64,000 nt of DNA from Leeia speluncae. GTDB taxonomy: Bacteria > Pseudomonadota > Gammaproteobacteria > Burkholderiales > Leeiaceae. Positions 1 to 64,000 of the stretch are shown here, one piece after another. The notes beneath the pieces were generated by a model that was given only the letters and a program-made list of their open reading frames with translations, was not told the DNA's origin and ran no database searches. Location: NCBI RefSeq assembly GCF_020564625.1, contig NZ_JAJBZT010000012.1, positions 1 through 64,000 on the forward strand, written 5' to 3'. Within the stretch, counting starts at the first letter, position 1, and each line of letters starts with the position of its first letter. Position numbers and translations under genes: made by a program.

Positions 1-269
1 GTCAGCCCTGGAAAAAGTCCTCACTAGGTAACAGTGCCAGGAATGAGTCGCTACGCTCGGTGAGACGGTTGGGGAGAACGCTTTGGAAAAAGTGGAGTGG
101 CTACCATCGACGAAGTTTGGTTGAAACGAAAATGCACTGCTTCAAATTACTGGCTGATCGGGTCAAGTCACGAGACTTTGACAGGCAGGTTACAGAGCTT
201 CAAATCTGTGCAGCGATTTTAAATCGCTTTACTGCGTTGGGCACGCCACAGACGGTACGCATGGGATAA
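1..269 (+). CDS. IS5-family transposase, C-terminal fragment (cut by window edge)
   Basis: The reading frame is open from base 3 to the stop at 269, so the visible part is the C-terminus of a longer protein starting upstream. The stretch around GYHRRSLVETKMHCFK and the later RQVTEL and LNRFTALG segments match the C-terminal DDE region typical of IS5-family transposases of proteobacteria; the E in SLVETK would be the last acidic residue of the DDE triad. It catalyses cut-and-paste movement of its own element. The frame appears intact up to its stop, and the gene ends about 55 bp before the terminal inverted repeat, as usual. Whether the whole element is functional cannot be judged here. Confidence 0.85.
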   Translation, partial: QPWKKSSLGNSARNESLRSVRRLGRTLWKKWSGYHRRSLVETKMHCFKLLADRVKSRDFDRQVTELQICAAILNRFTALGTPQTVRMG

Positions 270-324
270 GTCCGTCTGGGGATAGGGGTAGTTCGGCTGT
301 TAATTCATTTGTGCAACAAAGCCG
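1..324 (+). mobile_element. Right end of an IS5-family (IS903-like) insertion sequence
   Basis: The segment holds the 3' part of a DDE transposase gene followed by a terminal inverted repeat. The last bases before 325, read on the minus strand, begin GGCTTTGTTGCACAAATGAA, the kind of end found on many IS5/IS903-group elements. The left half lies outside the window. The 9 bases after the end (325-333, gtattaata) would be one copy of a 9-bp target duplication if this is IS903-like; the other copy cannot be seen. Confidence 0.8.
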
Positions 325-422
325 TATTAATACGCCAACAGAAGGGTTAAAACAAATTTTAATCCCATTTCATATTTTTACCCCCGAAAATCTAAAATCA
401 ATCACTCACAATCACCATCCGC

Positions 423-454
423 AAAAGAGTCTGGAACTAAATCCAGACTCTTTT
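423..454 (+). terminator. Perfect stem-loop terminator, probably bidirectional
   Basis: A 12-bp perfect stem, AAAAGAGTCTGG paired with CCAGACTCTTTT, encloses an 8-base loop. T-runs are available on both strands, so it can stop transcripts from either direction. It lies between the IS end and the leftward amidohydrolase gene. It would end leftward transcription from 534 and could be the terminator of a gene separated from it by the IS. Confidence 0.8.
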
Positions 455-533
455 ATGAGGAACAAAATGAGCTAATTTGTACTAGCTATCAACCGAATAT
501 TGAAAGCTTGTACTTGAGCTTTGTTAAGCTCTC

Positions 534-1694
534 TCACTTTGTGGTTAGCCTATCTCTTGTAAGTGTGACAAAATACTGCGCGCCTAACCCCAGAATCTGG
601 TCATTGAAATCATAGTTCGGGTTATGCAACGGGAAGGATTTATCCCCGTTACCAATAAAACCAAAGCAACCCGGCACCAGTGTCAGGAATTGTGCAAAGT
701 CTTCTGATGCGGTAATCGGTGGCCGCTCCATAGCGACACCACCGGGCAAAAACACCTTTTCGGCAGCCGATACAGCCGCTCTGGTCATAACCGGGTCGTT
801 AATCAGCGGAATAAACTCCCGCGTATAGTTCACCGTCACCTCACAGCCATAGGCTGCTGCCGTCCCTGCAGCGATTCGACGCATTTCCTGCTCGATCAGC
901 GTACTCACTTCAGTGCGGAAACTCCTGGCATCCCCCAGTATCCTTGCCTGGCCAGGGAGCGCATTACGGATACCGTCCGAGAAAATCTCTGTCACGGATA
1001 CCACCGCAATATCCGTCGGACTGCAACGCCGGGAAACAATGGTTTGCAGATTCAGCACCGCCGCACATGCAGCTACCATCACTTCACGCCCTTCATGCGG
1101 CCGGGATGCGTGGCCACCCATGCCGGAGAAAATAATTTCAAAATTATCCTCGGCAGACATGGCCGGGCCGACGCAGGTTTCAAAGTGCCCCACAGGAATA
1201 CCCGGCCAGTTGTGCACGCCGTAAATTTCATCAATAGGGAAACGGGTCAGCAGTCCATCTGCAATCATTGCCTGCGCGCCCTTGCCCCACTCTTCTGCAG
1301 GCTGAAAAATAAGCCGTACCGTGCCATCAAAACCGCCGTCTTCTGCCAGCGTCTTGGCTGCACCCAGCAGCATAGTTGTATGGCCATCGTGACCGCAGGC
1401 ATGCATATAGCCATCGCGGGTGGATTTGTGGACATGACACCCATTCTCATGGATACGCAGTGCATCCATATCGGCCCGCAAACCAATGGATCGGCTGCCA
1501 GACCCGCACCGTAGGGTCGCCACCACTCCAGTCCCACCCACGGACTCGACCACATCCTGAATCCCGAAAGATCTTAGCTTCTCTGCCACAAAAGCAGCAG
1601 TCAGTGTTTCCTCGAAGCCAAACTCTGGATGAGCGTGCAACTGCTGTCGCCAGGTTTGCATCTCTGCCTGAAGGGTTGATGGAATCAAAGTCAT
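534..1694 (-). CDS. M20D-family amidohydrolase (hippurate hydrolase / aminoacylase type)
   Basis: The protein has 386 residues, the normal size for the M20D family, which hydrolyses N-acyl amino acids such as N-benzoyl or N-acetyl conjugates in the cytoplasm with a metal pair. The metal-binding motif MHACGHDGHTTMLLGAAK is at about residues 98-115, FQPAEEWGKGA with its Glu pair at about 130-140, the dimerisation-domain motif GGHASRPHEG in the middle, and a C-terminal SEDFAQF motif. It ends the leftward gene run 4285->534 and starts 12 bp after the ammonia-lyase stop, so the genes are probably co-transcribed. The substrate cannot be fixed from sequence. The neighbours suggest a nitrogen-scavenging pathway for acylated or carbamoylated diamino acids. 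Confidence 0.85.
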   Translation of the reverse strand: MTLIPSTLQAEMQTWRQQLHAHPEFGFEETLTAAFVAEKLRSFGIQDVVESVGGTGVVATLRCGSGSRSIGLRADMDALRIHENGCHVHKSTRDGYMHACGHDGHTTMLLGAAKTLAEDGGFDGTVRLIFQPAEEWGKGAQAMIADGLLTRFPIDEIYGVHNWPGIPVGHFETCVGPAMSAEDNFEIIFSGMGGHASRPHEGREVMVAACAAVLNLQTIVSRRCSPTDIAVVSVTEIFSDGIRNALPGQARILGDARSFRTEVSTLIEQEMRRIAAGTAAAYGCEVTVNYTREFIPLINDPVMTRAAVSAAEKVFLPGGVAMERPPITASEDFAQFLTLVPGCFGFIGNGDKSFPLHNPNYDFNDQILGLGAQYFVTLTRDRLTTK

Positions 1695-1706
1695 GATGTT
1701 TTCTCC

Positions 1707-2966
1707 TTAACGCGTGAAGGTTTGGGGCTGGGCTTGCTTTGACTGGCCGCTTTGCCACGCGGCCTGAGCTGCCAGGACATCTGCGGCAGTACGTTTCGCA
1801 CATTCGGCATACACAGCCGGTGCGGTTGCCCCTTCAGAATTAATCACCAGCACTTGGGCGTCTGGCCCCAGTCCCAAACGCTCTCGCAGAGCCGGTTGTG
1901 CCAGCACTTGCATTACCCCTGCTACGCCCGCCGCACCAGATTCTCCCGCCACCACCGGGATATCTCCCGTATCGCTGCCACTGGCCAGCCACTGCATGGC
2001 CTGTACTGCATCCTCATCATAAATGGTGATGAAATGGTCAACACACGGCGCCAGAATTTGCCAGGCCAGCGGCGAGGTTTCACCGCACGCTAACCCCGCC
2101 ATTACAGAATCTACTGACCCGGTGGCTCTGGCTGCCTTACCCGCGATGGCACTTTGCAACAGGCAATCTGCCTGCTCAGGCTCCACCACAATGAATATCG
2201 GACGCTGCGCCCCCAGAAACTCCCACAAATAGCTGGCAATACCTGCCGCCATGCCGCCTACCCCGCCTTGCAGCATCACATGGGTAAACGGAAACGGTTG
2301 GCCTGCCATTACCCCTTGCTGCGCGAGAATTTCTGCAGCGATTGTGCCGTACCCTTGCATGACATCCCGCGGGATATCCTCATACCCGTCATAAGACGTG
2401 TCGGACACCACCTCCCAGCCATGCTCTTTTGCCAAACGCGCAGCTTCCAGTACAGAATCATCGTAATTGCCGGTAATCCGGATGATGGTCGCCCCGTATG
2501 CGGCAATGGCATCTTCCCTTTCCTGGCTAACATTGGCGTGCAGCACAATCACGCAACCACAACCGACCGACTGCGCCGCCGCCGCCAATGCGCGGCCATG
2601 GTTGCCATCCGTCGCGCTGATCACAGTAAATGTGCGCATTACCTCCTGATACTTACCGGCAAACAGGGCGTCGGCCTGCCAAGCTTGGTCAGGGAAATGG
2701 AGCATGATCAATCGCACCAGAGCAATAGGAGCCCCCAGTGCCTTGAAACTGCCTAGCGCCGAACGTGCACCCTCGTCTTTTAACGATACGCCACCAATGC
2801 CCAAACGTTTGGCCAGCCCTGGTAACGGGTAAAGTGGCGTTTGCATGTGGATCAGCGGCCAGCTAGCTAGCCAGGTTTGGCTTTTTGTCGCTTCTGCTAT
2901 CGACAAAATCTGTTGCAGATGTTCAGGATATGCCGTTCTAACAGCTTGTTGATTCGTGACTAGCAT
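1707..2966 (-). CDS. dpaL: Diaminopropionate ammonia-lyase (PLP enzyme, YgeX/DpaL type)
   Basis: The 419-residue fold-type II PLP enzyme converts 2,3-diaminopropionate to pyruvate and ammonia. The PLP lysine lies in GSFKALGA, preceded by the substrate-binding segment LKDEGARSALGSFK; DGNHGRALA follows, and the phosphate-binding glycine loop is MLQGGVGGMAAG. The length fits the family. It sits between two M20 hydrolases, an arrangement that recalls the E. coli ygeW-ygeX-ygeY cluster, where the lyase is also next to an M20 peptidase. Function is assigned by motif recognition; threonine dehydratase-like activity is an alternative, but the SALGSFKALGA context favours the ammonia-lyase family. Confidence 0.85.
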   Translation of the reverse strand: MLVTNQQAVRTAYPEHLQQILSIAEATKSQTWLASWPLIHMQTPLYPLPGLAKRLGIGGVSLKDEGARSALGSFKALGAPIALVRLIMLHFPDQAWQADALFAGKYQEVMRTFTVISATDGNHGRALAAAAQSVGCGCVIVLHANVSQEREDAIAAYGATIIRITGNYDDSVLEAARLAKEHGWEVVSDTSYDGYEDIPRDVMQGYGTIAAEILAQQGVMAGQPFPFTHVMLQGGVGGMAAGIASYLWEFLGAQRPIFIVVEPEQADCLLQSAIAGKAARATGSVDSVMAGLACGETSPLAWQILAPCVDHFITIYDEDAVQAMQWLASGSDTGDIPVVAGESGAAGVAGVMQVLAQPALRERLGLGPDAQVLVINSEGATAPAVYAECAKRTAADVLAAQAAWQSGQSKQAQPQTFTR

Positions 2967-3001
2967 GATGGATGAACCTTTTCTCGTTTTCTGGGGATAA
3001 T

Positions 3002-4267
3002 TCAGGGCTGGATAAGCGCATGCGCACCCACCCGCTGGGTAACAACGCTTAGCAAGACATTGGCACCGTTGATAAGATCCTGTGCATCGGTATGCTCCCG
3101 CGGGTTATGGCTGACTCCCCCCTTGCTTGGTACAAAAATCATGGCTGACGGTGCAAGCCGGGCCATCATCTGGGCATCGTGGCCAGCACCGGAGGTCATG
3201 CGCCGGTATGTGAACCCCAGCGCCTCCGTGGTTGCTTCTATCTGGTTAGCCAAACTGTCATCAAACTTCACAGGGTTAAAGCGAACCAGCTGTTCGGTTT
3301 CAACCACCACGCCCGCCGTCTGTGCGATCTCCTGTAAAAAGGCTTTTAGGGCATGCTCTGCCGCTTGTAGCCGCAGTTCATCCGGGTCGCGTAAATCCAC
3401 CGTTAGAATGGCTTTACGAGGAATAACATTAATCAAGTTAGGCTCTAGCGTCAGGGAACCAATAGTGGCCAGTGTTCGCCCATCGCTCTCGGTCGCCAGC
3501 CTGTTCAGAAATACGTGAATACTGGCCGCAACCCAGCCAGCATCGTGACGCATGTACATGGGGGTGGTGCCTGCATGGTTGGCCTGACCGGAAATGGTGA
3601 TTTTTTGCCAGGATATCCCCTGCAGGTTTTCCACCACGCCAATCTGTAATTGTTCTGCCTCCAGAATCGGGCCTTGCTCGATATGAAGTTCCAGGTACTC
3701 GGCTGGCTGAATCTGTCCAGGCTTCACTGCACCGTCATAACCTATTCGTGCCAACTCATCCCCTAGCCGGCTACCGTCCGTACCTTTGGTCGCCAGCGCA
3801 TCCTCTACCGACAACCCGCCAGCATAGACCAGTGAGCCCATCATGTCCGGCTGGTAGCGGACGCCTTCCTCATTGGTAAATGCCACAACGGCAATCGGTC
3901 TTTCAGGCAAGCAGCCTGCATCGCGGTAAGCCTTGATAACGGCTAGCCCGGCCACCACACCATAACAGCCATCCAGCGCACCTGCGTGGCGTACTGTGTC
4001 TATATGAGAGCCCATCATTAATGGTTCATTAATACTGCCTGATGCTATAGGGAGTAGACCAATCACATTACCGATCTGGTCAATTCGAACCACCAACCCC
4101 AAAGCCTGCATCCATTGACACAGTAAGTCCCGACCAGCCTTATCTGCATTGGTCAGTGCAATACGGGTCCGCCCTCCTTCTGAAAGGTCATCACCAACCT
4201 GACCTAATTCAGCCAGTCGATTGAGTAAGTAGTCTGCATCCAGCACTACATCTGTCGTGATATTCAT
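3002..4267 (-). CDS. M20-family N-carbamoyl-L-amino-acid hydrolase / allantoate amidohydrolase
   Basis: This is a Zn-dependent M20C-type hydrolase, cytoplasmic and usually dimeric, that removes a carbamoyl or ureido group from an amino acid. Visible motifs are MGSHIDTVRHAGALDG (metal His and Asp), FTNEEGVRY, LELHIEQGPILE, the dimer-interface motif NHAGTTPM, SGAGHDAQMMA, and SHNPREH near the C-terminus. The start is taken at 4267 because AGAGG lies 6-7 bases before that ATG; the upstream ATG at 4285 adds six residues and has no good ribosome site. It is probably the first gene of the leftward operon and is divergent from an Lrp regulator that likely controls it. Confidence 0.85.
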   Translation of the reverse strand: MNITTDVVLDADYLLNRLAELGQVGDDLSEGGRTRIALTNADKAGRDLLCQWMQALGLVVRIDQIGNVIGLLPIASGSINEPLMMGSHIDTVRHAGALDGCYGVVAGLAVIKAYRDAGCLPERPIAVVAFTNEEGVRYQPDMMGSLVYAGGLSVEDALATKGTDGSRLGDELARIGYDGAVKPGQIQPAEYLELHIEQGPILEAEQLQIGVVENLQGISWQKITISGQANHAGTTPMYMRHDAGWVAASIHVFLNRLATESDGRTLATIGSLTLEPNLINVIPRKAILTVDLRDPDELRLQAAEHALKAFLQEIAQTAGVVVETEQLVRFNPVKFDDSLANQIEATTEALGFTYRRMTSGAGHDAQMMARLAPSAMIFVPSKGGVSHNPREHTDAQDLINGANVLLSVVTQRVGAHALIQP

Positions 4268-4401
4268 TGTGTACCTCTGTGACATGAAATTACAGATCCT
4301 TCAGCCTCTGCTGTGTTGCTGAAATAATATCGCGTGGTATGCTGTTATTTATTGCTTAATTTGATAGTCAAACGGTAAAAATTTCCGTTTTAGGTACCTT
4401 A

Positions 4402-4875
4402 ATGGACAAGAGGCTTCAGATGGATGATTTTGATCGCAAACTGCTAGGCATCGTGCAGAAAGACGCTCTCGTTCCCCAGAACGAACTGGGCGAGGCTGTA
4501 CATCTGTCTACCACCGCGGTAAATCGCCGGCTCAAGAAAATGAGCCAGGAAAAAATTATCGACAAAATTGCCGCAGTGGTGAACCCGGAGTCTCTGGGCT
4601 ACAACCTGACCATCATTGTCGAAGTAGAAGCACAAAGCGAGCAGATCAACCTGCTGGACGCCATGAAAAAAAGCTTCCTGAAATGCCCTCAAGTGCAGCA
4701 ATGCTACTACGTCACCGGCGAGTGTGACTTTGTACTGATTATGTTGGTCAGAAACATGGATGAGTACACCAACCTGACCCGTGCGCTATTTTTTGAGAAC
4801 AATAACGTCAAGAAATTCAAAACGCTGGTGGCCATGAACCGCGTCAAGGTGACACTGGATGTCCCGGTAGATTAA
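4402..4875 (+). CDS. Lrp/AsnC-family transcriptional regulator
   Basis: The 157-residue protein has the standard layout: an N-terminal winged helix-turn-helix (about residues 8-55, including LVPQNELGEAVHLSTTAVNRR as the helix-turn-helix) and a C-terminal RAM/AsnC ligand-binding domain (about 70-150, with the VTGECDFVLIM strand). Proteins of this family sense amino acids and regulate adjacent metabolic genes. It is transcribed away from the M20/DpaL/M20D operon across a 134-bp gap, so it is the obvious candidate regulator of that operon. An alternative start is the ATG at 4420. Confidence 0.9.
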   Translation: MDKRLQMDDFDRKLLGIVQKDALVPQNELGEAVHLSTTAVNRRLKKMSQEKIIDKIAAVVNPESLGYNLTIIVEVEAQSEQINLLDAMKKSFLKCPQVQQCYYVTGECDFVLIMLVRNMDEYTNLTRALFFENNNVKKFKTLVAMNRVKVTLDVPVD

Positions 4876-5108
4876 TACATGCCTAGATGCACGAAGACGA
4901 CTCGTCAGAATACCCTGACCATGGGCGCTAACCCAAGATATATCAGCTTGGCAGGGCAATACCCAGTCTCCTGTGCAGCAAAGAAAGGTACTACTAGGCC
5001 ATAAGACATCTACATTAATAGGCGTTTTGGTAGTTTGCTCTTGTCAAAAACTACATTGCTACAGCAATTGGACTGTAATTTAATCTTTGGGTGAGCCAAT
5101 GCTTAAAG

Positions 5109-6032
5109 TTAATCAATTGCTCGCAAAATCTGTTCTTTTATCCACTTGTGCCCAAGATTTGTCGCATACTTAGCCGACGAGTGTATTTTTAAAATATTGT
5201 TGGGTGTTTTGAAAGGTGGGGTTAACAGTTTTACAGATGCCGCTGCTTGTAGCGTTGTAGCAACCCTCTTCGGAAGGGTTATAAGTAAATCAGTGCTTCC
5301 AACAATAAACGGAGCTGCCATTAAGCTTGGAAGTTGTACAGACACCTCTCGGCGATGTCCTAGTTTTTCTAAGGTACGATCAATGACGCCCTTGGGTTCA
5401 TTCCATGGAGTCACAACAATATGACGGGCGTCGAGATATTGTTCGAGTGTTATGTCCGCATGTATCGTTGGATGATCTTTACGTACCACAACGACATATT
5501 CATCAACAAAACAATCGATGGTATCAATTCCACTAGCAATCGAGCCCAATTCATCATCCAAACCAAGGGCAAAATCTATTTCTCCGGTCTTCAATTCTGC
5601 CTGAGAATCCCTTCCATTTGAGTAAATAACTTTTGTACGTAATCCTGGCGCCACTTGCTGTAAATGAGCAATAAGCATCGGTAACAACGCAAATGCAGTG
5701 TAGTCAGTTGCCGCAAAAACGAATGATTTGGTACTAGTTAACGGATCAAAACCTGTTTTTGTAGAAAGGCACCCAGATAATGCAGATAAAGCTTCTGCTA
5801 CAACTGGAGCAATTTGTTCAGCCCTTATAGTTGGCTGCATCCGATTGCCGTACCGCATAAACAAAGGGTCCGATAACGCATCACGCAATCGAGTCAGTGC
5901 ATGACTAAAGGCAGAAGGGCTGATAGAAAGCTCATCGGCTGCCCCCACAACACTTTCATGTCGATATAGCGAATCGAAAACTAAAAGCAGATTCAGATCA
6001 ATCCGGCCAAGGTCATGATGCATATCGTTCAT
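5109..6032 (-). CDS. LysR-family transcriptional regulator
   Basis: This is a 307-residue LysR-type regulator. The N-terminal HTH (about residues 13-70) contains NLLLVFDSLYRHESVVGAA and SISPSAFSHALTRLRDALSD, followed by an effector-binding domain with the common AATDYTAFALLP strand at about 105-120. It faces away from the cystathionine beta-lyase-like gene, and the gap between them probably carries both promoters, the usual LysR arrangement. The effector is unknown; a sulfur amino acid or a substrate of the following exporter is a reasonable guess. Confidence 0.9.
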   Translation of the reverse strand: MNDMHHDLGRIDLNLLLVFDSLYRHESVVGAADELSISPSAFSHALTRLRDALSDPLFMRYGNRMQPTIRAEQIAPVVAEALSALSGCLSTKTGFDPLTSTKSFVFAATDYTAFALLPMLIAHLQQVAPGLRTKVIYSNGRDSQAELKTGEIDFALGLDDELGSIASGIDTIDCFVDEYVVVVRKDHPTIHADITLEQYLDARHIVVTPWNEPKGVIDRTLEKLGHRREVSVQLPSLMAAPFIVGSTDLLITLPKRVATTLQAAASVKLLTPPFKTPNNILKIHSSAKYATNLGHKWIKEQILRAID

Positions 6033-6213
6033 TCAGGAGTGAAAAAAATGCAGCATATACATTTAACAACATGATTAAAATGATTTCTATCTAATCGGGT
6101 TTGCTTGGTTTGTGATTAGTCACATAGCTAAAACAAAACTTGTAGTAGCTCTAGATATGCAGGAGTCTAATTCCGATATCAAGGCCATGACCCCCTTCAA
6201 GGAGCATGATGAA

Positions 6214-7404
6214 ATGACTCATCCAATGAAACAATTTGGCATTGGTACCAGACTTACCCAGATGGGAAGAAATCCAGATGATCAGTGTGGTTTCGTCAAT
6301 GGGCCAATATATCGGGGCTCTACCGTCTTGTATAAATCGGTTGAAGATTTGGAAAACCGAAATGCACGCTTTCATTATGGAACACATGGCACCCCAACTA
6401 TCGAAAATCTGGAATCTGCTTGGACTGAGCTGACAGGTGCTGCAGGTACCGTCCTTTCACCTTCTGGATTAGGTGCAGTAGCTCTGGCACTAATGACTAC
6501 CTTAAAAAGTGGAGATCATTTATTAATGCCAGATAGTGTGTATCGGCCTACCAGGTCATTTTGTGCCAACTTCTTAGCTAAATTTGGCGTAGAAGTCTCT
6601 TATTACGATCCTATGTCAGCAGAAAGCATTCAGAAACTCTTCAAATCGAATACAACCACCCTATTCTTAGAATTGCCTGGTTCTCAGACCTTTGAAATTC
6701 AAGATATCCCTAAACTATCCAGCCATGCAAAACATTTCGGCATAAAAACTATTATTGATAATACATGGGCAACGCCGTTATTTTTCCAAGCCCATTCACA
6801 TGGTTGCGATCTCTCTGTAGAAGCAGGAACTAAGTATCTGGGAGGGCATTCGGATTTACTACTGGGTCTTGTCAGTGCTAACCAGGAGACATGGCCAATG
6901 TTGAGGCAAATGTACGATAGTATCGCCATGTTGCCAGGTCCTGAAGATTGCTTTCTTGCGCTACGAGGATTGCGAACAATGCAGCTTCGCGTAAAGGAGT
7001 CAGAACAACGTGGGCTAGAGGTTGCGCACTGGCTTCAAGAGCAACCAGAAGTCATGACGGTTTTACATCCTGCATTCTCATCGTGCCCAGGCCATGAAAT
7101 CTGGAAGCGCGACTTTAAAGGATCCACCGGTCTTTTCTCTATTATTCTAAAACCTCAATTTACAAAGCCGGCCCTAGCGGCCATGCTTGATCAGCTTTCA
7201 TTATTTGGCATGGGATTTTCTTGGGGCGGTTTTGAAAGCCTTTTGATTCCTTTTGACTGTCAAAATTATAGAACAGCTACAACATGGAGCCCAGGAGGGC
7301 TTGCTTTAAGACTACAAATTGGTCTCGAAGACATGACGGATATCAAAAATGATCTTAGAGAAGGTTTTGATCGCCTAGTAAAAGTACAGAGCAATCTTGG
7401 ATAA
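6214..7404 (+). CDS. metC: Cystathionine beta-lyase-like PLP enzyme (Cys/Met metabolism family)
   Basis: The protein has 396 residues in the Cys/Met-metabolism PLP family (fold type I), which cleaves cystathionine to homocysteine, pyruvate and ammonia or acts on related thioethers. Visible are NGPIYRGSTVLY near the N-terminus, the FHYGTHGTPT substrate-site region, IIDNTWATPLFF, and the PLP lysine in EAGTKYLGGHSD. The start is set at 6214 because AAGGAG at 6199-6204 lies nine bases before this ATG and the resulting N-terminus matches the family; a GTG frame opening at 6112 gives an unlikely 34-residue extension. It is followed 74 bp later by an exporter. MetC is the best match, but a cysteine desulfhydrase role cannot be excluded. 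Confidence 0.8.
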   Translation: MTHPMKQFGIGTRLTQMGRNPDDQCGFVNGPIYRGSTVLYKSVEDLENRNARFHYGTHGTPTIENLESAWTELTGAAGTVLSPSGLGAVALALMTTLKSGDHLLMPDSVYRPTRSFCANFLAKFGVEVSYYDPMSAESIQKLFKSNTTTLFLELPGSQTFEIQDIPKLSSHAKHFGIKTIIDNTWATPLFFQAHSHGCDLSVEAGTKYLGGHSDLLLGLVSANQETWPMLRQMYDSIAMLPGPEDCFLALRGLRTMQLRVKESEQRGLEVAHWLQEQPEVMTVLHPAFSSCPGHEIWKRDFKGSTGLFSIILKPQFTKPALAAMLDQLSLFGMGFSWGGFESLLIPFDCQNYRTATTWSPGGLALRLQIGLEDMTDIKNDLREGFDRLVKVQSNLG

Positions 7405-7478
7405 CTAAATCCCACATATCCATCTGCTTAAGATGCGAATTTCAAATTAAAATTTGATCCTGTCCCAAATGGAAACTC

Positions 7479-8681
7479 ATGCATAATTTACAAACAAATA
7501 ACGATTATACAAAGGATATTGTCCTAATTGGTTTTATTGCACTAGCTATCACTATGGGAATCGGGCGGTTTGCCTTTACTCCACTTATGCCACTGATGCT
7601 CCGTGATGGCATCATTGACCAGACAATTGGTACGGAATGGGCCGCAAGTAACTATTTTGGCTACTTGATAGGTGCATTAACTGCTTCAACTTTTAGGCAG
7701 AACCCGCCAAAGGGTCTTAAAATTGGGCTTTCAGGTGTCGCATTCACGACCTTATTGCTAGCATGGAGCCACATCTTACCTATGTGGTTTGGCGCCTTAT
7801 TAAGGGGTAGTGCCGGCATATTTAGTGCATGGGTAATGGTATGTGTCAGTGCTTGGTGCTTGCCTGTATTAGCTGCAAGAAGGTTGGCGACTTTGGGCGG
7901 CTGGATATATATGGGAGTTGGAGTAGGAATTTCATCAGTAGGCGTAATAACTTGGCTAGGAGGAAACCAGTCCGCAAATACACTTTGGCTAGAACTTGGT
8001 ACTATAGCTACTGCTGGAGTTGTGTACATCATTTACTCAATTGGACGACCAGTTTTACAAAATTCAATCCTGAGACCCACATTTACTGGTAATCATGCAC
8101 AAGAGACGGCCACAAATGTAGCCACCACTAGTCGTGGGTTGATTATTAGCTATGCAATCTCTGGGTTCGGCTACATCATACCGGCCACGTTTCTTCCTGT
8201 AATGGCTAAAAATCTGATATCCGACCCACTTATTTTTGGTATGGTCTGGCCCATTTTTGGAGCCGCCGCCGCCCTATCTGTTGCTTTTGTAGTTGCCGGG
8301 GTAAAACAATTGCCAAAAATGAGAATTTGGGCTGTAGCTCAAGCTCTTATGGCAATCGGAACTTTGTTGCCATTGCTGCATACTTCTCTAGGCGTGTTAG
8401 CCGTTTCGGCATTTTTAGTTGGTGGGACATTTATGGTAGCAACAACTATTGGCTTGCAAATAGGCCGTGAAATGATGCCAAAAAATCCAACATCATTACT
8501 TGCAAAAATGACCGCAGGGTTTGCTGCAGGCCAGATTACAGGCCCCGTATTTGTTCGAATGATCAGCAACTATCAGATTGCGGGGCAAAATGGAATAAGT
8601 ATCGCAAGTCTCTTGGCAACAGTAGCACTTATCATTACTGCAATTTGGTTATGGCAAAATGATAAGACATCAGGGATTTAG
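7479..8681 (+). CDS. YbfB/YjiJ-family MFS transporter
   Basis: The 400-residue, very hydrophobic protein has the twelve-segment pattern of the major facilitator superfamily. The N-terminal helix segment ITMGIGRFAFTPLMPLML is characteristic of the YbfB/YjiJ group, whose substrates are mostly unknown. It acts in the inner membrane and probably exports a small metabolite. It follows the PLP lyase on the same strand and may share its LysR-controlled promoter. A weak hairpin without a T-run (8691-8706) lies just after the stop. This is the last gene before the accessory island. Confidence 0.85.
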   Translation: MHNLQTNNDYTKDIVLIGFIALAITMGIGRFAFTPLMPLMLRDGIIDQTIGTEWAASNYFGYLIGALTASTFRQNPPKGLKIGLSGVAFTTLLLAWSHILPMWFGALLRGSAGIFSAWVMVCVSAWCLPVLAARRLATLGGWIYMGVGVGISSVGVITWLGGNQSANTLWLELGTIATAGVVYIIYSIGRPVLQNSILRPTFTGNHAQETATNVATTSRGLIISYAISGFGYIIPATFLPVMAKNLISDPLIFGMVWPIFGAAAALSVAFVVAGVKQLPKMRIWAVAQALMAIGTLLPLLHTSLGVLAVSAFLVGGTFMVATTIGLQIGREMMPKNPTSLLAKMTAGFAAGQITGPVFVRMISNYQIAGQNGISIASLLATVALIITAIWLWQNDKTSGI

Positions 8682-8820
8682 AGGTTCTGGCCATTTGAGC
8701 AAATGGTCAACTAAGGTAGCCTGACAATAATAGACACGCTAACTCTTCTTAGTAGCTAATGATACACATGCTGCTTTACTTCTGAAATTGAGTGACTCAC
8801 CGGCTACAAAGTCTGATCCG

Positions 8821-9090
8821 TCAAGTCTCGCCTGCCTTTTTAAAAAAATCTACTAGCCCTAGAAGAGGTTTATCGATCTTCACAGGCGGGATTCCAGCAC
8901 GGCGTATGGGTGTTTCCCAATACTTAGCGTCTTCTGCATCAGACTGGATCCCAAGGGCTGCAGCAATTGCCATATTGCAAAAATCCTCAACACGAATCCC
9001 CTGTTTTTCACAGTACATCGTGAGTGTTAGTTTACTGGCTCCTAGATTAGAGTCCTCTTCCGGTAACGTTAGGGATAATTGGTTATCCAT
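8821..9090 (-). CDS. Hypothetical protein, 89 residues
   Basis: I do not recognise this family. The start at 9090 is chosen because GGAGG lies seven bases upstream; an ATG at 9096 overlaps that ribosome site. The protein is soluble, with a central helical stretch (about residues 35-48, DFCNMAIAAALGI) and a C-terminal part ending LVDFFKKAGET. It lies 40 bp downstream of another small leftward gene, so the two probably form a small operon at the left edge of the island. An accessory or plasmid-derived origin is inferred from position only. Confidence 0.55.
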   Translation of the reverse strand: MDNQLSLTLPEEDSNLGASKLTLTMYCEKQGIRVEDFCNMAIAAALGIQSDAEDAKYWETPIRRAGIPPVKIDKPLLGLVDFFKKAGET

Positions 9091-9130
9091 CCTCATCCTC
9101 CAAATATTGGATTTTCACTCTGTCTGTCTG

Positions 9131-9304
9131 CTATTTTGTTTTGTTAAGCCCTTTGGGATGGTATTTTTCAGGATGAAGTAGGCCGTCAACCAGCCCTCTG
9201 TATGCACCTACAAGGGGGGCGAAATAATCATAAGGGGTTTCTACGGCTGCTTGCTTAAACGCTGGCCAGATAATAGTACGGAATGTAAGGATGAATGATT
9301 TCAC
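9131..9304 (-). CDS. Small hypothetical protein, 57 residues, GTG start
   Basis: This frame was read directly from the minus strand. It starts with GTG at 9304 after an AAAGG-type ribosome site about six bases upstream, and ends with TAG at 9131. The product has an N-terminal hydrophobic stretch (SFILTFRTIIWPAF) and a polar C-terminus ending in a Lys-rich tail. It could be a small peripheral membrane protein. No known family is recognised. It precedes the 89-residue gene in the same direction with a 40-bp gap. The support is ribosome site, spacing and context only. Confidence 0.4.
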   Translation of the reverse strand: MKSFILTFRTIIWPAFKQAAVETPYDYFAPLVGAYRGLVDGLLHPEKYHPKGLNKTK

Positions 9305-9505
9305 TGGCTACCTTTCTCAAAAATGAATCGACTCGAAAATCGTCTCATAAAAGACTCAAATAGCAAGAGCGGTTTGGGCAGTTTTTTGTGTGAAAAATCA
9401 GCCGCGGATGCCGATAGATACTCCTGAGTGGATGGATGTTTGTAAGGACTATTAATGTCTATGGAAGCTAGGGGGACTCACTTTCCCCACATCTCACCAA
9501 TCAAT

Positions 9506-9588
9506 ATCGCGCCACTCTTTATGATTTAATGTGGCGCGATTTACCAAATCGCGCCATAATCGCGCCATGCATATTATAAATGGCGCCA
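9506..9588. promoter_or_regulatory. Cluster of ATCGCGCCA operator-like repeats before the Fic gene
   Basis: The nonamer ATCGCGCCA occurs at 9506-9514, 9548-9556 and 9559-9567, and its exact inverse TGGCGCGAT at 9532-9540. A shorter palindromic TGGCGCCA is at 9581-9588, eight bases before the Fic start. The pair 9532-9556 forms an inverted repeat separated by seven bases. The density just upstream of a gene encoding its own winged-helix DNA-binding domain points to autoregulation. Binding is inferred, not shown. Confidence 0.65.
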
Positions 9589-9595
9589 TATCAAG

Positions 9596-10957
9596 ATGTC
9601 AGATAGCTCCGCATTACTGAACAGCATCAGAGCCTCCGAGAATGGACTAACTTTGTCCGGTCTATTGGAAGCTCATCCCGGAGTAGCAAGACGAACAGCC
9701 CAACGATGGCTTGCAAATCTGGTTGAAAGCGGCAGTGTAAAAGCCCAAGGAGAGGGACGCGCCCGGCGGTATTTTGGGGTCATATCCCAATCTAGTGATT
9801 TTATATCGCATGCGGATTTGGATGGATTCCCAACATTTATTCCGCTGTCTGCTGATAGCCTAGACATCTTGGCCTACATCGATCAGCCTACGGAAGCGCG
9901 AAATCCGGTGGGGTATCAACTCGATTTTCTTGATGCCTATCGTCCCAATGTAACCTGGTATTTGTCAGCTCCGCTGCGCCGCCAATTACACAAAATGGGC
10001 AGTACGACGGATATCGGTGAACCTGCCGGTACATACAGTCGTGCGATTTTGAACCGACTGCTGATTGATCTGTCTTGGGCATCCAGTCATCTGGAGGGGA
10101 ACACTTACTCTCGGCTCGACACACGAGAACTCATTGAGCAGGGTAAAGCTGCTAGTGGCAAGGCGGCCATTGAAACACAGATGATTTTGAATCATAAGAC
10201 GGCAATTGAATTGTTGGTCGAGAACATCAACAGTGCCGAGTTTAACCGCTATACGCTGATGAACTTACATAGTGCCTTGGCAGAAAACTTACTGCCGAAT
10301 CCATCAGATGAGGGGCGAATTCGGCTACATCCTGTAGATATCGGCAAAAGTGCTTATCGACCACTTTCTACGCCACAGCAGATCAATGAGATGCTGGATA
10401 TGCTACTAAATAAAGTTAATCAGATTGAAGATCCGTTTGAACAGTCTTTCTTCACGATGGTGCATCTACCTTACTTACAGCCCTTTGCCGACATCAACAA
10501 ACGAACCTCTCGATTGGCCGCCAATCTACCGCTATTCCATGCGAATCTGTGCCCGCTGACATTTCTGGATGTGCCAGAGCAGGCATATAGCAGAGCTACT
10601 CTCGGTGTTTATGAGATGACGCGTGTGGAGTTGCTTCGCGACCTTTACGTTTGGGCGTATGAGCGCTCGACACAGGAGTATTTAGCCATCAAGCAAAACT
10701 TAGCTGAGCCTGACCCACTTCGGCTGGAATGGCGTGACTTTATCAAGCAGGCGATTCGAGAAATTATTACACGCCCTGAATTAGATCCACTTTCGTGCAT
10801 TCAGCAAAAAGTTGCCGCCAGTATTCCTGAGCCCCAACAGGAAGCCCTACAGGCATTAGTTGTTGAAGAGCTACGAAGGCTACACGAGGGGGTATTGGCT
10901 CGCTATGGTTTACGTCCCTCAGAATATTCTACTTGGAAGACTATCCACATCCATTGA
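9596..10957 (+). CDS. Fic-family protein with N-terminal winged helix and an altered Fic motif
   Basis: The protein has 453 residues. Residues 1-60 form a winged-helix DNA-binding region (LSGLLEAHPGVARRTAQRWL, then GRARRYFG as the wing). SSHLEGN at 163-169 matches the Fic inhibitory motif (S/T)xxxE(G/N). The Fic core at 290-307 reads HLPYLQPFADINKRTSRL. In canonical Fic proteins the motif is HPFxxGNGR with a catalytic His; here that position is Gln295, and Ile300 and Lys302 replace two Gly positions. AMP transfer may therefore be lost or altered, and a regulatory role is possible. The operator-like repeats upstream support autoregulation. There is no clear ribosome site before the ATG. Confidence 0.85.
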   Translation: MSDSSALLNSIRASENGLTLSGLLEAHPGVARRTAQRWLANLVESGSVKAQGEGRARRYFGVISQSSDFISHADLDGFPTFIPLSADSLDILAYIDQPTEARNPVGYQLDFLDAYRPNVTWYLSAPLRRQLHKMGSTTDIGEPAGTYSRAILNRLLIDLSWASSHLEGNTYSRLDTRELIEQGKAASGKAAIETQMILNHKTAIELLVENINSAEFNRYTLMNLHSALAENLLPNPSDEGRIRLHPVDIGKSAYRPLSTPQQINEMLDMLLNKVNQIEDPFEQSFFTMVHLPYLQPFADINKRTSRLAANLPLFHANLCPLTFLDVPEQAYSRATLGVYEMTRVELLRDLYVWAYERSTQEYLAIKQNLAEPDPLRLEWRDFIKQAIREIITRPELDPLSCIQQKVAASIPEPQQEALQALVVEELRRLHEGVLARYGLRPSEYSTWKTIHIH

Positions 10958-11027
10958 CGATTACACTTCCCAGCTGCCAAACCACCTACTCTTGATGCAA
11001 TAGAAATAGCATTACCGTCTTTATAAA

Positions 11028-11234
11028 TTAAGGAAGTAGCATACTCGGATGGCACTGCAAACCTTTCGCAATAAGGTAGAGCATCTCAAGGGTTATCCTT
11101 GCTTGTCCACGCTCAATCTTACCCATGTAGCTTCGATCAACATTACATATCATTGCCAGACCCTCTTGGGTAACACCTTTATCTTTCCTAATTGAACGTA
11201 CCTTTTCTCCAAAAAGCAGAGCAAGATTTTCCAT
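11028..11234 (-). CDS. Small Xre-family HTH regulator (controller-like)
   Basis: The 68-residue protein is essentially one HTH_3 domain: IRKDKGVTQEGLAMICNVD is followed by the recognition segment RSYMGKIERGQARITL. The size and single-domain build match controller proteins of restriction-modification and related toxic loci. It is transcribed divergently from the small protein/helicase pair. Direct repeats of ATGAGGTCT in the shared 125-bp promoter region are plausible binding sites, so it probably times expression of that locus. Confidence 0.85.
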   Translation of the reverse strand: MENLALLFGEKVRSIRKDKGVTQEGLAMICNVDRSYMGKIERGQARITLEMLYLIAKGLQCHPSMLLP

Positions 11235-11271
11235 CTTTTATCATCCATAAAGAAAATTGAAACATCCCTTT

Positions 11272-11334
11272 ATGAGGTCTTAGTGTCCACGGTCTAACTT
11301 GCCCATTATTAAAATGAGGTCTAGAATGCCCATT
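11272..11334 (+). promoter_or_regulatory. Promoter with repeated ATGAGGTCT and GCCCATT elements between xre and helicase locus
   Basis: A rightward sigma-70-like promoter can be read as TTGCCC (11299-11304), a 17-base spacer, and TAGAAT (11322-11327). ATGAGGTCT occurs at 11272-11280 and 11314-11322, the second copy touching the -10 element. GCCCATT occurs at 11301-11307 and 11328-11334, overlapping the -35 and the expected start site. The layout is compatible with repression or activation by the adjacent Xre protein. Confidence 0.5.
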
Positions 11335-11359
11335 TTTCTTCCTTGCTTGCCTTCCTTTC

Positions 11360-11932
11360 ATGTCAGAAAAACCTTTGAAAATCTCTCACCCCCTATACAT
11401 TTTGCTTGTTGAAAAGCAGCTTGATGACTTTTCAATTAAGGACTTAGTTAGATTGATTGAAGAACAGTTTGGGGCAAATTTTTTCGGTGAGCTCAGCTAT
11501 ACCCAGATTTACAACTTGCTATACAACAACATTTATCGTCTGCTGAAAAAGCAGCTGCTCACCAGTTACCACGAAGAATCAAAGGGTACGCGCTTCAAGA
11601 AAACCCTCGTCTTTTCTCAAACGAAATTTAGTTATGATCAATTATCTACCTCAAGTGATAAGGATAGAGAGATAAGCCAGAGACCCCTAACACAGGAAAA
11701 ATTAATTGCAGAGCTCAAGACATCTCTCGGAATGAAGGAGAAGGATCTTCAGACAACGCTGAGTGAAGTAGAAGAGTACAAGCTCATGTTCGCAAAATAC
11801 CCGGGGCTCAAGGAAGCAATCGCTGTGAATTATGAAAATGCTGTCGAGGAAATATCACGCCTTTACGGAAAAATTAAGGCGATAGAGACCGTGCTCAATC
11901 AGATGAAATATGGTGGCAGCGGATGTTGCTAA
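11360..11932 (+). CDS. Uncharacterised 190-residue protein coupled to a helicase
   Basis: No known family is recognised. The N-terminal half (about residues 10-90) could be a winged-helix-like domain, with LVRLIEEQFG, an IYNLLYNNIYRLLKKQLL helix and a basic hairpin (SKGTRFKKTLVF). The C-terminal half (about 110-180) is rich in Lys, Glu and Leu and is probably coiled coil. It ends with GGSGCC. No Shine-Dalgarno sequence precedes the ATG; the leader is pyrimidine-rich. The last 10 bp overlap the start of the helicase gene, implying translational coupling and a shared complex or pathway. A DNA-sensing or adaptor subunit is a guess. Confidence 0.7.
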   Translation: MSEKPLKISHPLYILLVEKQLDDFSIKDLVRLIEEQFGANFFGELSYTQIYNLLYNNIYRLLKKQLLTSYHEESKGTRFKKTLVFSQTKFSYDQLSTSSDKDREISQRPLTQEKLIAELKTSLGMKEKDLQTTLSEVEEYKLMFAKYPGLKEAIAVNYENAVEEISRLYGKIKAIETVLNQMKYGGSGCC

Positions 11933-13314
11933 GAAAGTGGCAATCTACCTGTATTGCCAAGGCGCTGAAACATTATCAATTCAGTCGTCACTTTCTTTGC
12001 TTGGCAACACCCGGAGCGGGCAAAACAACAATGGCGGCAGAACTAGCGTTTGAGTTGTACCGCAACCAACAGATTGACTTCGTTCTCTCCTTTTCTCCCT
12101 CTCTCAATGTTTCCAGCAATATAGCGCAAGTGTTGGAGCGAAGATTCGGCCGTTCCTTTAATGGACAAATTGGTTCTCTTGGTGCCTGTAAAACCTATCA
12201 TGCCTTACTTCGGCTTGATGAACAGTTCTATGAAATTCTTACCAATTATCGCGTATTGGTGATTTTCGATGAAATTCATCACTGTGCAGGAGATAGTGAA
12301 GAAACGGCCAATGCATGGGGACGGAAGATACTAAATCACCTCAGTGAATATGCAACGTTCACACTTGCGCTGACTGGCACTCCTTGGCGGTCAAATCAGC
12401 AGCCAATCACGCTCGCGCAGTATTGCGAACTGACAGGAAAAGTGATCTGTGATTTTGAGTATGGGCTAGCGAAGGCCGTACAGGACAAGGTTTGCAGAAT
12501 CCCAAATATAGTGCTGATAGACAACGAAATGGTGTCATTTCAAAAACAAGGAAAATCTAAAGTAATTTTGGATTCATTATCTGTTCTTCTAGGAAAAGAG
12601 CGGAGCTTATACCGAGGACTACTCCATCATGAAGAAGCGATGCAGTTCATGCTTGGCAGCGCCATTAATCGCCTTCGGAATTTAAGGCTAACAGAACCAT
12701 CAGCAGGTGGATTAATCGTCGCCTCCTCTGTACGGCATGCGAGACGAATTGCTGATGTACTTATTAGTGTATATGGCACTGTCCCTGAACTAGTTACATA
12801 TGAAGAAAATGATGCGCAGGCAAAAATATCAAGGTTTCGCCACAGCACACAGGAATGGATTGTAAGTGTCGGGATGATTAGTGAGGGTACAGATATTCCC
12901 CGTCTTCAAGTTTGCTGTCACTTTAGCACTGTTAAAACAGAGCTTTATTACCGGCAAGTACTAGGGAGAGTCCTTCGACAGACCTCAAAACAATCCCAAA
13001 CGGCGTGGCTATATACGTTTGCCGAGCCCCAACTAGTGAAATATGCCCACCAAATACAAGAAGATCTCCCACAGGGATATGAAATAGTAAGCTATGAGAA
13101 TAAATCACCGCTTAAGAATGAAAATGGTTCCGAACAAGTACCAGACAATCGAATACCTTGGCGTTCTTCACTAACACGCCAAACTAGGATGCCATTCAGA
13201 CATGTGCTATCCAGCGATTGGCAGACGATAGAGCAACGAGAAAGTAGACATCTAGTCAATGTAACAGGGAAATTTCATGAGAAAGTCTTGATCGCTTTTG
13301 AATCTCCATTTTGA
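11923..13314 (+). CDS. DEAD/DEAH-type SF2 helicase (restriction-helicase-like)
   Basis: The protein has 463 residues with both RecA-like halves. Walker A is LATPGAGKTTMAAE (about residues 27-40), motif II is VIFDEIHHC (about 110-118), motif III is ALTGTPWRS, motif V includes ISEGTDIP, and motif VI is YYRQVLGRVLRQ. It resembles the motor part of type I/III restriction enzymes, but no nuclease motif is visible in it. It overlaps the preceding 190-residue gene by 10 bp and is followed 116 bp later by a DEDDh exonuclease, which may supply nuclease activity. The divergent Xre regulator is typical of an immunity locus. Confidence 0.85.
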   Translation: MLLRKWQSTCIAKALKHYQFSRHFLCLATPGAGKTTMAAELAFELYRNQQIDFVLSFSPSLNVSSNIAQVLERRFGRSFNGQIGSLGACKTYHALLRLDEQFYEILTNYRVLVIFDEIHHCAGDSEETANAWGRKILNHLSEYATFTLALTGTPWRSNQQPITLAQYCELTGKVICDFEYGLAKAVQDKVCRIPNIVLIDNEMVSFQKQGKSKVILDSLSVLLGKERSLYRGLLHHEEAMQFMLGSAINRLRNLRLTEPSAGGLIVASSVRHARRIADVLISVYGTVPELVTYEENDAQAKISRFRHSTQEWIVSVGMISEGTDIPRLQVCCHFSTVKTELYYRQVLGRVLRQTSKQSQTAWLYTFAEPQLVKYAHQIQEDLPQGYEIVSYENKSPLKNENGSEQVPDNRIPWRSSLTRQTRMPFRHVLSSDWQTIEQRESRHLVNVTGKFHEKVLIAFESPF

Positions 13315-13430
13315 TCATCATAAGCCCCCCACGATACTATCAAAATCTAACAGCACCTTTAGAAGGCATAAAGTGGAATAAGCTTGTTCAAAGAGTTAAC
13401 ATCTGAAGAATAGATATTTGGTAGCTTTAT

Positions 13431-13922
13431 ATGATCATCTTTCTAGACACTGAATTTACATCATTGAACCAGCCGGAGCTGATCAGCATAGGCATGATCA
13501 GTGATGATGGAAAACACCAGCTTTATCTTGAGGTTAGGGATATCGTCAAAGATAACTGCAGCGAGTTTGTGACAACGGTTGTTATTCCATTGTTGGGTCA
13601 TGGGAAAAAAGTGCTTAAGGCCGATCTTGAAGCGGAGCTATCCGCATGGTTTGAGTCCTTACCAGAAAACATCACCATTGCTTGCGATAGTGATTTCGAC
13701 AAAGATCTCCTCACAAAAATCTTTAACGGTAAGTTACCAAGCAAAGTTACCCATTGGATTGATCTTTACACAATGAAGGCACACCCTGATTATCAAAGAA
13801 CCGTTCTAAAGTATCACGCGATGGCTGGACGTGAGCATCATGCACTACATGATGCAATCGCACACAGACGTGGCTGGTTGGCATGTCATGATGGTAAAGT
13901 CCTGCCAAAGGAACGTACATGA
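13431..13922 (+). CDS. DEDDh-type 3'-5' exonuclease domain protein
   Basis: The 163-residue protein contains the three exonuclease motifs: Exo I FLDTEFTS (Asp6, Glu8), Exo II around ACDSDFDKDLL, and Exo III HHALHDAIAHR, where a His five residues before the Asp marks the DEDDh subgroup. Proteins of this type degrade RNA or DNA from the 3' end with two metal ions. It is alone on its strand after the helicase gene with a 116-bp gap, so it may be part of that locus or an independent cargo gene. The ribosome site is weak. Substrate is unknown. Confidence 0.8.
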   Translation: MIIFLDTEFTSLNQPELISIGMISDDGKHQLYLEVRDIVKDNCSEFVTTVVIPLLGHGKKVLKADLEAELSAWFESLPENITIACDSDFDKDLLTKIFNGKLPSKVTHWIDLYTMKAHPDYQRTVLKYHAMAGREHHALHDAIAHRRGWLACHDGKVLPKERT

Positions 13923-14020
13923 TTATTCAAGTTTCTGCCGCTGGTTTACTTTTATGCCGCTTCAGCTAATAAATAAGTTTGGCTGACCAAGATAAATCAG
14001 TAAAAGCAGGAAATACACCA

Positions 14021-14370
14021 ATGATTCTATTTCACGACTTTGAAGAGGTATTACATCCAGATAAGGTTTATCAGGTTCGCGGCAGGCCTGTGCTACCCGA
14101 TATTACTTTAAGAAAGAAACATCGCGGCCACAGGGCATAGTACGTTTTGGAGAAATTGTAATGGTTGGCCTATTCCGAAGGGTGAAACGTGGTGGGATAA
14201 AGCGACTCGCTATGGACAAATCAAACGTTATGTTGACCACGAAAATGTCAATTATTAGATCGCCATTGATGATCAACCAATAGGATGGTCAGAAGATCAC
14301 CTCACGAGTCGAATCAAGGTAGATGGGCAACGAGGCGTGTCAGATCAGAGACTAATTTCACCTAATATAG
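14021..14370 (+). pseudogene. Decayed HAD-domain protein (Swiss-Army-knife RNA repair HAD type)
   Basis: An ATG at 14021 starts a frame resembling HAD phosphatases of this class (ILFHDFEEVLHPDKVYQV, where the usual LDFDGVLHP motif has lost its Asp residues), but it stops at 14140. A second frame from about 14145 reads TRYGQIKRYVDHENVNY, an in-frame TAG, then IAIDDQPIGWSEDHL and GVSD, which matches the C-terminal half of the same family (the TRYxQI and ALDDxxxGW segments). The middle is deleted and the TAG probably replaced a Trp codon. The gene is non-functional. The right boundary is approximate and touches the antitoxin gene on the other strand. Confidence 0.6.
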
Positions 14371-14604
14371 TTCATCCAGTACTTGAAAGAATTTGGCCTT
14401 CATTTCCTGATGCTTTTGGGCAAGTTCGTTATCCGCTAAAATTCTTTCTGCTTTCTCCATAGCCGCTTGAATAGCAAATTGACTCACCGTCGTTCCGGAA
14501 ATGATTGCTGCTAACTCAATTTTTTCCATGGTCGAACGTGAACCTCTGGCGGAGAGGCGAAAACTGCGCTCCACACCACAATTTTTCAATGCGTTGGCTT
14601 CCAT
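14362..14604 (-). CDS. DUF1778 (TacA-like) antitoxin, orphan
   Basis: The 80-residue protein carries the ribbon-helix-helix-like DUF1778 pattern: FRLSARGSRSTMEKIELAA, then TTVSQFAIQAAMEKAERIL. Such proteins bind operator DNA and neutralise a GNAT-type acetyltransferase toxin usually encoded next to them. The start at 14604 is preferred because AAGGG lies about nine bases before it; a GTG at 14613 is the alternative. No GNAT gene follows: downstream lies only the decayed HAD remnant on the other strand. It is therefore an orphan antitoxin or a remnant of a toxin-antitoxin module. Confidence 0.75.
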   Translation of the reverse strand: MEANALKNCGVERSFRLSARGSRSTMEKIELAAIISGTTVSQFAIQAAMEKAERILADNELAQKHQEMKAKFFQVLDELY

Positions 14605-14830
14605 TTTGAGCACCCTTAAAAGCGATCTTAATAATACTGAAAAGCAATAGGAAAATATTTAGTAGCGATTCTAGCAGTGTAATTAACTACTATACTCTTC
14701 TTAAGCAAGTAATGAGCGCAATGTAAGTCATCCGTAAAAATGAGTGAACATCGGTTACTACACTCACAGATTATCAACCTTAGGGTCTAACCGCTCTATC
14801 GTCAAATAAATTCATCTTGATGATTACCTT

Positions 14831-15043
14831 TCACTCGACGCAAGAGAATAGGTCCGAAGTCCTTATCAACGTCGAGCCTTTCTTACAGTCCTGCAAAGCA
14901 ATTACGTCAGGCGACATATAAGCTTGCTTTAAAATTTTGAGAAGATTCGTGGTAAGTGAATGCACCGTAAGGCTAATGTTCAGCCACAACTGTTGAGCAA
15001 GTTCAAGACAAGCAATCGTTGCTCGCAATTCGAGATCAGTCAC
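14831..15043 (-). CDS. Small hypothetical protein downstream of the ankyrin gene
   Basis: A GTG-started frame of 70 codons begins eight bases after the stop of the large ankyrin gene in the same direction, so it could be translated from the same transcript. The product is predicted to be mostly helical and Leu-rich (TIACLELAQQLWLN, SLTTNLLKILKQAYM). No ribosome site is evident and no family is recognised. It may be a real small partner or a chance frame. Confidence 0.35.
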   Translation of the reverse strand: MTDLELRATIACLELAQQLWLNISLTVHSLTTNLLKILKQAYMSPDVIALQDCKKGSTLIRTSDLFSCVE

Positions 15044-15051
15044 TAGTATAT

Positions 15052-17808
15052 CTAGTGAGTTCGTCCTGACTCACGGCTGGTTAGGTCAGGAATGGGGACC
15101 TGCTCAAGCAATTGTAATATCTGCTCCAGTTCTGTCTTGCTCGCACAGCGCTTGCCATCTTGTGCGCGTAGTGTTGCCAAAGACTCTAGTTCATCAGGCT
15201 GCTCTATTAAGGTCTCCGCTAACTCCAAAGGAGTTTTGTTGCTCTCATCTCGGTGCCAAACCAATTTTGGAGCTAACAGCGATAAGCGCTTAACTGCATG
15301 AATATGACCAGCCCAGCTTGCTGTATGCAATGGGGAACGTCCATCTTTAGTTAGCTTATCCAAGGCACATGGGTGATCCAGAAGTGCATCCACACAGCCG
15401 TCTATGAGCGATTTACATGCAGCATGTAGCGCGGTCATTCCCTGTGAGTCTTGCATATCCGGATCTGCTCCCGCTCCCAACATAATCTTGAGCAGCGCCG
15501 TGTCGCCAGCTTCAGCTATTAGCATGAGCGGAGTTTGCCCCTTGAGATCAGCCATATTTAATTGTCTGGGGCTCTCCATTGCTAACAACCCAAGAAATTT
15601 TTTCCAATGAACCAACATATCTTCGAACTTCCGTTGCTCGTCTTGCAAATCATCAGGGAGTAATTTTCGCATTAGTGGAAGTTTCGACATAAATTGGGTA
15701 TGCCGTTTGATCAGGCTAATTAATACCGAATTGCCCTCAACATCTGGCAGAGGGGATTTCAACAATGATTGATTGGTTCTTATCCAGTGCCGGAGACCAT
15801 CTTGATTCCCAGACATAAGCAGAGGTATCAGATCCTGATATATTTTCTTAACCATTTCACTGGAGATGCGTTTCTCAGTCGGAATATCCGGATATGGTCT
15901 GTAGAGAGTGCTCCAGAAATATTCCGAAGCAGATCGAGCAACCTCCTCGATTGGTGGCACATCTTGGTATTTCATCATCCACCCACCCAGCATCTCTCGG
16001 TAGTACTTTTCGTGGTTGTTGGCGATAAGCTTACCGTTGGCAACAGCTAGTGCGAGACAATCCTTAGCTATCCAGGTACGCAACGTACCGAAATTGCTTT
16101 CGAAACTAGCCTCCAATGCCGCACGGAAGAGTTTCTCCGCGCTGTCGAAGTCATTACAGGCTAGCAGGTGTTTAGCCTTGTACTGCAAAATGACCGCCCT
16201 CCAAAGCGCATAGCCATCACTCGCCTCCGCTTCTTTAATCAAAGCTTCAACCTTGACTCGCGTATCTTTTGGACGATTTCTATATTCGCCATTAAGATGA
16301 ACATCAAGTTCTAGAAGAATGGCTTGAACAGTTTGAGCAGGTGAAGTCGCCAGTTCACGAAGTCGTTGAACAGCCATAAGTTTGGTTTCTCGTCCAAAGG
16401 TATGAAACTGCGCAACCTGCGCAACAACCCAGTAGCGATGTTCCTCCTGCAAAGTACGCCAAGGAGATGATGCCCTCATTCGCTCACGAAGCTTTAACAT
16501 ACTTCGTCGTTCATCCACGAAAGTTTCTGTACGCAGGGCATTCCGTTGAATAATGCTGAGAGTCGATGACTCATCCCAGCCAAAGAGATTTTCTAACTCA
16601 TCATCAGCCTGCATTTCAAAGAAAATACGAGTCAGGAAAGAAGCAAGTTCTAGATTGGACGAGTCCCTACGAGATGGCAGGATGGATAGAAACAGGCTAT
16701 TCTTTCCCCACTTAGGCAGATGTTCTTCGAAGCAAGCATTTTCAGCTGACTCACCTTGATCACAGCAATTTAGCCAAGCATCAATTGTGAGGTTATAAAC
16801 TAACTTGTAGAGAGAGCAAATTTGCAGAAGCTTGTTCTGCTGGGGATCAGTGCATGACCGATCAACATTTGGGCAAAGATGCTTGAGCAAACGGATGTAA
16901 CCATCCTGCACCATACGAGCTATCCGTAATCTTTGGCGAATGGTACTCATGAGGGGAGCCGCATAGCGTAAAGCTAGGCATTTAATAAATTCTGCCTGCT
17001 CGTTTTCATTGGCCTGCCCTTCCAGAATTGCTTCTAGACGCCCTGGTGCGGTCATGGCTATCTCAAGACGCAACTTGTCAGCAGTAAGCGCTTTACGTTT
17101 CACAAATGCCAAGGCATCAGAGAACTGTTGTGCATGTCCTCTTGTGATATCAAGAGAAAACGCACCATTGAACTTTAATTTCGCTTCGTCAGGAAAGTAT
17201 TTCTGAATGCTGTCGAGTCGAATTGGAGTCTCATTACGCCAATTGTACAATGAGCGCCTTATGTCATCATGACTGAGGTCATTATCATTAGGCTTACCGT
17301 ACTCATTTGCATGTTGCTCCACCGTTACACCAAGCAAATCAAGTAACCAGTCCACGACCTGAGCCACCGGTAAATATAGGCGATCTTTGCCATCTGCATT
17401 ACGGGTTTCTGGCAAATACCAGAAACGACCTGCTGCCATGCCGTTATCTAATGGTTGTTCGAGATGCCAAAACGCCACATGACGTGCCAATCCAGGGATA
17501 AACAAATGTCCCAACAGAACCCAAAGAATTTGAGGCGAATTTGCTGCAAACGTCCAGACATTCAACTCGATAGATTTGTAGTTGTTGATAAACTCCACGA
17601 GGTTATAGATCGCGTCCGATTGTGCTTGCTCATCCATGCCAAAAGCATTGAATATGCCACTAATAACTTCATCACACATGGCTGTGTGTAGATCAAGACT
17701 AACCTGTCCTGTTGAAAACTTATTTTTTTTGTTGGTCGGATACGGCGTACCCCCAAGACTTTGAAGGATTTCTAGGAGAATAGCTTCTGTAAGAGGCAAC
17801 GCGCTCAA
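15052..17808 (-). CDS. Large ankyrin-repeat protein, divergent from the viperin gene
   Basis: The protein has 918 residues. The first ~740 residues match no family I know; they are soluble, mostly helical and Trp/Leu-rich, with a possible helical-repeat region around 500-600. About three ankyrin repeats occupy roughly 748-845, recognisable from KGQTPLMLIAEAGDTALL, QGMTALHAACKSLIDG and DGRSPLHTASWAGHIHA. Ankyrin repeats mediate protein binding, so this may be a sensor or scaffold. There is no signal peptide or membrane segment. It is transcribed divergently from the prokaryotic viperin gene across a 197-bp region with a large inverted repeat, which suggests shared control. A role in antiviral defence is inferred from the neighbour only. 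Confidence 0.75.
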   Translation of the reverse strand: MSALPLTEAILLEILQSLGGTPYPTNKKNKFSTGQVSLDLHTAMCDEVISGIFNAFGMDEQAQSDAIYNLVEFINNYKSIELNVWTFAANSPQILWVLLGHLFIPGLARHVAFWHLEQPLDNGMAAGRFWYLPETRNADGKDRLYLPVAQVVDWLLDLLGVTVEQHANEYGKPNDNDLSHDDIRRSLYNWRNETPIRLDSIQKYFPDEAKLKFNGAFSLDITRGHAQQFSDALAFVKRKALTADKLRLEIAMTAPGRLEAILEGQANENEQAEFIKCLALRYAAPLMSTIRQRLRIARMVQDGYIRLLKHLCPNVDRSCTDPQQNKLLQICSLYKLVYNLTIDAWLNCCDQGESAENACFEEHLPKWGKNSLFLSILPSRRDSSNLELASFLTRIFFEMQADDELENLFGWDESSTLSIIQRNALRTETFVDERRSMLKLRERMRASSPWRTLQEEHRYWVVAQVAQFHTFGRETKLMAVQRLRELATSPAQTVQAILLELDVHLNGEYRNRPKDTRVKVEALIKEAEASDGYALWRAVILQYKAKHLLACNDFDSAEKLFRAALEASFESNFGTLRTWIAKDCLALAVANGKLIANNHEKYYREMLGGWMMKYQDVPPIEEVARSASEYFWSTLYRPYPDIPTEKRISSEMVKKIYQDLIPLLMSGNQDGLRHWIRTNQSLLKSPLPDVEGNSVLISLIKRHTQFMSKLPLMRKLLPDDLQDEQRKFEDMLVHWKKFLGLLAMESPRQLNMADLKGQTPLMLIAEAGDTALLKIMLGAGADPDMQDSQGMTALHAACKSLIDGCVDALLDHPCALDKLTKDGRSPLHTASWAGHIHAVKRLSLLAPKLVWHRDESNKTPLELAETLIEQPDELESLATLRAQDGKRCASKTELEQILQLLEQVPIPDLTSRESGRTH

Positions 17809-17872
17809 AATGTATGTCCAGTAATTTGGTTGTAGTTATAGTAATTTTCCTGAGTTCTCTCTATCTAGTCAC

Positions 17873-17946
17873 TGAAACTATTTGTCCCCCCCCCCGACGG
17901 CACCCCTTTTGCATATCAAACTAGGGAGGGGGTACAAGTAGTTTCA
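17873..17946. repeat. Large imperfect inverted repeat with a 10-C tract between ankyrin and viperin genes
   Basis: The left arm, TGAAACTATTTGTCCCCC, from 17873 is the near-inverse of the right arm GGGGGTACAAGTAGTTTCA ending at 17946. The arms pair over about 18 positions with two mismatches and enclose about 37 bases. The left arm runs into ten consecutive C residues (17886-17895). The element lies in the only intergenic space shared by the two divergent genes, so it could be an operator, an RNA structure, or the ends of a miniature transposable element. The C-tract could slip during replication. Confidence 0.7.
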
Positions 17947-18005
17947 TATTATTCTAAATTTTCCTCCTGCATTATTCGTGACTTCCACACTATCGAGTCA
18001 GAGTA

Positions 18006-18917
18006 ATGCATAAACCAACGACATTAGTAATCAACTGGCATCTAACCGAAGTTTGCAACTATCGTTGTCAGTATTGTTATGCTACTTGGAATGAGTCGTC
18101 TCATCATCGCGAGTTGATCCACAATCCAGAAAAAACCATAGCACTAATGAGTGAGTTGCATCAGTTCTTCAAGCCAAGTAGTCATAAAAATATATTGGGC
18201 AAAAAGATGGAATGGAATGCGGTAAGGATCAACTTTGCAGGTGGCGAACCATTACTCTATACGGAAAAGATCCCATCTATTATCAATCATGCAAAAGAAC
18301 TGGGGTTTGAAGTATCAATGATTACCAATGGCAGTCAATTGAGTGAAGATTTGCTGGGTCGATTGGCACCTCAGTTGAGTTGGCTAGGAATCAGCATTGA
18401 TTCTATCAATCCAGTAACCAATAACAATATTGGTAGGATAGATCGTCGAGGTCGCTTGCTTAACTATGAGACTTTAGCTCAACACTTAATTGATGCACGC
18501 AAGTCCAATCCTAATCTGCGCATCAAGCTCAACACAGTGGTCAACCAGTTGAATTATCACGAAGACCTGAGTACTTTCATTAAGCACTTAGCCCCGAATA
18601 AGTGGAAAGTTCTGCGAATGCTACCGGTGGTAAACCACAACCTAACAGTTAGCGATGAGCAGTTTAAAACTTTCGTTACCCGTCATCACGAGTTTCATGA
18701 CATCCTAAGTGTGGAAGACAATCATGACATGCATGAGTCATACCTGATGATCGACCCCTATGGAAGATTTTTTCAAAACAAGCCTCAGCTTGAAGGGCAA
18801 GGCTATAACTATAGCCAGCCCATTCTGGAGGTAGGAGCTGCAGCTGCGTTTGCAAAAATGACCTTTGACATCGAAAGATTCATAGCACGTTATGTCGTAA
18901 CCAAAAGCGATGACTGA
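18006..18917 (+). CDS. Prokaryotic viperin (pVip), antiviral radical SAM enzyme
   Basis: The 303-residue protein matches viperin along its length. The radical SAM cluster is C17-x3-C21-x2-C24 within EVCNYRCQYCYATW; the SAM-binding GGE motif is NFAGGEP at 76-82; ITNGSQLS and LNTVVNQLNYHEDL follow, then NKWKVLRMLPV, ESYLMIDPYGRF and a C-terminal ILEVG segment, as in animal viperin. pVips convert CTP, GTP or UTP to 3'-deoxy-3',4'-didehydro nucleotides that terminate phage RNA synthesis. Which nucleotide this one uses is not visible. No nucleotide-kinase gene, a common pVip neighbour, is adjacent; the neighbour is the divergent ankyrin protein. The ribosome site is weak. It is predicted to be cytoplasmic. 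Confidence 0.93.
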   Translation: MHKPTTLVINWHLTEVCNYRCQYCYATWNESSHHRELIHNPEKTIALMSELHQFFKPSSHKNILGKKMEWNAVRINFAGGEPLLYTEKIPSIINHAKELGFEVSMITNGSQLSEDLLGRLAPQLSWLGISIDSINPVTNNNIGRIDRRGRLLNYETLAQHLIDARKSNPNLRIKLNTVVNQLNYHEDLSTFIKHLAPNKWKVLRMLPVVNHNLTVSDEQFKTFVTRHHEFHDILSVEDNHDMHESYLMIDPYGRFFQNKPQLEGQGYNYSQPILEVGAAAAFAKMTFDIERFIARYVVTKSDD

Positions 18918-19299
18918 ACGGCCTTAGTTTATGATAAGAGTGTTTAATCAAAGGGCATGAACAGCAGTAAGGGATCAGCTTCACAACAAAGCTTGCTCAT
19001 AAACCTGTTCAAACTCTTCAAGTGGCCTGCCACCGTAGTTCTTCGAAGAGGAAATACTCCTGCAGCGCTTGAGAATCATCGACTTTGCCGAGGGATTAAG
19101 TAACCTTATGTATCTCGGTTTAATGCTATATTTTCGGGCTTTACATGGCGATGGAACTCATTCTGCAATCGCACAGTACTCAGACCGTTAGAAAAAGCTC
19201 TACAGTTAAGGGCTCATTCGCGCCGAATCATTGACAAACACTTGTTACCCCCATTCATTTGAAGCCTATACCCCAATTTAACATGGAAGAAAAATAGCT
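18918..19299. other. Gene-free stretch after the viperin gene
   Basis: About 380 bases without a convincing gene. A minus-strand reading around 18990-19080 gives a C-terminus-like peptide ending in LEEFEQVYEQALL followed by a stop, which may be the tail of a lost gene, but no family is recognised. No clear terminator is visible after the viperin stop. Confidence 0.4.
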
Positions 19300-21456
19300 T
19301 TACGGAAGCTGTTTTACTTCCGAGTATAATTTTTTTAAGTGTGCAATCCCTAAATCCAAGATAGGCTCATACATAAAAGAATTTAGATGAATGTTCTCAG
19401 GAGTCATTAAATTAACCTGTTCAAGCACCAAAACATCCCCCTCTTTACCAAGGCTCAACCTTTTGTATTCCTGAAGGAGCTTGATGGTTTGGTTCTCCGT
19501 GATGGCACCCACAAAAGCGGCATTGTTGATGGATTTAATCATATGCCGTTCAGCAAGCAATCTGATAGCAATCGAGAGAACAATCTTCCCTTCAAGTTCT
19601 ACAGCCTCTTCTTGAGCATTAAAAACTGATTCCGCCTCTTCGTTGATCAAATCTATTACAAGCTTCGTTTGTGGATTCAATGTCAATTGCTGCTTGTCAG
19701 TCAGAATTTTCTTGTAGATCGCGCAAAGCTCATCAAGAGTCATGGTGTCGGTATCACCTTTGACATGAAGCAATGATGTGAGCTTGAGAAATTCCGCGTC
19801 CAAACCGCAATATTCGGCCAAGTTACGAACAAATGGAATTGCTGAAATACAAAAAGCAGGTGTTGTTAAATTATCCCTCCAGTGATTAAAAGGATTCTTC
19901 TGATATTTTTCTTGAATCAGCTTAAGCTTTCTGCCTGTCTTGGTTGCATGCAGTTTGCAATCACGCCTTAACCCAAGCCTACCACTGATACTTCTGTAGA
20001 AATCGAAATTGTGGGAAAGAAAGAGACACAGGAATTGACCAGATGCTGAAATATCCTTGAGATATTCAATGATTGCATACTTGTTTTTATAGTCAAACGA
20101 GTCCGCAATATCATCAATTACCAAGATGGTTGTTGCACCTTGCTTCCTTCTCGTCTCAATCTCAAACATGATGTTCAATATATAGAGTGCTCTTCTTTCA
20201 CCTTGACTAAGCACTTTCAGCAAAGAGTCTCTAGCAACATCACCTTCACCATCGCCATCTTTGAATTTGAATGCAATTGAAGGTTGTGACCCTCTCAAGA
20301 TCACATCATCTTGGTTTGCTACGCTCATCTTAAACGGGACAGAGAACCGCTTGTTGAAAGTATCAACAACTGCTTCCCATTCTGTTCTTTCACTCTTGGC
20401 TTGCTCAATAGCCTCTTCAATAGTGACCTTGCTCGTTCTGTAGGCATCTAGGAATTGGTTATAGAGGTCCTTCTGATCAACCAAATAAGCAATCCAAAGG
20501 TCTTCCTGAAGCTTATTGAAGTCCTTCAAATAGGGAAGGATGTGCTGATTATCAAAGAGATAATCTCTGAATTTTCGTAGCTCAGTGTTTTGTATTTTCT
20601 TATCTATAGCATCAAATTTGGTAGCAAGAACCTTATCGGTCAGAATCTTCTTGCGTTCCTCTTCAATCTTTTCTGCAAGCTCATCAGCAGTAGAAATCTC
20701 TTTTATCCCATCTTTGGTTCTGAGATTTACTGAATGTTTTGCCTCAAAAAAACCATTGTCTTTGAGTTGCTTGTTAACAGTTGATGCGCTGTAGTGATTG
20801 AATTGCTTACTGAGAACGTCAGACTTGGAAACCAGTTCGTTGTATTTTTGGATATATTCTTCCAGCTGATCTTTGATTGACCCAGAATCCAGAAGCCCAA
20901 CTGTCTTGTCATTGAAAACTTCTGCATAGACCACAGTGGAAAGCTGCGAAGGAGTGCCGGCCCTCACAGGTTCTTCCAATGACTCTACAAGTTCAGCAAG
21001 CGACTTCTTTCCAAAGCATTTCAATATTTCAGTTTCAGGAGTAACGGTTCTACCAGTCAAACCAGACAATTGTTTCAGCTTCGCAAACAAAGCAGCCTGT
21101 TTATCAGCAATCTCCTTGAGAGCATCATCATACTTTTGTTTAACGGCACCATTAACAAGAAGCCGTGATGTTTTCTCAGATGAAAAATCGGCATTGTAGG
21201 GCTCAACAACAAATACTGAATCAGCGGCAATGTCACTACCCGCATCATCTTTTATTGATCTGCTTGATGCTCTTTCTGGAAAAATCAAGTCCTTCGTTTC
21301 TCGTCCCTTGGTGAGATCATCAAAGGTCTTTGAAAACGACGTTTTCATGAAGCCGTTTGGTGCATAAATGGCATAGCCATTGCTATTGCTAAAATCAAAT
21401 TCATGCACCAATTCACTGATGCCATAGCAGTTCTTAAGGTCAATGGAAAGCTTCAC
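19300..21456 (-). CDS. AAA/ABC-type ATPase with coiled coil, SMC/RloC-like architecture
   Basis: The 718-residue protein is an ATPase split by a long helical insert. The Walker A-like loop APNGFMKTS is at 32-40 and lacks the usual first Gly. The middle (about 110-400) is charged and helical. The ABC-signature-like LSQGERRALYIL is at about 409-420 and Walker B TILVIDDIADSFD at about 440-452. The C-terminal ~250 residues match nothing I recognise. ATPases of this build (RloC, PrrC, Lsr-type and other anti-phage proteins) sense DNA damage or phage activity. It lies 50 bp after the DUF262-HNH gene in the same direction, but a strong terminator sits in the gap, so its expression may be partly uncoupled. 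Confidence 0.75.
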   Translation of the reverse strand: MKLSIDLKNCYGISELVHEFDFSNSNGYAIYAPNGFMKTSFSKTFDDLTKGRETKDLIFPERASSRSIKDDAGSDIAADSVFVVEPYNADFSSEKTSRLLVNGAVKQKYDDALKEIADKQAALFAKLKQLSGLTGRTVTPETEILKCFGKKSLAELVESLEEPVRAGTPSQLSTVVYAEVFNDKTVGLLDSGSIKDQLEEYIQKYNELVSKSDVLSKQFNHYSASTVNKQLKDNGFFEAKHSVNLRTKDGIKEISTADELAEKIEEERKKILTDKVLATKFDAIDKKIQNTELRKFRDYLFDNQHILPYLKDFNKLQEDLWIAYLVDQKDLYNQFLDAYRTSKVTIEEAIEQAKSERTEWEAVVDTFNKRFSVPFKMSVANQDDVILRGSQPSIAFKFKDGDGEGDVARDSLLKVLSQGERRALYILNIMFEIETRRKQGATTILVIDDIADSFDYKNKYAIIEYLKDISASGQFLCLFLSHNFDFYRSISGRLGLRRDCKLHATKTGRKLKLIQEKYQKNPFNHWRDNLTTPAFCISAIPFVRNLAEYCGLDAEFLKLTSLLHVKGDTDTMTLDELCAIYKKILTDKQQLTLNPQTKLVIDLINEEAESVFNAQEEAVELEGKIVLSIAIRLLAERHMIKSINNAAFVGAITENQTIKLLQEYKRLSLGKEGDVLVLEQVNLMTPENIHLNSFMYEPILDLGIAHLKKLYSEVKQLP

Positions 21457-21482
21457 CTTTATTCCCCTTTTAATGTTAGTAA

Positions 21483-21504
21483 AAAAGCACCCGAAGGTGC
21501 TTTT
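21483..21504 (-). terminator. Rho-independent terminator between DUF262 and ATPase genes
   Basis: AAAAGCACC (21483-21491) pairs with GGTGCTTTT (21496-21504) around a CGAA loop, and a run of A on the plus strand gives the U-tract for leftward transcripts. It begins immediately after the stop of the DUF262 gene and ends 26 bp before the ATPase start, so it should attenuate or block read-through from one gene to the other. Confidence 0.85.
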
Positions 21505-21505
21505 C

Positions 21506-23173
21506 TTACTGCAATTCAGGATTTAGTATATCGTTTAAGGCACCAGCAATCGCTTCGGATCGCTTCTCAAGAAACAGCTCATAATCATCATTGAGAATAC
21601 CAAATTCTTTTGGACTCCCGATCAGGTGCGAACGGAGCGATCCTGATAGTTTTGAGTTTGTATCCTTAAATTCCGCAATGTAGGAGCTTGGAGCCTTTGC
21701 GCGGATTTTATTGTTTGATGCAGCATCAATCAATGTGATGTTGGCAATAACATTGGGTTCCAAAGATGGATACTTCTTTTCAACAAATGCCTTTGGGAAA
21801 AAGTGATGATAATTTCTGCTTGAAGCAATCTTCAAATTTGAGTTATCAAGTACAACATCACTATCATCATCAAAATTCCTTGGCTTATGGGATGCCAACA
21901 AGCACAGAACCGATTTGATGTAGGAGTTTCCAGCAGAGAACCAGGAGTCCGAAATGTCACTACTCTCTACGGAGAGTTCATCACTAGAATATCTAGGCTG
22001 TTTTTCCTTAAGAATCTGATTCATCTTCTTAAGGTCTTCACCAATTTTTGTTTCCGTGGCACTGCTATAGCGATTATTCAAGCCAACCCAGTAGAAAAAC
22101 TGTGCCAACAACTTCGCCTGAATTTCTGTCGGGCGTTTGTTATTGTTCTTGTGAAAGAAATAGGTGAACGGCACCAGTAGGGATGAGTAGGGAAGTAGTT
22201 GCGATACAGGAACCCGTATTTTCGTCCGAATAAAGTTCACGGCGGTGAACATTGCTGAAACCATAGGTTCCCACTTGGCTATAAACTTCTCTCTACGAAT
22301 TTTCAGAATGTCTTTGGCGCGGATACTTTCAACAGTGATTGCAGCCACAGCTTGAAGCACCGTGACTTCTGGAATGGTGTCAAATTTTGCCTTGGCCAAG
22401 CTGTCATCATTTTCATCACTGCCATTAAGCAGTTCCGCATACTTCAACGCCAGGTCAAACCCTTTTGCTTCGTCATAGGTCATTGCAACCATGATTTCAA
22501 AGAGCGTGAGCGGTTTTCCACCTGTGTTGATTCTTGAGAACACATCACAAGCAACGTCTATCGGGTAATCCTTGATTGTGATGGTAGGAAAGTCGTAAGT
22601 TGTAAGCTTGGCTTTGTACTCTTCGATAAGGTCTGACTTTTCTGGACCGGCCTGCTTGAACAGATCACTCATCTTCCGTGTAAGAAGATCATGCACGGAG
22701 ACATAGCTTTTCCCCTCATCCTTCTGACTCGTCACTATCTGTTCATCACTTGACGGCTCATAATCAAGATTTACATAGATGTCTCTGTAGTCAATCTCTT
22801 TACCTTCTTTGGTAATGCGGATGCCTTTTCTGATGGCAAAAAGGGAAGTGATGCGCTGCTGCCCATCCAAAATGTATTGGGCGTAATCGCCTTTTGGCGT
22901 TTCTGGCAATGGATGGTTTCCAATTTCCTTTACCGACCTCAGAACTTCCTTGGTTTTCCAGAAAATGAAAGTTCCAATTGGATAGCCCTTCAAAATGCTA
23001 TCTATCAACCTTGCACTCTGCTCTTTTTCCCAGACAAACTCACGTTGAAACATCGGCAATTTGATCTGCCCTGAATCAATCTCAAGGAATAAGGCTTCAT
23101 ATTTTTTATTGTTATTTTCAGGACGAAGAAGCACTACAGGATCTTCTTTTTCAACTTGTTCTTTGTCTACCAT
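21506..23173 (-). CDS. DUF262 (GmrSD-like) protein with C-terminal HNH nuclease domain
   Basis: The protein has 555 residues. The DUF262 ParB-like domain is marked by LPMFQREFVW at about 38-47 and the DGQQR motif in LDGQQRITSLFAI at about 99-110; DGQQR is the nucleotide-hydrolysis signature of GmrS-type modification-dependent restriction subunits. The C-terminal DUF1524/HNH-like nuclease region carries NYHHFFPKAF at about 454-463 and the later Asn-rich segment VIANITLIDAASNNKI. A single chain thus joins the GmrS and GmrD-like functions, as in type IV restriction enzymes that cut modified DNA. The start ATG follows AAGGG. It is the first gene of a pair with the ATPase. Confidence 0.85.
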   Translation of the reverse strand: MVDKEQVEKEDPVVLLRPENNNKKYEALFLEIDSGQIKLPMFQREFVWEKEQSARLIDSILKGYPIGTFIFWKTKEVLRSVKEIGNHPLPETPKGDYAQYILDGQQRITSLFAIRKGIRITKEGKEIDYRDIYVNLDYEPSSDEQIVTSQKDEGKSYVSVHDLLTRKMSDLFKQAGPEKSDLIEEYKAKLTTYDFPTITIKDYPIDVACDVFSRINTGGKPLTLFEIMVAMTYDEAKGFDLALKYAELLNGSDENDDSLAKAKFDTIPEVTVLQAVAAITVESIRAKDILKIRREKFIAKWEPMVSAMFTAVNFIRTKIRVPVSQLLPYSSLLVPFTYFFHKNNNKRPTEIQAKLLAQFFYWVGLNNRYSSATETKIGEDLKKMNQILKEKQPRYSSDELSVESSDISDSWFSAGNSYIKSVLCLLASHKPRNFDDDSDVVLDNSNLKIASSRNYHHFFPKAFVEKKYPSLEPNVIANITLIDAASNNKIRAKAPSSYIAEFKDTNSKLSGSLRSHLIGSPKEFGILNDDYELFLEKRSEAIAGALNDILNPELQ

Positions 23174-23224
23174 TTCTATCCCTTTAACAACCTTCTAGTC
23201 GCTTCCTCGACCATCCTATGTTAA

Positions 23225-23419
23225 TCACAAAGCCTCAATCAGCTTCAACACATCGCCAGTGGTGTGAGCACCTTCAATTGGGTTGCTCTCTAACACCATC
23301 ATATAGTGATAGCGGTAGCCTGTTTCATGTGCAATCTGGTTCACATTAGACGACAGATAAGCATGCAGTAAACTGACTTCTAAACCAAAGTTAATTGCAT
23401 AACATGCGTGGGGAGCCAT
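23225..23419 (-). CDS. Small hypothetical protein or gene remnant
   Basis: A 64-residue frame lies between the DUF262 gene and the PRTase-like gene on the same strand. The C-terminal half (VLESNPIEGAHTTGDVLKLIEAL region) looks like genuine protein sequence, but the ATG has no ribosome site and no family is recognised. It could be the tail of a truncated gene left by recombination between two defence modules. Confidence 0.3.
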   Translation of the reverse strand: MAPHACYAINFGLEVSLLHAYLSSNVNQIAHETGYRYHYMMVLESNPIEGAHTTGDVLKLIEAL

Positions 23420-23461
23420 TGTCGTTACTAATTTCTCGATGTAGCGAGTGTTGCAAAGGGT

Positions 23462-25648
23462 TCATTGCACAGGTTCCAACTTTTCCTCAAGACGGGCAAA
23501 AAGAAATTTTAAGTCATCGGTCATGCAATCCTCTTTAACTTCAAGTATCTCTCGCAAGTGTCCATCCTCTACACGAAGACGCTGAGTCCAAAGTGCCATT
23601 AAGAACTCAAGAGCCGCCTCGCCCTGCTCATTATCCCAGTTGCGAAGTACTGACAAAATTACATCAGTCATCTGACGGCTAAAAATATGATCGACTCGAT
23701 AGTCCATCTCAACTGGGCGAGCCGCACGTAGCAGGCAAGATTGAATAACCCCGTCGTTGTATCTGTCAAAATTGGCAGGACTAATTAGAGTCGTATGGTA
23801 AGAGGTTGCTAATCCGTTATTTTCAGATGCGTTCCTTAGATCGTGTAACACTGATTGCACGGTCCAATAGACATCTGCTTGTGTGGACTTGCTTAATCTT
23901 TTTGCATCGAACCCAAAATCTGACCAAAACGCAAACGTCTGTCGAAGTGTTAAGACTTTTCCCGAGCTGGTTGGCAGAAATAAATTGTTAGAATCAAATG
24001 AGTTGCCCACCAACAAACTCAAGCGCCCAGAAAAAATATCTGGAAGGTTTTTAATGTCGCTGCCAAAAGGATCATCATCACCAAACGGTTGCAAACACTC
24101 CCGCTCTGAGTCCCATGCGGTTTTTGTGTACTCTTTTACTCGCGGCATCCTACAATGATTGAGAACCGCCAAGAAATGCCCACCTTGAGAAAGGTCTTTT
24201 CTTAGCTGCTCGAATGCATCACCGTTAGGCATTTTCGAGAATGCAACCAAGTAGGTTATGGTGGAGGATTCATGAATACATCGCAATTTTCTTGAAATTG
24301 CCAACAAACTTCGCCCCGATGTAATTGCGCCAACCAACACGATGACTGAAGAGGCATCCTTCATCATAACTTCTGTTAAATCACCGTACTTCACCCAATT
24401 AACAGAGTTATCCTCACTAGTAAAGTACTCCTTAACCTTGTCTTTCAATGCCTGCGAGCCCGCGTCATCAAAATAGATTACAGTTCTAAGGTCTCTTGAT
24501 AAGTATCTCTTAACGTATTTATCAAGCTCACTCCAAAACGGTTCCAATTTAAGCGCCAATGCCTCCTTTACATCGATGTAAAAGTGCTCATTAAACTCTT
24601 CAGTGGACCTCACCGCGATATTCCATTTAAGAACATTCTGAGCGGCAAACTGTCTGAAGAAACCCTGCCTATCCTTATTAAAATCGGTCTTCTTTATTAT
24701 TAAAAGTTCGTGTTTCGGATTTTCCGGAAGAAACTGATCTCCGGCAATGCGTATCAGTTTTGAACCTTGTTTGCAAAACTCACAATCTGAAGCTTTACCA
24801 GATACCAACTTTTCTCCGACCTCTGCTGCAACCTCAAAAACGCCACGCTGGCCGGGCGGTAAATTTACATGAAAAAGTGTTATAACTTGCTCATTTGTAA
24901 ATAAAGTTTTATTGAGCAACTTATTTGCAAGAGAACCACTGGTTGTGGCGGAAATAAATAATAAGGAACTATCATCTTCTACAAAATCAAACTGCTCATT
25001 TAACACTGCATAGGATGCAAAACTTTCAATTGCAGGAAATCCAGAGTCAAAATTATGATAAAGCTGAATTGCTACGCTAATTAAATATGAAATAGATGAG
25101 GAATCAACATAGATACGTTTCAAGTCCTTTCGCATAAATGGCAGCAAAGATAGTGCAAGAAAAGCAACCTCAACACCAGAAACTAGAAGATTGGATGCTC
25201 GAATGAAGCTATTACAATGATCACCGGATGGTTTTGCAAAATGATAGCCGTGGTTAGATACCACCAAACCACTACGCTGCTTAAAAATTGCATCCATTCC
25301 TTCATGAAGGAGGGTGGCGCTTAGATCCTCCTCAATAGCCCTACCAGTACAGTCTTTGAATTTCCCATCTATATCTACTGATAAACAAAATAAGCGTTGA
25401 TTAATATCACCGACGTACGAATCAAACTCACTGGCAAACGTCGAATCAGCCTTACAGTTAGGCAAAGTAATTAAGCAATTTTCCAATGAAATTAGATATA
25501 CATTTTTCGGAACAAGATTTTCCGTAACATCCATTTTTAACGCTTTGGAGATCACATCCAATCTAATATTTGAGACAAAAAAAATAGCAAGACTTGTCCG
25601 AGCTTTATTTTGAGGCTCAGAAAATCTAAAGGCAAAATAGTCACTCAT
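23462..25648 (-). CDS. Uncharacterised 728-residue protein with PRTase-like segments, coupled to a GHKL ATPase
   Basis: The start at 25648 is chosen because GGAGG precedes it and its A is shared with the stop codon TAA of the upstream gene, so translation is coupled. A longer frame to 25744 is unlikely. Two parts recall type I phosphoribosyltransferases: a segment around residues 137-155 (KPSGDHCNSFIRASNLL) and a PRPP-loop-like stretch at about 434-451 (VIVLVGAITSGRSLLAI). In the second, the usual acidic pair is absent. I cannot name the family firmly. There is no signal peptide or clear membrane segment. The context (DUF262-HNH on one side, Type ISP RM on the other) makes a conflict-system role likely by inference. 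Confidence 0.7.
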   Translation of the reverse strand: MSDYFAFRFSEPQNKARTSLAIFFVSNIRLDVISKALKMDVTENLVPKNVYLISLENCLITLPNCKADSTFASEFDSYVGDINQRLFCLSVDIDGKFKDCTGRAIEEDLSATLLHEGMDAIFKQRSGLVVSNHGYHFAKPSGDHCNSFIRASNLLVSGVEVAFLALSLLPFMRKDLKRIYVDSSSISYLISVAIQLYHNFDSGFPAIESFASYAVLNEQFDFVEDDSSLLFISATTSGSLANKLLNKTLFTNEQVITLFHVNLPPGQRGVFEVAAEVGEKLVSGKASDCEFCKQGSKLIRIAGDQFLPENPKHELLIIKKTDFNKDRQGFFRQFAAQNVLKWNIAVRSTEEFNEHFYIDVKEALALKLEPFWSELDKYVKRYLSRDLRTVIYFDDAGSQALKDKVKEYFTSEDNSVNWVKYGDLTEVMMKDASSVIVLVGAITSGRSLLAISRKLRCIHESSTITYLVAFSKMPNGDAFEQLRKDLSQGGHFLAVLNHCRMPRVKEYTKTAWDSERECLQPFGDDDPFGSDIKNLPDIFSGRLSLLVGNSFDSNNLFLPTSSGKVLTLRQTFAFWSDFGFDAKRLSKSTQADVYWTVQSVLHDLRNASENNGLATSYHTTLISPANFDRYNDGVIQSCLLRAARPVEMDYRVDHIFSRQMTDVILSVLRNWDNEQGEAALEFLMALWTQRLRVEDGHLREILEVKEDCMTDDLKFLFARLEEKLEPVQ

Positions 25649-26844
25649 TATTTTGCCTCCAATGGAATTAACATACTGATAGCCACTCCACATGCCCTTG
25701 GCATAGAGGTTACGTTTATATCTGCCACATCGTTTGATTCCCAATCAAAAAATTCAGGCGACTTATCAGACTCATAAGGTGACGATATAAAATTACGAAA
25801 TAGGCCAAGTCGGCCACTACGTATGCGCATAAAACCACCAAGTCTCGTCAACCTATCCATCACCACAGGTAATCCATTACCTTTACTGTCTTTCAAAGTG
25901 GAACTTTGCCTAAAGTTAAAACACTTCTTGAATATGCTGTATTCATCTTCGATTGATATTTCTGTAAACCCTTCACTGATATTTTGATCTGCCAACCATC
26001 GATCGCAATAACCAAGGCCAGAATCTACGATACCGATTTCCATGAAGCGAATTTGCCGCTCATCGGGATACTTTCTTGCAACAGTTTCATGGTAATTCGA
26101 TAGATTTGGCTGATATTCGACATTCCCTCCTGCGCTACTCTTGCGGAGGTTTACCCCTTGAACATAAACGATACGAACGCCGGGTTTTAACCATGTTCCG
26201 CGAGAGCTATCTCGGGAACCATGTTCATGCGTATTCAGGAAAAGCTCATAAAAAATTCGGCCAAGTGCATCCATATCATTAGCAGCAATCTTCTTTCCCG
26301 CTCCGGGTGCAACTAATGCCTGACCGACCATCTTTTGAATTAGTGCATTAAATTGATCTGGCTGTCGAGGTACTGGAATTGACTCTGATTTTGCTATGTA
26401 AAAGTTGGGGTCAAATCCTTTTGAACTGTGATCTACAAACGCGAACCAACATAATCCCCCACGCTTTTGACCAAAAGGGCTTTGTGCTTGATCTTCAATA
26501 GCCTTCCTAGCTGCAGTATTTACAAACAGCTTCAAGTCATTTTCTGGCTTATTTGTTAGCGAGATCGACTTTGCAAACATCGCTGCCACAAACTTATGAG
26601 GCTTTTTAATCAAATCTTCGATTTCATCGTTGGATACGCTTTTGTTTAATGCAAGTGCTCTTGTATCACTGAGACGTGCCCACGTATTTATGACTTGAAT
26701 GGCACTCGCCAATCCTCCGAATGAGCTTGCATATCCAGTTGTGCCTACAGGTAACCTCAATACACTCGCACTCTTTCCATTTATGATGTCAGCGATGGTT
26801 TTTTCGCATGCCTCAATTGTGATGGTCTTAGGAAAATTAATCAT
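25648..26844 (-). CDS. GHKL-type ATPase (HATPase_c domain) of a two-gene module
   Basis: The 398-residue protein carries the Bergerat-fold signatures in order: an N-box-like FYELFLNTHEHG at about 198-209, a G1-box VDSGLG at about 272-278, and a G2-like KGNGLPVV at about 321-328. No histidine-phosphotransfer (DHp) segment, sensor or membrane region is visible, so it is not an ordinary histidine kinase. It resembles stand-alone GHKL proteins such as MORC/Hsp90-like ATPases of conflict systems. The N-terminal ~150 residues are unrecognised. It is the first gene of the pair; its stop overlaps the start of the PRTase-like gene by one base. Confidence 0.75.
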   Translation of the reverse strand: MINFPKTITIEACEKTIADIINGKSASVLRLPVGTTGYASSFGGLASAIQVINTWARLSDTRALALNKSVSNDEIEDLIKKPHKFVAAMFAKSISLTNKPENDLKLFVNTAARKAIEDQAQSPFGQKRGGLCWFAFVDHSSKGFDPNFYIAKSESIPVPRQPDQFNALIQKMVGQALVAPGAGKKIAANDMDALGRIFYELFLNTHEHGSRDSSRGTWLKPGVRIVYVQGVNLRKSSAGGNVEYQPNLSNYHETVARKYPDERQIRFMEIGIVDSGLGYCDRWLADQNISEGFTEISIEDEYSIFKKCFNFRQSSTLKDSKGNGLPVVMDRLTRLGGFMRIRSGRLGLFRNFISSPYESDKSPEFFDWESNDVADINVTSMPRACGVAISMLIPLEAK

Positions 26845-26993
26845 GCTAGCCCTTCTTTCTCCAATTTATCTCACGCTTACAGACTGAGTCATGTGGGGTT
26901 ATGATGAGAGTGTATTGATAAAATAAAACAGCACTTTCACCTTACGAAGCATGCTGCCGGCAGTAGTTTGCCTACATACTAACCTACTCTTAA

Positions 26994-29900
26994 TCATAGC
27001 CTCGGCAGTGCTTTCACGATTTCCAGCGTTTTCAGGCTTACTGTGATGACTCTTTGGAAGAGTTTCAGCGGATAGGCTGGATCATTCATGGTCTCAGTCG
27101 CCCAAAGGTTGGCATCATTCACAATTCCGCTGTCTTTGTGTTCTGAAACCGCTTGCCGTTCGATAACCCACTCCAACGCTGGTTTGCCATTCACCACATA
27201 GTTGTAGGCTTCAACTGGAATGCCGGTCATGGTGATTTTGTGGTTGTAGATGACGGTGCTCTTGTCGTGCTTTTCACCATTCTTGCCCTTGGCGAACTTC
27301 ATCTGCTGAACCCTGAAATCTTCCGCAGTAAGGCTGTTAATCAGGAGATTTCCACCTTGATACTGAATAGGATAAGGATCAACCGTTTCATAGTTGATAT
27401 GCAGGTCCGCCAATGCTCTTCCTGCCTTGGAGAAAGCCCAGAAATCAGCAGCAGTTTTCACCCGTGGAATTCTTGGAAGTTCCTTGGTCAGGTTGTCGGC
27501 ATAGCGGCTCTTGTAATCTTCGGAATGGAGTAGTCCGTAAACGTAATAAAACAGGTCTTCCTTGCTGATTTGTTCGCTGGGGTAGGCATCTTGGAAGTGT
27601 GCCAACCCAGCATCCGTAATGCCATCTTTGACAGTGTATTTGGTTGTGGCCTCAGAAGCTGCCGCAAAATTCAGTGAGCCTTGGCTGTCCTGTTGGTCAT
27701 CTTCAACGTTGTTTACTTCGTAGAGCTTAAATGGGAAACATTGCCCCTTTGATACCATTTCAAGGTCTGGAACAATGCTGGAGACGAACGCGCAAAAATC
27801 TTTTGTTGCACCTCTTCCTGTTACACAAATCACTAGGTTTTCAGCTCTGCCAGACGAGAAAATTCTGGGCATTTGGTAAGGTCTGTGGTTAAAAACAGTA
27901 TCAAAATAAAGCCACTGTTTAGAAAAAGGGCGATATTGACTTGGGATTAACCTGTCTGGGCTGTAAGTTTGCTTAGCACCTCGCTCTACTCGTGGCAGAA
28001 GGCTGCTAGACCACTTTATTTTGGTGTTGTCGTTGCTTACAAAGTCTTCAATTTTCGGATGCTCTGCTGTATTGGGAGTTGCTAAACATGCCAACTGATA
28101 ACGATCAACTTCGCCATTATAGAAATCAACAAACCGCTTCATGTTACGAGAGACTTCGTCGTGGGACGAGTTGTAACACCAAGCATCCCTATTAGTTTGA
28201 ATTCCACAAGAGTAGTTCTCAAATAGAACCGAGCTAGCCTTATCTTTCTTGTCGCCAAGGCTAATGTGTTCCCCAAAACTATCATCCCGCTGGTTAATCC
28301 AGTCATGGTGTTGGTCAGGGGTAATAGGCTGCCATCCATTCGCTTCTGTGATGCCTTGAATGCTCCGGAAGGTTTCTATTTGCTCCAACTTTTCCTGCTG
28401 GCTCAAATAATCGCCAATGTCGTGGAACAGAATTTTCCCGTGTTCCTTGGCTTGGGGATTTTTAATCAGGATGCTGATAGCGATAGGTGCTCGGCTACCA
28501 CTGCCAAAAATTTTCCCACCTTCTCGCTTGGACAGCTCGCCAGAAGTGCGCTGATTCCCACGCAAATGGAAGATGTAGATGGTACTGAACTCTTCGGCAA
28601 GGCACTTTCTTAGTCCATCAGCAGTATTCGCTTCCACAAACCCTGCATTGCTGACAAAACCGATGACTCCACTTTCACCAATCCTGTCACTCGCCCAGCG
28701 AATTGCCCTGATATAACTATCATATAGTGCATTCTTATTGGTTGCCTTGGACGCCTCTGCGTATGTGCGTCTAATGCTGCAATCCAATGATGGGTATTCC
28801 ACATTGGCATTGTTATCGTTGGCACTGGTTTGCCAAGCCGAATAGGGTGGATTACCCATGATGACCCGAATATCCAAGTTCTTCTGCCGCTTCCTACGTT
28901 CGCTGTTGTCAGTCAGCACAGCACTGACCAAGTCTTCCTTTTCATGCAGGGCAAAGGTATCAGTCAGGCAAATACCACTGAACGGGACATATTCACCGTC
29001 CATAATGTCGTGATAAACCTGCTCAATGTTGATAGCGGCGATGTAGTAAGCCAGCAAGACAATCTCATTGGCGTGAATTTCCTGCTGGTACTTGTAGGCA
29101 AGCTGGTCCTTACTGATCAACCCACTTTGCAGAAGTCTGGTGATGAAGGTGCCGGTGCCTGTGAAGGGGTCAATGATATGCACCCCCTTGTCGCCAAGGG
29201 TTTGCCCAAACTCTTGTTGCAGGGCGTCATTGATGCTGTGAATGATGAAATCCACCACTTCCACGGGCGTATAGACAATCCCCAGCTTTTCAACTAGTCG
29301 TGGGAAAGCGTTTCTGAAGAACTTGTCGTAGAGTTCAACGATGATTTTTTGCTTGGCTCGGACCTCAGTAATACCTGCTGCACGCATCCGCACGCTCTCA
29401 TAGAACTTGGTAAGCGTGTCTGCTTCCTTGTCTAGGTTGTGCTTATCCAGAACATCCAGTACCCCTTGCATGGCAACGGATACAGGGTTGTGGTTGGTGA
29501 AGCTGTAACCTTCAAACAGCGCATCAAACACAGGTTTGGTGATGATGTGCTGCGCCAGCATTTCAATAGCTTCGGCACGGGTAATGCTGTCGTTCAGATC
29601 GTCCTGAATTTCATCAAGGAATTGGTCAAAAGCAGCGATTTCTGCGGTGTTTTCTGGGGTGTCCAGAATGGCGGTAATTCTGCTGATATGCGTTTGTGCG
29701 ATTCGAGCAATATCACTTGCCCATTCGTCCCAGTACAGGCGATTACCAACCTTCTGAACGACCTTGGCAATAATTGCACGTTCGATCTCGCCAAACTCCA
29801 TGGCAAGTTCCAACTGCTTATCGCCGCCAGTATCTTTTCCCTTTTTCTTACTGCTCTTGCCCAGACTGTCTGTATTTTTACCCTTCTTCTGGTCATCCTT

Positions 29901-31967
29901 GGCTGATTTGCTTCGACGATTAATATTATCGGTGACAGCAATCACTTCCATCTTGGCGGGGTCTTGCCCAGTTAAATCTAGCTTGTTGATCATCGCATCA
30001 AAACGATCATCATGTGAACGCAAGGCTTGAAGAACCTCCCAAACGACCTTATATGTCTTATTGTCGTTCAAGGCTTCTTCTGGAGTAACGCCAGCGGGAA
30101 TCACCACTGGCAAGATCACGTAACCCAGTTTCTTCTTGCCCTTCGGGTCTTTACGCATAACCCGACCAACGGACTGCACCACATCTACTTGTGAATTTCG
30201 CGGGGTTAGGAACAGGACGGCATCAAGGGCTGGAACATCCACTCCTTCTGAAAGGCAACGAACGTTGGAGAGAATCCGGCAAGTGCTCTCAGGGGTTTCC
30301 GCTTTAAGCCAATCTAATGCCTGATTCTTTTCACCAGCGCCCATGCCACCATCAACGTGCCTTGCTTCACACATCAGGTTACTGATTTCATCAGGGGTAT
30401 CAAAGTCGTTTTTCAGTTCTTCACGGTAGGCATCCACAACCTTTTGGAACATGGCAGCAATGTGCTTTGAACTGACCTTGTGGGTTCTGGAACCTTGGTT
30501 GAGTTCAATGACCTGCGCAAACGCTACCGCTCGTTTCATCGGCTCTGGATCAAACTCTAGGTCTTCCTGCGAGTCCATTTTGGACAAGGCTCGCCAGCAA
30601 CCAACGATTTTTGCAGCATCAGCCACTCGCAGACTGTTGTCTTCATCAGCCAGCAGCTTTTGCAGGCTCTTGCTGATATGGTCCTCACTGATCGTCAGCA
30701 CAATTACCTTGTAATCGCACAGGACTTGTAGATTATGGACAGCTTCGGAGAAGGTGATTGTATGCAGTGTTTCGCCAAAGTATTCTGGCTTGTCCATTGA
30801 GTAAAGCTCAATACTATCGTTCTCCGCCTTTGCTTTTGCCTGAACGCCATACACCCGTGGGGTTGCGGTCATATAGACTCGCTTGGTTCCCTTGATGAAA
30901 TCAGAGTTGTGGATTTTGACGAAGTTAGACTCTTCTTCTCCTTCGAAGGTTGCCCCTGTAGTTCGGTGCGCTTCATCGCAAACAATCAAATCAAATTCAG
31001 GCAGTTGATGCAGCTTCTGCGCCTCGGAAATCGTTTCAATCGAGTGGTAGGTAGAAAACACCACACTCATGTGTTCGCTGTCCTCTCTGGACAGGAAAGC
31101 CTTGGCAAGCTGTTTGGCATTCGTAGTTGCTGGATATTGAAGCTCATGCGCCAGTAACTGAAAATCATCATCCCCTTTGCCTCGCTTTTTGCCAACTTCA
31201 CTATCAGAGCAAACTGCGTAGCTGTGCAGAGGAAAAGCAGACTCTTGAGTCCACTCGGTCAATGTCTGAGAAAGCAGGTTAAGCGATGGCACTAGAAATA
31301 GAACTCTTCCACCTTTGCCTGCCATTTTTTCGGACATGCGTAGTGCAGTGAAGGTTTTGCCTGTCCCGCATGCCATAATTAGCTTGCCACGGTCTGCATT
31401 AACCAGACCCTGTGTGACATTATGGATTGCAGTTTCCTGATAGGGACGAAGATTCTTAGTTAGCTTGAGGCTAGGTGTTGGTTGTGCTTGAGAAAATGTT
31501 TGTTCCCAATCAATCTTGCTATTTTCCAAATCAGCAAGGGCAATCGTCGTCACAGGAGGCGTCTGATCAATCAGCGCATCTTTGAGGTTGTCACTAAGCT
31601 TATCGGTCGAGAAAACGATCACACGGTAAGTAAAGGGTTTCTTACCCGATGCAGTGAAAAATGAATCCACATCCTTCTTATACAAGGTACGATCTTCATC
31701 CCAAAACTTTGCTTGAATGGCATGAAACTCGCCTAGATGAGTAAGCGCTACCAGATCAATTCCGGTATCTTTTCCGGGGTCTTGATTGCCTTTTGCAATC
31801 CAATCGGCTCTCCACTCTTCCCACATCCAGACCTGCTGGTAGAGGTCTTGATACTTTGGCTCATTGCGCAGATACATTTGTACCAAACGTTCAAAGTAGG
31901 TGCCTTTTTCTCGTTCTGTTTTGGCTGTAGTTCTGAATGTATTTAGTAAGTTTTGAAGAGAACTCAT
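26994..31967 (-). CDS. Type ISP-like single-polypeptide restriction-modification enzyme
   Basis: The protein has 1657 residues with all activities in one chain: an N-terminal Mrr-like nuclease (about 60-100, GIDLVALTHLGEFHAIQAK), an SF2 helicase (Walker A ACGTGKT at about 200, CDEAHRTTG at about 330), an N6-adenine methyltransferase (motif I DPFTGTGTF at about 930, motif IV GNPPYSAW at about 1040), and a C-terminal target-recognition region. LlaGI/LlaBIII-type enzymes share this order. They methylate one strand of an asymmetric site and cut after translocation along foreign DNA. The start at 31967 (SSLQNLLNTFRTTAKTE) matches family N-termini; a GTG at 32000 would add 11 residues. No frameshift is seen. 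Confidence 0.92.
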   Translation of the reverse strand: MSSLQNLLNTFRTTAKTEREKGTYFERLVQMYLRNEPKYQDLYQQVWMWEEWRADWIAKGNQDPGKDTGIDLVALTHLGEFHAIQAKFWDEDRTLYKKDVDSFFTASGKKPFTYRVIVFSTDKLSDNLKDALIDQTPPVTTIALADLENSKIDWEQTFSQAQPTPSLKLTKNLRPYQETAIHNVTQGLVNADRGKLIMACGTGKTFTALRMSEKMAGKGGRVLFLVPSLNLLSQTLTEWTQESAFPLHSYAVCSDSEVGKKRGKGDDDFQLLAHELQYPATTNAKQLAKAFLSREDSEHMSVVFSTYHSIETISEAQKLHQLPEFDLIVCDEAHRTTGATFEGEEESNFVKIHNSDFIKGTKRVYMTATPRVYGVQAKAKAENDSIELYSMDKPEYFGETLHTITFSEAVHNLQVLCDYKVIVLTISEDHISKSLQKLLADEDNSLRVADAAKIVGCWRALSKMDSQEDLEFDPEPMKRAVAFAQVIELNQGSRTHKVSSKHIAAMFQKVVDAYREELKNDFDTPDEISNLMCEARHVDGGMGAGEKNQALDWLKAETPESTCRILSNVRCLSEGVDVPALDAVLFLTPRNSQVDVVQSVGRVMRKDPKGKKKLGYVILPVVIPAGVTPEEALNDNKTYKVVWEVLQALRSHDDRFDAMINKLDLTGQDPAKMEVIAVTDNINRRSKSAKDDQKKGKNTDSLGKSSKKKGKDTGGDKQLELAMEFGEIERAIIAKVVQKVGNRLYWDEWASDIARIAQTHISRITAILDTPENTAEIAAFDQFLDEIQDDLNDSITRAEAIEMLAQHIITKPVFDALFEGYSFTNHNPVSVAMQGVLDVLDKHNLDKEADTLTKFYESVRMRAAGITEVRAKQKIIVELYDKFFRNAFPRLVEKLGIVYTPVEVVDFIIHSINDALQQEFGQTLGDKGVHIIDPFTGTGTFITRLLQSGLISKDQLAYKYQQEIHANEIVLLAYYIAAINIEQVYHDIMDGEYVPFSGICLTDTFALHEKEDLVSAVLTDNSERRKRQKNLDIRVIMGNPPYSAWQTSANDNNANVEYPSLDCSIRRTYAEASKATNKNALYDSYIRAIRWASDRIGESGVIGFVSNAGFVEANTADGLRKCLAEEFSTIYIFHLRGNQRTSGELSKREGGKIFGSGSRAPIAISILIKNPQAKEHGKILFHDIGDYLSQQEKLEQIETFRSIQGITEANGWQPITPDQHHDWINQRDDSFGEHISLGDKKDKASSVLFENYSCGIQTNRDAWCYNSSHDEVSRNMKRFVDFYNGEVDRYQLACLATPNTAEHPKIEDFVSNDNTKIKWSSSLLPRVERGAKQTYSPDRLIPSQYRPFSKQWLYFDTVFNHRPYQMPRIFSSGRAENLVICVTGRGATKDFCAFVSSIVPDLEMVSKGQCFPFKLYEVNNVEDDQQDSQGSLNFAAASEATTKYTVKDGITDAGLAHFQDAYPSEQISKEDLFYYVYGLLHSEDYKSRYADNLTKELPRIPRVKTAADFWAFSKAGRALADLHINYETVDPYPIQYQGGNLLINSLTAEDFRVQQMKFAKGKNGEKHDKSTVIYNHKITMTGIPVEAYNYVVNGKPALEWVIERQAVSEHKDSGIVNDANLWATETMNDPAYPLKLFQRVITVSLKTLEIVKALPRL

Positions 31968-32268
31968 GGACGTAATATCTCGGTATTCTTGGAATGCCAC
32001 GGATTGGCAGGAAACTATCTGATTGTAGCATGCACGTTAGTTGGACTATGCTTGGCTAGTATAAGCGCTGGCTACATAAACGTTGCAACCCAGCGTTATG
32101 CTACTATGTCGATCAGACGGTTTATTCAAGTCTATGCGGACTAGACAAATCACTTCGTAAAGTTGGCATGTCGACACAAGTGGTGAGTTAAATGCAAAAA
32201 TGGCAAGAGCAGTCTAGAAGTCATCAAGAATCGACTATTGAATTGCCCCAACGAAGAACCATGTTGGA

Positions 32269-32613
32269 CTAATCTCCGGTGACACTTGCAACATAAATTT
32301 GAGTACCAGTGTCGAACATACCAACCACAATCGCTTCCTTACACTTGCGAGACACTGTATAAGCATCATCAAACTCGGCATATGAAATTGCCAGCTCAGG
32401 AGTTTTTCCCCAAGTTCGCATGATCGCATCTGCAGTTTCCTCAAAGCGAGACAGAAACTCGTCCTTTTCTACATTGTGAATGCCATAGCCAAGAAATGAT
32501 GCATTTTCTGGTAAGCCAAGCCTGATCTTTAAGTCTGAAAGAGATACTCTTTTTAATCCCAATGCATCGGCAATTCGCTGCTCTTTACTTCCACGGTTCT
32601 TTGCTTGCCCCAT
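32269..32613 (-). CDS. Hypothetical protein, 114 residues, with MGQAKNRG N-terminus
   Basis: The N-terminus MGQAKNRGSKEQRIA recalls a group of small phage- or plasmid-borne proteins that begin MGQAKxRG and have no assigned function. The rest is soluble and mixed in structure, ending VASVTGD. A 16-bp perfect palindrome lies 29 bp upstream of the start and could be an operator. The gene stands alone between the RM gene and the integrase. Confidence 0.6.
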   Translation of the reverse strand: MGQAKNRGSKEQRIADALGLKRVSLSDLKIRLGLPENASFLGYGIHNVEKDEFLSRFEETADAIMRTWGKTPELAISYAEFDDAYTVSRKCKEAIVVGMFDTGTQIYVASVTGD

Positions 32614-32641
32614 GTTTGCCTCATATTTTTCAATTAGTCTT

Positions 32642-32657
32642 AATCACACGTGTGATT
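32642..32657. promoter_or_regulatory. Perfect 16-bp palindrome upstream of the 114-residue gene
   Basis: AATCACACGTGTGATT is its own reverse complement and lies 29 bp upstream of the leftward start at 32613. Position and symmetry fit a dimeric regulator site. The regulator is not known. Confidence 0.45.
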
Positions 32658-32842
32658 TGAGAAAAAAATGTATTTCTTTGGATTCGTATAACTAGAATGC
32701 CCCTTTGGGCCAAGCCCTTAGGCACACCAAGAAGTTAATGCCCAAAAATGAGCACAGATCCAAATACCATGATGCCTATGCCAATAGTTAAGCACATGAT
32801 GTAGATTCGATCTAACATGACTTTAATCATATACCATACAAA

Positions 32843-32890
32843 ATATGCATTTTATTTCATGACCCAGAAGTCAGGTACGAAAATGCATAT
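32843..32890. repeat. 11-bp perfect inverted repeat in an intergenic stretch
   Basis: ATATGCATTTT (32843-32853) and AAAATGCATAT (32880-32890) are exact inverses separated by 26 bases. They lie in the 660-bp gene-poor gap 32614-33273 between the hypothetical gene and the integrase terminator. No convincing gene is present in that gap; frames there lack ribosome sites and family resemblance. The repeat might mark a recombination or regulatory site near the integrase. Confidence 0.45.
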
Positions 32891-33224
32891 TGATACTCAA
32901 ACTTTCTAGAAGAGAGCTTCTGGCAGCACACTTTTGGCTTCCCCTGTCTGCGGGTGTCGCAACATGGGGATGGTCTGGTTTCGTAGCACCATCTGTTTAC
33001 ACACTTGAATTCAGCAAAAAAGCAGCAACACAATTAAGAGATGGTGTGTCTACTTTTGCCAGGACAGGTTAAATTGGCATCTGACGCATTTGGCAATACT
33101 TTGCTCGAGGTGGCGCTGGCCTTTTAATCCTATAGGCAACATTTCTTTTGAAGGACGAATTACCCTTAGCAGCCTTGGACTATAGATGGATGATACAGCC
33201 TACACCATTGACTTGTTCATCAAA

Positions 33225-33260
33225 AACCACTCGCCATAATAAGCGTTATAGCGAGTGGTT
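33225..33260 (-). terminator. Terminator downstream of the integrase gene
   Basis: AACCACTCGC (33225-33234) pairs perfectly with GCGAGTGGTT (33251-33260), and on the minus strand the stem is followed by a T-run. It lies 13 bp beyond the integrase stop and should end its transcript. Confidence 0.85.
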
Positions 33261-33273
33261 CCATTTTCAATGC

Positions 33274-34704
33274 CTAAAAGCCACGCTTCCTAGGCACATA
33301 ACTCCGGAAACCACCACAGTAAGCCGCCGTAATCGATATCCGAACATGGCCAGCTTCTGCTGAAGTAATCTGCCGCGCCCTTCTCACCAAATCCACCTCT
33401 TCAGCCGCAATTCTTTTTGCTTCAGCAAAACTCATCTCCGGCAAAATAACTGGAAGTGTTGGACCAATTTCCTCCGCTTTCATCGCCTTTAAATGAATTC
33501 CCAACTTTTTGCGGATATTATGAAGATGAAGCCACGCAGAGTAAGGGTTAAATCTCCTCTCCCTTACAAACCCAGATTGATTTCCCGCGACAATTAGCGA
33601 CTGTGTAAATGCAGCTAGCTTTTCTGGTGAGTCAATAACATACCTAGTCTTAAAACCGGTATCAGGATTTTCAATAAGGAAATGCGTCATTTCTGCATTG
33701 ACTGATTGCGAGGGCTTAAATCTGACCACCAACTTAGCCGGAATATGAAAAAGGCGAATCAGGTTCAATTGAGCAGCAACAGACGGATCACTTTCTTTTA
33801 ACTGCTCGATCTTTTCTAGTAAATCTTCCTGATTGTCAGACGCAATCTTTTGCGGAATATCCACAATCTTTGGAATATAGCGAATCGGCGCTGGAATACC
33901 AGAAAGGTCTTCAAATCGATTAATAAGAAATTGATGACGTAATCCATGAGATGTTATCCCTAGCGACTTTTTGGTAATACCAAATTTATGCATTACATAT
34001 TTATATCGCTGTATCGCAACATCTAATCTTAAATCCTGATTGGATAGTGCCCCACGATTCTTCTTTGCAAATTCAATTAACGTCACCGCCATTTCTTTTT
34101 GCTGATCCGTGACTATTTTAACTTCTCTTAATTTTCCACCTTTAGTACCTCGCCAAATAGTAACAATACCTTCCTCAAGATTAATAGACTCCAATGGTCG
34201 AAACATAATGCACTCTTTCCGCCGCGCACCAAATGCAAAGGCCACTCTTAATTGCATTCCGATATAAGAGTCATATTGATCCACCTCGGCAATTATCTTT
34301 TCCGCATCAATCCCCTTCCCTTCCCACGTTTTCTCAACAGTAGCGCAATAACTACGTTTAATTAGGTCCGGTTGGTCTTGGAAATAGGTAGTCGTTTCTT
34401 TAATAATGTGAGGTTTGCCAATCCACTGAGCAAAGGTGCGAATTCTCGATAGGTAATTTTGGCGGTAGGATGGCGAGTAATCAGAATTGCGGAGCATTTC
34501 AACAATTGCATCGATGTGGCGAACATCCAGGTTCTTTGGCATTACCTTGTACCCGTTTTGGCGAAGCCAAGCAAAACAATGGAAAAGGGTTTTTGCCCGC
34601 CCATCTGCAGTCTCAAACGAGACCCTGCCTTTACCAGCTTTTCGCCACAGGTTATTTTGGCGCAACAGCTCCGACAGCTGTTTTTTCCAGTCTTTATCTT
34701 CCAT
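33274..34704 (-). CDS. Tyrosine recombinase (integrase) of an integrative element
   Basis: The 476-residue protein has a core-binding N-terminal region (about 35-110; CFAWLRQNGYKV, YSPSYRQNYLSRIRTFAQW) and a tyrosine-recombinase catalytic region. The first catalytic Arg lies in FGARRKECIMF at about 155-164, a beta-hairpin Lys in WRGTKGGK, and the H-x-x-R box in TSHGLRHQF at about 248-256. The final nucleophilic Tyr cannot be assigned with certainty because a long segment (about 265-430) follows the box. The protein is longer than typical phage integrases and resembles the Integrase_1-like group. It is probably the enzyme that moved the adjacent accessory genes. No tRNA gene or clear attachment repeats were found beside it. 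Confidence 0.8.
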   Translation of the reverse strand: MEDKDWKKQLSELLRQNNLWRKAGKGRVSFETADGRAKTLFHCFAWLRQNGYKVMPKNLDVRHIDAIVEMLRNSDYSPSYRQNYLSRIRTFAQWIGKPHIIKETTTYFQDQPDLIKRSYCATVEKTWEGKGIDAEKIIAEVDQYDSYIGMQLRVAFAFGARRKECIMFRPLESINLEEGIVTIWRGTKGGKLREVKIVTDQQKEMAVTLIEFAKKNRGALSNQDLRLDVAIQRYKYVMHKFGITKKSLGITSHGLRHQFLINRFEDLSGIPAPIRYIPKIVDIPQKIASDNQEDLLEKIEQLKESDPSVAAQLNLIRLFHIPAKLVVRFKPSQSVNAEMTHFLIENPDTGFKTRYVIDSPEKLAAFTQSLIVAGNQSGFVRERRFNPYSAWLHLHNIRKKLGIHLKAMKAEEIGPTLPVILPEMSFAEAKRIAAEEVDLVRRARQITSAEAGHVRISITAAYCGGFRSYVPRKRGF

Positions 34705-35605
34705 TTAATTTTTCAATATTTGGTTTGGATTTCCATCTTTTGCCGCGCCTGGCCCGATGGTTACGGAGGTATTACCTGTCTGTACTTCGTTCACTGCTGA
34801 CTTTTACAAAATCGGATTCGCTTTTTCGTTAAAGCGCTTTTCCACAACCTTGCGGGTCGTCCTTTCGGCATCGATAGATCGATGGGCTTGCATTCTTCAT
34901 TTAATAATTTTGGTCGTTGCCGCGTCCGATACACCCCCTGCCAAGGGTGTCACGGCTTACCTCTGCAATGCGTTTCATCAGCGGGACGCTGACTAAGGAC
35001 ATTGATCGCATTAATCGCGAAATCGAGGAACCAAAAACAGATTGGTAAAAAAAAGAGGTGTCGCTTAGGTGTGCGTGATTCCAACAGACGGATATCTGTC
35101 TTACGCAACTAGCCTTACCAGAGAATTAACTTTGGCGGCTTGGATGCTAGGTGTTCCTAGCTGTGGGAACGGTCTGTACCGTTGCCAAGGTGTCTCTTAT
35201 GAGACTTTAAGAAATGAAGGCTGCTGCCTACTAGACCATGATTGAGAAAAATTGGCGCTCATGATGGTTAGAAATGTAATTCAGGTTTGTTCGATATGTC
35301 AATAGGCTTTTTTGGTTTAACCTTTTTATTCACCCTACTTTCACAAGTTAAATCAGCCTTCTATCCCAGTATCCATCAGGGGTGGCAGGATTCTCTCTGG
35401 TGGAACTTATGGTTCATCTTCGCCTACCCACCCCTAGAAAATAGTTTAAAGGATGCAAATTTGAGCCTCTGCAACAACAGCGACGTGGGGAAATAGCAAT
35501 GTGTTATGCATCGATTAAGGACCGCTATTGCCCCCTATAACGAAAATTGGAGGCCCACCACTCCGCTGGGGGTTTCAATCTTTTATTAACAGGCAAGTTA
35601 ATCCC
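34705..35605. other. Gene-poor region upstream of the integrase
   Basis: About 900 bases hold no convincing gene. A frame at 35287-35496 encodes a hydrophobic peptide (FFGLTFLFTLLS) but starts at TTG without a ribosome site. Small hairpins occur, for example ACACCC...GGGTGT around 34930-34948 and CGCTTT...AAAGCG around 34819-34836. The sequence is somewhat GC-richer than the flanks from 34750 to 35000. The stretch might contain the recombinase attachment site or a transfer origin, but I can name neither. Confidence 0.35.
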
Positions 35606-35973
35606 GCAAAGCCTGTATCTAAATCTGCAAAGCCTGTATCTAAATCTGCAAAGGGTGCATCTAAATCGGCAATACCTGCATCCAAATCTGCAAAGGGTGC
35701 ATCTAGATCGGCAAAGCCTGTATCTGAATCGGCAAAGGGTGCATCTAAATCGGCAATGCCTGTATCTGAATCGGCAAAGGGTGCATCTAGATCGGCAAAG
35801 CCTGTATCTGAATCGGCAAAGGGTGCATCTAGATCGGCAAAGCCTGTATCTGAATCGGCAAAGGGTGCATCTAGATCGGCAAAGCCTGTATCTAAATCGG
35901 TAAAGGGTGCATCTAGATCGGCAAAGTCGATTATCTTTTTTTCAAAATCTGTCCATTTTCTGGAATTTGGCAC
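35575..35973 (-). CDS. Possible heptapeptide-repeat protein encoded by the minisatellite
   Basis: A GTG-started frame of 132 codons reads through the array, giving an acidic protein of FADLDxx heptads with Ala-Asp-Leu-Asp every seven residues. Differences between units are more often silent in this frame (TTA/CTA Leu, GCA/GCC Ala) than in the plus-strand frame, where AAA/AGA/GAA changes alter the residue; Leu to Ser is the main exception. This mildly favours the minus frame. There is no clear ribosome site, and none of the frames may be translated. No known family is recognised. Confidence 0.3.
   Translation of the reverse strand: MPNSRKWTDFEKKIIDFADLDAPFTDLDTGFADLDAPFADSDTGFADLDAPFADSDTGFADLDAPFADSDTGIADLDAPFADSDTGFADLDAPFADLDAGIADLDAPFADLDTGFADLDTGFAGLTCLLIKD
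35606..35920. repeat. Minisatellite: 15 tandem 21-bp units, alternating two variants
   Basis: Fifteen 21-bp units run head to tail without interruption. From the third unit on they alternate between a type with aaagcctgtatct and a type with aaagggtgcatct, giving a 42-bp higher-order repeat. Because 21 is a multiple of three and units lack stops, several frames stay open across the array. On the minus strand the units encode heptapeptides FADLDTG and FADLDAP; on the plus strand AKPVSKS and AKGASRS. A partial unit follows at 35921. Confidence 0.95.
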
Positions 35974-36048
35974 ATTTAAGGCCTAATAACTCAGCTCATA
36001 GAAATTGAAATTCTGGAAAAATTGTTATGTGTATATCGGGATTTTGGA

Positions 36049-36614
36049 ATGTATAAAAAAATTTTGGAGTCGGCCAAAGAGCGGTGCAGAGCTTTGAGAC
36101 GGTCGGGACTTACGTTAAAGGATATCCAAGCATCTCTAGATGACCCTATCTCGTTGCGATCAATTGGTGCGATATGCAAAGGAATCGAACGAAAAACACC
36201 CCTGGTGAAACTGGTTTTGGATATACCCCTAGAGTTATCCAGCAATGATGCTGTTTTGTCGATTCGGGAGAAAGGGCTATCTATTTCTGCAGGTTATATT
36301 CGAAAAATTAGGACCCAGTACAACTCAGAATTTGTCCCACAAATGGACTCAAGATCAGAGGAATCTGAGGGTTTGCCGATACCATCGAATTTAATCGAGT
36401 CAGTCAAATGCATTTCTGAACCGATAAATCAGCCTACTCCGACCCCCCCTCCCCCTAATGAAGTTAATAGCCGGAGAGGACATGACTTGCTTAGCAAAAT
36501 TAATTAGGCGATGGGTCGCAGATACAAAGAGAAAATCGCGCTAAATATGAACGCATGAAAGCTTTTATGCCGAAAGTTGCAAATACATCTTTACTAAAAG
36601 GAGATAAATCGTGA
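36049..36614 (+). pseudogene. StbA-like plasmid stability DNA-binding protein, apparently frameshifted
   Basis: An ATG at 36049 starts a 152-residue frame with a basic helix-turn-helix-like N-terminal half (LRRSGLTLKDIQASL, then LSISAGYIRKIRTQY) and a Pro-rich linker, ending at a stop at 36507. A second frame from 36504 continues plausibly (QIQRENRAKYERMKAFMPKV) to a TGA at 36612-36614 that overlaps the GTG start of the StbB-like gene. This suggests one StbA-like gene of about 185 codons broken by a 1-base indel near 36503. In R388-type plasmids StbA binds repeats upstream of its operon and aids segregation. The identification rests mainly on the following StbB-like gene and the overall layout. 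Confidence 0.5.
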
Positions 36615-37325
36615 TTGTTGCTATTTTAGGTTTTTCTGGAAACGTAGGAAAAACAACAATTGCAAATAATTTGTTTGGACCATATTTAGGTGTGAATCCA
36701 ATACATCTAGAGTCTACTAACCATATACAGTCGGTTTCTAATTCTGATAAAAACCTTGTTTTGGAAAAGGCAGACATGTTTATAATTGAAACAATCTATG
36801 AAAAGGTTGCTTTCGAAGAAAATCTTGTATTAGATGTTGGAGCTTCTGACCTAAAGGCATTATTAGAAGCATTCAACAAATACGAAGGAATTTTAGATGG
36901 AGTAGACCGATTTATTATTCCAGTTTCAAGTGATGCCAAACAAGGGATCGACTCAATTAAGACCGCTGCAACGCTAATAGCTAACGGTGTAGATGTAGAA
37001 AAAATATTTCTAGTATTTAATCGTTTATCACAAAAGGATTTGTTTTTCGAACGATTTAAGGATTTGATTTTCAATATTACTGGTTTCGATATCGCTTTAT
37101 TAAAGCAAAGCTGGTTTATACCTGAAAGTGGTCTATTCGATGTATGTAGTGCGTTATGTCATACAGTATTTGGTTTAGCAGAATCAGAAATTGATTACGA
37201 TAAAGTCCTCAAGGATACTTTCAAAAACACAGGGGTGCAGGGAAAAAGATCTACTTTCTCTTGTTGCAGCGCAACATGGAGCAAGGTCAATTTCTACGCG
37301 ATTCAAGTCTTTTACGCAGAAATGA
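36611..37325 (+). pseudogene. StbB-like ParA-type ATPase, frameshifted near its 3' end
   Basis: The gene begins with GTG after AAAGGAG. The N-terminal ILGFSGNVGKTTIANNLFGP carries a deviant Walker A (SGNVGKTT) as in StbB proteins, followed by LVLDVGASDLKALLEAFNKY and FIIPVSSDAKQGIDSIK, all typical of StbB-like plasmid proteins. The frame as sequenced runs to 37357 with an odd Cys-rich tail. Removing one base from the GGG at 37240-37242 would restore EKDLLSLVAAQHGAR and a stop at 37323-37325 that overlaps a following ATG (ATGA). A third gene, if present, is reduced to a few codons. A real frameshift or a sequencing error are both possible. Confidence 0.65.
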
Positions 37326-37527
37326 CAGAATCAACATTGGTTCTGGACGTGGGATGAAGCAAGAAAATCTCATCGTTGACATGCTTTTCAATTCGAGAGA
37401 GAAGTCAGTGACTAACAACTAGCCGAATAAAAGATCTTGTGTTAGCGAAAGCCGATGGACTGATCAAAAAATAGGCACGTCACCTGAGCGCATGTTTTTA
37501 ATAGGCATTCCTAAATTTTAAGGATAC

Positions 37528-37550
37528 TTCTCCACAAAATTTGTGGATAA
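37528..37550. other. Two inverted DnaA-box-like sequences
   Basis: TTCTCCACA (37528-37536, one mismatch to the DnaA box TTATCCACA) faces a perfect TTATCCACA on the minus strand (37542-37550). Together they include the palindrome CCACAAA-A-TTTGTGG (37532-37546). They lie just beyond the plasmid-partition remnant and could be part of a former plasmid origin or a DnaA-sensitive site before the Xre-cupin gene. Two boxes alone are weak evidence. Confidence 0.4.
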
Positions 37551-37589
37551 CTCTTGAGATTAATCCCCTTTTGCATCAGCCAACTTCCA

Positions 37590-38198
37590 CTAATAAACAG
37601 GTGGAGCGATAACCCACACGACGACAGCCTCTGCATTGTGAGGGTTATCCCATCGAAATGATTGATTAGCGATACGAAAACTATCTCCGGCGCTTACTTG
37701 AAAGAATTGTTCATCAATCCATAAATTTAAACACCCTGACACAACATAACCCTCTTCTTCTGTTGCACGGGTGGTCGGTTCAGTAAGAGATGCGCCAGGT
37801 TCAAATGTACTGAGAAACATTTCAAATCCCCCACCAATATTTGGGGAAAGTAATTCTTCAATTAATCCATCCGTTACTGTGCCCAATTTCCTCCTCACAT
37901 CTGAACGTACAATTTTGCCTCTTTCTATGTTTGGTGTCGCTTCTGATAGAAAAAACCAGCCAAATGGAACACCCAACGTTTTAGCAATGGCTTTCAGATC
38001 TGCAATAGAGGGTTCCGCTTGACCACGCTCAACTTGGCTAACAAAACTGACAGATCGACCAATGGCAGTTGCTACAAATAACAACGACTTGCCACGTGCT
38101 TTTCTAAGTTTTCTGACTTCCTCACCAAGTGAAGTCGAACCATCATCCAAAACAGTGTGTACATTTAGATTGCTGCTCTCATTTGTATCTTTCGCCAT
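37590..38198 (-). CDS. Xre-cupin transcriptional regulator (PuuR-like)
   Basis: The 202-residue protein has an N-terminal HTH_3 domain (about residues 25-85; LRKARGKSLLFVATAIGRSVSFVSQVERG) and a C-terminal cupin_2 domain (about 130-200; EEEGYVVSGCLNLWI, AGDSFRI, PHNAEAVVVWV). Regulators of this build control polyamine, amino acid or amine degradation and sense a small ligand through the cupin. The gene has a near-palindrome 25 bp upstream that may be its own operator. It is likely a regulator of the neighbouring methylamine/betaine-type genes. Confidence 0.9.
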   Translation of the reverse strand: MAKDTNESSNLNVHTVLDDGSTSLGEEVRKLRKARGKSLLFVATAIGRSVSFVSQVERGQAEPSIADLKAIAKTLGVPFGWFFLSEATPNIERGKIVRSDVRRKLGTVTDGLIEELLSPNIGGGFEMFLSTFEPGASLTEPTTRATEEEGYVVSGCLNLWIDEQFFQVSAGDSFRIANQSFRWDNPHNAEAVVVWVIAPPVY

Positions 38199-38222
38199 TT
38201 AACCTCCATAAACAACATGGCA

Positions 38223-38248
38223 ATCATTTGTTTACAGAACAAAATGAT
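38223..38248. promoter_or_regulatory. Near-palindromic operator upstream of the Xre-cupin gene
   Basis: ATCATTTGTT (38223-38232) and AACAAAATGAT (38238-38248) form an inverted repeat with one extra base in the right arm, 25 bp upstream of the start at 38198. The position suggests autoregulation by the Xre-cupin protein. Confidence 0.45.
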
Positions 38249-38447
38249 AGAAATTATTTACTCATAATAAAAATACTAACGATCATATTTTTTATTTGTA
38301 TAAAATTCATTTTAGCAAATTTAGAGACATCATTGGACAAAACTAGACGGGTGTATGACATTTTTACGAGAAGAAATCATTTAGGAAGCACCTAGTCCAC
38401 TCTCAAAAAAGGAGACCGGCAATCTATTTATGAAACGCTCACTACTT

Positions 38448-39764
38448 TTAGTTTTCTGCTCTTCGGATGCCATGCCGCTTGTTGGCATTTTCAAAATTTG
38501 CTCTCAAAACGTCATAGAGAGGTTTGCCGTTATACAACATTTCATCGTATGAAAAGACTAAGTCCGTATGCGCGGTTACCCTACTTCCAACACCTATTTG
38601 ACAGGTACCGTCTTGGATAAAAGCAGTATTGCTCGCTACACTAAAGTTAACATTACCATTGAGAGAAACGTAACCAAGGCACCCTATATAAATACCTCTC
38701 GGAAGCAACTCTAGTTGTTTCAGCTTTTTTATGACTTTATATTTTGAGCTTCCAGTTACCGAACAAACGGGAAGTAACTGATAAAAAAAATCCATAACAG
38801 GAGTAACAAGAGGCATATTCTCTTCTGCTAAACAATATCGGCTGTGATCCGCTGTGACACACCAGTCATACGGAGGTAATTTTTGAGAGATTGGAGAAAT
38901 CTTCAGCTGTTTATCAGTACACTCAAAAAAAACATCGGAAGAGATACTCAATATCCCTAAGCCATTAAATTGCATAAATGCAGAAGATCTTTCTTTGCCA
39001 CCTTCTATTAGCATTTTAAAAATATAAAAATAACTATCCTCAGTGATGCCTCCTGCATCTAGAAATAGTGAATTGGAAAGAAATACCTCCAATATCTGCT
39101 CTTCTTCAAGAAAATCTTTGCATGCCAGTAGTTTATTAAAATACTCATCTCTACCAATGATTAAGCCGCTTTCTAGTTCTTCCAAGGAATATGAAAATTT
39201 CTTGCAGTAATAGTTATCACGAGGGGGTTGATTAAGTTTACTTAGTACTTCTTCACACCAGAGATCAAACGGGGTCGTTGTACGCTCTTTTTCCTGTAAC
39301 GAAATAACATAAATTGCATTTTCTAGATGATCGTAGACAATCGTTCTTGGCGTATATACATACTTAGAGTAGTAATATTTGGATGGGGAGGTGTTTAGTT
39401 TACAAGCTGAAAGTCCACGTTCGTAGGTAACATAACCAACGAATCCGCCAATAAATTCAAATGGAAGGTTATGCTCACAAATATTGGCAAGATGGATTTG
39501 TTCATCAATAAACGCATGGATAGTTGTATTAAGTAACCTCTTCCCACTGTCATCCTCTATCGCTAATTGATGTTCATTTAATTCAGTAACAAGGTAGCCA
39601 CCATGATTATCGCTCCCCATGTAAGAATAGCGACAAGCCTGGTCTTGCGCTTGTGAGCTGGCAGCTAGCCAGAATGCATTCTGGCTGGATGAAAATACTC
39701 TTTCGAACACTTCAGAGGAAGATAAATCTGTGCTTATTTTCCGGCTTAAAACCTGCAAATCCAT
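38448..39764 (-). CDS. Degenerate chorismate-binding-enzyme-like protein (PabB/TrpE fold)
   Basis: The 438-residue protein follows the aminodeoxychorismate/anthranilate synthase I pattern along its length. An N-terminal region with FEFIGGFVGYVTYE, a central EEEQILEVFLS segment, and C-terminal SVTGSSKYKVIKKLKQLE, PRGIYIGCLGYVS and NFSVASNTA are all recognisable. Key active-site motifs are altered, however: PIxGTRPRG became PISQKLPP, and the EHxMIVDLxRND region became DHSRYCLAEENMP. Catalysis in the usual sense is therefore doubtful. The start ATG at 39764 follows a GTG at 39767. A strong terminator separates it from the upstream ETF genes, so it has its own promoter or is poorly expressed. Its role is unknown. 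Confidence 0.7.
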   Translation of the reverse strand: MDLQVLSRKISTDLSSSEVFERVFSSSQNAFWLAASSQAQDQACRYSYMGSDNHGGYLVTELNEHQLAIEDDSGKRLLNTTIHAFIDEQIHLANICEHNLPFEFIGGFVGYVTYERGLSACKLNTSPSKYYYSKYVYTPRTIVYDHLENAIYVISLQEKERTTTPFDLWCEEVLSKLNQPPRDNYYCKKFSYSLEELESGLIIGRDEYFNKLLACKDFLEEEQILEVFLSNSLFLDAGGITEDSYFYIFKMLIEGGKERSSAFMQFNGLGILSISSDVFFECTDKQLKISPISQKLPPYDWCVTADHSRYCLAEENMPLVTPVMDFFYQLLPVCSVTGSSKYKVIKKLKQLELLPRGIYIGCLGYVSLNGNVNFSVASNTAFIQDGTCQIGVGSRVTAHTDLVFSYDEMLYNGKPLYDVLRANFENANKRHGIRRAEN

Positions 39765-39797
39765 CACAAACTCGCAAATAACTCTTTTGTAATAAAA

Positions 39798-39822
39798 AAG
39801 CCAAGCTGAAACAGCCTGGCTT
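39798..39822 (-). terminator. Terminator after the ETF genes
   Basis: AAGCCAAGCTG (39798-39808) and CAGCCTGGCTT (39812-39822) pair with one G-U position around a 3-base loop. The plus-strand A-run to the left gives a U-tract for leftward transcripts. It lies 26 bp after the EtfA stop. Confidence 0.85.
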
Positions 39823-39847
39823 TTATCTGATGATTTGTTAGTTACAT

Positions 39848-40780
39848 TTAAGCTAACTTAGCAATCATCTCCGGTACAACTTCAAATAAATCGCCCACCA
39901 TTCCTATATCTGCCACTTGGAAAATAGGTGCATCAGGGTCTTTATTAATTGCAATGATCATTTTGGAATCTTTCATGCCTGCCAGATGCTGAATAGCACC
40001 AGACATGCCAATCGCAATATAAACATCTGGCGCAACAACTTTACCTGTTTGACCAACTTGGCAATCACTAGGTGCAAAACCAGCATCTACCGCAGCACGG
40101 GAAGCGCCAACCCCAGCATTTAGCTTTTCTGCTAATTGATGGATCAACCCAAAATTTTCTTCAGATGCTAAGCCACGTCCACCAGACACAACTACTTTGG
40201 CAGTAGTCAGCTCTACTTTGTCACTCTTAGAAGACTCAGCACCGATAAATTTAGATAATTGAGCATCAAAATTTGCCTCAATATCCTTAGTTGGTGCCAC
40301 ATTATTCCCATCTATAGCAGAGACAAACTTGGTAGCGCGGACTGTGATGACTTTAATTGCATCCGATGAAACAAGTTTAATAAATGCATTACCAGCATAA
40401 ATTGGACGTTCGAAAGTATTTTCATCGAATATTTTTGTGATTTCGGTAATCTGCTGTACATCTAACTGAGCAGCGACTCGTGGCATCACACTTTTTCCCA
40501 TACTGGTAGCTGGGGCCACCACATGAGAAAACTCCTTTGCGATGGATGAAATACACAAGGACTGATTTTCTGCCAAGAAATGCTGCTGACTAGGATGAGA
40601 GGCAACAAGCACTTGGCCAACACCTTCAATTTTTGCAACTTGATCGACAACTGCTTGGCATTGATAACCTGTTACTAACACGGAAACATTGCTTGATAGT
40701 TCAAGTGCAGCAGTGACTGCATTTCTCGTTGCCGCATTTAGCTCGACATTGTTATGATCGGCAATAACTAATACAGCCAT
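39848..40780 (-). CDS. etfA: Electron transfer flavoprotein alpha subunit
   Basis: The 310-residue protein is the FAD-carrying ETF alpha subunit, with [11 protein letters not shown] at the start of the FAD domain, [36 protein letters not shown] and a C-terminal [10 protein letters not shown]. With EtfB it accepts electrons from flavin dehydrogenases and passes them to ETF-ubiquinone oxidoreductase. The ATG at 40780 is chosen because AAGGA precedes it and it lies two bases after the EtfB stop; a TTG overlap start at 40786 is unlikely. It is the last gene before a terminator. This is probably a dedicated ETF pair for the neighbouring dehydrogenase. Confidence 0.93.
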
Positions 40781-40782
40781 TT

Positions 40783-41535
40783 TCAATTTCCTTTCGCTGT
40801 TAGTTTAGCGGCAGCAATCAACTCATCCACAGAAGTCACCTTGATGCCTTGATTTCTAGTTTCAGGGGCAGATACCAACTGTACTTTGAATCTAGAATCC
40901 AATTGAAGATCAAAACTAGTTAGCTCTTTTGTTTCGACTGGCTTCTTTTTTGATTTCATAATCTCAGGTAAGGAAGCAAATCTTGGAGAGTTAAGACGTA
41001 AATCGACAGTCAGTACAGCAGGTAATTTAACCGCAATGGTTTCTCGTCCTGAATCCACTTCACGGGTTACATTCACCCAATCATTTTCAAAAGATAACTT
41101 TGAAGTAAAGGTTCCTTGGCTCCAGTTAAGCAAAGCAGAAAGCATTTGACCTGTTTGGTTACTATCATCATCAATCGCTTGTTTACCTGTAAATACTAAG
41201 TCTGGCTGCTCTAATTCCACCAACTGTTTCAAAACTTTCGCGATAGCCAACGGCTCTAGATCCGCGTCAGTTGAAACATGGATACCTCTATCTGCCCCCA
41301 TTGCCAGTGCCGCGCGAATAACATCCTGAGATTTCTGTGATCCAATTGAAGCCACAACAACTTCTGAAACCACTCCAGCTTCTTTTAATTGCACCGCAGC
41401 CTCAACTGCAGTTTCATCAAATGGATTTGGAGACATTTTCACATTATCAATATCAACACCGGATCCATCCGCTTTCACTCTGATATTTACGTTTGGATCA
41501 ACTACCCGCTTTACTGCCACAAGAACCTTCATCAT
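40783..41535 (-). CDS. etfB: Electron transfer flavoprotein beta subunit
   Basis: The 250-residue protein is the AMP-binding ETF beta subunit: VLVAVKRVVDPN at the N-terminus, the NPFDETAVEAAVQLKE segment, and FTGKQAIDDDSNQTGQMLSALL. It forms the heterodimer with EtfA encoded two bases downstream. The start ATG follows GAGG. It lies 273 bp after the dimethylglycine/sarcosine dehydrogenase gene in the same direction; that gap holds a CCTGCA hairpin (41614-41630) but no T-run, so co-transcription is possible. Confidence 0.93.
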   Translation of the reverse strand: MMKVLVAVKRVVDPNVNIRVKADGSGVDIDNVKMSPNPFDETAVEAAVQLKEAGVVSEVVVASIGSQKSQDVIRAALAMGADRGIHVSTDADLEPLAIAKVLKQLVELEQPDLVFTGKQAIDDDSNQTGQMLSALLNWSQGTFTSKLSFENDWVNVTREVDSGRETIAVKLPAVLTVDLRLNSPRFASLPEIMKSKKKPVETKELTSFDLQLDSRFKVQLVSAPETRNQGIKVTSVDELIAAAKLTAKGN

Positions 41536-41808
41536 GGATCCTCATTTTTTAATTTCGATTTCCACTTCACATCGTCGATTCGCCAACTTTCGAAGATGCT
41601 AAATGCTTGCTCACCTGCAAAAAGTGCAGGAGATATTTCATGCCAATATCAATCCATCTAGAACGTGCTTATTTTTATAGGCCGATTATTCGAGTTCTTA
41701 AATCTTGTTAGCATCCAAGCGCTTTGTTCACAACGAGATCTATCCTCGAAATACGTTGCAGTATCGGTAAGCACGTCCTATTGGATTTTTTCCTATTGAT
41801 CGATGCGA

Positions 41809-44259
41809 TTAACTCTTAATCAATTCATTTTTTGGATCATAGAATGGAACAAGGCTTACTTTGATTGGGAATCGTTCCCATGCAATTTCTACCTCGAATT
41901 GATTATTCGCCAACCAATCAGCAGTTACTCCCTCTTCATTGTGGAAATACCCCATACCTAATGAAGCATCTAGTCTGTGTCCATACATGCCCGAAGAAAT
42001 AGAGCCGACAATTTTGTCACCCAACCAAATTGGTTCTTCGTGATACATTAATTTGCTGTTATCTAGCAGCATGACTTGCACTAAACGTTTAGTCAGCACA
42101 CCTGCAGCTTTTTGCTTCACAAGTACTTCTTTACCAATGAATCCACCAGGCTTATCCCATGCAATGCAGAATCCAAGCCCAGCTTCCAAAGGCGTATCTT
42201 CGATAACAATATCGTGCCCCCAGTGGCGATAACCCTTCTCAGTTCGGCAACTATTCATCGCATGCATACCTGCAAACTGCAGACCAAAGGCTTTTCCTGC
42301 TTCAACAATCGTGTCAAAGACGTTATGAGCAAACTCGGCAGGAATATAGATTTCCCAACCTAGTTCACCAACATAGGTAATTCGACTTGCTCTTACTTTT
42401 GAGTAACCAATTTCGATTTCTTGAGATGTACCGAATGGGAAGGCTTCATTTGACAAGTCAGCACCAGAAACCTTTTCTAATAAAGCTCTGGATTTCGGTC
42501 CCATAATGCCCAACATTGGCAAGCCAGAAGTGATATCAATCAAGAAGCAATGAGCACCATCTGGAATGTGACGTTTTAGCCATGCAAAGTCACGCGTTTG
42601 GGTTGCACCTGCAGTAACAATCATGAAGCGGTCTTCTGCTAAACGAGTAATCGTCAAATCTGCTTCAATACCGCCACTTTCATTCAGCCATTGCGTGTAA
42701 ACAATTTTGCCGATGGCAACATCTAGATTAGAAACCGAAACATAATTCAGTACAGATAGTGCATCTTTACCTTCAAGGATAAATTTTGCGAATGAGGTTT
42801 GATCGAACAGGGCAACATCATTTTTAACTGCTAAACATTCTTTTGCCGAATGTTCAAACCAATTCTGCTTACCCCAACTATATTCATACTTAGGCTCTAC
42901 ACCATTTGGCGCATACCAGTTTGGACGTTCCCAACCGGCTACCTCACCCATTACGGCGCCAGCACTAATTAATCGATCGTAGAAAGGTGACTTTCTAACA
43001 CCGCGAGCTGTTTCATACTGGCGGAATGGCCAGTGCATTGCATAAAGTAAGCCAAGTGTTTCAACTGTACGGTCATGCAAGTAGGTCTTATTGTTCTGGA
43101 ATGAGTGCATTCTTCGAACATCTACATCGACTAAATCAACTGGAGCACGGCGATCACGAATCCATTCAGCAAGTACCTTCCCTGCCCCACCTGAACTCTG
43201 AATGCCAATAGAGTTAAATCCACATGCAACGAATAAGTCTTTAACTTCTACGGTCTCGCCAAGTAAATAGCGATCATCCGGAGTAAAACTTTCTGGACCA
43301 TTAAAGAAGGTATTAATCCCTGTTGTTTCAAGTACAGGAACTCGTCCCATCGCATCTTCTAGAATTGGAGAGAAATGATCAAAATCATCTGGTAAGGCAT
43401 CGAAGCAGAAATTCTCAGAAATACCATTCATACCCCATGGCTTGGCAACAGGTTCAAATGCACCAATCAGAAGTTTCCCTGCATCTTCTTTGTAGTAGGT
43501 ACATTCATCAGGAACACGAACCACAGGCAGATTGGATGGAATGCCAGCAACTTGATCTGTCACCACATAAAAATGTTCAGCGGCATGTAGAGGGATCGTT
43601 ACACCCACATCAGCAGCTAATTCACGTGACCACATACCAGCCGCAAGTACAACGGTATTGGCACGAATCTCACCTTCATTTGTTCGAACACCGACTGCGC
43701 GCCCATTTTCTACTAAGATTTTTTCAACCTTAATGTGCTCACGAATCGTTGCACCACGCATGCGTGCACCTTTAGCAAACGCCTGCGTGATATCAGTTGG
43801 GTTTGCCTGACCATCTTTAGGTAAGAAAACACCACCAACCACTCCGTTGAGATCAAGCAACGGCCACATGGCTTTAATTTCTGATGGAGTAATCACTTCC
43901 ACTTCTAAGCCGAAGTTTTTGGCCATTGATGCGCCACGTTTTAGTTCTTCTAGACGCTCATGATTCAGAGCAACTGAAATTGAACCATTTTGCTTGAATC
44001 CAGTTGCCTGCCCTGTTTCACGCTCTAATTCATATAGTAGATCAGAGGTATATTTCGCTAGTTCCGTAATACGGCGCGAACCACGAAGTTGCCCAATCAA
44101 TCCTGCAGCATGCCAAGTGGTACCGCAAGTTAACTGCTTACGCTCTAACAAAGTGACGTCAGTGATGCCAATTTTTGTAAGGTGATAAGCAATTGATGCG
44201 CCGACAATTCCCCCACCAATAATTACTACATCTGCATGTGATTTTAAAGTTGTGCTCAT
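41809..44259 (-). CDS. FAD-dependent dimethylglycine/sarcosine dehydrogenase with GcvT-like domain
   Basis: The 816-residue protein joins two modules. The N-terminal DAO-type flavin domain (about 1-390) has VVIIGGGIVGASIAYHL and the GTTWHAAGL motif whose His carries covalent FAD in this family. The C-terminal folate-binding GcvT-like domain (about 430-810) has LGIMGPKSR, YVGELGWEIYI and LEAGLGF. The enzyme oxidatively demethylates dimethylglycine, sarcosine or a related N-methyl amino acid, passes the one-carbon unit to tetrahydrofolate, and hands electrons to ETF. The adjacent ETF, ETF-QO, FolD and PurU genes match this chain. The exact substrate is not resolved. Confidence 0.9.
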   Translation of the reverse strand: MSTTLKSHADVVIIGGGIVGASIAYHLTKIGITDVTLLERKQLTCGTTWHAAGLIGQLRGSRRITELAKYTSDLLYELERETGQATGFKQNGSISVALNHERLEELKRGASMAKNFGLEVEVITPSEIKAMWPLLDLNGVVGGVFLPKDGQANPTDITQAFAKGARMRGATIREHIKVEKILVENGRAVGVRTNEGEIRANTVVLAAGMWSRELAADVGVTIPLHAAEHFYVVTDQVAGIPSNLPVVRVPDECTYYKEDAGKLLIGAFEPVAKPWGMNGISENFCFDALPDDFDHFSPILEDAMGRVPVLETTGINTFFNGPESFTPDDRYLLGETVEVKDLFVACGFNSIGIQSSGGAGKVLAEWIRDRRAPVDLVDVDVRRMHSFQNNKTYLHDRTVETLGLLYAMHWPFRQYETARGVRKSPFYDRLISAGAVMGEVAGWERPNWYAPNGVEPKYEYSWGKQNWFEHSAKECLAVKNDVALFDQTSFAKFILEGKDALSVLNYVSVSNLDVAIGKIVYTQWLNESGGIEADLTITRLAEDRFMIVTAGATQTRDFAWLKRHIPDGAHCFLIDITSGLPMLGIMGPKSRALLEKVSGADLSNEAFPFGTSQEIEIGYSKVRASRITYVGELGWEIYIPAEFAHNVFDTIVEAGKAFGLQFAGMHAMNSCRTEKGYRHWGHDIVIEDTPLEAGLGFCIAWDKPGGFIGKEVLVKQKAAGVLTKRLVQVMLLDNSKLMYHEEPIWLGDKIVGSISSGMYGHRLDASLGMGYFHNEEGVTADWLANNQFEVEIAWERFPIKVSLVPFYDPKNELIKS

Positions 44260-44279
44260 TCATGGCTCCAGTTTGGAAA

Positions 44280-44298
44280 GCAGATACGTTGTATCTGC
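44280..44298. promoter_or_regulatory. Perfect inverted repeat upstream of the dehydrogenase gene
   Basis: GCAGATAC (44280-44287) and GTATCTGC (44291-44298) are exact inverses around GTT, 20 bp upstream of the dehydrogenase start and 72 bp after the ETF-QO stop. Without a T-run it is not a normal terminator; an operator or mRNA processing hairpin is more likely. Confidence 0.5.
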
Positions 44299-44370
44299 AC
44301 ATGTACTAATTAAAACACATTTTTTCTTATAAAAAAATAATTGTTAAATATTATTTTGTAAGAAAATTTA

Positions 44371-46023
44371 TTACATGTTTGGGTAGTTAGGCCCACCACC
44401 ACCCTCTGGAGGCACCCACGTTATATTTTGCGTAGGGTCTTTAATGTCACAGGTTTTACAGTGGAGGCAATTCTGAGCGTTAATCTGAAGCTTTATTGGC
44501 TCATCGCTCGTATCAGGGCTAGCCACCATTTCATAAACACCGGCGGGGCAATACCGCTGTTCAGGAGATAAATATTTACGCCAGTTAATCGCTACAGGGA
44601 CCTCTGCATCTTTAAGCTGCAAATGGCAAGGCTGATTTTCTTCATGATTAGTATTGGAAAGGAATACAGAAGACAACCGGTCAAATGATGTTTTCCCATC
44701 AGGTTTGGGATAATCGATTTTTTCAAAGTCAGTTGCAGTTTTAAGCTTTGCATGATCTGCCTGCTGATTATGAATTGTCCATGGAGCCTTCCCTGCCAGA
44801 ACTTTTTGGTCAAATCCGCCCATCAAAGTGCCTAGCAACAAACTCCCTTTACTCATCCACGGCTTAAAATTACGGGCACGATATAACTCATCGGCAAGCC
44901 AGCTTTCTTCATACTTTGAGGTATAACCGGAAAGATCATCGGACTTAGCAATAATTGACAGAATCACTGAATCAGCTGCTAGCATGCCACTTTTTATTGC
45001 AGCATGACTTCCCTTAATTCGAGGCACATTCAGAAAACCCGCATCATCACCAATCAAACAGCCGCCAGGAAAAGTTAATTTAGGTTGAGCTTGAATCCCG
45101 CCGGTCACAATCGCCCTTGCACCATAGGAAACTCGGCGACCACCCTCAAAATATCCTTTGATATGAGGATGTTGTTTAAATCGTTGAAACTCTTCAAAGG
45201 GAGAAAGATGTGGATTTTTATAACCAAGACCAACCACCAAGCCAACTGCAACTTGATTATTTTCTGCGTGGTACAAGAAACTGCCACCATACTCTGAAGT
45301 TGGCAGTGGCCATCCTGCGGTATGGACTGCAAGACCTTCCCTATGCTTATCAGGCGAGATATCCCAAAGCTCTTTAATACCAATACTGTATGTTTGTGGG
45401 TCTTTTCCTTTATCTAATCCATAGTGTTGGATTAGTTTTTTACCAAGATGTCCTCGGCAACCTTCTGAAAACAGGGTGTACTTTGCAAGCAATTCAATAC
45501 CGGGGGTGTAATTCCCCGTTTGCGTTCCATCTTTTGCAACTCCCATATCACCGGTTACCACACCAACGACACGCTCTTTTTCATTATCAAATAGGACATC
45601 TGCAGCAACAAAGCCAGGAAAAATCTCAACGCCCAACCCTTCAGCCTGCTCAGCCAACCAACGACATAAATTACCCAAGCTAATGATATAGTTGCCTTCA
45701 TTATGCAGAGTACTTGGCAGCAACCAATTGGGCACACGGTAAGAATCATCTTCCGTTAGAAAAAGAAACTTATCTTCCGTAACAGGCGTATTAAGCGGGG
45801 CTTTTCGCTCTTTCCAATCAGGGAATAATTCATTCAATGCAATTGGGTCCATGATGGCACCGGACAAGATATGAGCACCTATTTCCGATCCTTTTTCTAG
45901 CAATGCCACCGAAATGTCTACCCCATTTTCCAAGGCCTTTTGCTTAATACGTATACTAGCGGAAAGCCCTGCCGGCCCACCGCCGACAATCACCACATCG
46001 TATTCCATTTGATCTCGACTCAT
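44371..46023 (-). CDS. Electron transfer flavoprotein-ubiquinone oxidoreductase
   Basis: The protein has 550 residues, the usual size for ETF-QO, a membrane-associated flavoprotein with one 4Fe-4S cluster that moves electrons from reduced ETF to the quinone pool. VVIVGGGPAGLSASIRI is the FAD-binding start, GSEIGAHILSGAIMDP follows, and the C-terminal cluster motif is NAQNCLHCKTCDIKDP with an earlier CPAG Cys. The start ATG at 46023 follows GGAGAG by nine bases; a TTG at 46029 is less likely. It lies just upstream of the dehydrogenase in the same direction and completes its electron path. Confidence 0.93.
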   Translation of the reverse strand: MSRDQMEYDVVIVGGGPAGLSASIRIKQKALENGVDISVALLEKGSEIGAHILSGAIMDPIALNELFPDWKERKAPLNTPVTEDKFLFLTEDDSYRVPNWLLPSTLHNEGNYIISLGNLCRWLAEQAEGLGVEIFPGFVAADVLFDNEKERVVGVVTGDMGVAKDGTQTGNYTPGIELLAKYTLFSEGCRGHLGKKLIQHYGLDKGKDPQTYSIGIKELWDISPDKHREGLAVHTAGWPLPTSEYGGSFLYHAENNQVAVGLVVGLGYKNPHLSPFEEFQRFKQHPHIKGYFEGGRRVSYGARAIVTGGIQAQPKLTFPGGCLIGDDAGFLNVPRIKGSHAAIKSGMLAADSVILSIIAKSDDLSGYTSKYEESWLADELYRARNFKPWMSKGSLLLGTLMGGFDQKVLAGKAPWTIHNQQADHAKLKTATDFEKIDYPKPDGKTSFDRLSSVFLSNTNHEENQPCHLQLKDAEVPVAINWRKYLSPEQRYCPAGVYEMVASPDTSDEPIKLQINAQNCLHCKTCDIKDPTQNITWVPPEGGGGPNYPNM

Positions 46024-46060
46024 GATCAACCACTCTCCGCAAAATATTTGGACAAAAAAA

Positions 46061-46077
46061 GACCCCTAAAGAGGGGC
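46061..46077 (-). terminator. Terminator after folD
   Basis: On the minus strand GGCCCC-TCTTT-AGGGGTC type sequence forms a short GC-rich stem with one G-U pair, followed by seven T. It lies between the FolD stop and the ETF-QO start and separates two transcription units. Confidence 0.75.
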
Positions 46078-46206
46078 CTTACCCAACTAAGGTTCACTCA
46101 GTTAGAAAATCGTGTTTCTCAAATAAAAAATTTTATTTAATTTTTTTTATATGAGAAATTTTTAAAAACCACTCAACACATGTTTCGCGCACTTAATCAT
46201 TTCAAG

Positions 46207-47052
46207 TTATTTCATCAACCGATTTAATGCAGAATCTATTGTTTGGTCTATCAAAGACGCAATCGTCATTGGACCCACCCCTCCAGGAACAGGGGTATAT
46301 GCCAAGCTTCGATTTTTTAACGATTCAATCTGAATATCGCCAATACCAGGCGGATGGTATCCAGCATCAATGACTATCGCACCATCTTTGATCCATGAAT
46401 CTTTTATAAAATTTGGCTTACCAACGGCACCTACAACCAAATCTGCATTTCGAATAATTTCTTCTAAATTCTTCGTTCTTGAATGACAAGTTGTTACCGT
46501 CGCATTTTCACTAAGTAACATTTGAGACATTGGTTTACCAAGAATGGAACTTCTACCAACGACTACCGCGTTTAAACCTTCTAATTGAATTTCATACGCT
46601 TTTAGCAACTTCATAATGCCAGTAGGTGTAGCCGAACCATACGCGTTTCGCCCTAGACTCATACGTCCAAACCCATGACAAGTGACGCCATCAACATCAT
46701 TTTCTAATGAAATTTCATCAAAACAGGCTTGTTCATCAATTTGATCTGGTACAGGATGCTGCAATAAAATTCCACAAACAGATGGATCAGCATTAAGTGC
46801 TCGAATCACCTTTTTCAATTCATCTGTCGTTGTGCTTTGGGGCAACACGACTTTTTTGGAACCTAATCCCACTCGATGGCATGCATTCACTTTCATTTGC
46901 ACATAAATGGCAGAAGAAGGATCATTTCCCACTAGAATTGTGGCTAATGAAGGTCTAATACCTGATTGTTCAAATATCTGTTGAGCTTTAGCCTTTTGTG
47001 AAACCTCTAATTGTTGCGCAACAGACTTGCCATCTAAAACAATTGAACGCAT
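46207..47052 (-). CDS. folD: Methylenetetrahydrofolate dehydrogenase / methenyltetrahydrofolate cyclohydrolase
   Basis: The 281-residue bifunctional FolD interconverts 5,10-methylene-, methenyl- and 10-formyl-tetrahydrofolate with NADP. The catalytic Lys lies in [31 protein letters not shown] marks the nucleotide-binding region and [13 protein letters not shown] the C-terminus. The ATG at 47052 has AGGAGG five bases upstream; a GTG at 47055 is less likely. It follows PurU by nine bases, and the two genes form an operon that would process methylene-THF made by the demethylating dehydrogenase. This may be a second copy beside a housekeeping folD elsewhere. Confidence 0.95.
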
Positions 47053-47061
47053 CACGCCCTC

Positions 47062-47937
47062 CTATCTAAAGACAATGGTTCGATGACCATTTAAAAATAC
47101 ACGTCTTTCTATATGAGATTTAACAGCGCGAGCTAGCGCCAATCTTTCGGAATCTCGGCCAGCAGCAACTAGATCCTCCGGCAGAAATGCATGATCAACA
47201 CGCTCAACCACTTGCTCAATAATTGGACCTTCATCAAGATCAGCAGTTACATAATGAGCAGTTGCACCAATTAATTTAACACCTCGGTCATATGCCTGGT
47301 GGTATGGCTTCGCCCCTTTAAAGCCAGGTAAGAATGAGTGATGAATATTAATCGCCTTGCCTGAAAGTTTTTTGCATAGGTCATTTGATAGAATTTGCAT
47401 ATAGCGAGCTAATACAACAAGTTCACTATTAGTCTCTTCAACAATGCTCAACAGCTTTTGCTCTTGCTCTGCTTTAGTCTCACTTGTGACCGGAAGATAA
47501 TGAAATTTAACGCCATTACTTTCTACAAATGCTTTCATATCCAGGTGATTTGAAACAACAGCTGTCACTTCAATTTTTAATTCACCTGTTTTTTGCCGAT
47601 AAAATAAATCTTCCAAACAATGGTCAAATTTAGAGACCATGATCAAGACTTTTGGACGTTCACTAGGATCATAGATCTGCCATTCCATTCCAAAAGTTTT
47701 TGCTGTTGCTTTGAATGCTTCTCTTAGTTCTTGTAAAGACGGCCCTCTCTCTGGATTCGTAGTAAATGTCACACGAGAGAAATACATATCAGTTTGTTCA
47801 TCATCGAACTGAGACATAGATGTGATGTAACAACCTCTGTCTGCTAAAAAGTTACCGATTGCAGCAACAATTCCATAAGTCCCTTTGCAACTCACCATCA
47901 GGATGTAATTTCCAGCAGCCTTACTTTGATCCATCAT
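47062..47937 (-). CDS. purU: Formyltetrahydrofolate deformylase
   Basis: The 291-residue protein has an N-terminal ACT domain (about residues 8-85; VSCKGTYGIVAAIGNFLADRGCYI) and a formyl-transferase fold with the catalytic region INIHHSFLPGFKGAKPY, and GATAHYVTADLDEGPII. It hydrolyses 10-formyl-THF to formate and free THF, regenerating folate during heavy N-demethylation. The start at 47937 is supported by GGTGA and by the family N-terminus; an upstream GTG at 47970 gives an 11-residue extension. It is the first gene of the purU-folD operon. Confidence 0.95.
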   Translation of the reverse strand: MMDQSKAAGNYILMVSCKGTYGIVAAIGNFLADRGCYITSMSQFDDEQTDMYFSRVTFTTNPERGPSLQELREAFKATAKTFGMEWQIYDPSERPKVLIMVSKFDHCLEDLFYRQKTGELKIEVTAVVSNHLDMKAFVESNGVKFHYLPVTSETKAEQEQKLLSIVEETNSELVVLARYMQILSNDLCKKLSGKAINIHHSFLPGFKGAKPYHQAYDRGVKLIGATAHYVTADLDEGPIIEQVVERVDHAFLPEDLVAAGRDSERLALARAVKSHIERRVFLNGHRTIVFR

Positions 47938-48113
47938 TTTTTTCACCAGAAAAATATTATCGACACGCAAACTTTATCACAAAAATAATTTAGTGCATAT
48001 TATTTTTATAGATAAAATGTTTTACATATTTTTTCTTTAACCATGTTTAAACTAGTTTCCTAACGCATACTCAAGAACCAAACGAATCATCCGGATTACA
48101 CGGTGGTTTTTAT

Positions 48114-48650
48114 GTGCTTAAAATAGGAAACCAGAATAGACCTTCATCAGAACTATCAATCGCGCACAGCGAGACATCGACTGATGTAGCATCAAGCATT
48201 GTATTTAAAGAAGTAGAGAAAGCTCATGGAATGGACCAACCCATTGAAGTAGTAAGCCGTTTAGAAGCGGCGTGGAATTTACATGATATGCAGGCCTTCG
48301 GCGCACTGTTTTCCAAAACGGCTTCGTTCGTTAATCGGTTTGGTCGCTATGTGCATGGGGTTGACCAAATTATCGAGATGCACGCACCTATACACGAAAC
48401 AATCTATAGCGACTCAACACTTAGCAATGAATTGATTGATGTTGAAGAGATAGTGGAAGAAGTGGCTGTCGTGCATTTCTGGAGCCGTTTAACGGTTGGT
48501 TTGGCGCACCCAGCCGGACCTCACACAATGGATACACTTGTATTGGCTGTATTAGCAAGCCGCAATGGGATATGGACGATCAGCGCATTAGAAAATGTCA
48601 CACTCACCAACCCGCGTACGGGTGAAGCGATGTTAAGAGGTGATTTATAA
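48114..48650 (+). CDS. SgcJ/EcaC-type NTF2-like protein
   Basis: The frame has 178 codons, with an NTF2/SnoaL-like fold from about residue 42 to 170. Recognisable elements are VSRLEAAWNLHDMQAFGALF, FVNRFGRYVHGVDQI and the AVVHFWSRL and VLAVLASRNGIWTISALEN strands, as in SgcJ/EcaC small proteins. Their functions are mostly unknown, with polyketide or steroid-type ligand binding in some. The start is uncertain: GTG at 48114 lacks a ribosome site, and an in-frame ATG at 48231 would keep the domain almost intact. The gene faces convergently toward the regulator at 48665. Confidence 0.7.
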   Translation: MLKIGNQNRPSSELSIAHSETSTDVASSIVFKEVEKAHGMDQPIEVVSRLEAAWNLHDMQAFGALFSKTASFVNRFGRYVHGVDQIIEMHAPIHETIYSDSTLSNELIDVEEIVEEVAVVHFWSRLTVGLAHPAGPHTMDTLVLAVLASRNGIWTISALENVTLTNPRTGEAMLRGDL

Positions 48651-48664
48651 ATTCCCCCAATAAG

Positions 48665-49309
48665 TTATCGACCTGATGGGGCTCTAAGTGCTTTTAAGTA
48701 TTTGAAGATTGTGGCGCGCCCAAGAGATAAGACATTGGCGATGTATTCAGCCGAATGTTTAGCGTGAAATGCGCCCTCTGCATATAAAGCAGAAACCAAT
48801 TCGCGCTTTTGAGCTTGGGAAAGAGTAGATAAGGAAGATTGATTTTCTTTTAACCAGTGATGTAAGAACGTGTTGATGCGTTCTTGCCAATCATCTTTGA
48901 ACAAGCTTTCTGGCTGCGGTTGTACCTTTGTAATCGATAAGAAGAGATCTAACGCATTTCTCGCCTCTTCAAAGACAGAGACATTCATATTAATGCAGAT
49001 CAGTAACTTGGGCTCTGCATTGGCATTTCTTGCAACAACGCTAACGGATCGGATTTTCTTTCCATCCCAGTTTAGCTTTTCATAAGGACCTATCACCTTA
49101 GCATCTGGTGTAAAGCCAATCGCATCTAACCCTGCCGGGTCACCTATCTTTCGCTTTGATAAATTATTAGATATGTACACAACCTCTTGAGAGGCAAGAT
49201 CATGAAGCACGACTTCTACATTAGGAAAAAAAAGAGATGAAATTGCGTCTGCAATCGGAATATAGGTCTCCAACAACTCATTCTTAGTTTTGCTACCGTC
49301 GTTTTTCAC
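48665..49309 (-). CDS. YheO/DdlR-type regulator (PAS_6 + HTH_22)
   Basis: The 214-residue protein has an N-terminal YheO-like PAS domain (about residues 10-125; LFFPNVEVVLHDLASQEVVYI, then SVSVVARNANAEPKLLICIN) and a C-terminal HTH (about 165-210; LSQAQKRELVSALYAEGAF, AEYIANVLSLGRATIFKYL). Such regulators control amino acid or D-amino acid catabolism. It is the last gene of the leftward run from 53444 and 24 bp after the aminotransferase stop, so it probably regulates that operon, including its divergent promoter. Confidence 0.88.
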   Translation of the reverse strand: MKNDGSKTKNELLETYIPIADAISSLFFPNVEVVLHDLASQEVVYISNNLSKRKIGDPAGLDAIGFTPDAKVIGPYEKLNWDGKKIRSVSVVARNANAEPKLLICINMNVSVFEEARNALDLFLSITKVQPQPESLFKDDWQERINTFLHHWLKENQSSLSTLSQAQKRELVSALYAEGAFHAKHSAEYIANVLSLGRATIFKYLKALRAPSGR

Positions 49310-49333
49310 GTCTGCCCCTTTTTGGATTTGGAC

Positions 49334-50458
49334 TTATTTATCTAATTTAGCTAAATATGATGACACAAGTTCCAAACCTTTTCTCAGTGTTTGTGGGTTA
49401 TTTGCATAACCAATCCTTAAATAGCCTTCCATATCTAGCGCGCTTCCTGGCGTAAACATCACCCCTGTGGCTTTTAATAAATCGATACACAACTCTCTCG
49501 ATGGCATATCAAAATCATACTTTAATAATGCGGTTGTTCCAGCCTTTGGCTTGATGTAGCTAATCTTAGGTTCTTTGGATACCCATTCATCCAACAAAGC
49601 TAGATTTTCGCGCAAGATTTTATGATTTCTAGCCAGAATTTTGTCGCGATTTTCAAGTGCTAGAGAGGCAAAGTAATCATCAAGAACACCCACACTAATT
49701 GTGTTGTAGTCTCTATGAATCTCGACTTTCTTTAATAATTCAACTGGACCTGCAATCCAGCCTAAGCGTAAACCAGCTAATGAATACGTCTTAGACATAC
49801 TCGCTGTACTAATCCCTTTTTCGTATAAGTCAGCAATAGAAGCGGTATAGCCATTACCATGCTGATCTGTCCCGCGATACACTTCATCACTTAGAATATA
49901 AGCATCAACACTTCGCGCAATTTCTATTACATCTAACAGAAATGCTTGATCCATCAAGGAACCAGTTGGGTTATTAGGGTTATTAATCGCGATTAACCTA
50001 GTATTGTCGTTCACCAAAGCACGCAACTCTGCTAGATCTGGCAGAAACTGATTTTCTTCTCTTAGAGGAAGAATCTTTACTTCTGCACCGTAACTTTCAG
50101 GGATTGAATAGTGTTGCTGATAGGTTGGTAATACAGAAACCACTCTATCATTTGGTTCAACTAGCGTTTCATAAACCAGTGCGTTAGCGCCGATCGCGCC
50201 ATGCGTGATAAGAATATTTTCTTTGCGTTGTTTCTGATACAAACCAGCAACAGCGTTTCTTAAACGATCAGATCCTTCAATTGCGCCATACGTCATCTTT
50301 AGTGGCAAGATCTCATCAAGCAAACACTCTTTTTTGCCGGCCATGGTAACAAGTTCATCGATCGTAATCGACTCAACACACGTTTCAGCAAGGTTAAAAT
50401 CACATTTTGTTTCGAACTCATTCATCCATTGTTCTACACCAAAAGCACGAATTCTCAT
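49334..50458 (-). CDS. Class I/II PLP aminotransferase
   Basis: The 374-residue fold-type I aminotransferase has MTYGAIEGSDRLRNAVAGLY near the N-terminus, INNPNNPTGSLM for substrate and cofactor contact, LSDEVYRG, and the PLP lysine in SMSKTYSLAGLRLGW. It transfers the amino group of an amino acid to a keto acid. It lies between the ornithine-cyclodeaminase-family gene and the YheO-like regulator in one leftward operon. The substrate is not visible; a basic amino acid or its deacylated derivative is suggested by neighbours. Confidence 0.88.
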   Translation of the reverse strand: MRIRAFGVEQWMNEFETKCDFNLAETCVESITIDELVTMAGKKECLLDEILPLKMTYGAIEGSDRLRNAVAGLYQKQRKENILITHGAIGANALVYETLVEPNDRVVSVLPTYQQHYSIPESYGAEVKILPLREENQFLPDLAELRALVNDNTRLIAINNPNNPTGSLMDQAFLLDVIEIARSVDAYILSDEVYRGTDQHGNGYTASIADLYEKGISTASMSKTYSLAGLRLGWIAGPVELLKKVEIHRDYNTISVGVLDDYFASLALENRDKILARNHKILRENLALLDEWVSKEPKISYIKPKAGTTALLKYDFDMPSRELCIDLLKATGVMFTPGSALDMEGYLRIGYANNPQTLRKGLELVSSYLAKLDK

Positions 50459-50491
50459 TTCTGTTCTCCGATATTATTTTTAGATATAAAT

Positions 50492-51460
50492 TTAGTTAGC
50501 TACGATTTCTTGGTGCAAAGCGTAAGCAATGGCCACATCTTCTAGACCTAAACCGATGGAGCGGAAGAAAACCGGTTTATCAAATGATGGTCGTCGATCT
50601 CTGCCAGAAACTAATCCCGGTAAATCGCCAAGAATCTGGCTCTTCGACCATTGATGCATTTCAGCGGCAATTTGCATTTCACCGGCACTTGAGGGCGTTG
50701 TTTCCTTGTAATCACAATAAACATCCATCAAAGGCAGTGCATGGGGAGAAATTTCATGAGCCCTAGGTGCGTTTGTACTAATAGATGTCACTAAACATGT
50801 AGATTTTAGATGATCAAATGGAATGACCGGTTTTGCAGATGACGTGCAAAGCATCACCACATCAGCGTTCTGAATGGCCTCTTCCGCACTGTTCGCAAAC
50901 CTAATACGTGAATCCATTGCTTTTACTTCAGATATACGCTGTTCTGTCCAAGTTGCAACATCTGCTGCAAAAACACGAATCTCTTTCCACCCATGTAACG
51001 TTAAAACATGTCTTAAGTGCGCAAGCCCAACCGCACCTAGACCAATCACTGCTAAGCATTCACTTTGTTCAGGTGCAAGCAACTCAACCGCTATTGCAGT
51101 TGTGGCAGCCGTTCTTTCAATCGTTAACAATCCAGAGTCACACAGTAAAAGCGGCTCACCAGTTTGCATAGACATTAACATTGTCCACGCAGTGACAATC
51201 GGGCGTCCCTCTGTTGGAATATAAGGGGATAACTTAACACCAAAAGATTGCCCAGATGACATGACGCCAGCATACGAAATAAAATCACCTGAATTATTTG
51301 GAAACAAGGTAAGCGTTTGGGAAGGTTGTACCGCTAAGCCTTCAGCCAGATCACTGAACATATTCCAAAGCACATCTCTTGTTTTTAACTTAGGTAGAAA
51401 CTCAGAAACGGCATTTCGATCTAAAATAGGTATCAAATTTGACTTCACAATGATGTCCAT
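50492..51460 (-). CDS. Ornithine cyclodeaminase / mu-crystallin family enzyme
   Basis: The 322-residue protein carries the family features: FGVKLSPYIP, LLLCDSGLLTIERTAATTA for substrate binding, and the dinucleotide-binding loop VIGLGAVGLAHLRHVL. Members cyclise ornithine to proline or reduce/oxidise imino acids, and EutC-like members occur in ectoine use. It is in the middle of the leftward operon, 34 bp before the aminotransferase. The reaction is not fixed by sequence. Confidence 0.88.
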   Translation of the reverse strand: MDIIVKSNLIPILDRNAVSEFLPKLKTRDVLWNMFSDLAEGLAVQPSQTLTLFPNNSGDFISYAGVMSSGQSFGVKLSPYIPTEGRPIVTAWTMLMSMQTGEPLLLCDSGLLTIERTAATTAIAVELLAPEQSECLAVIGLGAVGLAHLRHVLTLHGWKEIRVFAADVATWTEQRISEVKAMDSRIRFANSAEEAIQNADVVMLCTSSAKPVIPFDHLKSTCLVTSISTNAPRAHEISPHALPLMDVYCDYKETTPSSAGEMQIAAEMHQWSKSQILGDLPGLVSGRDRRPSFDKPVFFRSIGLGLEDVAIAYALHQEIVAN

Positions 51461-51497
51461 TTCATTTGGCAGGCAGTTAGCCTGCCCTATTTATCAA

Positions 51498-52265
51498 TTA
51501 GTTAATGGCGATGTTGTAATCAAAGTACTTTTTCATCAATTTCTGGAACGTACCTTTTTTCTTTACCTGCTCAAACGCACTATTCAATGCTTGCGTTAAC
51601 TGCACGTCTTCTTTGCGAACAGCAATGCCGATCCCAACGCCAAGCAGCGGATCTTTTACTGCTGGGCCAGCAAAAGAAAAGCCCTTCCCTTCTGGCTTTT
51701 TGATAAAGCCATCCATTGCGGTACTGGCTTCTACAATCGTTCCATCTAAACGTCCACTCGCTAAATCATTAAATGCGACATTTTGGTCTTCATACGATTG
51801 CACCTGCACACCATTTGTTTTCAGACGCTGATTGGCAAAATCTTCTTGGATAGAACCTCTAAGTACACCAATGACTTTGCCCTTTAATGCTGCAGCGGTT
51901 GGTGTTAGCGCACTCCCCTTTGGGGCAACCAAATAAGTCGGGCTGTGATACAAAGGATTGGTGAAGTTAACTACTTTTTTTCTTTTTTCGGTGATACTGA
52001 TGGCAGAATTAATCGCATCAAATTTTTTTGCTTGTAACGCAGGAATGAGTCCATCAAACGGGCTTTCTACCCATGTACATTTCGCTTTTAACTCTGCACA
52101 TAATGCATTTCCTAGTTCAATATCAAAACCAGTCAACTTACCTTGCGCATCTTTAAATTCAAACGGGGGATACGCAGCCTCTACCCCAAATCGAATTTCT
52201 TTGATCGCATCTGCATTACTGCCAAACGAATAGCCTAGTAGACAAAGTAAAAACAGCTTTTTCAT
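51498..52265 (-). CDS. Periplasmic amino-acid-binding protein (ABC uptake)
   Basis: The 255-residue protein starts with a signal peptide (MKKLFLLCLLGYSFGSNADA) and has the SBP_bac_3 fold: FGVEAAYPPFEFKDAQGKLT, GFDIELGNALCAELK, DAINSAISITEKRKKVV and GVLRGSIQEDFAN. It resembles Arg/Lys/His/ornithine or opine binding proteins. The matching permeases and ATPase are encoded in the divergent operon at 53707-55924. It lies 30 bp after the deacylase gene and before the cyclodeaminase. Confidence 0.9.
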   Translation of the reverse strand: MKKLFLLCLLGYSFGSNADAIKEIRFGVEAAYPPFEFKDAQGKLTGFDIELGNALCAELKAKCTWVESPFDGLIPALQAKKFDAINSAISITEKRKKVVNFTNPLYHSPTYLVAPKGSALTPTAAALKGKVIGVLRGSIQEDFANQRLKTNGVQVQSYEDQNVAFNDLASGRLDGTIVEASTAMDGFIKKPEGKGFSFAGPAVKDPLLGVGIGIAVRKEDVQLTQALNSAFEQVKKKGTFQKLMKKYFDYNIAIN

Positions 52266-52295
52266 TTACAACTCTCCCACTCAACTTAAAAAGCA

Positions 52296-53444
52296 TTAAA
52301 AATTGTGCAACAACTTACCCGTAACACGATTAGTAAGCGGCTGCTCTCCAGCGACTAGTGCAATTCGCTGTCCCACTCTGACCAACTTAATATGATGTTG
52401 GACAACAATGATTCCTGATGTTTGGCTAAAAATTGGGATCCGCTTAGCATCAATCCCTCCGTCGATGGGGATTACCTCTCCAATCAATGCTTGTGCAGAA
52501 ACTAATTCACCAAGCTTTTTATGGAATACCAATACTCCAGTTGCTGGCGCAATAATGTGTGCAACCCCTTCTAGGGGATAAATCTTTACAGGGGTTTCAG
52601 GCTTGATTAATTTTGATGGAGGAAGCGCGTCTTTACTCAGAATGCCCTCTGCAATTAAGAATCGAATGATTCCATAGGCGTCTTCAAGCGCTTGTGCATC
52701 AGAAACATCTGTTTGACCACGTAACTCAATGGTTGCAGAGAAGCCTTGATGCTGTTCATCTACTAAACCCGCTCTGCGAAGCAGTTTCCATGGTTTTGCA
52801 TAACTTTCATCAAACGGTTTTCCACCGGCCTCCTCTTCAAGGAAGACGGTTTTTACGTTGACACAAGAGGCGAGTCGTTCTGCACGCTCCTGTTGATCAG
52901 TTGCACTATAAATATGCAGGATACTTCCTGTGTCGCAATGAAGATCTAACACAATGTCATGTCTAAAAGCCTCTTTTAGCAGTTCAAGTTTATTTGCGGC
53001 GACAGGATCAAGAGTCCCTTCTTGGTCTAATAAGCTAATGAACCATTCTTTAAAACCAGCTATATCGTTCCACTCAAATGCAATTTTGGTCAGCTCTTTA
53101 GAGACCTTGTCGTAAATACAGGGGTAGTTACGATTAAAGTTCTCGCCGTTATCGAGATTAAACCTTCCAACTACGTGCCCAAATATCTTCTGCGCCATCC
53201 CAATTGGATTAGCAAATGGCACTAAAACGATCCGGCCCAAGATTTTATTTTGCTTGTCCAGTTCATTTAGCAAGTTGCCAAGATGATTCATTACCAATAA
53301 GCCAGGATGTTCATCAGCATGAATACCCGCATGAATGTAGGCACTTTTAAGCGTTCTGGTACCAATAAATTCATGCAGCTTAAGAAAATAGCTTGCACCT
53401 GGCGCTACTGCGGGGAGTTGAATACTTTTAGATCGATAAGCCAT
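52296..53444 (-). CDS. Succinylglutamate desuccinylase/aspartoacylase-family (M14-like) deacylase
   Basis: The 382-residue protein is a zinc hydrolase of the AstE/AspA group. Zinc ligands are in HAGIHADEHPG (His and Glu, about residues 39-49) and VLDLHCDTGS (His, about 165-174), and the catalytic Glu in ATIELRGQ. The C-terminal ~90 residues form a small beta domain (HIIAPATGVLVFHKKLGE) common in this subgroup. It would remove an acyl group from an N-acyl amino acid inside the cell. It is the first gene of the leftward operon, and its start region faces the ABC operon. Confidence 0.88.
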   Translation of the reverse strand: MAYRSKSIQLPAVAPGASYFLKLHEFIGTRTLKSAYIHAGIHADEHPGLLVMNHLGNLLNELDKQNKILGRIVLVPFANPIGMAQKIFGHVVGRFNLDNGENFNRNYPCIYDKVSKELTKIAFEWNDIAGFKEWFISLLDQEGTLDPVAANKLELLKEAFRHDIVLDLHCDTGSILHIYSATDQQERAERLASCVNVKTVFLEEEAGGKPFDESYAKPWKLLRRAGLVDEQHQGFSATIELRGQTDVSDAQALEDAYGIIRFLIAEGILSKDALPPSKLIKPETPVKIYPLEGVAHIIAPATGVLVFHKKLGELVSAQALIGEVIPIDGGIDAKRIPIFSQTSGIIVVQHHIKLVRVGQRIALVAGEQPLTNRVTGKLLHNF

Positions 53445-53475
53445 TTCTCAACCTCAAAAACATACATTTAAATCC

Positions 53476-53505
53476 AATATAGACTTTTAGTATATTTCGT
53501 GTCAA
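53476..53505 (-). promoter_or_regulatory. Predicted leftward sigma-70 promoter of the deacylase operon
   Basis: Read on the minus strand: TTGACA (53505-53500), an 18-base spacer, and TATATT (53481-53476), about 30 bp upstream of the deacylase start. The end of the spacer plus -10 reads GTCTATAT, which recurs in the opposite promoter. Confidence 0.6.
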
Positions 53506-53618
53506 CAGATTTATGTTTGAGAAAACCAGTCGGCTTTAAGAAGTTTTTTTCAGATCACCGAACGCTAGCAAAACGAAAAATGGCTAATTGCATCACCAAA
53601 CTTAGCGGCAACTATTGA

Positions 53619-53646
53619 TTGACATCATAGACTCTTTGTCTATATC
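53619..53646 (+). promoter_or_regulatory. Predicted rightward promoter of the ABC transporter operon with internal palindrome
   Basis: TTGACA (53619-53624), 16 bases, and TATATC (53641-53646). The spacer holds the inverted repeat TAGAC-TCTTT-GTCTA (53628-53642), and GTCTATAT overlaps the -10, as in the leftward promoter 115 bp away. A common regulator of both operons is likely. Confidence 0.55.
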
Positions 53647-53706
53647 GTATATTTTAGTACACAAACAGTGGTTAATAACTAGAAGTGGAAAAGAGGAAAA
53701 ACAAGA

Positions 53707-54396
53707 ATGTTTCTATATGGCTATAGCAGTTTGTTATGGGAGGGGACAAAGCTAACAATTTCGTTATCTGCTTTGTCTTTGATGGTTGCATTTGTCATTG
53801 GGTTAGGAGGTGCACTAGCAAAAACCTCTTCAAACCGCATGATGAGAAGTCTAGGTTATTTCTATACAACGGTAGTTAGAGGAATTCCAGATCTAGTATT
53901 GATGCTCTTACTGTTTTACAGCGGTCAAATTTGGTTGAATCACTTCACTAGTTGGCTGGGAATGAAGCAAATTGACATCAACCCTTTCATGGCTGGGGTG
54001 ATTACTATTGGCTTTATTTATGGCGCCTATTTTACTGAAACGTTCAGAGGTGCTTTCTTATCGATTCAAAAAGGCCAAATCGAAGCGGGACAAGCATTTG
54101 GGATGAGTCGTCAAAAAGTATTCTGGCGGATCATGTTCCCATTAATGATGCGTTTTGCCTTGCCTGGGATTGGGAATAATTGGCAAGTATTGCTAAAAAG
54201 CACCGCCCTTGTTTCCATCATCGGACTAGCCGATGTCGTCAAACTCGCATCAGATGCCGGTAAAGCAACTTTTCATATGTTCTTCTTTACCTTAATCACG
54301 GCAGCAATCTATCTACTCTTAACCACCCTATCGAATTTGATTTTACGTCTCCTTGATAAAAAGTATTCAGTTGGGACTCGAGGAGCAAATCTATGA
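53707..54396 (+). CDS. ABC amino acid permease, HisQ/OccQ type
   Basis: The 229-residue inner-membrane permease has several hydrophobic helices and the polar-amino-acid family motifs: SLLWEGTKLTISLSALSLMV near the N-terminus, TVVRGIPDLVLMLLLFY, GAYFTETFRGAFLSIQKGQIEAG, and the EAA loop that contacts the ATPase (EAGQAFGMSRQKVFWRIMFP). Its last codon overlaps the next permease gene by four bases (ATGA). With that permease, the ATPase and the binding protein it forms one importer. Confidence 0.92.
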   Translation: MFLYGYSSLLWEGTKLTISLSALSLMVAFVIGLGGALAKTSSNRMMRSLGYFYTTVVRGIPDLVLMLLLFYSGQIWLNHFTSWLGMKQIDINPFMAGVITIGFIYGAYFTETFRGAFLSIQKGQIEAGQAFGMSRQKVFWRIMFPLMMRFALPGIGNNWQVLLKSTALVSIIGLADVVKLASDAGKATFHMFFFTLITAAIYLLLTTLSNLILRLLDKKYSVGTRGANL

Positions 54397-55121
54397 TTTC
54401 CCCATTATTAGAAATTATCTCAAGCTATTGGCAGACATATCTCTGGACGGATGGCAGCCAATTGACGGGCCTAGCGGTCACGATGTGGCTGCTTATTCTG
54501 TCTATTTTCTTTGGCTTCATCTGCTCAATTCCACTTGCAGTGGCCAGAGTATCTAAGCAATGGTGGCTTTCAAAACCAGTATGGTTATACACATACATCT
54601 TTCGGGGAACGCCACTGTATGTGCAATTACTCTTAATTTACTCTGGCTTGTATGGTTTAGCGTTTGTTAAAGGAAATGTGCATTTAGATGCATTCTTTAG
54701 AAGTGGTTTTAATTGCACTATTTTGGCATTTGTCCTGAATACTTGCGCGTACACAACCGAGATATTTGCAGGAGCTATTAAAGCAACGCCTTACGGGGAA
54801 GTTGAAGCAGCAATGTCTTATGGCATGTCTAAATTTAATGCGTATCGAAGAATTATCTTACCTTCTGCGCTAAGACGAGCATTACCCGCCTACAGCAACG
54901 AAGTCATTTTCATGTTGCATTCCACACCAATTGCATTCACCGCGACCGTACCAGACTTGTTAAAAGTAGCTCGAGATGCAAATGCAGCGACATACCGTTC
55001 GTTCGAAGCATTTGGCCTTGCCGCACTTTTATACCTTGTAGTTACTTTTAGTATCGTTTTTCTATTTCGGCATGCAGAACGTAGATTTTTAGCTCATCTC
55101 GCCCCCCGAAAAGCCAAATAA
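54393..55121 (+). CDS. ABC amino acid permease, HisM/OccM type
   Basis: The 242-residue permease has the paired subunit pattern: MWLLILSIFFGFICSIPLAVA, YIFRGTPLYVQLLLIYSGLY, NTCAYTTEIFAGAIKATPYGE and the EAA loop EAAMSYGMSKFNAYRRIILP. It overlaps the previous permease by four bases and is followed 36 bp later by the ATPase. The HisM-like signature favours transport of basic amino acids or opines. Confidence 0.92.
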   Translation: MISPLLEIISSYWQTYLWTDGSQLTGLAVTMWLLILSIFFGFICSIPLAVARVSKQWWLSKPVWLYTYIFRGTPLYVQLLLIYSGLYGLAFVKGNVHLDAFFRSGFNCTILAFVLNTCAYTTEIFAGAIKATPYGEVEAAMSYGMSKFNAYRRIILPSALRRALPAYSNEVIFMLHSTPIAFTATVPDLLKVARDANAATYRSFEAFGLAALLYLVVTFSIVFLFRHAERRFLAHLAPRKAK

Positions 55122-55156
55122 ATCATCACCTAATAATATATAGATAGAGGTTAGAC

Positions 55157-55924
55157 ATGACATACAAGTTAAAAGTGAACGATCTTCATAAAAAGTATGG
55201 AAATCATGAGGTGCTGAAAGGCGTTTCTTTGCGTGCGAAAAGAGGAGATGTAATTAGCATCATCGGTTCTTCAGGTTCTGGGAAAAGCACATTCTTAAGA
55301 TGCATCAATTTTCTGGAACAACCCAGTGCAGGCAGCATTGAAGTAAATGGGGAAAGTATCGCCACTAGCCTAGATAAAAATGGCGATTTACGCGCATCTA
55401 ATGCTGCGCAATTGCAAAAAGTCCGCACAAAATTAGCCATGGTATTTCAGCACTTTAACCTTTGGTCTCATATGACCGTCTTAGAAAATATCATTGAAGG
55501 CCCCGTGCATGTGCTAGGCATTCCCAAAGAACTTGCAATCACTAATGCTAGAAAATATTTAGACAAAGTCGGTCTAAAAGATGCGGAAAATAAGTTTCCA
55601 GCACATATGTCTGGAGGTCAACAGCAACGGGTTGCTATCGCTAGAGCATTAGCGATGGAACCAGAAGTGATGTTGTTCGATGAACCAACCTCGGCACTCG
55701 ACCCTGAATTAGTTGGTGAAGTGCTTAAGGTCATGCAGAACCTTGCAGAAGAAGGTCGAACCATGATCGTTGTGACGCATGAGATGGGGTTTGCCAAGAA
55801 TGTTTCCAATCACGTGATCTTTTTACATCAAGGCAAAATTGAAGAAGAAGGCAGTCCTGCTGCAGTTTTTGAAAACACAAGAAGCGACAGACTAAAACAA
55901 TTTTTATCTGGCAGCCTGAAATAA
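55157..55924 (+). CDS. ABC transporter ATPase, HisP/OccP/AotP type
   Basis: The 255-residue ATPase has Walker [16 protein letters not shown], the Q-loop region [19 protein letters not shown], signature [15 protein letters not shown], Walker [15 protein letters not shown] and the H-loop VVTHEMGFA. The HFNLWSHMT variant is common in the HisP/OccP subgroup for basic amino acids and opines. It ends the transporter operon and is followed by a stem-loop. Confidence 0.95.
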
Positions 55925-55931
55925 CGCTAAA

Positions 55932-55957
55932 GAGCATTTGGATTCTTCCAAATGCTC
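55932..55957 (+). terminator. Stem-loop after the ABC ATPase gene
   Basis: GAGCATTTGG (55932-55941) pairs perfectly with CCAAATGCTC (55948-55957) around six bases. No T-run follows, so it may weaken rather than end transcription, or protect the mRNA 3' end. It separates the transporter genes from the GlxA-type regulator. Confidence 0.6.
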
Positions 55958-55982
55958 GAAAACTGTGACGCTACGATCAACA

Positions 55983-56966
55983 ATGAACGCGCTTGAACCC
56001 AATTCCCCACTGAAAATTGGTATTTTATTACTGCCACCTTGTTCGCTATTTGAAATTGCGGCAATCACCGAACCACTCTCCCGCATCAATCGACTAAGCG
56101 GAAGGAGACAGTGTGATTACTTTACAATTTCAACCGATGGAGAAGCTGTACAACTACATGGGGGAAACGTATGGAATGTTGATTTCAGCATCAAAAATAG
56201 TCCACTAGTAGATATTTTGTTTGTGCTTGCAGAAGATATTTCTATCAGCAGAAATGACCATTTAATTACCAGTTTCATCGGGCAAATCGCTAAACAAGAA
56301 AAAATCCTTTGCGGCATTCATCTTGGCTCTTGGTGGCTAGCAAAAGCGGGGGTATTGGATCAGTGCCGAGCAACCATTCATTGGACAGAACAAGAAAGGT
56401 TCTGTGAAGAATTCAACAAAATTATAGTCACGTCTAGTTTGTATGAAATTGACAATCAGAGAATGACTTGTGCAGGCGGCTCCTGCAGCCTCGACCTGCT
56501 ACTGCATCTCATTCATATTCAATTTAGCAGCGAACTAGCTGGAAAAGTAGCCGAACAACTGTGCATTGAGCGAATTAGAGATAAAAATGAAAAACAGCGT
56601 ATTCCTCTGCAAAATATTATTGGACCAACTCAGCCTAAGCTGACAGAGGCAGTCATGCTAATGGAAGCCAATTTAGAAGAACCACTCACCACTTTAGACA
56701 TCGCCACCTATGTTGGACTTTCTAAACGACAATTAGAAAGACTCTTTAAGCAATACTTAAACTGTGTTCCTTCTAAATATTATCTAGACCTAAGACTCAA
56801 TCGTGCACGGCATCTTTTGTTAACGACAAGTAAGTCTATCGTACAGATTGGCTTAATATGCGGTTTTTCTAGCGGCCCACACTTTTCAAGTGCATATAAA
56901 ATGAACTTTGGCATAACGCCTAGAGATGAAAGGCAGGTTAGGTTTATTTCATCCCCTCAGATATGA
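55983..56966 (+). CDS. GlxA-family (DJ-1/PfpI + AraC) transcriptional regulator
   Basis: The 327-residue protein has an N-terminal DJ-1/PfpI-like amidotransferase-fold sensor (about 10-195) and a C-terminal AraC HTH pair (about 225-320; PLTTLDIATYVGLSKRQLERLFK, then IVQIGLICGFSSGPHFSSAYK). In the sensor, the usual nucleophile-elbow Cys is replaced: LCGIHLGSWWLA. The start at 55983 is preferred over a TTG at 55938, which would lie inside the stem-loop. It is on the same strand as the transporter and probably activates one or both divergent operons. Confidence 0.88.
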   Translation: MNALEPNSPLKIGILLLPPCSLFEIAAITEPLSRINRLSGRRQCDYFTISTDGEAVQLHGGNVWNVDFSIKNSPLVDILFVLAEDISISRNDHLITSFIGQIAKQEKILCGIHLGSWWLAKAGVLDQCRATIHWTEQERFCEEFNKIIVTSSLYEIDNQRMTCAGGSCSLDLLLHLIHIQFSSELAGKVAEQLCIERIRDKNEKQRIPLQNIIGPTQPKLTEAVMLMEANLEEPLTTLDIATYVGLSKRQLERLFKQYLNCVPSKYYLDLRLNRARHLLLTTSKSIVQIGLICGFSSGPHFSSAYKMNFGITPRDERQVRFISSPQI

Positions 56967-57058
56967 CTCGAATAATGGTCGGGCTATCTAACATATGCGT
57001 GTTAATAAATATTGAAAAACAAGCATTGTATTATTTTTTATAACTAGCAAATTATCAG

Positions 57059-57811
57059 CTATTTAATGCTAAATATAAAATATTTATAAGACATTTGGTC
57101 GTATTCACCACTAGCCTGAATCTGATCAATTGCTTTGTTAATTCTATTTATTAAAGTAACATTTTTTAGGTTTACAGCGACTCCCTCACCATCACCTTGG
57201 ATTTTTTTATCACGAACAGGTGAACCTATAAACTCAAAGTTTTTACCCGCACTTGTCTTTAAGAAGCCTTCATAAGTTGAAACCATATCATTGAAGATGG
57301 CATCAACACGGCTCTCAGCTAAAGCAGCGTATAACTCTTTCTGAGTATTAAACCCAACCGATTTGATTGTCGGAAAACGCTCTTTGACAATCTTTTCATA
57401 AATAGTGCCACTCTGGTAAGCAACTACCTTATCTTTTAGATCCATTTGCGTGATATAAGTAGACAGAAACTGCTTCTTCTTGGCTGCAAAACTTGCGGCC
57501 AAATGGGTATAGGGATGACTAAATAATATTAGCTTCTTTCTTTCCTCTGTTATTGAGATCAATGAAACAGCAACATCAATATCTCCATTCTCAACAGATT
57601 TAATCATATTTACCCATGGAACTTGCTTTAGTTGGCATTTAGCATTGATAATTTCACATATGCGTTTTGCAAAATCGACATTAAAACCCTTTAATTGATT
57701 ATTCTCAACATAATCAAATGGTGGGAACTCACCTTGAATTCCAATTTTCAATATTTCTGAATGCGAAAAAATAGGTAAAATACTTAAAATAATAAAGAAT
57801 ATCTTTTTCAT
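57059..57811 (-). CDS. Second periplasmic amino-acid-binding protein
   Basis: The 250-residue protein has a signal peptide (MKKIFFIILSILPIFSHS) and the SBP_bac_3 fold: GIQGEFPPFDYVENNQLKG, FNVDFAKRICEIINAKC and VAVSLISITEERKKLILF. It is related to the binding protein at 51498 but distinct, and no permease or ATPase genes accompany it. It lies 50 bp downstream of a chemoreceptor gene on the same strand, so it may present its ligand to that receptor or share the nearby importer. Confidence 0.88.
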   Translation of the reverse strand: MKKIFFIILSILPIFSHSEILKIGIQGEFPPFDYVENNQLKGFNVDFAKRICEIINAKCQLKQVPWVNMIKSVENGDIDVAVSLISITEERKKLILFSHPYTHLAASFAAKKKQFLSTYITQMDLKDKVVAYQSGTIYEKIVKERFPTIKSVGFNTQKELYAALAESRVDAIFNDMVSTYEGFLKTSAGKNFEFIGSPVRDKKIQGDGEGVAVNLKNVTLINRINKAIDQIQASGEYDQMSYKYFIFSIK

Positions 57812-57860
57812 CTTTTATATCCTGATGTTAATCTAGGTGTTTTTATAATTATTAAAACAA

Positions 57861-59462
57861 TTAACTTGCTAATCGAAATTGAGAAACTGCACCACCTAGT
57901 TGATCAGCAACTTTAGCTAAAGTCACTGATTGCTCACGTGTGTTACTGGCAGCAACTGTGCTGTTATCTGCCATTAATTTAATCTGATTCATATCTGATA
58001 CTAACTTTTCACACACTTCACTTTGCTCATTTACAGCTGTATTAATTTGGTCTGTCGATTGATTAGTTTCTAATGCAGACTTAGTGGTTTCTTCCAAAGC
58101 ATGAATAACTGTTTTAGAAGAGCTATCGATATTCGAAATAATCTTGCGTCCTTTTTCAGAAACCTCTTCTACCTTGTCATATTGCGAAGCAAGTTCCTGA
58201 GTAATACGGTCAATATTATTAGCGGAACTAGATGACTTCTCTGCCAGCTTACGCACTTCATCCGCCACAACAGCAAAACCTCGGCCTTGTTCCCCTGCCC
58301 TTGCTGCCTCAATCGCGGCATTTAAAGCTAATAAATTCGTTTGCTCTGCGATCTCTCTCACTTCTTTTGTCATATTAGTAATGACCAACGTACGCTCGAC
58401 AAACCTTTGAATACACTCGCTCATTTCATTTACAACATTTTTTAATATCGCCAAATCTTGATTTAAATCCTGCATTCGTTGATCTCCACTTTTAGTAGAT
58501 TGCAAACTACCAGCAGCGGTTCGCGCTAACTCAGTCGCAACAGACGCCAACTGACTTGCATTGGCATTCATTTGTTGAATTTGTACGGAAATTAAGCCGA
58601 TTGCATTTGCTTGATTTCCAGCATTTTGATCTAACGCTCCAGATGAATTGATTAGATTTTTTGAGGATTCATCAACATGACTTGCGGCGACTCGAACTAA
58701 GGCAACGGCACCAGAAAGCTTTTCTACCATTTGGCCAAGTGCGGTCAATAATTGTCCCGTTTCATCATTACTATTCGATTGAAAGTGCAGATTGAGATTA
58801 CCCGCAGCGACTTCATTTGCTATCTCAACGGCATGATTCAACGGGGAAATGATGCTTTTTGTTACCCTATAACCAACAAATAGACTGATCAAAATTGCAA
58901 ATAAACTTGCCCCAAGCAACATGAAAATATCAAATTTAAATTTTTCATCAGCTTTTTTCGAACTTTGAAGAATTGCAGTAGATTTTTTTGCACGAATTAC
59001 ATTAATTTCATCCAGCAAAGTTTTCACGGATGGTTGAATTTGAAATTGATAGGTAACATTCGCATCAGGTAGATGATAGGTACTCATCATCTGGATGATT
59101 TCTTTTGCTTGTTTAATAAGCACTAGAGATGGAGGTTGGATTTTAGCCAACGACTCTTTTGGAAGAACGGTTAAGAGTTTCTGCAATCTAAGATAACTTG
59201 CCTCTAACTGTTGCCTACCATTCGAGATAAAGTCCATATTGGTTGCGGTAACTAGGTTGTGCGCTGATGCATCAAAACTTAGTATCTCAGCCTTAAAATC
59301 AGATAGCACTTTTGCTTCATTGCTTCTAATTGCTGCGTCCTTTAGTTCTTGATTAAGGGATAACTGATTCCACATGCTTACTGCCACAATACAAATGAGT
59401 GTCAATAAAACTACCGCAAAAGCATAGGTTAAACGCACTGCAATTCTTGATTGTTTAAGCAT
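57861..59462 (-). CDS. Methyl-accepting chemotaxis protein
   Basis: The protein has 533 residues from the ATG at 59462, which has GGGAGG just upstream; a frame open to 59597 is not a likely start. The layout is a first membrane helix (about 10-33), a helical periplasmic sensor domain (about 35-185), a second membrane helix (about 190-212), HAMP, and the signalling tip with [20 protein letters not shown] and [16 protein letters not shown]. The sensor looks like a four-helix bundle. The last residues are VSQFRLAS, without a CheR tether. It may sense the ligand of the adjacent binding protein. Confidence 0.93.
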
Positions 59463-59941
59463 GTTGCCTCCCTCTTTTTTAGTTTTTTTATAACCTATTC
59501 TGTCTGATCGTAATTTCTGCCATCCACTTTTGCTTCGTTCTATGTAAAAGCAGCTAGGTAAATCTTTTGAAACCAAAGCGTACAACTGTACGCACACTTT
59601 ATTGAATCTAGAACCAACTTTACAAAAAATAATATATCATATTTTTTAAATTAAAAACCAAGTGCATTTTATTTTTATAACGGATAAATTGTATACATTA
59701 TTTTATAAGCAAAGTAATGCATATACCTAAGCGTCGTAGTGAAACTGATAAGAATAGATACGCTAGACCAACGAACAGGAAGGCGGCTCTAGATATGAAG
59801 CAAGTCAGAGCCATATAAGAAAGTTATGCGCAGATAAATGATAAATAAGAAGTTGTTAGCTGAAAAATAATGACTACTTCGTTAAAACATTTTGGAGGGG
59901 TGCCAAACAAGAACGGGAAACACTGCCTAACACCCTATTCC
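59463..59941. other. AT-rich intergenic region between chemoreceptor and agmatinase genes
   Basis: About 480 bases without a convincing gene. It contains the chemoreceptor ribosome site at its left end, long AT-rich stretches around 59620-59720 likely to hold the receptor promoter, and a GGCTCT...AGAGCC hairpin near 59784-59815. Nothing else is recognised. Confidence 0.4.
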
Positions 59942-60796
59942 TCATTTTCGTGATGAGCATTGCCGCTTGTCAGTTGTTGCATTTGATAGAATTCCTGCTG
60001 CAACTTCTTTCAATAACTTAGCGCCAACCATCGCTGTCTGGCCCTGATAATCTCGTGCCGGATTAAACTCAACAATATCTGCCCCGACGATTGGCGCCCT
60101 AATCGCATGTAAGCAACGGATGAGTTCTCTTACGCTCATTCCACCGGGTTCATAATGAGATATGCCTGGCGCAAATGCGGGATCTAAAACATCAAGATCA
60201 ATAGTTATATAAACAGCTCCACTAATATCCAAGTCTAAAAATTGCTCCCAATTTGTCATCTGAAAAATTTCTACGCCAAACTTTTCTGCTTGCTCATGCT
60301 GGTGCCCCGTAAGAGTACGAATCCCAACTTGAATTAATCTTGATGCAAGTCCTTCCTCCATTACCCTTGCAAATGGACTTGCATGTGACCAGCGGTTGTC
60401 GAGTAACTCATCATATAGATCTGGATGCGCGTCAAAATGAATAACAGTTAATTGATCATAATGTTTTTTAAATGCTCGTAAGATTGGATAAGAAATAGAA
60501 TGATCACCACCTAGTGAAATTAGGGGCACCTTTCTTGATAAAATCTTATCTACGCTACTCACAATTAATTCGAAGGCATCAGATTCATGCTCGGATGAAA
60601 TGGCAAGATTCCCTTCATCAACAATCAATCCACTCTTCCCTAGATTGACACCTTGCTCACTCCACCAGTTACTCGAATCACAAGCAAGCGCGCGACGGAT
60701 TACATCAGGTGCCTCTGCGGCACCTTGTAAATAGGAAGAATTAAAATCTAGCGGTATCCCAATTAAAGATACATAACCACCTACATGATTAATCAT
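59942..60796 (-). CDS. Agmatinase/arginase-family ureohydrolase
   Basis: The 284-residue protein is a manganese ureohydrolase. Metal ligands are seen in SLGGDHSISYPI, VIHFDAHPDLYD (Asp-x-His-x-Asp) and TIDLDVLDPAFAPG (Asp-x-Asp). It hydrolyses a guanidino compound such as agmatine, arginine or a guanidino acid to urea and an amine. The VLDPAFAPGxSxxEPGG stretch is shared by agmatinase-like members. It is divergent from an Lrp-type regulator across 227 bp, which probably controls it. The exact guanidino substrate is open. Confidence 0.88.
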   Translation of the reverse strand: MINHVGGYVSLIGIPLDFNSSYLQGAAEAPDVIRRALACDSSNWWSEQGVNLGKSGLIVDEGNLAISSEHESDAFELIVSSVDKILSRKVPLISLGGDHSISYPILRAFKKHYDQLTVIHFDAHPDLYDELLDNRWSHASPFARVMEEGLASRLIQVGIRTLTGHQHEQAEKFGVEIFQMTNWEQFLDLDISGAVYITIDLDVLDPAFAPGISHYEPGGMSVRELIRCLHAIRAPIVGADIVEFNPARDYQGQTAMVGAKLLKEVAAGILSNATTDKRQCSSRK

Positions 60797-61023
60797 TTAT
60801 AGCCCCTTCTGTTTCCCATCTTATGTTGTTAAGGGATGATACCCAAGACAGATAGATACCTTGAGAAAGCATAAGGGTATGCACTTACAATTTGTAGTGA
60901 TAATTCATCAAAAATATGTAATAAAACTCGACTTTATGTCGATAATTTCATACATTCTATATCAAATAAATTCCGCCAGACTTGCAAGAAGATGAGTCTG
61001 CTTATATTTGCTCCTTAGTTTAG

Positions 61024-61509
61024 ATGCTAAGCATATTGAAGAAAATACTGATGAAGTTCGCAAGACTCGACCAACTAGATGCTATTGATACCAAACTTAT
61101 CCAACTCCTCCAGGAAAATGGACGAGAGTCTGTAGCTGTTTTAGCTCGAAAATTAAGCATTGCCAGAACAACAGTGATAGCCCGTATTTCGAGACTAGAA
61201 GCCAATCAGGTCATCAAAGGATATAGCATTAGGTTAGGCAAAGAGGCAGCTGATAGTTACATCCAAGCTTTTGTTGGCGTCATCATCACTCCTAAACTGA
61301 TTAGGGAAGTGGAAGCAAAATTAATAAAAATTGCTGAAGTTCGGCTGCTATATGCAGTCAGCGGCGAATTTGATAATGTTTTACTGTTAAAGGCTGCAAC
61401 ACCAGAACGCCTCAATACAATTCTAGAAGAAATTGGCCTAATCGATGGTATTGAACGAACAACGACCTCGATCATTCTGTCTAAGAAAATAGAAAAGGAT
61501 CATTATTAA
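61024..61509 (+). CDS. Lrp/AsnC-family regulator divergent from the ureohydrolase
   Basis: The 161-residue protein has an N-terminal HTH (about 18-65; DTKLIQLLQENGRESVAVLA, then LSIARTTVIARISRLEA) and a RAM domain (LLYAVSGEFDNVLLLKAAT). The start may be ATG 61051 (nine codons later), which has a better ribosome site (GAAGAAA). The divergent placement implies control of the ureohydrolase gene in response to an amino acid or guanidino compound. The two Lrp proteins in the window (here and at 4402) are clearly different sequences. Confidence 0.88.
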   Translation: MLSILKKILMKFARLDQLDAIDTKLIQLLQENGRESVAVLARKLSIARTTVIARISRLEANQVIKGYSIRLGKEAADSYIQAFVGVIITPKLIREVEAKLIKIAEVRLLYAVSGEFDNVLLLKAATPERLNTILEEIGLIDGIERTTTSIILSKKIEKDHY

Positions 61510-61579
61510 GAATTCTAGCGTTCGTCAGGGGATAATGTACAACCTGATTAGCAGAGCAAGAATATTGCCTGCCCTGCAA

Positions 61580-62554
61580 TTAATCTCTTTTGACCACCTG
61601 TTTACGCATCGCAGTTGCTGAAAGCTTATATTCTTTTCTGAACACCTTAGAAAAATGCGAGCTTGAAATAAACCCCGTTTCGTTAGCAATGTGTCCTACA
61701 GCATAGTCTGTATTTAGTAAGTATTTTAGTGCTAAGTTTAATCGTGCCTTAATGGCATACGCGGTAGGACTTATATTCGTTTCAGCTAAAAATAGCCTCT
61801 CAAGCTGCCGTGTACTTAAGTTAATCCGCTTTGCGATCGCATCAATAGGTAACGGATCTTTTAGATTTTTCTCAATAATACTCATCGCCGCCTTTACATA
61901 GGGATTCGTGACTCGATGAACTAAAACAGGATATGGCTGTTTATTTTTTTCCCCGGTTTTCACATCATCCATCATAATTCTTAAAGACTTTTCAGCGACT
62001 TCATTGCCATAGTGCTTCGCGATGAGATGAGCCGCTAATTGCGCAACGCCGACACCGCCAGCACAAGAAAAGATGTTTCTATCCTGAATATATAATTCTT
62101 CACAGCTTGCATTGACCAGTGGAAACTCATGCTTGAAATGATTTATATGAAACCAATTTACACTAACATTTTTATGGTTGAGCAACCCCTCTTTCGCCAA
62201 CAAAAATGTGCCAGTGCATAATGCAACCACTTTTGTATTTTTTTGACAGTGATAATTTATAAATTGTCGAACCTCTTCATCCAATACCAAGTGTCCACGC
62301 AGAACACCTCCAACTACAATTAAATAATCGTAATGAACATCCTTACTTAACTTTGCGGTAGGTAATACCTCAATCCCTGTACTTGATCGAATAAACTGGC
62401 CATTTGGCGAGATAACATCCCATCTAAATCGAATCTGCCTACTCGCATCGCCATCATCAGAGGCCAACCTAAAAGCATCTAAAAAATTGGAAAATGCACT
62501 GAGCGTAAATTCAGGGGAGAGAATAAATCCTAGTGAAATCTGGTTTGCTCTCAT
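61580..62554 (-). CDS. GlxA-family transcriptional regulator, tandem copy B
   Basis: The 324-residue protein has a DJ-1/PfpI-like sensor (about 8-185; LTCGT-type elbow LCTGTFLLAKEGLL) and a C-terminal AraC HTH (about 220-320; PIDAIAKRINLSTRQLERLF, VGHIANETGFISSSHFSKVF). Its first four bases overlap the end of the upstream GlxA gene, so the two are translated from one mRNA. The N-termini of both proteins share TLSAFSNFLDA and WDVIS, pointing to tandem duplication. GbdR/CdhR-type members of the family control betaine and carnitine use, which fits the region. Confidence 0.9.
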   Translation of the reverse strand: MRANQISLGFILSPEFTLSAFSNFLDAFRLASDDGDASRQIRFRWDVISPNGQFIRSSTGIEVLPTAKLSKDVHYDYLIVVGGVLRGHLVLDEEVRQFINYHCQKNTKVVALCTGTFLLAKEGLLNHKNVSVNWFHINHFKHEFPLVNASCEELYIQDRNIFSCAGGVGVAQLAAHLIAKHYGNEVAEKSLRIMMDDVKTGEKNKQPYPVLVHRVTNPYVKAAMSIIEKNLKDPLPIDAIAKRINLSTRQLERLFLAETNISPTAYAIKARLNLALKYLLNTDYAVGHIANETGFISSSHFSKVFRKEYKLSATAMRKQVVKRD

Positions 62555-63582
62555 TGGACTAACACCCCATTTATTCGTACTGAATGCATTGAATATTGCT
62601 CTCTTGCTGTAGATGCAGTGATACCAAACTCATCTTTAAATGATCTACAAAAATGCGAAAGATCGATGAAGCCACATTCTGAGGCGACATAAGAAATACT
62701 ATAAGTGGATTGCCTAATTAATTTGTTTGCATGTGCAAGCCGCAATTTCAGGTACAAACGTGTTGGACTTACACCAAGCTCTTTCATAAATAGTCGTTCC
62801 AAATGACGTGTGCTGACATTTAGATTTGAGGCAATTGACGCAACCGTTAAAGGATTTCTGATATTTTTTTCAATAAATAGAATGGCCTTTTTCACTTTTG
62901 CACTTCTAGCGCTGGTCAGTGTTGTTGGTGGAGGCTGTAAAGATTGAGCAGGCAATGGAAAATCAGATTGCAGAATCCGCAAAGATTGAACTGCTTCGTA
63001 TTTTCCTCTATGTCGTTCGATAAGATGTGCCGCTAAATGCAGAGCACCAATCCCTCCAGAGCAAGTGATAAATTGATTATCTATCGTGAATAAACTATCA
63101 GCGTTTGCCTTGATTTTTGGGAATTCGTTAATGAACTGATCATGATGAAACCAGCTGATACAAACCTTTGAAGTTTTGAGCAGCCCTGCTCTAGCTAAAA
63201 TGAATGTTCCAGTACAAATACCAATCAAGGTTGTTTTAGCCTTTGCCGCTTCAAGCAAAAACTCAATAGACTGGTTGGGTAGCTTTTGATTATTTTGGAG
63301 TAACCCACCAACAACCACGATGTAGTCGTAATGTTTGCGGTCATAAATAGTCCGCGTCGGAACGACCTTAATATTGCAACTTGATTTAATCGGCTGATAG
63401 TCGTGACTAATCACATCCCAACTAAAAAAAATTGGCCGACTCAGGTCCCCATCATCAGCCGCGAGTCTTATTGCATCTAAAAAATTTGAAAATGCACTGA
63501 GTGTAAAGTTTGGTGCTAAGACGAAACCGATTGAAATAGGGCCATCTTTTAAAATTGATGGATGTAGATGAGTATTATTCAT
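62551..63582 (-). CDS. GlxA-family transcriptional regulator, tandem copy A
   Basis: The 343-residue protein has the same layout as its neighbour: a DJ-1/PfpI-like domain (about 15-200; GICTGTFILARAGLL) and AraC HTH pair (about 235-335; TVASIASNLNVSTRHLERLF, ISYVASECGFIDLSHFCRSF). It is first in the pair. The PfpI-like region has a Cys in GICTGTF at the elbow. It is probably a sensor-regulator for quaternary amine or basic amino acid catabolism; the effector is unknown. Confidence 0.9.
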   Translation of the reverse strand: MNNTHLHPSILKDGPISIGFVLAPNFTLSAFSNFLDAIRLAADDGDLSRPIFFSWDVISHDYQPIKSSCNIKVVPTRTIYDRKHYDYIVVVGGLLQNNQKLPNQSIEFLLEAAKAKTTLIGICTGTFILARAGLLKTSKVCISWFHHDQFINEFPKIKANADSLFTIDNQFITCSGGIGALHLAAHLIERHRGKYEAVQSLRILQSDFPLPAQSLQPPPTTLTSARSAKVKKAILFIEKNIRNPLTVASIASNLNVSTRHLERLFMKELGVSPTRLYLKLRLAHANKLIRQSTYSISYVASECGFIDLSHFCRSFKDEFGITASTAREQYSMHSVRINGVLVQ

Positions 63583-63742
63583 ATAAACCCTCAGACTTCT
63601 TTATAACTAATGTGATCTATATGCTTCAGAGCAAACGCTGAACAATCAAAAAAGGCCAATAAAAGATAACCGAAGTTACATTTTATTGGCCAACCCCATC
63701 TTCAGAGGAACTACTAGCATAAAACTTGGACAACCAACGATC

Positions 63743-64000
63743 TTAGTTTTTGTTTTGGAACCAGTATGGTTCACGATTAAATACGCGCTCAACTATTGGA
63801 ATAAAAGTCTCTAATGGCTCACTAGGATAGTTTTCATCAAATGATGACTGATCCCAGTTTTCACAAAAATCTACAGTGAGCTGATACCAAGGATGGTCTT
63901 TGTATGCTTCTCTCGCATACTTATCCCAACCTAGATGTTCACCATAATAAAAAGTTTGAAATAATGCGTGGTGCTCGATCACCCAACAGACATCTTCACG
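63743..64000 (-). CDS. HD-domain hydrolase/oxygenase-like protein, C-terminal part (cut by window edge)
   Basis: The frame is open to the right edge, so only the last 85 residues are seen. VIEHHALFQTFYYGEHLGWD, a FCENWDQSSFD segment and LETFIPIVERVF resemble the C-terminal half of HD-domain proteins related to myo-inositol-oxygenase/PhnZ-type enzymes, where His residues such as those in EHHALF bind metal. The identity is tentative without the N-terminal HD motif. It is 160 bp upstream of the GlxA pair and in the same direction. Confidence 0.6.
   Translation of the reverse strand, partial: REDVCWVIEHHALFQTFYYGEHLGWDKYAREAYKDHPWYQLTVDFCENWDQSSFDENYPSEPLETFIPIVERVFNREPYWFQNKN

Follow-up and report, generated by a model that had tools for sequence, protein, structure and literature searches.

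Viperin-family enzymes make chain-terminating nucleotides, and human viperin is induced by interferon. Prokaryotic viperins (pVips) are said to have been described with nucleotide kinases by Bernheim and colleagues in 2021. Other bacterial defence systems have dedicated regulators, the WYL proteins BrxR and CapW being known cases. A second line of work joins pVip to small RNases: hicA directly downstream of pVip is already known, as Class 10 HicA, in the text available for PMC10865869, and a set of papers (PMC10865869, PMC8565338, PMC11594946, PMC12926258, PMC13064858 and PMC12111858), in their accessible parts and taken together, places pVip with HicA or RelE. Section 10 of PMC10865869 poses the regulation of the RNases beside prokaryotic viperins as an open question, together with whether they add to the effect of the viperin. 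The conserved, two-sided control element that we describe below bears on this question of RNase regulation.

The protein families concerned are the same as those in PADLOC-DB, where pVip (PDLC02903-02905), Ankyrin (PDLC02908), HicA-like (PDLC02910) and VakA (PDLC02911) appear as viperin parts. Because these accessions lie close to one another, PADLOC's authors very likely list pVip, Ankyrin, HicA-like and VakA together, and all three parts of the module discussed here (pVip, Ankyrin and HicA-like) are already public in that database. Its profile names give no control region or mechanism. The main text of the PADLOC paper (PMC8565338) mentions neither viperin, pVip nor ankyrin, and ankyrin is likewise absent from the main text of PMC10865869. 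Within the passages covered of the open-licence PMC literature, we found no link of pVip to an ankyrin protein or a control element; nor did we find a description, in the same accessible literature, of the two-sided element, the connection to Ank, the swapping of effectors or the absence of hicA seen here.

The locus lies in the window, by which we mean the whole 64,000-nucleotide stretch of Leeia speluncae DNA analysed (Table 1). By all tests applied to its sequence, the pVip ORF is a genuine prokaryotic viperin. It matches NCBIfam NF038283 at 369.5 bits (cut-off 180, residues 7-296) and PADLOC PDLC02903, the profile for pVips 'not associated with kinases', at 349.7 bits. The cysteines of its radical SAM motif CX3CX2C (C17-x3-C21-x2-C24) are common to all 14 aligned relatives, and its NFAGGEP motif is kept as AGGEP in 13 of the 14, with AGGET in L038. 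This bears out a sequence-only reading that had called the protein a clear viperin homolog on those motifs and had given it positions 17,809-18,917, which comprise the 197-bp intergenic region plus pVip. The same reading had an ankyrin protein standing beside pVip instead of a nucleotide kinase. That holds locally, as none of 11 neighbouring ORFs compared with PADLOC and/or Pfam is a kinase adjoining pVip, but it is no rule, since the related locus L054 combines Ank, pVip and the kinase VakA (PDLC02911). Compared with the pVip-kinase systems, then, the enzyme family is the same and the kinase is absent from the window and present in this relative.

Table 1. Features of the ank-pVip locus, in window positions.
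Feature	Position	Strand	Basis or remark
ank, 918-aa helical/ankyrin protein, TTG start	15052-17808	-	divergent from pVip; PADLOC, alignment, AlphaFold
Ank residues 742-864, ankyrin repeats	15217-15585	-	Pfam Ank_2 (92.6 bits) among others
Ank residues 225-311, putative DNA-binding part, helix-turn-helix-like, of five predicted helices	16876-17136	-	inference, models
-10-like box GAAAAT of ank	17844-17849	-	22 bp after TTTCAG
-35-like hexamer GTGACT of ank	17867-17872	-	17-bp spacer; overlaps element
ank-promoter element GGGGGGACAAATAGTTTCAGTG	17870-17891	-	ends 61 bp before start codon; 23.4-23.9 bits, leave-own-clade-out matrix
Inverted repeat, left arm	17873-17895		repeat search, pairs with 17924-17946
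Inverted repeat, right arm	17924-17946		repeat search, pairs with 17873-17895
pVip-promoter element GGGGGTACAAGTAGTTTCATAT	17928-17949	+	ends 56 bp before start codon; 14.7-15.8 bits
-10-like box CATTAT of pVip	17970-17975	+	22 bp after TTTCAT; without -35-like hexamer 17 bp upstream
pVip, 303-aa radical SAM enzyme (prokaryotic viperin)	18006-18917	+	profile matches, motif, alignment
Site of hicA-like gene in relatives; none found here	18918-19299	+	tblastn, family search

A HicA-like ORF directly follows pVip on its 3' side in all 13 pVip-and-Ank loci from the genome scan, overlapping it by 4 nt in 11 loci and by 1 nt in two, which is the gene order given in the accessible text of PMC10865869; the window differs in having no hicA. 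The statement that the ankyrin protein is the only close neighbour of pVip is consequently right for the window but not for its relatives. No hicA-like gene was found beside the window pVip by tblastn with three HicA-like queries, and PDLC02910 has no match across the whole genome, so that, judged by these searches, the window copy of the module is a reduced one. All 20 HicA-like sequences collected match PDLC02910 and share an invariant H29. Three of them were compared with Pfam HicA_toxin and scored 14.2, 16.8 and 22.1 bits, all below the gathering score of 27, and no HicA model of NCBIfam matches the HicA-like sequences. Downstream of hicA in 17 loci we saw no conserved fourth gene beyond the pairs L017-L020 and L026-L035, and no HicB. 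A hicA-like gene also stands 3' of pVip without a nearby Ank in L011, L049 and L050/L057. The last of these holds two pVip-hicA pairs about 11 kb apart (L057:3005-3609 and 14452-15526), the first with a partial pVip that contains an internal stop.

The divergent gene encodes a protein with ankyrin repeats at its C-terminal end (residues ~742-864), as had been read from the sequence; PADLOC PDC-M72A also matches there (residues 749-864). Its N-terminal ~740 residues had been described as unrecognised. This is correct for Pfam, which has no family above cut-off outside the ankyrin repeats and detects no WYL or HTH domain, but not for PADLOC, since PDLC02908 'Ankyrin' matches Ank over the full length of the profile (1286 bits, residues 1-901, profile 1-880 of 880). 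In our alignment of 28 Ank sequences (A2), invariant columns are confined to the sole region spanned by all 28, so their position tells us nothing. The AlphaFold model has a mean pLDDT of 87.9 and a pTM of 0.79, and the matches that Foldseek listed for the whole model, at least 50, are ankyrin proteins, designed ankyrins and their fusion proteins. The N-terminal 320 residues gave nothing at E ≤ 0.001 in PDB and BFVD. With VIA-align, five rows were confined to residues ~215-290, three of them regulators and two non-regulators (7ae9_C and 7vti_A). The regulator rows (Ank ~222-283) are weak, with low Z values: 7dlv_F with Z 3.9, which we take to be Stl, 4yv6_D (Rgg2) with Z 3.2 and 4ryk_A (a Listeria regulator) with Z 2.8; we assume that the parts aligned to Ank are their HTHs. 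Pfam found no HTH family in the 28 Ank N-terminal parts, the best weak match being DUF4158 in two of the 28, and hmmsearch of residues ~215-290 against PDB sequences gave no match. Profile comparison by hhalign of Ank with five Xre proteins from the loci was negative, but this is a weak test, since the Xre alignment had five rows and other slices of Ank scored alike. DNA binding by Ank is putative, and the support for it from the fold is weak. An early idea of a second HTH at residues 140-212 found no support and was dropped.

An important question is how often ank and pVip occur together. The species-genome scan used a two-sequence Ank profile that rests on two short peptides and is independent of pVip, so the 29 loci it yielded (33-66% identity) stand for at least 29. 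Twenty-five are testable, with the start of ank unbroken and 1 kb or more of DNA in front of it; the pVip count omits L016, L030, L031 and L042, where the contig ends or the 5' end of ank is broken. A divergent pVip across a short gap is present in 13 of the 25, and no pVip was found in the DNA examined for the remaining 16 of the 29 loci. L051 (extended as L054), found through the pVip family search, also pairs Ank with pVip. The supposition that the pairing is conserved thus stands from the side of ank but not from that of pVip, where it is a minority state. The pVip family searches were positive in 5 of 369 and 4 of 398 genomes, the window's genome being counted in both, and among seven other near-complete pVip loci with ~1.5 kb flanks (L046-L052; L053, with a partial pVip, is excluded) Ank accompanies pVip in L051 only. 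On plasmids, 14 records have a near-complete pVip and five an Ank match, with zero overlap; the four Acinetobacter plasmid records with Ank have no pVip match, and in the three Acinetobacter plasmid records that were opened ank is interrupted beside insertion-sequence genes. Overall, about half of the Ank loci carry pVip and most sampled pVips are without Ank. Within the class sample of 369 genomes Ank occurs solely in the genome of the window. In viral contigs no relative of Ank or pVip was found with single-protein queries, whose reach is limited to close relatives; phage records gave nothing but the ankyrin repeats of Wolbachia phages, and a comparison at the DNA level gave no match in E. 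coli genomes.

We mapped the pVip-hicA state on a tree of 30 Ank proteins, where it is scattered over alpha-, beta- and gammaproteobacteria and one Myxococcota locus. It requires six changes, four of them forced by well-supported branches, compared with a mean of 10.1 for shuffled states, which are as low as six in 5 of 500 shuffles. The tree fits an old association followed by several losses, with the deepest joins unsure owing to long branches. The surroundings of pVip differ elsewhere. In the Moraxella/Acinetobacter plasmid loci L012 (2733-6879) and L013 (2966-6903), a short ORF (116-119 aa) and an ORF of ~222 aa, of the LRAT family in L013, lie upstream of pVip, which faces a divergent ORF of 531-584 aa without a PADLOC match. 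L056 has two neighbouring pVip-like genes (7122-8913) with 41% and 22% identity to the window pVip.

The intergenic region contains an inverted repeat, not listed in the sequence-only reading, with 23-nt arms that are 87% complementary and 28 nt apart. Comparison of the loci resolves it into two copies of one directional 22-bp element with the consensus GGGGGKAC-N6-TTTCA, followed by GTG on the ank side or mostly by TAY on the pVip side. Sites were scored with a weight matrix trained on ank-side sites only, chosen initially by eye and regular expression, with each locus's own clade omitted, L051/L054 not used and no pVip-side site in training, so that the 14.7-15.8 bits of the window pVip promoter come exclusively from ank-side sites of other loci. 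Twenty-one of 28 ank promoters reach at least 14 bits, the test excluding L030, L031 and L042, in which the ank 5' end is lost or broken. In L034 and L044 the corresponding position gives 7.6 and 5.4 bits, L044 being weak on both sides (effector side -0.5), and the other five (L036, L038, L039, L041 and L054) have no ank-side element, with an effector-side one present in all five. The pVip promoters separate by the presence of Ank: all 15 with Ank score 8.1-19.2 bits, compared with -10.0 to 7.4 for 10 without, the highest of which (L014) has its site displaced to 95 bp upstream; starts are approximate, set by alignment, for six of these 10 controls and for the pVips of L024, L032, L036, L038 and L039. 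Where present, the element ends 54-63 bp before the start codon of ank and 53-82 bp before that of pVip, the larger pVip distances coming from loci whose pVip start was left unfixed. Empirical p values for the promoter scores carry no weight here, as true sites within the random windows set a floor to them.

The element is rare outside these promoters. Across 511 kb, five hits of at least 14 bits are found away from the promoters of ank and pVip. Three of the five are second arms beside ank, in L034, L037 and L041; the remaining two, which we set aside, are L033:3677 and L042:13137, the latter by eye where an apparent coding sequence begins. In the window's genome, a 19-nt arm pattern has two mismatch-free matches, both in this intergenic region, and three further matches at three mismatches vs. 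16 for a reversed control. For 12 other Ank genomes, the pattern gives 92 hits with up to two mismatches, ank sites included, vs. 107 for the reversed pattern; four one-mismatch hits lie away from ank, in G748, G749, G750 and G755. At loci without pVip, too, the element stands in front of ank. Comparison of these sequences thus shows the element to track Ank rather than pVip. Across five loci the spacing between the two elements ranges from 23 to 47 bp, which makes cooperative binding across both of them doubtful.

The element lies at similar places in the two promoters. A gap of 22 bp between the element and a -10-like box is best on both sides: among 53 offsets, it gives an average of 3.44 matches to TATAAT in the 21 ank-side sequences, where the mean over all offsets is 1.60 (s.d. 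0.53), and of 2.92 in the 17 effector-side ones, where that mean is 1.55 (s.d. 0.41), with single sequences varying in their fit and Acidocella-type loci poor. The ank-side set for the -10 and -35 comparisons omits L034, L044 and the five site-less loci, the effector-side set L017 and L044. With a 17-bp spacer, matches to the six positions of TTGACA average 3.64 on the ank side (GTGAYA) and 1.62 on the effector side; with a 21-bp spacer both sides reach 2.9-3.3, because TTTCA resembles part of TTGACA. The element spans about -54 to -33, around which class II activators bind. From its sequence, the effector promoter looks activator-dependent; an element lying over the -35 of ank would equally fit autorepression.

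Our best reading of these data, in which we place about as much trust as doubt, is that Ank binds the element and controls both itself and pVip(-hicA), probably activating pVip. We found no gene other than Ank to be shared by the loci with the element, and the element is not enriched elsewhere in the genomes tested, which is the reason for taking Ank as its reader. The locus would then represent an old, widely scattered defence module with ank on one strand, pVip-hicA on the other and a shared control region between them. A sigma-70-type promoter of its own would supply Ank in small amounts, and Ank would bind the element via its helical N-terminal part. Its helical/ankyrin solenoid may sense infection, upon which Ank would activate the pVip(-hicA) promoter, which is without a -35 and has the element at the position of a class II activator. 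The pVip enzyme would make chain-terminating nucleotides and the HicA-like RNase, where present, would arrest translation; the genome of the window would retain the pVip arm alone. A broader version, which we regard as tentative and rather doubtful, is that Ank is a new one-protein infection sensor and transcription activator, in which a helical DNA-binding part is fused to a solenoid of TPR/ankyrin-like type, that switches on viperin and a companion RNase upon phage attack, with interchangeable effectors (pVip-hicA, pVip-kinase, small ORF-hicA) behind one promoter element. If true, this would be a bacterial counterpart of interferon-induced viperin, and with Ank as the switch infection-induced viperin would occur in bacteria as in animals. 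Under this model a sensing pathway would turn on the enzyme in both cases; unlike that of human viperin, the bacterial switch would be a single protein encoded beside the enzyme, and we claim no homology of the control parts. BrxR/CapW systems likewise have a regulator-like gene and a palindromic control region beside defence genes, whereas Ank is without WYL or HTH domains in Pfam and the elements here lie at two promoters at a variable mutual distance.

The ankyrin protein had been suggested as a sensor, regulator or second effector of a composite system. The shared element makes a regulator plausible, but where ank faces pVip a HicA-like gene normally comes with the latter, and Ank is conserved without pVip. 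What stands opposite ank varies, which would suit a role of ank as the invariable controlling component. In one pVip-less clade (L034, L037 and L044) a 27-28-aa ORF and then hicA take this place, in L041 two tandem, similar 45-aa ORFs do so instead of pVip-hicA (7547-7832, minus strand), and in L042 hicA adjoins a broken ank. The 27-28-aa ORF, between element and hicA, is Gly/Asn-rich (L037:7639-7722, L044:7642-7725 and L034:~7648-7728, minus strand); L041 also carries a TnsD/TniQ gene of a Tn7-like element. Neither pVip nor hicA is found opposite the full-length ank of L019, L021, L022, L023, L025, L027, L028 and L043. These eight loci favour the idea that Ank is an autoregulated defence effector in its own right, with pVip-hicA a neighbour that shares the element and acts independently, as does the company of other defence genes near ank in some of them: type III restriction in L021, a TmtA-like gene in L022 (the label was extended to L023 and L025 by eye from L022, the one scanned) and Septu in L043. 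Purifying selection in the two clades that hold most of the eight loci points the same way. The dN/dS of Ank is 0.12-0.24 in eight pairs of pVip-less loci, two of which include L030 or L031 with a lost ank 5' end, compared with 0.15-0.18 in three pVip-hicA pairs and 0.15 in one mixed pair, so that pVip-less Ank appears about as constrained as Ank with pVip. No pVip match was found anywhere in the 12 genomes tested, out of 16 such loci. With Ank constrained where pVip is absent, no pVip in those genomes and no element hits beyond control, regulating pVip is not the sole task of Ank; on this sequence evidence it must have a further function, most simply a defence activity of its own. An Ank that acts independently of pVip nevertheless seems unlikely to us, if less so than the other alternatives, since the back-to-back order recurs across three classes of proteobacteria (alpha, beta and gamma) and in one Myxococcota locus, and matched elements in both promoters exceed what chance neighbours need.

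Should Ank be merely one regulated gene, some other protein would read the element, either a regulator of the host or a special sigma factor. The want of a recognised DNA-binding domain in Ank would suit this, as would the likeness of GGTAC-N6-TTTCA to sigma-54 sites, which are two-part in look; the sigma-54 consensus, however, differs in its spacing and has a GC in its -12 part that is missing here. Such an outside reader is improbable when the element goes with Ank in several distant groups, shows no enrichment elsewhere in 12 genomes and is missing from 10 Ank-less pVip genes. That no HicB was seen after hicA in 17 loci, and that Ank and hicA occur without pVip in three, could also mean that Ank is an antitoxin or repressor of the HicA-like toxin in HicB's stead, freeing toxin and pVip on infection. 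We consider this very improbable: hicA-like genes follow pVip without a nearby Ank (L011, L049, L050/L057), Ank is kept without hicA in eight loci and in the window, and the three Ank-hicA loci without pVip are a single clade. Finally, the window is a defence island, in which ank and pVip might have met by chance. The data already contradict this reading, and its likelihood is close to nil, given the same orientation and short gap in 13 of 25 loci, though pVip is found in just 5 of 369 and 4 of 398 genomes, and the element common to both promoters.

The island around ank and pVip includes a Fic protein, PDC candidates and a type IIG-like restriction gene. The region 3' of pVip (18880-19320) has no plasmid match; by eye it may be an insertion-sequence remnant. 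An ORF at 14362-14613 encodes a TacA-type antitoxin (Pfam TacA1). The ORFs of the PDC-M65A and PDC-M65B candidates, as called, overlap by 97 bp (25648-25744), and the long TTG start of the latter may be misplaced in the upstream direction, for residue 33 is the first that its PADLOC match covers. An ORF at 35528-35986, close to where the island ends, opens with runs of SKSA-type repeats.
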